A DNA stretch of 25,489 nt from positions 1 to 25,489 of IMG/VR virus record IMGVR_UViG_3300008113_000966. One strand, 5' to 3'. The position numbers were made by a program, and so were the translations under genes. The DNA comes from a virus. The notes beneath the pieces were generated by a model that saw nothing but the letters and a program-made list of their open reading frames with translations, was not told the DNA's origin and did not search any database. This document shows positions 1-25,489 of the stretch, piece by piece. Numbering within the stretch: position 1 is the stretch's first letter; each line of letters starts with the position of its first letter.

Positions 1-48
1 ACAGAGCAGTTCCCTGACATTGCAAACGCTTTAGACTGGGAGGTGTAA
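1..48 (+). CDS. 3' end of an unidentified upstream gene (partial)
   Basis: The window opens inside a reading frame whose last 15 codons end in TAA at 46-48; the peptide ends in ALDWEV. Too little is present to name the product. The stop abuts the next start at 49, and the last codons carry the GGGAGGTG block (about 40-46) that serves as ribosome binding site for the next gene, so the two are probably co-transcribed and translationally linked. Confidence 0.6.
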   Translation, partial: TEQFPDIANALDWEV

Positions 49-282
49 ATGCCTACTTATAGATTCCGAAACACAGAAACCGATGAGGTATTTGAAAAAT
101 GGATGTACATGGCTGAGAGGGAACAATTCCTTGAAGCCAATCCTAACCTCGTTCAGATGCCAACCCCACTGAATACAGTTGGTGAAGTTGGCGACTTCCA
201 AAACAAAACCGATGGAGGATGGAATGAAGTTCTCCATAAGGTCAGCAAAGTTCCAGGATCAACAGTAAAACCCTACAAGTAA
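49..282 (+). CDS. Small FmdB-like conserved cyanophage protein
   Basis: A 77-aa protein starting MPTYRFRNTETDEVFEKWM. The opening MPTYxF(R)xxETxExFE resembles the N-terminus of FmdB-type zinc-ribbon putative regulators, which in cellular homologues carry two CxxC pairs. This protein has no cysteine at all, so it cannot bind zinc that way; only the fold entrance and the region 'REQFLEANPNL' are kept. The start is chosen because ATG lies right after the upstream stop with a strong SD overlapping that gene's end. It is followed 4 bases later by the PhoH gene. Function unknown; a small DNA-metabolism accessory protein is a guess from position only. Confidence 0.75.
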   Translation: MPTYRFRNTETDEVFEKWMYMAEREQFLEANPNLVQMPTPLNTVGEVGDFQNKTDGGWNEVLHKVSKVPGSTVKPYK

Positions 283-286
283 TTAC

Positions 287-1036
287 ATGGCAAGAAAAAA
301 GCAAATCTCTCAAGTTGGCATTGGCATGAGTGCTAAGCAACTTCGTCGTAAGAAACCAATCAATGATGACTTCCTGGTTGACATTGAACCTCTTACAGAC
401 AACCAAAAAGTTTTGTTTGACGCATATAATCGAGGTCAAAATCTTTTTGCTTATGGTGCTGCTGGTACAGGTAAAACCTTTATCACTATGTACCTTGCAC
501 TGAAAGATGTTCTTGATTCCAACACACCTTATGAAAAACTTTATATCGTAAGGTCATTGGTAGCAACACGAGAGATTGGTTTCCTTCCAGGTGACCATGA
601 TGACAAGGCAGCACTTTACCAGATCCCTTATAAGAATATGGTGAAGTATATGTTTGAGATGCCTGATGATCCATCCTTTGAGATGCTTTATGGCAACCTC
701 AAAACCCAGGAAACTATTTCCTTCTGGTCAACTTCATTCATTCGTGGCACTACGTTTGATAATGCCATTCTTCTTATTGATGAATGTCAAAACCTGAACT
801 TCCACGAACTTGATTCGATCATCACTCGTGTTGGTGAAAACTGTAAAATCATGTTCTGTGGTGATGCAACTCAATCCGACTTGATTAAAACCAATGAAAG
901 GAATGGTATCGTTGATTTCACCAAAATTCTTATGGCTATGCCTGAGTTTGACTGTATTGAATTTGGTGTTGAGGACATTGTTCGATCTGGTTTAGTTAAG
1001 TCTTACATTGTTAACAAATTGGCACTAGGATTCTAA
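287..1036 (+). CDS. phoH: PhoH-like P-loop ATPase
   Basis: A 249-aa protein with a single RecA/helicase-type ATPase domain. The Walker A motif GAAGTGKT is at residues 57-64 and the Walker B block ILLIDECQN at 161-169, followed by a sensor-like stretch MFCGDATQSDL, all as in PhoH. The length fits phage PhoH proteins. PhoH belongs to the phosphate-starvation (Pho) regulon in E. coli and is a common cyanophage gene, but its biochemical role in infection is unsettled; RNA/DNA helicase or nuclease partner functions have been suggested. It lies in a replication/recombination cluster and its stop overlaps the next start by one base (TAATG), suggesting translational coupling. I see no convincing Pho box upstream. 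Confidence 0.93.
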   Translation: MARKKQISQVGIGMSAKQLRRKKPINDDFLVDIEPLTDNQKVLFDAYNRGQNLFAYGAAGTGKTFITMYLALKDVLDSNTPYEKLYIVRSLVATREIGFLPGDHDDKAALYQIPYKNMVKYMFEMPDDPSFEMLYGNLKTQETISFWSTSFIRGTTFDNAILLIDECQNLNFHELDSIITRVGENCKIMFCGDATQSDLIKTNERNGIVDFTKILMAMPEFDCIEFGVEDIVRSGLVKSYIVNKLALGF

Positions 1037-1713
1037 TGTTTACTCACCTTGATATTGAGTTTCCTGAAATGGAGACCACTTATATTGATGGAAATCGTTT
1101 TTACCCAACTCCAAATACAGGAAACCTCTATCCCTCGATCACTTCTATCACATCACATTACAACCGTGAAGTCTTTAAAACATGGAGACAACGTGTTGGT
1201 GATAAAGAAGCTGATCGAGTGATCAAGGAATCTACAACCAGAGGTACTTCTTTTCATAAGTCGGCGCAAGATTATCTGGAAAACAAACCAGTTGTGCATG
1301 ACAACGAAGAAATTGAATTCATGTTTGATGCAGTGAAACCTTATCTTGATAAGATAAATAATATTCACGCAATTGAAAAGTGTCTATATAGTGATGTGCT
1401 TGGCATCGCTGGGCGCGTTGATTGTATTGCTGAATATGAAGGCGAGCTTGCAATCATTGACTTCAAGACATCTAAAAAAATAAAACCCGAAGCTTGGATC
1501 CAGCAGTACTTTGTCCAAGAAGTTGCTTATGCTTGCATGTACTATGAGATGACTCAAAGTATTGTCAAGAAACTTATCACTATCATGGTAACTCCTGATG
1601 GTGAAGTTAAAGTATTTGACAAACGAGATAAAAAGGAGTATATTATATTACTAAAGAAGTACATTAAAACATTCGTAGAGGACAAACTAAAGGAGTATGG
1701 AAACAGTAAATGA
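1036..1713 (+). CDS. PD-(D/E)XK superfamily exonuclease (RecB/Cas4-like)
   Basis: A 225-aa protein with the ordered motifs of RecB/Cas4-type nucleases: RGTSFH at 69-74 (conserved His), GIAGRVDCI with Asp129, then IIDFKTSKK with Asp142 and Lys144 (the D-x-K core), and a following Q157-containing helix (QQYFVQEVAYA). These residues would coordinate metal and cleave DNA. No iron-sulfur cysteine cluster is apparent, unlike Cas4. Expected role is in recombination, DNA-end processing or host DNA breakdown alongside gp59 and gp32. The start overlaps the phoH stop; the end overlaps the gp33 start by 17 bases. Exact substrate is not readable from sequence. Confidence 0.88.
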   Translation: MFTHLDIEFPEMETTYIDGNRFYPTPNTGNLYPSITSITSHYNREVFKTWRQRVGDKEADRVIKESTTRGTSFHKSAQDYLENKPVVHDNEEIEFMFDAVKPYLDKINNIHAIEKCLYSDVLGIAGRVDCIAEYEGELAIIDFKTSKKIKPEAWIQQYFVQEVAYACMYYEMTQSIVKKLITIMVTPDGEVKVFDKRDKKEYIILLKKYIKTFVEDKLKEYGNSK

Positions 1714-1957
1714 CTTACAAACAGAATTAAAAACTAAATTTCTCAGTCAATCAAAGTTCTCCAGTGACATCGAAACATTCGTAAAGACTGGAGACATTAA
1801 TTACATTGAAGCAATCGTTCAATATTGTGAACAAAACAATATTGAACTTGAGAATGTTCCTAAACTTTTATCTAAACCTTTGAAAGAAAGGTTGAGATGT
1901 GAAGCTATTGAACTGAATTATCTTCGTCGTTCATCCAAAGCGAAACTTGCAATTTAA
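1697..1957 (+). CDS. gp33: gp33-like late transcription co-activator
   Basis: An 86-aa mostly helical protein placed immediately before gp59, the same order (33-59-32) as in T4. In T4, gp33 binds host RNA polymerase and the sliding clamp and, with sigma-like gp55, activates late promoters. The C-terminal half (KERLRCEAIELNYLRRSSK) fits the short, charged, RNAP-flap-binding character of gp33; T4 gp33 is 112 aa, and cyanophage versions are shorter. The start ATG lies within the nuclease gene with AGGAG just upstream, though only one base separates them. Assignment rests on synteny and size more than on strong sequence identity. TATAAATA/CTAAATA-type late promoters elsewhere in the window fit a gp33/gp55 system. 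Confidence 0.7.
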   Translation: METVNDLQTELKTKFLSQSKFSSDIETFVKTGDINYIEAIVQYCEQNNIELENVPKLLSKPLKERLRCEAIELNYLRRSSKAKLAI

Positions 1958-1958
1958 A

Positions 1959-2561
1959 ATGACACCCGTTGATTGCTATAGAACCTACTTAGCATTCAAG
2001 AATCATTTCTCCAAAGTTAATTACGATTACTTTAAATGCCAGGGTAAAAGTAAAGCATCGCCAGAAGCTTTCTATAAAAGAAAGGACAGGTATTTTTTTG
2101 AGAAAATGTCCAGGCAGAAAAGTGATCAAGAAATAAAAGAATACTTTCTTGCAAACTTTATTGAGTGTGATAATCCACAGAAGTTATGGATTGGTGAAAT
2201 CATTAACTCAGGAAATGATAATTATATTAAGTGGAAAACTAGAGCAGAAAAAATAACTTATAAGTTTAAAGAGGATATATCACATCTATTTGATGATGAT
2301 AAACTTGATGACGTGCTGAAGTGTAGGGTCGGTAATCACTCTAAACTTCTAAAAGAGCACATGATAAATAAGGTGTCCATCGAGACACTGGTGATACTGG
2401 ACATGATCTTGCATTATGTCAATGATTATGATAGACTGTTGGATGATCCCATTTGGGAGTTCTACAGTTTAAAAATTAAAAAGTATCGACCATTTTTAAA
2501 TATCGATTCTACACCGTTCAAAATAATTTTAAAGGAGAAAATTCTGAATGGAACTGACTGA
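1959..2561 (+). CDS. gp59: gp59 helicase-loader (T4 gp59 family)
   Basis: A 200-aa protein starting MTPVDCYRTYLAFKNHF. The N-terminal pattern (YRTYLAFKNHF..KNYDYFKCQGK-like, then FYKRKDRYFFEKMSR) is typical of gp59, which recruits the replicative helicase gp41 onto gp32-covered forked DNA. T4 gp59 is 217 aa, so the length fits. I start at ATG 1959, one base after the gp33 stop, rather than at the TTG at 1947, because MTPVD is the usual family start and needs no rare start codon. It precedes the gp32 region as in T4, with two small genes inserted between them. Confidence 0.88.
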   Translation: MTPVDCYRTYLAFKNHFSKVNYDYFKCQGKSKASPEAFYKRKDRYFFEKMSRQKSDQEIKEYFLANFIECDNPQKLWIGEIINSGNDNYIKWKTRAEKITYKFKEDISHLFDDDKLDDVLKCRVGNHSKLLKEHMINKVSIETLVILDMILHYVNDYDRLLDDPIWEFYSLKIKKYRPFLNIDSTPFKIILKEKILNGTD

Positions 2562-2772
2562 TCAGCAACAACATTTGAAAGCTTGCCTTGAGCAACAAAA
2601 AGCTTTGATTGATGAGATGCAATCTCTTCAATCGCAAACCGATGAGAAACGTGCTTTGGCACTGAAACTCCAAGGAATCATTGAGTACCTCCAAGGACAA
2701 GGAGTGGAACTTCCCAAAGAAGAACCCGAAGCAGCTCCAGAAGCTGAAGCTCCTGCAGCATCTGATGAGTGA
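2548..2772 (+). CDS. Small coiled-coil, acidic-tail conserved protein
   Basis: A 74-aa protein. Residues about 5-50 are a glutamine-rich amphipathic helix likely to form a coiled coil (MELTDQQQHLKACLEQQKAL), and the last 20 residues are alanine/glutamate/proline-rich (EEPEAAPEAEAPAASDE). AAGGAG about 10 bases upstream is a good ribosome binding site. It overlaps the end of gp59 by 14 bases and the next gene by 8, so it is part of the same coupled series. The acidic tail resembles the acidic C-terminal tail of single-strand binding proteins, but no function can be assigned from sequence. Confidence 0.7.
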   Translation: MELTDQQQHLKACLEQQKALIDEMQSLQSQTDEKRALALKLQGIIEYLQGQGVELPKEEPEAAPEAEAPAASDE

Positions 2773-3103
2773 TTTCTTTGATTCAGAAATCGTACAGAAG
2801 GAAATAGATATTATAAGTGCTTTGCAAAAACGTGTTTATCAAAGCACTTTACAATATCTTATGTATAATTATGAAGAGAAAAAACACCACATTCAGTTGG
2901 TAAAAGATCTCTTAGATAAGCAAAAAATCTTACATACCAGACTTTCCTTATCTGACGATCCAGATGCAAAGCGACTAATTGAAAAAATGCTTGCTGCATC
3001 TAAACGACTCGGTATGCCAAGTCATATGACCATGCGTGAAATATTTAATCACCTGGAAACCGAGTTACTAAAACTTGAAGAGCTACTTGACAACGAAGAG
3101 TAG
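2765..3103 (+). CDS. DUF1825-family protein (cyanobacterial-type)
   Basis: A 112-aa protein starting MSDFFDSEIVQKEIDIIS. The N-terminal signature FFDSEIVQ(x)E is the hallmark of DUF1825, a small helical family of cyanobacteria and their phages; the RLSLSDDPDAKRL and GMPSHMTMREIFNHL segments match the later helices of that family as I recall it. Function is unknown. The start is the ATG at 2765, which overlaps the preceding stop; an upstream in-frame ATG at 2681 would add a 28-residue lysine-rich run that is only a shadow of the preceding gene. Its 3' end carries the -35 of the gp32 promoter. UvsY, expected near here in some T4-like phages, was considered and not supported. Confidence 0.8.
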   Translation: MSDFFDSEIVQKEIDIISALQKRVYQSTLQYLMYNYEEKKHHIQLVKDLLDKQKILHTRLSLSDDPDAKRLIEKMLAASKRLGMPSHMTMREIFNHLETELLKLEELLDNEE

Positions 3104-3115
3104 CTCTGCTATATT
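3087..3115 (+). promoter_or_regulatory. Sigma-70-type promoter of gp32
   Basis: TTGACA at 3087-3092, a 17-base spacer, and TATATT at 3110-3115 (one mismatch from TATAAT). The -35 lies in the last codons of the DUF1825 gene. Transcription would start near 3122, giving a leader of about 30 bases before gp32. This looks like an early/middle promoter read by host-type sigma-70 polymerase. Confidence 0.75.
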
Positions 3116-3125
3116 ACCAAAGACC

Positions 3126-3145
3126 ACATCCAACGACATCCAACG
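3126..3145 (+). repeat. Tandem decamer in gp32 leader
   Basis: ACATCCAACG occurs twice head-to-tail (3126-3135 and 3136-3145), ending 6 bases before the gp32 ATG. The leader is G-poor, apparently unstructured, and has no Shine-Dalgarno motif. In T4, gp32 represses its own translation by binding its leader; the repeat could serve as an equivalent binding track, but this is inference. Confidence 0.7.
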
Positions 3146-3151
3146 AACCTA

Positions 3152-4078
3152 ATGTCCTTTTCCAATCTTAAAAAGCAATCCTCCCTCGGTAGTCTGACTG
3201 CCAAACTTCAAAAGGAGGTTGAAAAACTGAATAGCAGTGCTTCCAACAGCAACTCTGATGACCGTCTGTGGAAGCCTGAAGTAGATAAAACTGGTAACGG
3301 TTATGCCGTGATCCGTTTCCTTCCTGCCCCTGACGGCGAAGATATTCCCTGGGCAAAAATGTACAACCATGCCTTCCAAGGAACTGGTGGTTGGCTGATT
3401 GATAATTGCCTCACTAGCGTCGGTGGTAAGTGTCCCGTATGTGAGGCTAATACTCTCCTCTGGAACAGTGGCATTGATGCCAACAAAGAAATTGTGCGCC
3501 AGCGCAAGCGTAAGCTTTCCTACTACGCAAACATCTATGTTGTGAAAGATCCTGCTAATCCTCAGAACGAAGGTAAAGTCTTCCTCTATAAGTTTGGTAA
3601 GAAGATCTTTGACAAGATCGAAGCTGCCATGAATCCTGAATTTGAAGATGAAGAAGCACTGAATCCTTTTGACTTCTGGCAGGGTGCTGATTTCAAACTG
3701 AAGATCAAGAAAGTTGCAGGTTATTGGAACTATGATTCCTCTGAGTTTGCTCGTCCTTCTGCACTTCTTGATGGTGATGATGATGCACTTGAAGCAATCT
3801 GGAAGAAAGAATATTCTCTCGCTGAGATCACTGGTGGTGATCAGTTCAAGACTTATGATCAACTGAAGGATCGTCTCAACGTTGTTCTTGGAACTGGTTC
3901 CAATACTTCTTCTAAGCGTGATGAATCTTATGACGATGAGGATGAAGATCGTGGTTCTGCACGAGAACTGACTGATGATCTTCGTTCTGAACTGAGCAGT
4001 CTTTCTTCAAGCAAGTCTTCCTCTGTGGATGACGATGATGATTTGAGTTATTTCCAAAAACTCGCTGAAGAATTCTGA
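3152..4078 (+). CDS. gp32: gp32 single-stranded DNA binding protein
   Basis: A 308-aa protein matching T4 gp32 (301 aa) in all three parts. There is a basic N-terminal cooperativity segment (SFSNLKKQSSLGSLTAKLQK). The core holds a zinc site His73-x12-Cys86-x7-Cys94-x2-Cys97, near-identical in layout to T4's H-x12-C-x9-C-x2-C. The C-terminal tail is long and Asp/Ser-rich (about 255-300), the part that recruits partner proteins. It coats single-stranded DNA during replication, recombination and repair and works with gp59 upstream. It has its own promoter and a repeat-containing leader with no SD, and it is followed after 6 bases by an intrinsic terminator, so it can be transcribed as a single cistron. 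Confidence 0.97.
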   Translation: MSFSNLKKQSSLGSLTAKLQKEVEKLNSSASNSNSDDRLWKPEVDKTGNGYAVIRFLPAPDGEDIPWAKMYNHAFQGTGGWLIDNCLTSVGGKCPVCEANTLLWNSGIDANKEIVRQRKRKLSYYANIYVVKDPANPQNEGKVFLYKFGKKIFDKIEAAMNPEFEDEEALNPFDFWQGADFKLKIKKVAGYWNYDSSEFARPSALLDGDDDALEAIWKKEYSLAEITGGDQFKTYDQLKDRLNVVLGTGSNTSSKRDESYDDEDEDRGSARELTDDLRSELSSLSSSKSSSVDDDDDLSYFQKLAEEF

Positions 4079-4084
4079 TAAAAT

Positions 4085-4107
4085 GGGAGGCGAAAGCCTC
4101 CTTTTTT
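4085..4107. terminator. Intrinsic terminator shared by convergent genes
   Basis: GGAGGC (4086-4091), GAAA loop, GCCTCC (4096-4101), then six T's (4102-4107): a compact rho-independent terminator for gp32. On the minus strand the same hairpin is followed by CATTTTATC, a weaker T-run, so it may also stop the gp53 operon. The T-run overlaps the gp53 stop codon (4106-4108). Confidence 0.9.
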
Positions 4108-4756
4108 ATGCTCTTCTTGGATTAGATGCTCTTAATGTTCTTACGTCAACGTATTCTGAAGATGGTTCATTGAGGAATGCTCTTCTTAGATCCTCTTCAA
4201 TCAAACTGATATATTGAGATCTTAAAACATAAATGTTTCTCTTCTCTTCATTCTTTCTAAGTTCATATTGATAGTTAGAAATTGATTCAATACAATTTGA
4301 ATTCTCAATTAATCTTCCACCATCAGAATAACTGACAGTAAAATCAGACTCAACTACAAGACCTGCTGGTAGAATGATTCCAAAGTTATCTGCTACAACT
4401 TCTTTTGTTTCATAATGATGGATTGCTGCCAACTCTTCTGCAGTATATTTTTGATTCAAATAAATGTTTAAGTCTGCTTGACTTAAGGGCCAATCTTCTC
4501 TAATGTTTTGAATGTTATTTGTGATTAGAATCAACCAGTCTAATTCTGGATTGCCATAGAGTTCTTCAGCAACATTATCTGGACGATCATCTCCAATAAT
4601 ATTATATTTGTCAAACGCAGTAAAAATATTAATAAGATCTTCACGAATCTTTGCTCTCTTAAAAAGATTCTTAATCGTGGTGTAGTCACCAGAAGAAGTT
4701 CTCTCGTTTCTAAGAGATGGGTACTCTAGGTTTGGTAAGTATCTGAAATAAGCCAT
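4106..4756 (-). CDS. gp53: gp53 baseplate wedge protein
   Basis: A 216-aa protein beginning MAYFRYLPNLEYPSL. The N-terminal half (FTAFDKYNIIGDDRPDNVAE..., then ELYGNPELDWLILITNNI) is the characteristic gp53 core: the 'YG.PELDWLIL..NNI' block is shared with T4 gp53 (196 aa), the last subunit needed for wedge-wedge joining in the baseplate. No LysM-like C-terminus is evident; the C-terminal third is charged and helical (NEEKRNIYVLRSQYISLIEEDL). Last gene of the minus-strand operon; its start overlaps the gp48 stop, and its stop lies in the shared terminator. Confidence 0.88.
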   Translation of the reverse strand: MAYFRYLPNLEYPSLRNERTSSGDYTTIKNLFKRAKIREDLINIFTAFDKYNIIGDDRPDNVAEELYGNPELDWLILITNNIQNIREDWPLSQADLNIYLNQKYTAEELAAIHHYETKEVVADNFGIILPAGLVVESDFTVSYSDGGRLIENSNCIESISNYQYELRKNEEKRNIYVLRSQYISLIEEDLRRAFLNEPSSEYVDVRTLRASNPRRA

Positions 4757-6153
4757 TAGAATCCTACGCTATCTTCTGGTAAACCTGCATATTCATTAGC
4801 AAATAATGGTGTCAATTCATGGAACACAGCACTAATAACACTAGTTACTGGCTGTGAATCATCTCCATAAGCTGCCCAACCAACACCATCAGGAGTATAA
4901 TCGACACGGAAATCTAAAAGGGCACATATCTTTGGTTGGGGAAGTGCTTCGTTTCTTTGATTATTTGATTTCACATACTGGACAACAAATACATTAGGTG
5001 TTTCTATAAAGATAGTATCTGATTTCACATAAGGTAAACTATTTAATTTAAAGAAACGAATTAGTTGTCTGATTCTTCTAGAATCTTCAGAACTTCTTGG
5101 AGATAGTTTCCAAGAAAAATCAAATGATCTTAGTTTAGGTCCTCTGAAGAGAAGTTCAGCATTATTATTTACAACGCTACCAGTAGATCTTGCAAGAACT
5201 TGTAATGGATCTACTTGAAGACCTATCTTACCAGCAATTTCTGCAGTGACATCATTAAGAACTTGTGTTCTCAAATTGCCAGCTCCACCACCTCCAGCAA
5301 GATAAGCGTCTGCAAGAGCAATCCATGCTTCAGTTGCTTGGAAATTTTTAAATCCAGTGCGAAGTAAAGTTCCAGCATTTCCACCTGCACCATTTTCATA
5401 CTTATCACGAATAGCACTGAAGACTCCCAATGCCAAAGTATTAAGAGCACCTACTCCCCATTCTGCACCAACAGCATCTCTGATTGATAGAGGCATCGGT
5501 AGAATGACTTCACCTTTATAATCATATCCTTGTTCTAAATTAAGAATTTGATTATTACTTCCAAGACCTTCTGAATATATTTCTGCGTTTCTTCTTCCCT
5601 TTAGAAAATCCTGTTGAGGAGGAACATATTTTAATGCCTTGATTCTAATTGTATCTTGTGAATATGAAACACTACCGCCACCTGAACTTACAATTAAATC
5701 TGTAGGGAATACAATAACTCCACTAGTTTCTGGCTTTGTTTTGCTTACTAAAGCCGCTACATTTTCGGTGTTACGATTTCTAAAGTTGAATGATTCTTTA
5801 TCATTATTCTTTCTATCATTAACTACTTGTTCGGTTCTTTGTTTAAATAAATCAGCATCAGCAACGATGGCATTCGCAGTTGTATATTCAGAATATCCAA
5901 GAGCTTTTAATTGTGGATTTAATTGATCCTTTATGGAATTAGCAACTTCAATAGTTTTTTCTCTAGAAAATACTCCCTTGTCAATTTCTGTTCCAGCTAA
6001 ACCTGTGGTTAAAGTTTCACCCATGGAAACAATTTTACCATTTTGATCAAGATAAACTTGAACCTTATCAGTTCCAATTGCTGCTCTTGCTGGATTGTTT
6101 GAAACATCTATCGTAATCTGATTTACTCCCTTTAATGGTGTAATAACTGCCAT
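4756..6153 (-). CDS. gp48: gp48 baseplate tail-tube cap protein
   Basis: A 465-aa protein, longer than T4 gp48 (364 aa). The C-terminal third carries the tube-cap signature: FRGPKLRSFDFSWKLSPRSSEDSRRI (a strand-turn 'F.F.F...PRS..E...I' block also found in T4 gp48), then IFIETPNVFVVQYV and LLDFRVDYTPDGVGW. gp48 sits on the central hub and, with gp54, nucleates the tail tube. The central part (about residues 100-300) is glycine/asparagine-rich and less recognisable, probably a phage-specific insertion. It is embedded between gp53 and a 168-aa virion-type gene with one-base overlaps on both sides. Confidence 0.8.
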   Translation of the reverse strand: MAVITPLKGVNQITIDVSNNPARAAIGTDKVQVYLDQNGKIVSMGETLTTGLAGTEIDKGVFSREKTIEVANSIKDQLNPQLKALGYSEYTTANAIVADADLFKQRTEQVVNDRKNNDKESFNFRNRNTENVAALVSKTKPETSGVIVFPTDLIVSSGGGSVSYSQDTIRIKALKYVPPQQDFLKGRRNAEIYSEGLGSNNQILNLEQGYDYKGEVILPMPLSIRDAVGAEWGVGALNTLALGVFSAIRDKYENGAGGNAGTLLRTGFKNFQATEAWIALADAYLAGGGGAGNLRTQVLNDVTAEIAGKIGLQVDPLQVLARSTGSVVNNNAELLFRGPKLRSFDFSWKLSPRSSEDSRRIRQLIRFFKLNSLPYVKSDTIFIETPNVFVVQYVKSNNQRNEALPQPKICALLDFRVDYTPDGVGWAAYGDDSQPVTSVISAVFHELTPLFANEYAGLPEDSVGF

Positions 6154-6659
6154 TAGCTAGACCACACTTTGTTAGGTTTTACTCGTTGATTGTATTTATC
6201 GACAAATAGATCAGTAACAAACTGAGCTGATCCTCTCACATCTTCGTCTGGAACTCTATAGATTTTATCAATTCCTTGTGGATAATATGAGTGGAAACAT
6301 TTACTTGGTAAAGGTATATCAGAATCTACAGATCCTTCTGCTATAAACCCACGAATACTAGGATCTAGATAATGAAAATTCAACCCATAAATTAATCCTG
6401 TCTTGGAATCTATACTAGTTAGTTTTGCAAAAGGATAACGATCATAGAAAGGATAACGATCAGGAAATGATGCAGTGTAATTGAAATAATATATCTTACC
6501 AAGTTCTAAACCATAGGTATCATTGAAGTCACTATCTCGATACTTATTATTGACAGCTTCAAGTTCTTCAAATAATCTTGTTCTATACCAATCTTGTGAT
6601 TGGAATCTACCACCAAGTTCAGTTTTGATTTGGTTCTTAATTATTTCTGATGGCTTCAT
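6153..6659 (-). CDS. Conserved virion-type protein of unknown function
   Basis: A 168-aa protein. Residues about 50-100 contain LELGKIYYFNYTASF, then PDRYPFYDRYPFAKL, and IYGLNFHYLDPSIRG. The series 'Y.F.Y ... YDRYP ... GLNFHYL' recalls a domain I know from many T4-like and related myovirus structural gene clusters, where its function is unassigned. Position between gp4 (head completion) and gp48 (tube cap) suggests a head, neck or tail structural or assembly role. An 18-base tandem duplication (see repeat) encodes the doubled DRYPF. It overlaps gp4 by 4 bases (ATGA). I do not recognise it as T4 gp2, which is longer. Confidence 0.7.
   Translation of the reverse strand: MKPSEIIKNQIKTELGGRFQSQDWYRTRLFEELEAVNNKYRDSDFNDTYGLELGKIYYFNYTASFPDRYPFYDRYPFAKLTSIDSKTGLIYGLNFHYLDPSIRGFIAEGSVDSDIPLPSKCFHSYYPQGIDKIYRVPDEDVRGSAQFVTDLFVDKYNQRVKPNKVWSS
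6430..6462 (-). repeat. In-frame 18-base tandem duplication
   Basis: AAAGGATAACGATCA occurs at 6430-6444 and again at 6448-6462, a period of 18 bases (6 codons). On the coding (minus) strand it yields two successive DRYPF motifs. The copies are identical over 15 bases, which suggests a recent duplication or strong constraint on a repeated motif. Confidence 0.85.
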
Positions 6660-7099
6660 AATCCAAGATCCTCTTCGGTTAGTATTTTAAACGTCATGGA
6701 TCTGTCTTCACACCATTCCTTTGCAGCATCCCACTTAGCAACATTCTTTACATATTCAAAAACACTTTGCTTCCAATACTTTGTTTTTCTTTTTGGGTTC
6801 TGTGCAGGAGCAACAGTTTGTTTCTTTGGTTTTACTTCAATTAAATATTTCTTTATTGTACCACCCTTTTCTTTTACTTTGATATAAAAGTCTACAAAGT
6901 ATCTGTGATACTTATTATCCAGAGGAGACTTATATGGTATGACTATTTCTTCACTACCCCATTCTAAAACATTAGGATTACTATCACAGTATTTCATGAA
7001 AGTTAATTCCCAAGATGATCTGTAAATTATATTTGTCGGATCTCCCTTATACTTCTTATAATTCTTGGGCGAAAACTTTCCCTGGTAATACATATACAT
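6656..7099 (-). CDS. gp4: gp4 head completion protein
   Basis: A 147-aa protein that aligns well by eye with T4 gp4 (150 aa): GKFSPKNYKKYKGDPTNIIYRSSWE matches T4's GKWVPKNISKYRGDP..ITYRSNWE, and VLEWGSEEIVIPY, HRYFVDFYI, YLIEVKPKKQT and MTFKILTEEDLG follow in order. The D/E-x-K elements (FVDFYI ... IEVKPKK) fit the PD-(D/E)XK-like fold noted for gp4. In T4, gp4 is needed to finish DNA-filled heads before tail joining. First gene of the minus operon. Start may be ATG 7099 or the ATG two codons in (7093), which aligns better with T4; both follow a CTAAATA motif 17-23 bases upstream. Confidence 0.93.
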   Translation of the reverse strand: MYMYYQGKFSPKNYKKYKGDPTNIIYRSSWELTFMKYCDSNPNVLEWGSEEIVIPYKSPLDNKYHRYFVDFYIKVKEKGGTIKKYLIEVKPKKQTVAPAQNPKRKTKYWKQSVFEYVKNVAKWDAAKEWCEDRSMTFKILTEEDLGL

Positions 7100-7101
7100 A
7101 G

Positions 7102-7109
7102 TATAGATA
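7102..7109 (+). promoter_or_regulatory. Putative late promoter of plus-strand baseplate operon
   Basis: TATAGATA, one mismatch from the T4 late element TATAAATA, ends 21 bases before the ATG at 7131. It sits within 7 bases of the oppositely oriented CTAAATA, making this 31-base gap a candidate divergent late promoter for both structural operons. Confidence 0.4.
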
Positions 7110-7115
7110 CCAAAA

Positions 7116-7122
7116 TATTTAG
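7116..7122 (-). promoter_or_regulatory. Putative late promoter of minus-strand operon (CTAAATA)
   Basis: Read on the minus strand, CTAAATA lies at 7122-7116, 17 bases before the gp4 ATG at 7099. The same CTAAATA, 18-21 bases upstream of an ATG, occurs before the genes at 17239 and 24906. It resembles the T4 late element TATAAATA used by gp55/gp33 RNA polymerase. Confidence 0.5.
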
Positions 7123-7130
7123 CTTGCTAG

Positions 7131-8057
7131 ATGTCAAGTAACACTAGGCTTTATTATCCTATAGAGAAGATAAGAGGCAACCTTTCAAAAGTATCAATTA
7201 ATTCTTTTTATAAGGTAGCTTTCCCCCTAAGCAATCGTAGTGGCGCTGCGCCAGGATTGGTTAGTTGGTTGAAGAGTGCTGGAATATACGATACAAAAGA
7301 TACTAACGGTTTAGATCCTTTAGAAGCAATTGAATTGATGTGCTCTGGAACAGTTCTTCCAGGCCCAAATTTTAAAACCACAGATACCATTGGTAACAGA
7401 CAAGGTATTATTGAAAAGTATCCAATCTTACGTCAGTATCCAGAACTGACAATGACATTTTATGTAGATACTAATCATAAAATCATAAGATTCTTTGAGG
7501 AATGGATTAATTTTATTAACCCATTGTATTCTGGAACTGGAGTTGTACAATCAAGTTCTCAAGGACAAGATTATCCTGTGGCAGGAAACGAAAATAATTA
7601 TACCAAGTTTAGATACCCCAATGAATATTGTCAGAGGGTGATGGTAACTAAGTTTGAAAGAGATTTGAATACTAAGACAACCTCAGGAAATGAGACCACA
7701 GTATTCAATAGTTCATACTTAACTTATGAATTTATTCAAGCATATCCATCTAACATTATTGTATCTCCAGTAAGTTATCAGTCGAGTGAGATCTTGACAT
7801 TTACAGTCAACTTCAACTATAGTAGATACGTTGTTAGAAGAAATCTATCTGCTGCTGCAGTGTATGAAAGCCAAGCAACTGTTCCAGATCTTGCAGTTCA
7901 AGATGCTTTGAATGGTAATACAATCCCATCAAGTTTAGGTTCTTATGGGCCTGCATTTGATACCGATGAAGAAGCTGATAGGCAAAGAAGAATCTTGGCA
8001 GGAGAAACCGTTGATGGAGTTTATGGAGACAACAACCTACCTTCATTACCTCAATAA
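7131..8057 (+). CDS. gp54: gp54-like baseplate/tail-tube initiator
   Basis: A 308-aa protein with tail-tube-fold features: an N-terminal 'SINSFYKVAFPLS' strand, then TIGNRQGIIEKYPILRQYPELTMTFYVDTNH (the long hairpin region seen in gp19/gp54), 'FFEEWINFINPL' (the conserved helix, as in T4 gp54 'MQDWVNAVEDP'), and a C-terminal 'LTYEFIQAYPSNIIVSPVSYQSSEILTF' closing strand. T4 gp54 (320 aa) caps gp48 and starts tube polymerisation. gp48 is encoded just across the divergent promoter. The last 50 residues are glutamate/glycine-rich and extend past the domain. The main tube protein gp19 is an alternative, but the baseplate context favours gp54. Confidence 0.65.
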   Translation: MSSNTRLYYPIEKIRGNLSKVSINSFYKVAFPLSNRSGAAPGLVSWLKSAGIYDTKDTNGLDPLEAIELMCSGTVLPGPNFKTTDTIGNRQGIIEKYPILRQYPELTMTFYVDTNHKIIRFFEEWINFINPLYSGTGVVQSSSQGQDYPVAGNENNYTKFRYPNEYCQRVMVTKFERDLNTKTTSGNETTVFNSSYLTYEFIQAYPSNIIVSPVSYQSSEILTFTVNFNYSRYVVRRNLSAAAVYESQATVPDLAVQDALNGNTIPSSLGSYGPAFDTDEEADRQRRILAGETVDGVYGDNNLPSLPQ

Positions 8058-8060
8058 ATA
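8053..8060 (+). promoter_or_regulatory. Putative late promoter of gp26
   Basis: AATAAATA (one mismatch from TATAAATA) overlaps the stop codon of the preceding gene and ends 20 bases before the gp26 ATG. Spacing agrees with the other TAAATA-type elements in this window. Confidence 0.45.
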
Positions 8061-8080
8061 ACTTTATCTGATCTTATAGT

Positions 8081-8806
8081 ATGCCTTTACCAGAAATTAC
8101 TGTACCTCATTTTGAACTTGTTCTTCCATCAAATAAAAAGAAGATTAAGTTTAGACCTTTCATTGTGAAAGAAGAGAAGCTACTTATCATTGCATTAGAA
8201 TCTAGAGATCCTAAACAAGTTACCACTGCAATTAAACAAGTATTGTCTAATTGTATCTTGACTAAAGGAATCAAGATTGATGAACTTCCTTCATTTGATA
8301 TTGAATATTTGTTTTTGAATATTCGTGCCAAAGCAATTGGTGAAGCGATTGAATTGAACATCACCTGTGGTGATGATGGTGAAACCAAAGTTCCAGCAAC
8401 TTTGTATGTTGATGAAATTCAAGTTCAATATCCTGAAGGTCATACTGACAAAATTAATATGGAAAATGGATATCATTGGAAGATGAAGTATCCATCACTA
8501 AGTCAGTTTATTGAAAACAATTTTGATGTTTCAGATAAATCATCAGAGAACGTAGAGCGTTCTGTTAAGTTGATTGCATCATGTATTGAAAGTGTTTATA
8601 ATGCTGAAGAATGTTGGATGGCATCTGATTGTACTGAAAAAGAATTGATTTCTTATGTTGAGAACTTAACTCCTCGACAGTATAAAAAGATTGAAAACTT
8701 CTTTAAGACAATGCCTAAGTTGTCTCACACACTTACAGTTGTCAATCCAAATACAGGAAAAGAAAATAGTGTCGTACTGGAGGGTTTGTCCGATTTTTTC
8801 GGCTAG
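8081..8806 (+). CDS. gp26: gp26 baseplate hub assembly protein
   Basis: A 241-aa protein of the T4 gp26 baseplate family (T4 gp26 is 208 aa). Visible features are an N-terminal strand pair ELVLPSNKKKIKFRPFIVKEEK, the 'LLIIALESRD' helix, 'DIEYLFLNIRAKAIGE', an ELNITC segment, and a C-terminal helical domain. The 'F.L.LPS.......RPF.VKEEK.LL.A.E' opening is diagnostic. gp26 assists baseplate hub assembly. The frame ends at TAG 8804-8806, inside a frameshift cassette (next entries), so two products are expected: gp26 (241 aa) and a 301-aa gp26-gp51 fusion. Preceded by a late-type promoter. Confidence 0.9.
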   Translation: MPLPEITVPHFELVLPSNKKKIKFRPFIVKEEKLLIIALESRDPKQVTTAIKQVLSNCILTKGIKIDELPSFDIEYLFLNIRAKAIGEAIELNITCGDDGETKVPATLYVDEIQVQYPEGHTDKINMENGYHWKMKYPSLSQFIENNFDVSDKSSENVERSVKLIASCIESVYNAEECWMASDCTEKELISYVENLTPRQYKKIENFFKTMPKLSHTLTVVNPNTGKENSVVLEGLSDFFG

Positions 8807-8814
8807 CCCTAGCC
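8779..8814 (+). promoter_or_regulatory. Programmed -1 frameshift signal at end of gp26
   Basis: Three parts lie in order. An SD-like GGAGGG is at 8779-8784. Nine bases later comes the heptamer T TTT TTC (8794-8800), in the correct zero-frame phase (GAT TTT TTC GGC TAG). Immediately after is a hairpin GGCTA-GCCC-TAGCC (8801-8814) that contains the stop codon. This is the E. coli dnaX-type arrangement (upstream SD, slippery heptamer, downstream stem), except that the stem starts with no spacer. Slippage joins gp26 residue Phe240 to the -1 frame. Confidence 0.8.
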
Positions 8815-8985
8815 AAAGAAGATCTTGAAACATATTTCAGGATCAACTTTGCGCTAATGCAAGTACACAAATATTCTTTAACTGAAATTGAAAACATGAT
8901 ACCATGGGAGCGAGAGATCTATCTTGAACTTCTAAAACAATACATAGAAGAAAAAGAAGCAGAGAAGCAGCAACAACATGGATGA
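8800..8985 (+). CDS. gp51: gp51-like baseplate hub assembly extension (reached by -1 frameshift)
   Basis: The -1 frame relative to gp26 is open from 8770 (TAG at 8767-8769) to TGA 8983-8985. It encodes 61 residues after the slip, starting RLALAKEDLETYFRIN, then a helix, 'YSLTEIENMIPWEREIYLELL' and a basic/glutamine tail. It has no ATG, GTG or TTG before Met at 8857, deep inside the conserved part. The 'LA...........S..EI..M.W.E...YL..L' pattern is typical of the downstream halves of frameshifted tail-assembly chaperones and of T4-like gp51, which catalyses hub assembly. The end overlaps the next ATG (8978) by 8 bases. The gp51 identity rests on position (26-51-27 order of T4) and this pattern. 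Confidence 0.75.
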   Translation, partial: RLALAKEDLETYFRINFALMQVHKYSLTEIENMIPWEREIYLELLKQYIEEKEAEKQQQHG

Positions 8986-10285
8986 AGAATCACCAAAACC
9001 ATTAAACATTAGTAACTTTTTTGGTGTACCTGATGCCAGTGGGATAACTGCTGCTCCAGGACAAACTGCAATGACTAGAACACCAGTTTTATCTGGTGGA
9101 TTGGACATGTCCAATCTTTTAAATATCATTAAGACTCAGATTAATGAGAAGCAAGTTGCTGAAGATATTGAAGACGATTCAGAAAAATTAAGATTACAAT
9201 CTCTTGTTGATAGTTTAACTGGTAGAGTAGATAAACTTACATCTGAATTATCAGGACTTTTTTCATTAATCATCGGGGACATTTCAAAGAAAGAAAAGGA
9301 ATCAAGAAGCGAAGTAAAGTTAGCAATACAAGAGCGAGCAGAAATAAGTAAAGCAACATTATTAAAATCGTTACAGCAATCAACAGAAGAAGCTGTTGTA
9401 GCAACACAGGAAATTAGAGATCAAACTGTTGCTGCTGCAGATAATCAAAGAGAAATGGGCTTGTTGGCAGCAGCACTTGGTATAGGTGGAACTGGATTCT
9501 TAAGTGGTATTGATGCTAATAAAACTGGAGATGATCTATCAGAATATACTGGTGGAGAAAAACTTTCTAATCCAGTAAAGGCACAAGAGATCTATCGGTA
9601 CTTACTATCAAAAGGTGTTAGTGAAACACATGCAAAGGGAATTGTAAACAACATACAACACGAATCTGGATTTGATTCTGGGGCAGAGGGTGATCACAAT
9701 GAAGCTGGTGAACCACAATCATTTGGTTTATTCCAACATAATATGGGAGCAGGTCGTGCTCAAAAAATGTTTGCTGCTGTTGGTACTGATTGGAGAACTG
9801 ATTGGAAAGGTCAGATAGATTATGCATTAACAGAATCGGAAATGAGGACTTACTTGAATAAGTCTTATGCAAGTCCAGCAGAAGCATCAAGAGCATTTAC
9901 AATTGATTTTGAAAATCCTCAAAATGCAGAAACTAAAGCAACTGAAAGACTAAGCACCATTGATACAGTAGATCAATTACAATCAAGTGCTGCAGAACCA
10001 TTAAAGCCAAATGAATCAGTAGCATCTGTTACACCTGATAAACCAGTTGAACCAACAATTGCTGCGATGCCAGCTAAAATTACTGGAAGAGAATTTGAAA
10101 CAGATCCTACACAGCAACAGCAAAATATGATAGCAGTTCTTCCTACAGCACAACAAGCACCATCTGCACCAGCAGCATCTGTAGCAGATGCATCTGCAGA
10201 CGCATCGAATCCAATTTTCCCTGCAGTAAATCTGATAGATCCTTATGTCAGTGCAACAAAGATCTATAACAATGTTGTTGCTTGA
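8978..10285 (+). CDS. Baseplate hub protein with phage tail lysozyme domain
   Basis: A 435-aa protein. Residues about 50-150 are a long coiled coil (SLVDSLTGRVDKLTSELSGL and a Glu/Lys-rich continuation), followed by a glycine/alanine hydrophobic stretch (MGLLAAALGIGGTGFL). Residues about 205-300 match the phage tail lysozyme domain: YLLSKGVSETHAKGIVNNIQ, then HESGF with the likely catalytic Glu229, and SFGLFQHN. The C-terminal 110 residues are Ala/Pro/Gln-rich linker. The domain cleaves peptidoglycan during tail penetration. In T4 this job belongs to gp5, which here has no lysozyme domain. The order coiled coil, hydrophobic helix, hydrolase recalls tape-measure proteins, but 435 aa looks short for a T4-length tail. 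Confidence 0.75.
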   Translation: MDEESPKPLNISNFFGVPDASGITAAPGQTAMTRTPVLSGGLDMSNLLNIIKTQINEKQVAEDIEDDSEKLRLQSLVDSLTGRVDKLTSELSGLFSLIIGDISKKEKESRSEVKLAIQERAEISKATLLKSLQQSTEEAVVATQEIRDQTVAAADNQREMGLLAAALGIGGTGFLSGIDANKTGDDLSEYTGGEKLSNPVKAQEIYRYLLSKGVSETHAKGIVNNIQHESGFDSGAEGDHNEAGEPQSFGLFQHNMGAGRAQKMFAAVGTDWRTDWKGQIDYALTESEMRTYLNKSYASPAEASRAFTIDFENPQNAETKATERLSTIDTVDQLQSSAAEPLKPNESVASVTPDKPVEPTIAAMPAKITGREFETDPTQQQQNMIAVLPTAQQAPSAPAASVADASADASNPIFPAVNLIDPYVSATKIYNNVVA

Positions 10286-10287
10286 TC

Positions 10288-11265
10288 ATGGCAAAAATAA
10301 CAGCGGCGAATATACAGAATGATATCTTAGAAACTAATATTAAATTAGTAAATGTTTCTAGATTGATAACGAAAACTAAGTATGAATACATTGCCAAAGC
10401 AAGCTCGATAAAAACTAATACAAATATCTTAAAGACGTTATTAGATTCTATACAAAGAGAAAATAAAAAGAATGTAGATGCTGCAGATAAGAATGAAGAA
10501 ACTCTGTCTAAAAAAATACAAAGAGAAAGAATAGAAGAGCAGCAAGCACAAGATCAAAAGAAAAAAGATACTGAAGTAAATGCATTAGTGATGTCTGCAG
10601 CTCTTGGACTAAAAGCTCCAAGCATGTTAGCACAACAAATTGAAACACCAATACTACAGGAAAGAGAAGCAGACGGGACAAATGGTAGATTGTCACCTGA
10701 TGATTTAGTTGCTGTTGGAACTGTAGCTGGGTTTCCAGAAGGAGGTCCTTATTGGTATGGTAGAACAGCATACTTGAGACCAAGTGCAGCTAATGCATTT
10801 TTAGAAGCTAAAGCAGCTGCAGCAGCAGAAGGCATAACGATTATAATTAACAGTGCTTATAGAAGTTATGAACATCAGGAAGCAATACAAGGAAAGTATT
10901 CAGTAGTAGCTCCTCCAGGAACATCTCCTCACGGACTTGGTTTTGCATTGGATATTGAACAAGGGCCTGGATGGAACTGGATGGTGAAGAATGGCATGAG
11001 ATATGGTTGGAAGTGGATGGCTATTCCAAATGACGAAGTTCACTTTGAATATGTTGGTGGTGAAAGTGAAGCAGAACCAGTCAAAAGAACAGTTCCAAAA
11101 GAGATAAGTTCTACCAATAATAAATTAGGATTGGTTGCTATTGCACCACAACAACAACCATTGCAACCACAATATCTTGTAGAACAACCACAAGTAGCAT
11201 CAGCTCCAAGAATCAAACTAAATACATATAAAACAAATCCGTTCTTCATTACACCAACTGGCTAA
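10288..11265 (+). CDS. Baseplate hub protein with VanY-type D-Ala-D-Ala carboxypeptidase domain (M15)
   Basis: A 325-aa protein counted from ATG 10288 (a TTG at 10282 would add two residues). The N-terminal 100 residues are a lysine-rich coiled coil, followed by VMSAALGLKAPSML. The C-terminal domain (about 135-255) is a peptidase of the M15/VanY type: SAYRSYEHQ, SPHGLGFALDIE with zinc ligands His215 and Asp222, and NDEVHFEYVGG with Glu250 and His252. It would cut peptide stems in peptidoglycan. Architecture mirrors the upstream lysozyme gene (coiled coil, Ala-rich segment, hydrolase, Gln/Pro tail), suggesting parallel roles on the tail tip. Stop TAA overlaps the next ATG. Confidence 0.78.
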   Translation: MAKITAANIQNDILETNIKLVNVSRLITKTKYEYIAKASSIKTNTNILKTLLDSIQRENKKNVDAADKNEETLSKKIQRERIEEQQAQDQKKKDTEVNALVMSAALGLKAPSMLAQQIETPILQEREADGTNGRLSPDDLVAVGTVAGFPEGGPYWYGRTAYLRPSAANAFLEAKAAAAAEGITIIINSAYRSYEHQEAIQGKYSVVAPPGTSPHGLGFALDIEQGPGWNWMVKNGMRYGWKWMAIPNDEVHFEYVGGESEAEPVKRTVPKEISSTNNKLGLVAIAPQQQPLQPQYLVEQPQVASAPRIKLNTYKTNPFFITPTG

Positions 11266-12533
11266 TGTCTGCAGAAAATAGATTTGAATATGGCGATTTT
11301 AGAATAAATCTTATTAAATCAAGTTCTGGTTTAAAAGAACTCATATTGCCTATTGGTTCTATTGCCAGTTTTTCTTTGTATGAAAATGTAAACTCTCCAG
11401 GATTGACTGGTAGAATTGTATTTGCAGCAGTTGATGTTCTTGGAAATAGAGGTGTAGAATTGTATGGTGGAGAAGAATTAGTTGGATCTATCAGAGTACC
11501 AGATTTTCCAGAAAGTGAAATTAGAATATCCTTTAGGATAAGAAGTATGCAGGTGGTGAAAGAATCTGGAAGAGCAGCATATAAAGTAGAGCTAGTATCA
11601 TTTGACACATTAAAAAATGAAACTATAAGATTGTCAAATAGATTTGAAGGTAACATTGCGACTAGCGCAGAAAAAATATTTAAATCTTTAGGTAGTAAAA
11701 AAACAATAGCAACAGAGTCAACATCTAATAAGTATTCTTTCATTGGAAATAGCAAAAGACCTTTTGATCTTTTGACTATGTTAACGTCTAAAGCAGTTTC
11801 ATCTGGAGAGAAGAAGTCTCCTGGATATTTCTTTTTTGAAACACAAGATCAATATGTGTTCAAGAGTATCAATACACTTTTAAAAGGTGATGGTGATAGT
11901 GTAGTTTATACACAAACAGAAGCAGCAAAAGAGAACACTCCAAATAATAGATTTAGAATCTTAACATCTTATGTGGATAAAAATAATGACATCTTGAATT
12001 CATTAAGAATGGGAATGTATTCTAACAGTACATTCTTTTACAATATGTACACAAACGAGGCGAAGAGGGTTGACTATAAGCTGGAACAGAAGTATAATAA
12101 GGAGATAGAAACCTCAGCACAAAAACTGACAGAAAAATATCCAACTCTTCCAGGAAACATTCAAGAGTTTCCTTCAAGATATTATGTCAGATCACTTGAC
12201 ATTGGGGTTTTAGATAAAACTGGTAAGCTTAGCAAAGATACAATGTATCCTGACTTACCTAAATATCAAGCAGAAGCTGTAGTGAGGTACAACCTTTTAT
12301 TCTCACAGGTACTAAAGATTACAGTACCGTGCAATCCTTCATTAAGAGCTGGTCAAGTAATAGAATGTAGAATTCCTGAGACTGCCTCTCAAATGAAAGA
12401 TAAGTCATATCAATCACAAAACTCTGGACGTTATATGATCTCTGCTTTGCATCATGCATTTTCTGGAAGAGAATGCTACACAAGTCTAGAGTTAGTTAGA
12501 GATTCCTATGAAGTTAAAACACAGGTAGTATAA
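11265..12533 (+). CDS. gp27: gp27-like central baseplate hub protein
   Basis: A 422-aa protein, close to T4 gp27 (391 aa), placed before gp5 as expected for the hub that binds the spike trimer. The N-terminus NRFEYGDFRINLIKSSSGLKE and 'GSIASFSLYENVNSPGLTGRIVF' resemble the first tube-like barrel of gp27/VgrG hubs ('...E....PG..G...F.D'), followed by a 'MQVVKESGRAAYKVELVSFD' strand pair and a C-terminal 'FSQVLKITVPCNPSLRAGQVIECRIP' block typical of hub domain ends ('G..I.v.iP'), then GRYMISALHHAFSG. Identity is from these fold signatures plus context, not strong sequence similarity to T4. Confidence 0.75.
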   Translation: MSAENRFEYGDFRINLIKSSSGLKELILPIGSIASFSLYENVNSPGLTGRIVFAAVDVLGNRGVELYGGEELVGSIRVPDFPESEIRISFRIRSMQVVKESGRAAYKVELVSFDTLKNETIRLSNRFEGNIATSAEKIFKSLGSKKTIATESTSNKYSFIGNSKRPFDLLTMLTSKAVSSGEKKSPGYFFFETQDQYVFKSINTLLKGDGDSVVYTQTEAAKENTPNNRFRILTSYVDKNNDILNSLRMGMYSNSTFFYNMYTNEAKRVDYKLEQKYNKEIETSAQKLTEKYPTLPGNIQEFPSRYYVRSLDIGVLDKTGKLSKDTMYPDLPKYQAEAVVRYNLLFSQVLKITVPCNPSLRAGQVIECRIPETASQMKDKSYQSQNSGRYMISALHHAFSGRECYTSLELVRDSYEVKTQVV

Positions 12534-12534
12534 C

Positions 12535-12747
12535 ATGGAAAACATTAAAACACACATTCAAAAAGATAAAGAGATCCTTGATGATCCTACGATCTCTCCA
12601 CAGATGCGCCGCCACACGCAAGAAGAATTGCTAGATTTAGAAGCATACGCAGAGCGTCATCCTGATGATGAACATGATCCAACTCCTTTAGAACTTTACT
12701 GTGATTCAAATCCAGACGCCCTAGAGTGTAGAGTATACGACGACTGA
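12535..12747 (+). CDS. cp12: CP12-like protein, C-terminal GAPDH-binding half retained
   Basis: A 70-aa protein. The last 21 residues end PTPLELYCDSNPDALECRVYDD, matching the CP12 C-terminal motif (..FE.YC..NPE..ECRVYDD). Cys56 and Cys65 keep the exact C-x8-C disulfide spacing and the ECR-x-YDD tail that inserts into the GAPDH active site. The N-terminal cysteine pair of host CP12, used to hold phosphoribulokinase, is absent. CP12 locks GAPDH and PRK in an inactive complex and shuts down the Calvin cycle; phage CP12 is known to help redirect carbon to NADPH production. Here it sits between hub genes, one base after gp27-like and overlapping gp5 (TGATG), so it would be made with baseplate proteins. 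Confidence 0.85.
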   Translation: MENIKTHIQKDKEILDDPTISPQMRRHTQEELLDLEAYAERHPDDEHDPTPLELYCDSNPDALECRVYDD

Positions 12748-13469
12748 TGTATCTTGATCAATCCTCCAATCAATTAGTTAAGACACACTATCTTGGAAGA
12801 GATGGTTTTGTGTGGTGGCTTGGGCAAATTGCGCCATTAACCACATCAAAGTCTAATACTCAAGATTTATCTGCAAGGAAAAAAGATGCTAATCTTTATT
12901 ACAATCGTGTAAAGGTTAGAATCTTTGGTTACCACACAAAGAATGGTAGTGAACTTCCTGATGTAGATTTACCTTGGGCACATATTCTTGTACCACCTGG
13001 AGTTGCTAATGGATCTCTTGGTGAAGGTGTGTCACATGAATATACTGGAGGAGAAACTGTCTTTGGATTTTTCCTGGATGGTGATGATGCTCAACAACCA
13101 GTCATTGTTGGATCTTTATACAAAGGATCTAATGTTTCAAATTTAAAAACAATACTTGACGTACAGAAAAAACAAAGTACTGAATTCTTTGCGGTAACAA
13201 CAACTACTAGCACAGGATCACATACACAAAGAGTTGGTGATACAACTCCTGGTGGTCAGAATGTTAGAACTGGTGTTGGAAGTAGTACTGATACTGGAGA
13301 AAAACCAAAGAACAATACTGCGGGTATTGACGATAAAGCAAGAAACATCCCTGAAGATACTGATAAAGCCGATTGGTATGTTAATCTCTGGCTTGATCAC
13401 TGGATTGTTCAAACGTGGTATGAAGTATATCTTCGATCAGATATCAGAGAAACTAAACAATCTTATTAA
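12747..13469 (+). CDS. gp5: gp5 N-terminal part: OB-fold hub/spike domain
   Basis: A 240-aa frame. Residues 10-130 form the gp5/VgrG OB-fold: FVWWLGQIAPL, YYNRVKVRIFGYH, LPWAHILVPPG, GETVFGFFLDGDDAQQPVIVGSL. Residues 130-208 are a Ser/Thr/Gly-rich linker ending in PEDTDKADW. From about residue 211 the frame gives an implausible Trp-rich tail (YVNLWLDHW...) and ends at 13467-13469, while the next frame carries the expected gp5 continuation. The true switch is near 13371-13381. gp5 trimers plug the hub and carry the puncturing spike. There is no T4-lysozyme domain between OB and C-terminal regions. Either a real split, a +1 shift or a sequence error. Confidence 0.85.
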   Translation: MYLDQSSNQLVKTHYLGRDGFVWWLGQIAPLTTSKSNTQDLSARKKDANLYYNRVKVRIFGYHTKNGSELPDVDLPWAHILVPPGVANGSLGEGVSHEYTGGETVFGFFLDGDDAQQPVIVGSLYKGSNVSNLKTILDVQKKQSTEFFAVTTTTSTGSHTQRVGDTTPGGQNVRTGVGSSTDTGEKPKNNTAGIDDKARNIPEDTDKADWYVNLWLDHWIVQTWYEVYLRSDIRETKQSY

Positions 13470-14676
13470 AGATTTGTTTCCAAAGCCAAAACAAGCTGCC
13501 GCACAACAAAAAGTAAGAACTTTATTGACAACCATTTATTGTTTGTTCAAGAAATTTATTAAGAAGATATTTTCTTATGTAATTAGTCAACTGCAATCGA
13601 TGGTTGGACAAGTCTTGGGTGCAACAACATGCGTTGTAGAAAACTTTGTTGGGCAAATGCTCGGAGATCTTTTCAACTCTTTTGCAAATGCAATTGGTCC
13701 CACGTTAGATCAGCTAAGTAATTTTCTTGGTGGTGCTTTAGGGAAAGCAAATGAAATCATGACAAAGGCAATGAATATTGCTGGATTTATTAAGAGTCTG
13801 TTTGATTGTGAAAAAAGAAATTGCACACCACCACAGAAGTTCACGACAAGATATGGCCCTTCGCAGCAGCAGATAGACAACTTTAATAAGATCATGAGTA
13901 AAGCAGGAGCTGCTGGTGCTAGAAGTCTTGTTGATGATCTTAAGAAAAAGAATCCAGATCTATTTGGAGATGTTGATTTTGGATATGGCAACTGTAGTAA
14001 TGATATCTTAAGATGTGGCCCACCATCAATTCAAATTCTCGGTGGTGGTGGATCTGGTGCATCTGCACAAGCGATTGTAAATAACCTTGGTCAAGTCATC
14101 GGTGCTAGTATTTTAAATACTGGTCAAGCATACTTTGAATTGCCTTACGTTTCTATCATTGATGGATGTGGTAAGGGTCAAAATGCTAGAGCAAGGGCAG
14201 TTCTTGACAATGGAGGAGTCTCCAGAATTATTATTGATGATCCTGGATATGGTTACCTTAACAATCAAACTACACAGCAGTATGGTTCTGAAGAAGTAAG
14301 CATTCCTTCTGATGGATCTAATGATATCAATTCAAATTCTTATGTAACTGTTATTGATGCTGTTGAAGTTGACAATATTGGTAGTGGATACGATGAGAAC
14401 ACTGCTATTGTCGTTGTTCCAGGAGATAATGATATTGGTGTTGTAGATCTCCCAGAGTTTGAATTGCAATTTGGGCCAAATGGATCTATCATTGGTGTAA
14501 AGGTTACTAATAGTGGTGGTGGTTTCACACAGATACCAGAGATTCAACTAATTAGTTTAGATGGCGCAGGTGCTACCTTGAAACCAGTCTTTAGATTCAT
14601 CGAGGTAAATAAAGAAGACGCCGCAGATTTTGGTGTAGGTAGAGTTCTTAAAGTCGTGGATTGTGTTCAAAGATGA
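13378..14676 (+). CDS. gp5: gp5 C-terminal part in a different frame
   Basis: From ATG 13378 this frame gives MLISGLITGLFKRGMKYIFD and 433 residues in all. It opens with amphipathic/hydrophobic helices, then GATTCVVENFVGQMLGDLF, a Cys pair FDCEKRNCTPP, DILRCGPPSIQILGGG, and glycine-rich beta repeats (GQVIGASILNTG, SVITDPG-like 'IIIDDPGYGYLNNQ', 'VDNIGSGYDEN', 'GVKVTNSGGGFTQIPEI') ending VLKVVDCVQR. From memory, other cyanophage gp5 proteins carry this region fused in one frame behind the OB domain. The open frame extends upstream to 13234, but that part is only the antiphase reading of the gp5 linker. ATG 13378 has no good SD. It overlaps the next gene by 4 bases (ATGA). Confidence 0.8.
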   Translation: MLISGLITGLFKRGMKYIFDQISEKLNNLIKDLFPKPKQAAAQQKVRTLLTTIYCLFKKFIKKIFSYVISQLQSMVGQVLGATTCVVENFVGQMLGDLFNSFANAIGPTLDQLSNFLGGALGKANEIMTKAMNIAGFIKSLFDCEKRNCTPPQKFTTRYGPSQQQIDNFNKIMSKAGAAGARSLVDDLKKKNPDLFGDVDFGYGNCSNDILRCGPPSIQILGGGGSGASAQAIVNNLGQVIGASILNTGQAYFELPYVSIIDGCGKGQNARARAVLDNGGVSRIIIDDPGYGYLNNQTTQQYGSEEVSIPSDGSNDINSNSYVTVIDAVEVDNIGSGYDENTAIVVVPGDNDIGVVDLPEFELQFGPNGSIIGVKVTNSGGGFTQIPEIQLISLDGAGATLKPVFRFIEVNKEDAADFGVGRVLKVVDCVQR

Positions 14677-15254
14677 CAAAACCAACAGTACAAATAAAAT
14701 CAACATACAGAATAGATGGTGGAAATACCATACCAGTTCACGGCAAAGTAAATCACTCTTTGATTTGTCAAAATGGTGATGGTGAAGTATGGGCTGATAG
14801 TGGAAGAAATGTAAAAACTTGTAGTGAAGCATCGATTGAAGTTGTCGGCACAAAGTTAGCTGCAAATGCAGATGCTAATCAACCACACATTCCAGCAAAA
14901 TGGATTCGTGTAGAGAAAGGAGATATTTTGATTGAAGCTCCTAATGGAACTTTATATCTCTCTGCAAGAAATGTAGTGGTTGCAGCCACAGGTCCTGAGA
15001 CTGAGAATTCTTCCAATGGAAACATTGACATCATAGCATCAAATGATATTAATCTTGATTGTAAAGATACTATCAAGATGGATTCAGTTAACATGTATAT
15101 GAATGCCTCATTGGCAATGGACATTTGTGGCAAATCTTTTTTAAGTATTACTGGTGGATTAAGTGTCGCAGGATCTGGAGTTGATTCAAAATCAATCTTG
15201 AGTGTGAGTGGAACTATTATTAATGGACTAACTGGACTAGGAGGATTGTTGTAA
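14673..15254 (+). CDS. Beta-helical spike-like baseplate protein
   Basis: A 193-aa protein from ATG 14673 (a TTG at 14661 was not used). After an N-terminal segment SLICQNGDGEVWADSGRN, residues 80-150 read as alternating short strands: GDILIEAPNGTLYLSARNVVV, GNIDIIASNDINLDCKDTIKMD, NMYMNASLAMDICGKSFLSIT. This 'I.I.A...I.L.....I.V' ladder is typical of triple-stranded beta-helices as in the T4 gp5 C-terminal spike and VgrG tips. Position directly after gp5 fits a spike or spike-tip role. The end is glycine/leucine-rich. No PAAR signature was seen, so it may be the shaft rather than the tip. Confidence 0.65.
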   Translation: MTKPTVQIKSTYRIDGGNTIPVHGKVNHSLICQNGDGEVWADSGRNVKTCSEASIEVVGTKLAANADANQPHIPAKWIRVEKGDILIEAPNGTLYLSARNVVVAATGPETENSSNGNIDIIASNDINLDCKDTIKMDSVNMYMNASLAMDICGKSFLSITGGLSVAGSGVDSKSILSVSGTIINGLTGLGGLL

Positions 15255-16276
15255 TGAATTTCCCATCATTAGGTGTAGAAAACAGTTTACATGTTGGATT
15301 ATCTGATCCAACATTTGTGCCAAAGAATATTTTAAAACTCCCTGGTCTTGCAACGATTAACGGGCCTCTTATTGTTGGCGGAACATTAATTGATGGTATT
15401 ATGGGGCCTGCGTTTCCCAGGACATCTGTACTTAATATTATTCCATCATTAAATGCAGTCGGAACTGCTTTAAAAATTAGTGCTCTTGGTGATGGAATTG
15501 CGCCCTTTCCTGGCGTAGGTCTACAAGTCAGTGCATTGAGTCATAATATTCTTGCCAGTACAACAATAGATGTAACGAGTCCGATTACTAATATTAGAGG
15601 TGGTCTTGTTAATGTTTTTGCACCAACAACGGTACGTGGATTCTTAACAATTATTGGTGGTGTTTCTATTGATGGTACAGCAACTATTGGTAATGTTGTA
15701 TTAAGTGGTGGGACACTAGCATTTCAAAATTCTCTCACATCATTCTCATCAACTTTAAATGTTTCTGGGGCAGCAGCATTTTCAGCAGCAGTTGGAATTA
15801 CTAATACACTAACTGTAACAGCAATTACATTAACTGGAACAGGAGATGTTGCTACTGAGATTGCATTAGCAAAAGCATTGCCTGCAAAACCATTTGACAT
15901 CAAACATCCAACAAAAGATGGCTATAGATTACGTCACGTTTCTCTTGAAGGCCCAGAAATTGCTGTTTACTATAGAGGTAAGTTAGAAGGAGATCATATC
16001 ATTAAACTGCCAGATTATTGGAGTGGTTTAGTAGATGAATCAACCATCACAGTTCAATTGACACCTTATAGATATTCTGATGCAACATTGTTTGTAAAAG
16101 AAATTCAATCTGATAAGATAATTATTGGTTCAGAGAGACTTACAAAGATTTATTGTTATTATACAGTATTTGCTGAAAGAAAAGACCTTGAAAACTTAAT
16201 CGTAGAGTATGAAGGTGAGACTATTAAGGATTATCCTGGTCAGGACTTCATTGGGGTATTGACAGACTCTGAATGA
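15254..16276 (+). CDS. Fiber-like baseplate structural protein with conserved C-terminal domain
   Basis: A 340-aa protein. Residues 1-210 consist of low-complexity beta-type repeats (TINGPLIVGGTLIDGIMG; TIIGGVSIDGTATIGNVVLSGG; FSSTLNVSGAAAFSAAVG). Residues about 215-330 form a compact conserved domain: KPFDIKHPTKDGYRLRHVSLEGPE, VYYRGKLEGDHIIKLPDYWSGLVD, TVQLTPYR, then VFAERKDLENLIVEYEG. I recall this 'FDI.HP...G.RLRH...EGP...VYYRG' domain as recurrent at the ends of cyanophage virion proteins. It probably forms a trimeric fiber or a spike-associated appendage. The last codons contain the -35 and the stop lies just before the -10 of the next promoter; the start overlaps the preceding stop (TAATG). 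Confidence 0.7.
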   Translation: MNFPSLGVENSLHVGLSDPTFVPKNILKLPGLATINGPLIVGGTLIDGIMGPAFPRTSVLNIIPSLNAVGTALKISALGDGIAPFPGVGLQVSALSHNILASTTIDVTSPITNIRGGLVNVFAPTTVRGFLTIIGGVSIDGTATIGNVVLSGGTLAFQNSLTSFSSTLNVSGAAAFSAAVGITNTLTVTAITLTGTGDVATEIALAKALPAKPFDIKHPTKDGYRLRHVSLEGPEIAVYYRGKLEGDHIIKLPDYWSGLVDESTITVQLTPYRYSDATLFVKEIQSDKIIIGSERLTKIYCYYTVFAERKDLENLIVEYEGETIKDYPGQDFIGVLTDSE

Positions 16277-16287
16277 TCTGCTATAAT
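16259..16287 (+). promoter_or_regulatory. Perfect sigma-70 consensus promoter
   Basis: TTGACA at 16259-16264, 17-base spacer, TATAAT at 16282-16287: no mismatches. The -35 overlaps the end of the fiber-like gene. Predicted start near 16294, giving a leader of about 60 bases with a strong hairpin before the 53-aa ORF. Confidence 0.85.
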
Positions 16288-16314
16288 ATGGGAGTCCGTG
16301 TGAAGGAAGTCGCT

Positions 16315-16334
16315 GGAGGGGAGAAATCCCCTCC
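16315..16334 (+). promoter_or_regulatory. GNRA-loop hairpin in the 5' leader
   Basis: GGAGGGGA (16315-16322), GAAA tetraloop, TCCCCTCC (16327-16334): a perfect 8-bp GC-rich stem with a stable loop, about 20 bases downstream of the predicted start. It has no following T-run, so it is not a standard terminator; it is more likely a 5' stabiliser, a translational control element or part of a small RNA. Confidence 0.7.
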
Positions 16335-16355
16335 GCCTCTAGCATTTGAAATCTT

Positions 16356-16517
16356 ATGAGACCAGAAACAAGAAAGTCAATGGAAATGCTGTTTACTGCA
16401 AAGTGGAACTTGCCAAAAGCAGCAAAACATGCTAATCTTACTAACAAGGAAATGAAAATCACCTTCAACGAGTATTGTCATTTTCATCCACCTACATTTT
16501 CTAATGAAAATACTTGA
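16356..16517 (+). CDS. 53-aa small protein, possible helix-turn-helix
   Basis: ATG 16356 to TGA 16515-16517 encodes MRPETRKSMEMLFTAKWNLP and then KAAKHANLTNKEMKITFNEYC, ending HFHPPTFSNENT. The middle has the shape of a small helix-turn-helix (a helix 'LPKAAKHANL', a turn 'TN', then 'KEMKITFNEYC' as recognition helix). It lies between a perfect promoter and the oxygenase gene, overlapping the latter by 14 bases; composition is coding-like with no rare start. I believe similar short proteins occur in other cyanophages, from memory. No SD is visible. Could be a small transcriptional regulator; unproven. Confidence 0.7.
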   Translation: MRPETRKSMEMLFTAKWNLPKAAKHANLTNKEMKITFNEYCHFHPPTFSNENT

Positions 16518-16998
16518 TAATTTTTTGTCTCCTGAAGATTTAAGTATTTTAAAGGAGGGAATTTTTTCTAATGATTTTCCTTGGTATTATACCAGAGTAT
16601 TAGGCAACAGTTCTGAAACAATATGTGATGAAAAGTATAACTTTCAATTCTTTCATAGCTTTTATGATAACTATAGACCTTTAAGTGATCATATACAGCT
16701 AATGAATCCATTTATAAATTTGCTTAAACCAAAAGCTTTGCTTAGAATAAAAGCAAATTTAACGTCAAGAACAGATGAAATCATAGAACATGGATACCAT
16801 TGTGATCAAACGTTTTCAGATTTTACCACAGGTATATACTATCTGAATACTAATGATGGGTATACCAAATTAAATGATGGAACAAAAATTAATAGTGTGG
16901 AAAACAGATTCGTTTTATTCGATGGATCAATTTTACACACTGGAACTACATGCACTAACAGCCACTGCCGAGTAGTTATAAATTTTAACTTCATTTGA
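16504..16998 (+). CDS. 2OG-Fe(II) oxygenase (prolyl-4-hydroxylase-like)
   Basis: A 164-aa protein beginning MKILDNFLSPEDLSILKEGI, the usual 'DNFLS.ED...L' start of this family. The double-stranded beta-helix metal site is visible: His99-Cys-Asp101 (the HxD motif in EHGYHCDQTF) and distal His145 (GSILHTGTT), with Arg156 (CRVVINFNF) to bind 2-oxoglutarate. 'TTGIYYLNTNDGYT' and 'SVENRFVLFDG' are the standard intervening strands. These enzymes are frequent in cyanophages; the substrate is unknown (protein side chain, nucleobase or small molecule). It is in the transcription unit of the 16259 promoter. Length is normal for phage members. Confidence 0.92.
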   Translation: MKILDNFLSPEDLSILKEGIFSNDFPWYYTRVLGNSSETICDEKYNFQFFHSFYDNYRPLSDHIQLMNPFINLLKPKALLRIKANLTSRTDEIIEHGYHCDQTFSDFTTGIYYLNTNDGYTKLNDGTKINSVENRFVLFDGSILHTGTTCTNSHCRVVINFNFI

Positions 16999-17005
16999 GC
17001 AGTGG

Positions 17006-17034
17006 TTGACAAGTAAAATAAGCTGTGGTATAAT
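17006..17034 (+). promoter_or_regulatory. Perfect sigma-70 consensus promoter for tRNA-Leu
   Basis: TTGACA at 17006-17011, 17-base spacer, TATAAT at 17029-17034: again no mismatches. Predicted start near 17041, only about 8 bases before the mature 5' end of the tRNA. Confidence 0.88.
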
Positions 17035-17048
17035 TGTTAGGTAACCAT

Positions 17049-17132
17049 GGGAGCGTGGTGGAAGTGGTAGACACACCAGACTTAAAATCTGTCGGGAGTT
17101 ATCCCATGTCGGTTCAAGTCCGACCGTTCCTA
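17049..17132 (+). tRNA. tRNA-Leu (anticodon UAA)
   Basis: Class II tRNA of about 84 bases with long variable arm. Acceptor arms GGGAGCG / CGTTCCT pair with two G-U wobbles; T-arm GTCGG-TTCAAGT-CCGAC is perfect. The anticodon loop CTTAAAA gives TAA at 17083-17085 (decodes UUA). The outermost anticodon-stem pair is a C-U mismatch (CCAGA/TCTGT). The 3' CCA is not encoded. UUA is a favoured codon in this AT-rich genome. Confidence 0.92.
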
Positions 17133-17135
17133 TCT

Positions 17136-17213
17136 GAGTCAAAATCAACTTTTGATTCAAAAAAAGGCGGAAAAAAAATTCCGCCAAAAAAATGCCAAAA
17201 AGGTTTTTGGCAT
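17136..17213. terminator. Array of three hairpins with A/T runs
   Basis: Three stem-loops in 78 bases. (1) 17136-17158: 9-bp stem with one G-T, loop TCAAC, followed by seven A's. (2) 17166-17185: GGCGGAA / TTCCGCC around six A's, flanked by A-runs on both sides; read on the minus strand it is followed by seven T's, a good minus-strand terminator. (3) 17192-17213: perfect 10-bp ATGCCAAAAA / TTTTTGGCAT with GG loop, no following T-run. They separate the tRNA-Leu unit from the gene at 17239 and could form the 3' end of the tRNA precursor. Confidence 0.65.
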
Positions 17214-17220
17214 CTAAATA
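17214..17220 (+). promoter_or_regulatory. Putative late promoter (CTAAATA)
   Basis: CTAAATA directly after the third hairpin and 18 bases before ATG 17239. Same motif and spacing as at 24878 and, on the minus strand, at 7116. Confidence 0.45.
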
Positions 17221-17238
17221 AACAAAAAGAATAAATTT

Positions 17239-17508
17239 ATGAAATACCGTATTGATGCTGCATATTGCTGGTACAATAATGGAACTCAAATAGTTCTAAT
17301 GTATTTCATAAATCATGTTCCTTTTACATTTGATGAACTTCCAGATGAATCAATTTATGATCTGGATCTTATAGAAGTAGCAGACAAAGAAAGACGTTAT
17401 GAACCAGAGGATTTGTATAAAACATCATTCTATTTGATTGATGAACAATGCCATCCGATGCTGTTTGAACTTGAACTGGAAAATCCAGAATGTCTGCCAC
17501 AAGATTGA
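17239..17508 (+). CDS. Unknown 89-aa acidic protein between tRNA genes
   Basis: Begins MKYRIDAAYCWYNNGTQIVL and ends ELENPECLPQD. The first 30 residues look like two beta strands, then an acidic segment (FDELPDESIYDLDLIEVADKE) and a further strand (TSFYLIDEQCHPMLFELEL). No family recognised. No clear SD (AAAGAATAAATTT upstream). It sits between tRNA-Leu and tRNA-Thr, with the tRNA-Thr starting 2 bases after the stop, so it probably shares a transcript with the two downstream tRNAs. Confidence 0.7.
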   Translation: MKYRIDAAYCWYNNGTQIVLMYFINHVPFTFDELPDESIYDLDLIEVADKERRYEPEDLYKTSFYLIDEQCHPMLFELELENPECLPQD

Positions 17509-17509
17509 T

Positions 17510-17583
17510 GCCTCAGTAGCTCAGTTGGATAGAGCAGGGCTTTTGTAAAGCTCAGGTCGCAAGTTCAAGTCTTGTCTGGGGCT
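17510..17583 (+). tRNA. tRNA-Thr (anticodon UGU)
   Basis: Cloverleaf of 74 bases: acceptor GCCTCAG / CTGGGGC, anticodon stem GGGCT / AGCTC with loop TTTGTAA giving TGT at 17544-17546, T-arm GCAAG-TTCAAGT-CTTGT. Discriminator is T. CCA not encoded. Reads ACA and other ACN codons, common in the fiber genes downstream. Confidence 0.93.
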
Positions 17584-17585
17584 TC

Positions 17586-17656
17586 GGGGAATTAGTTAAA
17601 TGGTATAACGACGCCTTTGCACGGCGTAATCAGCAGTTCGACTCTGCTATTCTCCA
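17586..17656 (+). tRNA. tRNA-Ala (anticodon UGC)
   Basis: A 71-base cloverleaf: acceptor GGGGAAT / ATTCTCC (one G-T), D-stem GTTA / TAAC, anticodon stem ACGCC / GGCGT with loop TTTGCAC giving TGC at 17618-17620, T-arm AGCAG-TTCGACT-CTGCT. Discriminator A; CCA not encoded. Only two bases separate it from tRNA-Thr, so they are likely cut from one precursor. Confidence 0.92.
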
Positions 17657-17659
17657 TGA

Positions 17660-17667
17660 TATAAATA
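17660..17667 (+). promoter_or_regulatory. Late promoter TATAAATA before the giant fiber
   Basis: An exact match to the T4 late element TATAAATA, 32 bases upstream of ATG 17700 and 4 bases after tRNA-Ala. It is followed by an inverted repeat AACCATAA (17668-17675) / TTATGGTT (17684-17691) with an 8-base loop, which spans the expected start site. The gene has no SD. Confidence 0.7.
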
Positions 17668-17699
17668 AACCATAATAGCTCCTTTATGGTTATATTTCC

Positions 17700-20600
17700 A
17701 TGCCTTTAAGCAGATTAGAGAATTTCTTAAAGAACACTGACGGAAACATCTTATACGTTAATCCATCAGATCTAGATGCGACTGATAGTATTGAAAACCA
17801 GGGTAACTCCTTAACAAGACCTTTCAAAACTATCCAAAGAGCATTACTTGAAGCAGCAAGATTTTCGTATAACATCGGTCAGAACAACGATAAGTTTGAC
17901 AAAACAACTATTTTACTATATCCAGGAACATACGAGATTGATAACAGACCTGGATTCTCTGTAGCTAATGTTAGTGGAAATGCAGAATTTAGAGATGTAA
18001 ATGGTAACATTGCAAATTTAACAGAGTTAACAAACAGCACTAATTATGATATTCAAGATCCTAGCAATGATCTTTATAAGTTTAACTCAGTTCATGGTGG
18101 TGTAATCGTTCCTAGAGGAACATCAATTGTTGGTTTAGACCTTCGTAAAACCAAAATCCGTCCCAAGTTTGTTCCAGATCCAACTAATTCTGGAATTACT
18201 AGCACATCTATTTTCAAAATTACTGGTGGCTGCTATTTCTGGCAGTTCTCAGTTTTTGATGGTGATATTAACAGTTCAGTATATTATGACTATGTTGGTA
18301 ATACAAAGACTCCTTCATTCTCACACCATAAACTAGCAGTTTTTGAATATGCTGATGGTGTAAACGGAGTTGGTGTTGGTACTTCCTCGACCAATACTGA
18401 TCTCAGCATGTACTATTATAAGGTAGCTGAGGCATATGGCGATAGTTCTGGTAGAGCGATTGGAGATTTCCCAACAACTCTAGACTTTGAACCTAACACT
18501 CCAGAGTTTAAGATTGTTGGTGCTCTAAGTTCTAGTGATGTTGGCATTTCCAGTGTCACTGCAGTTGGCAACCTTGTAACTGTAGATACAACTTCTAGCC
18601 ATGGATTGAATATTGATGATCCAATCCGAATTAGTGGATTTACCTCAACAGTTTATAATGGATCTTATAATGTTGTTGGTGTTTCTAGTGCTACTAGATT
18701 CCAATATAGAGCAAGTGCTACACCTAGCACCCCAGGAATCTTAAAGAATGGATCAGAAAGTCTAATTGTTGAAATTGATAATGTAAATGGCGCTTCACCA
18801 TACATCTTCAACTGTAGTATGAGATCTACTTTTGGTATGAGTGGACTTAATGCTGATGGTGGAAATGCAACTGGATTTAAATCTGTCGTTGTTGCACAAT
18901 TCACTGGTATCAGCCTTCAGAAAGATGATAATGCATTTGTAATTTATGACAAGACAAGTGGTACTTATCAAGATGAAAATTCAACATCTGATTCTAATAA
19001 GCCACTACACTTAAACTCTAAGGCAATTTATAAGCCTGAGTATAATAACTATCACATTCGTGCTGCAAACGGTGCGTTCATCCAGTGCGTTTCAATCTTT
19101 GCTATTGGTTATGCAAATCACTTCTTAGCAGAGTCTGGTGGTGATCTTTCTATCACCAACTCTAACTCTAACTTTGGTGCAAAAGCGTTAGTATCTAAAG
19201 GATATAGAACAGAATCTTTTGATAGAGATGATGTAGGTTATATTACACACATCATTCCTCCAAAAGAGAATACTTTAGTAATTGACCCTATTTCTTGGGT
19301 ATCTCTTGATGTTGGTCTATCAACATCAACTGCAGGAGTTGGTACAACTTCAAGACTATATTGTTATGACTTTACTGACCCTGATAATGCACCACCACAT
19401 ATTTTAAGTTCTTATAGAATTGGTGCAAAGTCTGATGAATTATTGAATGTCCTTGTTTCTACAGGTTCTTCTGAATTTGCAGTAACTGCACCTGTATTGA
19501 TGCCAACACCAGATTCAACAGATGGCCCTTCTGGTGAAAAATCATATAAGGTTATTCGTGTTGGTGCTGCAAACAGCATTACATCTAGCAATACTTTAAA
19601 CCTTGAAACAAATCATCAACTATTCACTGGTGAATCTGTAAGAGTATTCAGTGATGATGGTTCACTTCCAGATGGTTTAGAATCAGATACATTATATTAT
19701 GCAATTGCTAGTGGTTTATCTGCTAATCAAATTCAACTTGCTAAGAGCTTCAACAACGCAATTACAGGAACTCCAGTTCCGATTACGTTTGACAATACTA
19801 AAGGTGGTATCCTTACTGTTGTCAGTAGAGTTTCTGATAAAACACCTGGAGATTTTGGTCACCCAATTCAATATGACACAGTTAATAAGAATTGGTACAT
19901 TACGTCATCATCAAGTCCAGTAAAGAATAGAATTCATACAAACTTCATTACATATAGATCTTCTTTAACTGATTCAAGTTCTAAACTTTATATTACTAGA
20001 AGACCTGATACCAGAAGTGTAGATGATAGAATCTATAGATTCAGATATGTAATTCCAAAAGAGTATGGTTCTGTAAAGGCAAATGCAAAACCACCTTCAG
20101 TTGGTTACATTCTTCAAGAAAGTAAGACTGTAGGCGTAAGTAATGCCGCAGAATTCAGCACAGTTTCTAATGCTACACAGCAGAGAAATGTTAGAATTCT
20201 CCATAGTGTATCACACGATCAATCTGCTGGTATTTGTACAGTAGTTACTGAAAAGCCACACAACTTTAGTATTGGTGATAAAATTAAGATTAATAAAGTA
20301 AAGAGTGCAAACAATCCAGTTGGTGCTGCAAACTCTGGATTTAATGGAACATTCCCTGTTGTTGGAATTACAAGTGATAAAGGATTCACAATCAATCTTT
20401 CATCAACTCCTGGTGCTTATATTAATGTATCTTCAACCAGAGATGAAAATCTGCCAACAGTTTCTAGAGATGCATTAAAGAATACTTATACAATCTATAG
20501 AATTGAAACAATTCAAGATCAAGTTTATAATAAGGCAGATGGTATCTATCATGTCACATGTCTTGTAAACAATGTATCTCCAACAGATGCATATTTCATC

Positions 20601-23600
20601 GGAGACAACTTTGCACAAAATGCTGCATACTTGTATCCTACAAGAGATAGAGATAATTACAACAGTGATCCAGACTTTGTAGTAAGTTATGCTTCTAATG
20701 AAAAGTTAGGAAAAGTTATTGTTAATGATAGAAGACATAGTTTAACCAAAGAAACTGTTAATTCATTCCTTAAAGATTCTAGAGTTGGTGTAGCAGTTAC
20801 TAATGCAAAGTATGATTCTGGCATTAGCACTTATTATAGCGATATTCAACATGGACTAAATTCAATCAAGAGATTGTCTATTACTGGATTTGGAACTAAT
20901 TATGGTTATTCTGGTATTGCAACTGTATTATACAACGCATCTTTAATTGGTATTGGGATTACTGGTGAAGGTGCTACGGTCAATATTTCAGTTAGTGCTG
21001 GAGGCACTGTAAATGGCGTAACGCTTGTACATGGTGGTTCTGCCTATGGCATTGGTCAAACCATGACCATTGTTGGTGTTACTACAAGATCTAACTGGTC
21101 TGCTGCTGTTGTACGTGTTGAAGATATCAATAATAACATTGGCGATACTTTAGAGGTTGTTGGAGTTGGTACGACTGGTAATCGCTATGCTAGTGGATAT
21201 AATGGAGTCTTTAGAATCTCTGGTATTTCAAGTTCTAGATCTGTAACTGTTACTTCATCTACAAATCCTGGAATATACACATCATCTTCTGGTTTCTTCT
21301 ACATTACCGATGAAACCAAGGATATTACAAATATTCAATACACAGATGCGAATAGTGGAATTGTAACAGTAACTACCTCATCTGCACATGGATTGGCAGT
21401 TGGTAATAGATTCACAGTTGTTGGTTCTGCACAAACAATCTACAATGGATCTTATACTGTCAAGGAAAGACTTGGAATTACTAGCTTTACTTTCTATAGA
21501 GGTCCTGGATTCCATACTGCAGCATTCACTGGTGGCAGTGTATTCTTATTGAAAAATGGAATTGCGTCTCAAAACGAGACAACTGATATTGTAGATGAGA
21601 AGATTGCTGGTAGAATGATTCCATTCTATGCTGGAATTGGCACTGTTGCTTCTTCTGGAATTACGACAACTTCCACCACGATCACTCTACAAAACATTGT
21701 AGGATTTAATACTGGTGATTACTTGCAGATTGATAATGAAATTTTAAGAATTTCAACAGGTGTTAATACCTCAACAAATACTGCAACTGTGCTTAGAGGT
21801 TTGATTGGTACTAAGGCAGAATCTCACGACTCAGCTTCAATCGTTAAGAAGATCAAAGTAATTCCTACAGAACTAAGAAGACATAGTATCATTCGTGCAT
21901 CCAGCCATACATTTGAATATGTTGGATTTGGTCATGGTAACTATTCAGTATCTTTCCCACAAAAACAAGATAGAAACCTTACTAGAGAAGATCAACTTCT
22001 AGCACAATCAGTTAACCAGGATGGTGGTACAACTGCTTATACTGGTACTAATGATTCTGGTGAATTCTATATTGGAAATAAAATTATTGATCCTATCAGT
22101 GGTAAAGAAGTTTCTATCAATATTCCAACTGAAACATATGTTGGTGAAGCCGACTCTAGCCTATCAGTAAGTTTTGATGACGTAACAGTTGCGAATACAC
22201 TTCAGGTAAACGGTGGTTCTGGAAACTTCCAATCTTCTGAATTTAGAGGACCTGTTAATCTTTATAAAAAAGTAACTTCAAACTCTCCAGATGGTATTGA
22301 GGCAATTCAATACTTAATGAAGGGTGATGCTTCACAAACTAGATCATTAACCGTTGGCATTTCTACGCCAACAAATGCAGGAACTCAAGGTGATATTGTT
22401 CTTTCTACTGGAACAGTAACTGGAGGATATGCTGGTTGGGTTAATATTGGCTCTAATAATTGGAGAAGATTTGGTTTAGTCAGCAGAAGTGCCAATTCTA
22501 ATTTGATCACACCAGATCAGATTGGCATCAATACTACAACCCCAAGAGACTTGGTTGATATTAGAAGTGGTGGTATTGTCGTACAACAATTAAGAGTAAC
22601 TGGTATTGTTACGTTTGACAACGGCGGTCTATTCAATGACATTACATTTGGTACTATTGATTGTTTAGGTGTTTCAACATTCCGTGGAGACATTCAACAA
22701 ACAACTGGTATTGCTACATTCCCGAATTTAAGATCTGCTGGAATCGGTGCTACAAATCTAAGCGTAACTGGAATTGCCACTTTCAGTGGAAGTGTTAACA
22801 ATATCCAACAAACCGCTGGCACTGCAGCACTTAATAGACTCACAGTTGTTGGTCTATCGACATTCACTGGAAAAGTTCAGGCAGATACTATTCAGCCAAC
22901 AACTTTGCAAGTCAGTGGAATTTCAACCTTACCATTCTTAAACAACACCAACACAGTACACACTGGAATTACCACATTCAATAATAGTGGAAATAATATT
23001 GTCCAAACTGCTGGTACTGCAACACTTAACAGACTAACAGTTTCTGGTGTTTCTACATTCACTGGACAGTTAAATGCTGGAACAGTCAGTGCAACTCAAT
23101 ACAATGGACAGTTACAATATAGCCTAGGTGTCTCTGGAGCATTGACAATTACAAATAATACTGCTTTCAATAACACTGAAAGTAAGACTATTAATCTTAA
23201 TGCATCATCATCTAATACTGCAAATTATCTTGTTCAACGTGATGCTTCTGGTAACTTTATTGCTGGAATTATTACTGCAACAACTTTCAGTGGGTCTTTG
23301 AGTGGAAATGTTACTGGTAATGTGACTGGCAATGTAACTGGAAATGCAGATTCTGCAACACAAATTAAAACAACTGCGACTTCAACAAATGCAAACTTCT
23401 ATCTAACATTTGTTGATTCTGATAATGGCTCAGCAACAAATGAAACTCTTTATACTGATGCTGGAATTTACTACAATCCATCTTCTAATAACCTATCAGT
23501 AACTGGTGATATTACAGCATTTGCTTCTGATATTAGACTGAAAACAAACATTGAACCAATTGAAAATGCTCTTGATAAAGTTTGCAGACTACATGGATTT

Positions 23601-23822
23601 ACTTACAACTTTAATGATCTTGCGTATAGTTTAGGATTTACTTCAACCGAAAGAATTGCTGGTGTATCTGCACAAGATGTTCACGCCGTTCTTCCTGAAG
23701 CTGTTAAGCCAGCACCTGCAAATCCTGATTACATGACTGTTCAATATGAAAAACTTGTTCCACTTCTTATTGAAGCAATCAAGGAATTATCTGATAGACT
23801 AGATAAACTAGAGAATAAGTAA
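17700..23822 (+). CDS. Giant tail fiber / virion structural protein with S74 intramolecular chaperone
   Basis: 2040 aa. N-terminus MPLSRLENFLKNTDGNILYV then a pectate-lyase-like opening (RPFKTIQRALLEAARF, LLYPGTYEIDNRPG) that probably starts a beta-helix. A short repeat domain ('SSHGL...GD.I.I.GF....YNG.Y.V.G..S...F') occurs at about residues 282-340, 835-906 and 1209-1268, with a half copy near 1150-1200. Residues about 1640-1860 hold fiber repeats (TAGTATLNRLTVSGVSTFTG) and then triple NVTG. The C-terminus is an S74 chaperone: SDIRLK with predicted catalytic Ser1943 and Lys1948, IAGVSAQDVHAVLPEAV, and a final coiled coil ELSDRLDKLE. Autocleavage before Ser1943 would release a roughly 98-residue chaperone after trimer folding. 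Likely a long tail fiber or related appendage; host-receptor role is inference. Confidence 0.88.
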   Translation: MPLSRLENFLKNTDGNILYVNPSDLDATDSIENQGNSLTRPFKTIQRALLEAARFSYNIGQNNDKFDKTTILLYPGTYEIDNRPGFSVANVSGNAEFRDVNGNIANLTELTNSTNYDIQDPSNDLYKFNSVHGGVIVPRGTSIVGLDLRKTKIRPKFVPDPTNSGITSTSIFKITGGCYFWQFSVFDGDINSSVYYDYVGNTKTPSFSHHKLAVFEYADGVNGVGVGTSSTNTDLSMYYYKVAEAYGDSSGRAIGDFPTTLDFEPNTPEFKIVGALSSSDVGISSVTAVGNLVTVDTTSSHGLNIDDPIRISGFTSTVYNGSYNVVGVSSATRFQYRASATPSTPGILKNGSESLIVEIDNVNGASPYIFNCSMRSTFGMSGLNADGGNATGFKSVVVAQFTGISLQKDDNAFVIYDKTSGTYQDENSTSDSNKPLHLNSKAIYKPEYNNYHIRAANGAFIQCVSIFAIGYANHFLAESGGDLSITNSNSNFGAKALVSKGYRTESFDRDDVGYITHIIPPKENTLVIDPISWVSLDVGLSTSTAGVGTTSRLYCYDFTDPDNAPPHILSSYRIGAKSDELLNVLVSTGSSEFAVTAPVLMPTPDSTDGPSGEKSYKVIRVGAANSITSSNTLNLETNHQLFTGESVRVFSDDGSLPDGLESDTLYYAIASGLSANQIQLAKSFNNAITGTPVPITFDNTKGGILTVVSRVSDKTPGDFGHPIQYDTVNKNWYITSSSSPVKNRIHTNFITYRSSLTDSSSKLYITRRPDTRSVDDRIYRFRYVIPKEYGSVKANAKPPSVGYILQESKTVGVSNAAEFSTVSNATQQRNVRILHSVSHDQSAGICTVVTEKPHNFSIGDKIKINKVKSANNPVGAANSGFNGTFPVVGITSDKGFTINLSSTPGAYINVSSTRDENLPTVSRDALKNTYTIYRIETIQDQVYNKADGIYHVTCLVNNVSPTDAYFIGDNFAQNAAYLYPTRDRDNYNSDPDFVVSYASNEKLGKVIVNDRRHSLTKETVNSFLKDSRVGVAVTNAKYDSGISTYYSDIQHGLNSIKRLSITGFGTNYGYSGIATVLYNASLIGIGITGEGATVNISVSAGGTVNGVTLVHGGSAYGIGQTMTIVGVTTRSNWSAAVVRVEDINNNIGDTLEVVGVGTTGNRYASGYNGVFRISGISSSRSVTVTSSTNPGIYTSSSGFFYITDETKDITNIQYTDANSGIVTVTTSSAHGLAVGNRFTVVGSAQTIYNGSYTVKERLGITSFTFYRGPGFHTAAFTGGSVFLLKNGIASQNETTDIVDEKIAGRMIPFYAGIGTVASSGITTTSTTITLQNIVGFNTGDYLQIDNEILRISTGVNTSTNTATVLRGLIGTKAESHDSASIVKKIKVIPTELRRHSIIRASSHTFEYVGFGHGNYSVSFPQKQDRNLTREDQLLAQSVNQDGGTTAYTGTNDSGEFYIGNKIIDPISGKEVSINIPTETYVGEADSSLSVSFDDVTVANTLQVNGGSGNFQSSEFRGPVNLYKKVTSNSPDGIEAIQYLMKGDASQTRSLTVGISTPTNAGTQGDIVLSTGTVTGGYAGWVNIGSNNWRRFGLVSRSANSNLITPDQIGINTTTPRDLVDIRSGGIVVQQLRVTGIVTFDNGGLFNDITFGTIDCLGVSTFRGDIQQTTGIATFPNLRSAGIGATNLSVTGIATFSGSVNNIQQTAGTAALNRLTVVGLSTFTGKVQADTIQPTTLQVSGISTLPFLNNTNTVHTGITTFNNSGNNIVQTAGTATLNRLTVSGVSTFTGQLNAGTVSATQYNGQLQYSLGVSGALTITNNTAFNNTESKTINLNASSSNTANYLVQRDASGNFIAGIITATTFSGSLSGNVTGNVTGNVTGNADSATQIKTTATSTNANFYLTFVDSDNGSATNETLYTDAGIYYNPSSNNLSVTGDITAFASDIRLKTNIEPIENALDKVCRLHGFTYNFNDLAYSLGFTSTERIAGVSAQDVHAVLPEAVKPAPANPDYMTVQYEKLVPLLIEAIKELSDRLDKLENK
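23307..23347 (+). repeat. Tandem NVTG coding repeat
   Basis: Three near-identical 12-base units encoding G-N-V-T in a row (GGAAATGTTACT, GGTAATGTGACT, GGCAATGTAACT) and a fourth diverging GGAAATGCAGAT. Copies differ at third codon positions, so the protein repeat is under selection. It is a common fiber element shortly before the S74 chaperone. Confidence 0.85.
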
Positions 23823-23825
23823 TTT

Positions 23826-24776
23826 ATGAGGATTGGTATTGTTGGTGGAGGGACTGGTGGCGTTGTAACCGCTGCCAGTCTTTGTTCTCATTTGCCTAAG
23901 TGGTGTAAGGTTGATTGCATTTATGATCCAGATCTTCCCACATTTGGTGTTGGGGAATCATTGAATCATAGTTTTGTACAAGTCCTAAGAAAAGCTACAA
24001 ATTATTCAATTCCCTTTGATCTGGAAGAATCTGATGCCAAAGTAAAACATGGTATCATGTTTTCTGGTTGGACTGATAATGATGGATATATTCCATTGTC
24101 AGTTAATGGTCTTCATATGAATACATTTAAGTTGAGAAACTTTGTATTCAAAAGGTTGCACCAATTTTGGAGCCATAAATTCTCAGAAATACATGGTAAA
24201 GTTCTAGATATTTCTCAATCTCAAAACAAAGTTCAAGTAAAACTTAATGATCAAACTCTAATATATGATTATATCTTGGATTGTAGAGGTGTTCCAGAAA
24301 TTGATAATACTTATGAAATTCCAGATTCAATATCAGTCAACTCTGTAATTTTAAATATTTGTGACAAACCATGTGACTTAGATTATACTTATCATGTCGC
24401 ACACAAGGATGGTTGGATGTTTGGTATTCCTATTAATAGTAGAAGTGCTTGGGGATACCTATTCAATAGGGACATCACAGATAAAGAACAAGCCATAGAA
24501 AATTGTAGTGAGTTATTGAGAACTCATGAAATCTCAAAATATATTGATAGAGATTATTTGAGAGAAAATACAAAGATATTAGATTTTAATCATTATTATT
24601 CCAAAAAATGTGTGGATAACCGAATTATCAGAAATGGTAATAGACTTTATACATTTGAACCTCTACATGGATATGCTGTTCCAATCTTCTTAAATATCTG
24701 TGAGTTTTTCCTAGAATATATTTTTGATGATATTTCTGAAGATCGTTTCAATCAAAAATATAGAAATTTATTATGA
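23826..24776 (+). CDS. Short flavin-dependent tryptophan-halogenase-like protein
   Basis: 316 aa. FAD-binding GxGxxG is at the N-terminus (MRIGIVGGGTGGVVTAASL), followed by FGVGES at 40-45 and DAKVKHGIMFSGW at 70-82, where the family has its catalytic Lys (PrnA K79; Lys72 or Lys74 here). LDCRG (151-155) is the second FAD-contact strand. GWMFGIP (196-202) replaces the W-x-W-x-I-P hallmark, with Phe for the second Trp. YTFEPLHGYAVPI near the end matches the 'F.dPl.s.G' region. Typical halogenases are about 500 aa; this lacks most of the C-terminal half that builds the substrate site, so halogenation is doubtful and another flavin monooxygenase-like role is possible. It follows the fiber by 3 bases. 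Confidence 0.75.
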   Translation: MRIGIVGGGTGGVVTAASLCSHLPKWCKVDCIYDPDLPTFGVGESLNHSFVQVLRKATNYSIPFDLEESDAKVKHGIMFSGWTDNDGYIPLSVNGLHMNTFKLRNFVFKRLHQFWSHKFSEIHGKVLDISQSQNKVQVKLNDQTLIYDYILDCRGVPEIDNTYEIPDSISVNSVILNICDKPCDLDYTYHVAHKDGWMFGIPINSRSAWGYLFNRDITDKEQAIENCSELLRTHEISKYIDRDYLRENTKILDFNHYYSKKCVDNRIIRNGNRLYTFEPLHGYAVPIFLNICEFFLEYIFDDISEDRFNQKYRNLL

Positions 24777-24889
24777 TCATTGGAAGAGTTAATATGTTTT
24801 CATTTCCAGCAGTACATCCTTATTTCTTATGGGAGATTGATCTAGCTTTAAATTTTGGTTATTTTGATCATTTAAATCTAAATACTTAA
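24773..24889 (+). CDS. Possible 38-aa small protein overlapping halogenase end
   Basis: An ATG overlapping the halogenase stop (ATGA) opens a 38-codon frame: MIIGRVNMFSFPAVHPYFLW and EIDLALNFGYFDHLNLNT. It is aromatic-rich. The ATGA junction is the type used for coupled genes in this window, and the frame runs to the intergenic late promoter, but it is short, has no recognised family, and the CTAAATA promoter at 24878 lies within it. It may be a real small gene, the eroded rest of a longer halogenase C-terminus, or chance. Confidence 0.4.
   Translation: MIIGRVNMFSFPAVHPYFLWEIDLALNFGYFDHLNLNT
24878..24884 (+). promoter_or_regulatory. Putative late promoter (CTAAATA)
   Basis: CTAAATA ends 21 bases before ATG 24906, matching the arrangement at 17214 and, on the minus strand, 7116. 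A second TTAAATAA (24898-24905) abuts the start codon and is too close to serve. Confidence 0.45.
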
Positions 24890-24905
24890 AAAAGTAGTTA
24901 AATAA

Positions 24906-25489
24906 ATGACTATACAAGTTACAACTAATCCAGTAACATCTTCAGGCGCTATTAATTTTAGCGATTTGAGAAGTAAACTTAAAGAAACTACTTCTGGATC
25001 TGTTTCTTTAAGTGAATTGTATAGAAATGGAACTTATGTTCCGAGTGCGACCACAAATACTACAGTTCCTACCAGTGGAACTGTTAGTGTTAGTAATTAC
25101 TACGGAGTCAATGTTGCTATAACAGCAAATATTACAAATGTAGAAGAAAATTTAAATCCGTCTTCAGCTGCAATTTTTGGAACGGACTATACGACAGCGA
25201 TTAGAAAAACTATTAATGTTAATGGTTATATTATTTCTCAAAATAGTAATCCTGCTCTAGATATACCATCTGGAGCAGGATCAAATATTAGAATACAATT
25301 AACTTCTGGAGGAATATTTGGTCATCGTGCCACTTCTGTTGGAGCAGGTGGCGGAGGCAATGGTGGTACAGGTGGCAGAGGATTTGATGGTAATTTAGCA
25401 ATGAGAACTTTTTCCAACGTTGAAATTATAGGAACAAGTGGAAGTATTGCAGGTGGTGGTGCTTCAGGCGGCGGCGGTGGAGGAGGCGG
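24906..25489 (+). CDS. Glycine-rich fiber/adhesin-type protein (3' end beyond window)
   Basis: An open frame of at least 194 codons running off the window end. It starts MTIQVTTNPVTSSGAINFSD, then LRSKLKETTSGSVSLSELYR and PTSGTVSVSNYYG: this 'GAI..SDLR..........ISLSELY......VP.SG.ISVS.FYG' N-terminal module is common at the base of phage tail-tip proteins with glycine-rich domains. After a beta-type domain (residues 65-135), glycine runs begin (GAGGGGNGGTGGRGF and GGGASGGGGGGG at the edge), like the polyglycine sandwich of T-even gp38-type adhesins. Likely a receptor-binding tip acting with the S74 fiber; incomplete, so the C-terminal domain is unknown. Confidence 0.7.
   Translation, partial: MTIQVTTNPVTSSGAINFSDLRSKLKETTSGSVSLSELYRNGTYVPSATTNTTVPTSGTVSVSNYYGVNVAITANITNVEENLNPSSAAIFGTDYTTAIRKTINVNGYIISQNSNPALDIPSGAGSNIRIQLTSGGIFGHRATSVGAGGGGNGGTGGRGFDGNLAMRTFSNVEIIGTSGSIAGGGASGGGGGGG

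Follow-up and report, generated by a model that had tools for sequence, protein, structure and literature searches.

A conserved slippery heptamer at the gp26/gp51 junction of a cyanophage-type virus and its relatives points to a programmed -1 frameshift

Introduction

In E. coli dnaX, a slippery heptamer is preceded by an SD-like motif about 10 nt upstream and followed by a downstream hairpin. For phage tail genes, Xu, Hendrix and Duda reportedly described, in 2004, the lambda gpG/gpGT pair and its equivalents in many long-tailed phages. Frameshifting of the G-T type is considered widespread except in T4, and stimulators are seemingly absent in certain tailed phages (2016 review, PMC5009743). 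In the Vandenendeviridae, e.g. Pseudomonas phage Adele, a downstream ORF that is usually annotated as separate has been argued to be a -1 extension with a poly-T site (PMC12846349). The gp51 protein of T4 is listed as an essential assembly protein of unknown function (2010 review, PMC3004832).

Tail chaperone genes in T4-like phages were assigned by Vladimirov, Gautam and Davidson in 2022 (Virology 566:9-15), as reported in passages of two later papers (PMC10885494, PMC12846349). According to the first of these, which cites that work, some T4-like phages encode a short gene alongside a long fused one; the second credits it with poly-T slippery sites in T4-like phages. Since these citing papers report both the short/long fused genes and the poly-T sites, the locus described below represents, as far as their wording goes, a kind of system that is already known, and its novelty is limited. 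An earlier sequence-only reading of this DNA had taken such a frameshift to be undescribed for T4-like gp26/gp51; going by the same passages, it is not new in kind.

Here, we analyze the gp26/gp51 junction of a virus sequence from IMG/VR. The locus shares with dnaX an internal SD-like motif, a slippery heptamer and a downstream hairpin, but the dnaX site is A AAA AAG and its frameshift yields the shorter product. As with lambda gpG/gpGT, it would encode a short chaperone and a longer -1 form, from a gene between those for the tail tube and the tape measure; however, the lambda proteins belong to a different family by sequence, and the locus carries T TTT TTC with an SD-like motif and a stem-loop. 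T4 gp26 and gp51 are likewise homologous short and long chaperones, although in T4, Aeromonas Aes012 and Shewanella Thanatos they are two paralogous genes on opposite strands rather than one gene with a slip. Adele has a poly-T site and a comparable downstream ORF that is argued to be a -1 extension, but its motif is GTTTTT and its phage family is different.

Putative slip site and reading frames

The window, that is, the whole stretch of DNA analyzed (25,489 bases; IMG/VR virus record IMGVR_UViG_3300008113_000966), is a metagenomic contig. It carries cyanophage-type genes: a gp32-like single-strand binding protein, PhoH, CP12 and T4-type baseplate genes. Pfam and PHROG matches place the junction in the order tail tube - gp26 - gp51 - tape-measure-like, with the following features:

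7131-8057, plus strand: tail tube protein gene, adjoining gp26 upstream (PF23849, E=1.2e-14; phrog_45, E=3.1e-28)
8081-8806, plus strand: gp26 (241 aa), putative short, TAC-N-like form of the tail assembly chaperone (PF12322, E=4.8e-70)
8779-8784, plus strand: GGAGGG, an SD-like motif 9 nt before the heptamer
8794-8800, plus strand: slippery heptamer T TTT TTC, in correct X XXY YYZ phase and within the zero/-1 frame overlap
8800-8985, plus strand: gp51 part, 61 aa that a slip would add from the -1 frame, for a predicted fusion of about 301 aa
8801-8814, plus strand: near hairpin of 5 bp found by folding, directly after the heptamer with no spacer
8804-8806, plus strand: zero-frame TAG stop, one codon past the heptamer (same spacing in 124 of 128 non-redundant relatives)
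8815-8850, plus strand: longer imperfect hairpin with its core at 8821-8844, pairs mostly kept in the window's clade; probable stimulator
8978-10285, plus strand: tape-measure/tail-lysozyme-like gene, downstream and overlapping the gp51 end (PF18013, E=2.8e-14; phrog_9570, tail length tape measure, E=3.1e-11)

The gp26 protein also matches phrog_150, the baseplate hub family, over profile positions 5-232 of 282 (E=1.7e-74). The 61 residues of the gp51 part match phrog_634, the gp51 family (E=8.2e-27), as well as the C-terminus of phrog_150 (positions 236-278). Judged by sequence, a single profile therefore spans both parts.

Direct reading of the gp26 3' end, GAT TTT TTC GGC TAG, bore out the slippery site and its phase, along with the GGAGGG nine bases before it, all of which had been proposed earlier. 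A slip of -1 at the heptamer would give the reading TTT TTT CGG, in a frame that stays open from 8770 until the TGA at 8983-8985. From its upstream stop to 8857 the -1 frame holds no ATG, GTG or TTG in the window, and its first ATG, at 8857, lies within the conserved helix, as the sequence-only reading had stated. A start of gp51's own was thus rejected for the window, there being no start codon before 8857. The motif T TTT TTN occurs four times among the approximately 8,000 in-phase positions of the window's genes, with just one of the four, at 8794-8800, at a gene end. Because of these four occurrences, the heptamer count alone is not a sufficient test and conservation is needed.

We consider it very probable, from the comparison of sequences, that a programmed -1 ribosomal frameshift yields two forms of a tail assembly chaperone, with gp26 as the short one and a gp26-gp51 fusion as the long one. 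Accepting this, gp26 and gp51 would be one gene with two products. The majority of ribosomes would halt at 8804-8806 and release the short chaperone, gp26. At T TTT TTC a minority would slide back by a single base, whereupon the tRNA-Phe on UUU and that on UUC would re-pair with UUU and UUU, and these ribosomes would read on in the -1 frame to complete the fusion. The upstream GGAGGG and a downstream RNA hairpin would raise the rate of slipping.

Conservation of the heptamer

Relatives were gathered from IMG/VR and annotated phage genomes, giving 189 non-identical loci; a related-locus search with Vibrio gp26 as the query found no loci. In 188 of the 189, gp51 lies in the -1 frame. The gp26/gp51 junction comparison, which had been suggested as a check on the frameshift, revealed an in-phase TTTTTTN within the zero/-1 overlap in 186 of these 188, almost always with a single codon between it and the stop. 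Since the sequences share ancestry, counts over loci do not represent independent events.

Synonymous constraint was evaluated over 158 columns in a set of 131 non-redundant gp26 sequences, mutually below 90% identity. The second Phe codon of the heptamer (F240) is TTC in 126/128 sequences, although just 31% of the Phe codons are TTC (log10 P -61); F240 is the most extreme synonymous outlier of all the columns. The first Phe codon is TTT in 129/129, and the codon before it ends in T in 129. The GAG codon of E234, which forms part of the SD-like motif, is likewise one of the four columns under the strongest constraint. Strong synonymous constraint was found, unexpectedly, near the gp26 start as well, at residues 3, 12 and 13 (window 8087-8119; TTA; GAG TTG).

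The heptamer is kept among relatives down to approximately 25% protein identity, and its rare variants stay slippery (T TTT TTN): TTT TTT in phiM19 and Ochrobactrum OC, TTT TTA in RHph_I1_18 and TTT TTG in RHph_I1_9. In RHph_I1_18 the zero-frame stop lies farther downstream, yet T TTT TTA is found at the same protein position.

A sequencing error or a decayed gene might also be considered, the source being a metagenomic contig whose gp5-like gene is split over two frames. However, the same arrangement recurs in 188 loci and in finished phage genomes such as P-SSM2 and S-PM2, and these finished genomes refute an explanation whose probability we regard as negligible.

Upstream motif and downstream RNA structure

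Upstream of the heptamer, an SD-like motif (GGAGG, GAGG or AGGA) is present in 94 of 128 relatives. For RNA structure downstream, the null model was a gp51 frame recoded at random with synonymous codons. The RNA past the heptamer in the window has a folding energy of -19.0 kcal/mol, as against -6.7 for the synonymous-codon controls (z -5.2). Across relatives the mean z was -2.44, with p<=0.05 in 67% of loci; a control stretch 60 nt deeper in gp51 had a z of -0.01. When 50-nt folding windows were moved along the locus, the mean z was -2.45 directly after the heptamer and between -0.8 and +0.1 elsewhere. Taken with the heptamer in 186/188 loci and TTC in 126/128 sequences, this RNA signal (z -2.4) makes the comparative evidence strong for the dnaX-style -1 frameshift into a start-less gp51 that the sequence-only reading had put forward.

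The longest stem in relatives mostly starts 4-8 nt past the heptamer, which is the usual spacing of a stimulator. One stem register (positions i+j=42) is 66% paired, compared with 27-46% when slid, and other strong stems occupy the same place in other clades, e.g. in S-PM2 and S-H34. A single stem common to all relatives was rejected, because only 43/124 share the main register and the other clades differ.

The near hairpin at 8801-8814 had been proposed as part of the signal. It exists, with five base pairs and an unusual zero-length spacer. In the window's clade, however, three of the nine sequences have lost two of these pairs, leaving it unsupported as a conserved stimulator, and the hairpin at 8815-8850 is better kept in that clade. 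Since the longest stem of relatives usually begins farther on, the near hairpin is probably not the main stimulator. The stem spacing in the window itself is atypical.

The run of six Ts might instead be taken as a site of transcriptional slippage, which would give mixed mRNAs. Transcriptional slippage usually needs runs longer than six, so T6 is below the usual length; moreover, the fixed codon phase, the upstream SD-like motif and the downstream stem suit ribosomes rather than RNA polymerase. We therefore hold this explanation to be extremely improbable.

Start codons of gp51 and exceptional relatives

Some start codon is found within nine codons of the slip in 78 of 128 relatives, and gp51 could thus also start independently there. 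In the other 50, no ATG, GTG or TTG occurs within that distance. Termination-reinitiation at the gp26 stop or shortly past it could give gp51 as a protein of its own with no frameshift, and many relatives do have an ATG two bases past the stop or TAATG/TGATG overlaps. Nevertheless, the window and those 50 relatives have no such start, and 70 of the 71 early ATGs in relatives have no SD. Reinitiation also leaves the invariant T TTT TTN and the downstream RNA structure unexplained, and the long fused form is present in T4. On balance, this alternative is very unlikely.

A combination of the two routes in some relatives, with a frameshift fusion plus a small independent gp51 wherever there is an ATG, is less improbable, though still doubtful. 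The heptamer occurs together with TAATG or TGATG in Vibrio 6E35.1a, Stenotrophomonas Yut3 and Sinorhizobium phiM19. In contrast, the ATG column holds Leu or other residues in many lineages, and so the ATG may only encode a hydrophobic residue. Such a combination is compatible with the frameshift explanation and is inapplicable to the window.

Phages with their own gp51 start and no heptamer had been named as evidence against the frameshift. Cases of this sort were encountered only at the edges of the set: S-SCSM1, Vibrio D531 and the Ackermannviridae. S-SCSM1 (L141, 2490-2530) retains T TTT TTC, and an 11-nt insertion after its gp26 stop introduces a stop in the -1 frame; its gp51 begins at a separate ATG, which might reflect a genuine decoupling or an error in the sequence. 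Vibrio D531 has gp51 in the -1 frame with TAATG and no good heptamer. In the Ackermannviridae PhiSH19, 3M and phiA8-29, a gp51-like ORF follows gp26 in the -1 frame without a good heptamer, at the following places:

L148, after 3241: gp51-like ORF
L160, after 3262: gp51-like ORF
L159, after 3244: gp51-like ORF

None of these three phages has an ATG at the gp26 stop junction, where ATT or ATC replaces the ATG of other phages. The gp51-like ORF is unannotated in PhiSH19 and 3M. One further locus, L110, has a gp26 C-terminus unlike that of all relatives, without the heptamer; it is possibly an error or a recombinant.

T4 gp26 and gp51

Residues 1-201 of T4 gp51 (249 aa) match PF12322 (E=3.9e-52), and the protein spans phrog_150 from 13 to 280 of 282, while T4 gp26 spans only 14-235. 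The gp51 proteins of Aes012 and Thanatos likewise consist of a gp26-like domain and a gp51 tail. Given the full-length coverage of phrog_150 by gp51, these three phages carry the short and the long form as two genes. In an alignment of T4-type gp51 with the fusion, there is no gap at the slip junction. The T4 gp51 profile matched the diverse alignment A1 with E 3e-7 (prob 93), more weakly than in the Pfam and PHROG scans.

The sequence-only reading had placed T4 gp51 in the frameshift class. It does not belong there: gp26 and gp51 are separate genes in T4, and gp51 has a gp26-like domain of its own. T4 itself does without the frameshift: its gp51 combines a complete paralogue of gp26 with the gp51 tail. 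Two full-length genes of the T4 type are absent in the window, which has one gene with a -1 extension instead.

A tree of the shared domain, whose root is not fixed, sets the T4-type gp26 and gp51 rows apart from all others with moderate support (84/84). This separation would fit one duplication in the T4 branch. We give an even chance to a history in which frameshifting is the arrangement common to T4-related phages outside the T4 branch and the T4 branch swapped it once for a duplication of gp26. The phages meant, under the same joint estimate, are the Kyanoviridae and the rhizobial, Vibrio, Pseudomonas and Stenotrophomonas T4-like phages, in which T TTT TTN would have been kept and lineage-specific RNA stems rebuilt. 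If the duplication in the T4 branch is true, the known T4 exception would be a derived state.

Proposed chaperone role and annotation

Like lambda gpG/gpGT, the gp26/gp51 pair would serve as the tail assembly chaperone, which would hold the tape measure protein and recruit parts of the tail tube or hub. Both the position of the genes and their homology to the T4 pair suggest this putative role. An AlphaFold model of gp26 had a pLDDT of 83.7. Compared with the PDB, the match with the highest probability listed was 2ob9_B, the HK97 tail assembly chaperone (0.69, but with E=1.0), and the likeness of the predicted fold to HK97 gp13 is only suggestive. Searching the gp26 profile against PDB sequences returned chance-level matches only.

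With a programmed frameshift, gp51 in marine cyanophages would be the terminal part of a second form of the chaperone and not a free catalyst. The annotations of some cyanophage genomes shorten gp51 or leave it out. It has no annotation in DSL-LC03, and in Ochrobactrum OC and S-CREM1 the annotated gene begins inside the conserved part. The locus offers a well-defined frameshift signal that is testable with a reporter.

Other genes of the window

The gp5-like hub/lysozyme gene is split over two frames at 12747-14676, with homology switching frame at about 13363-13412; in DSL-LC03 it is a single gene of 719 aa. The split in the window is either an assembly error or a broken gene. The CP12 gene, which encodes a cyanobacterial carbon-metabolism regulator, lies at 12535-12747 within the baseplate gene cluster. 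A tryptophan halogenase-like gene is located at 23826-24776 (PF04820, E=7e-21).
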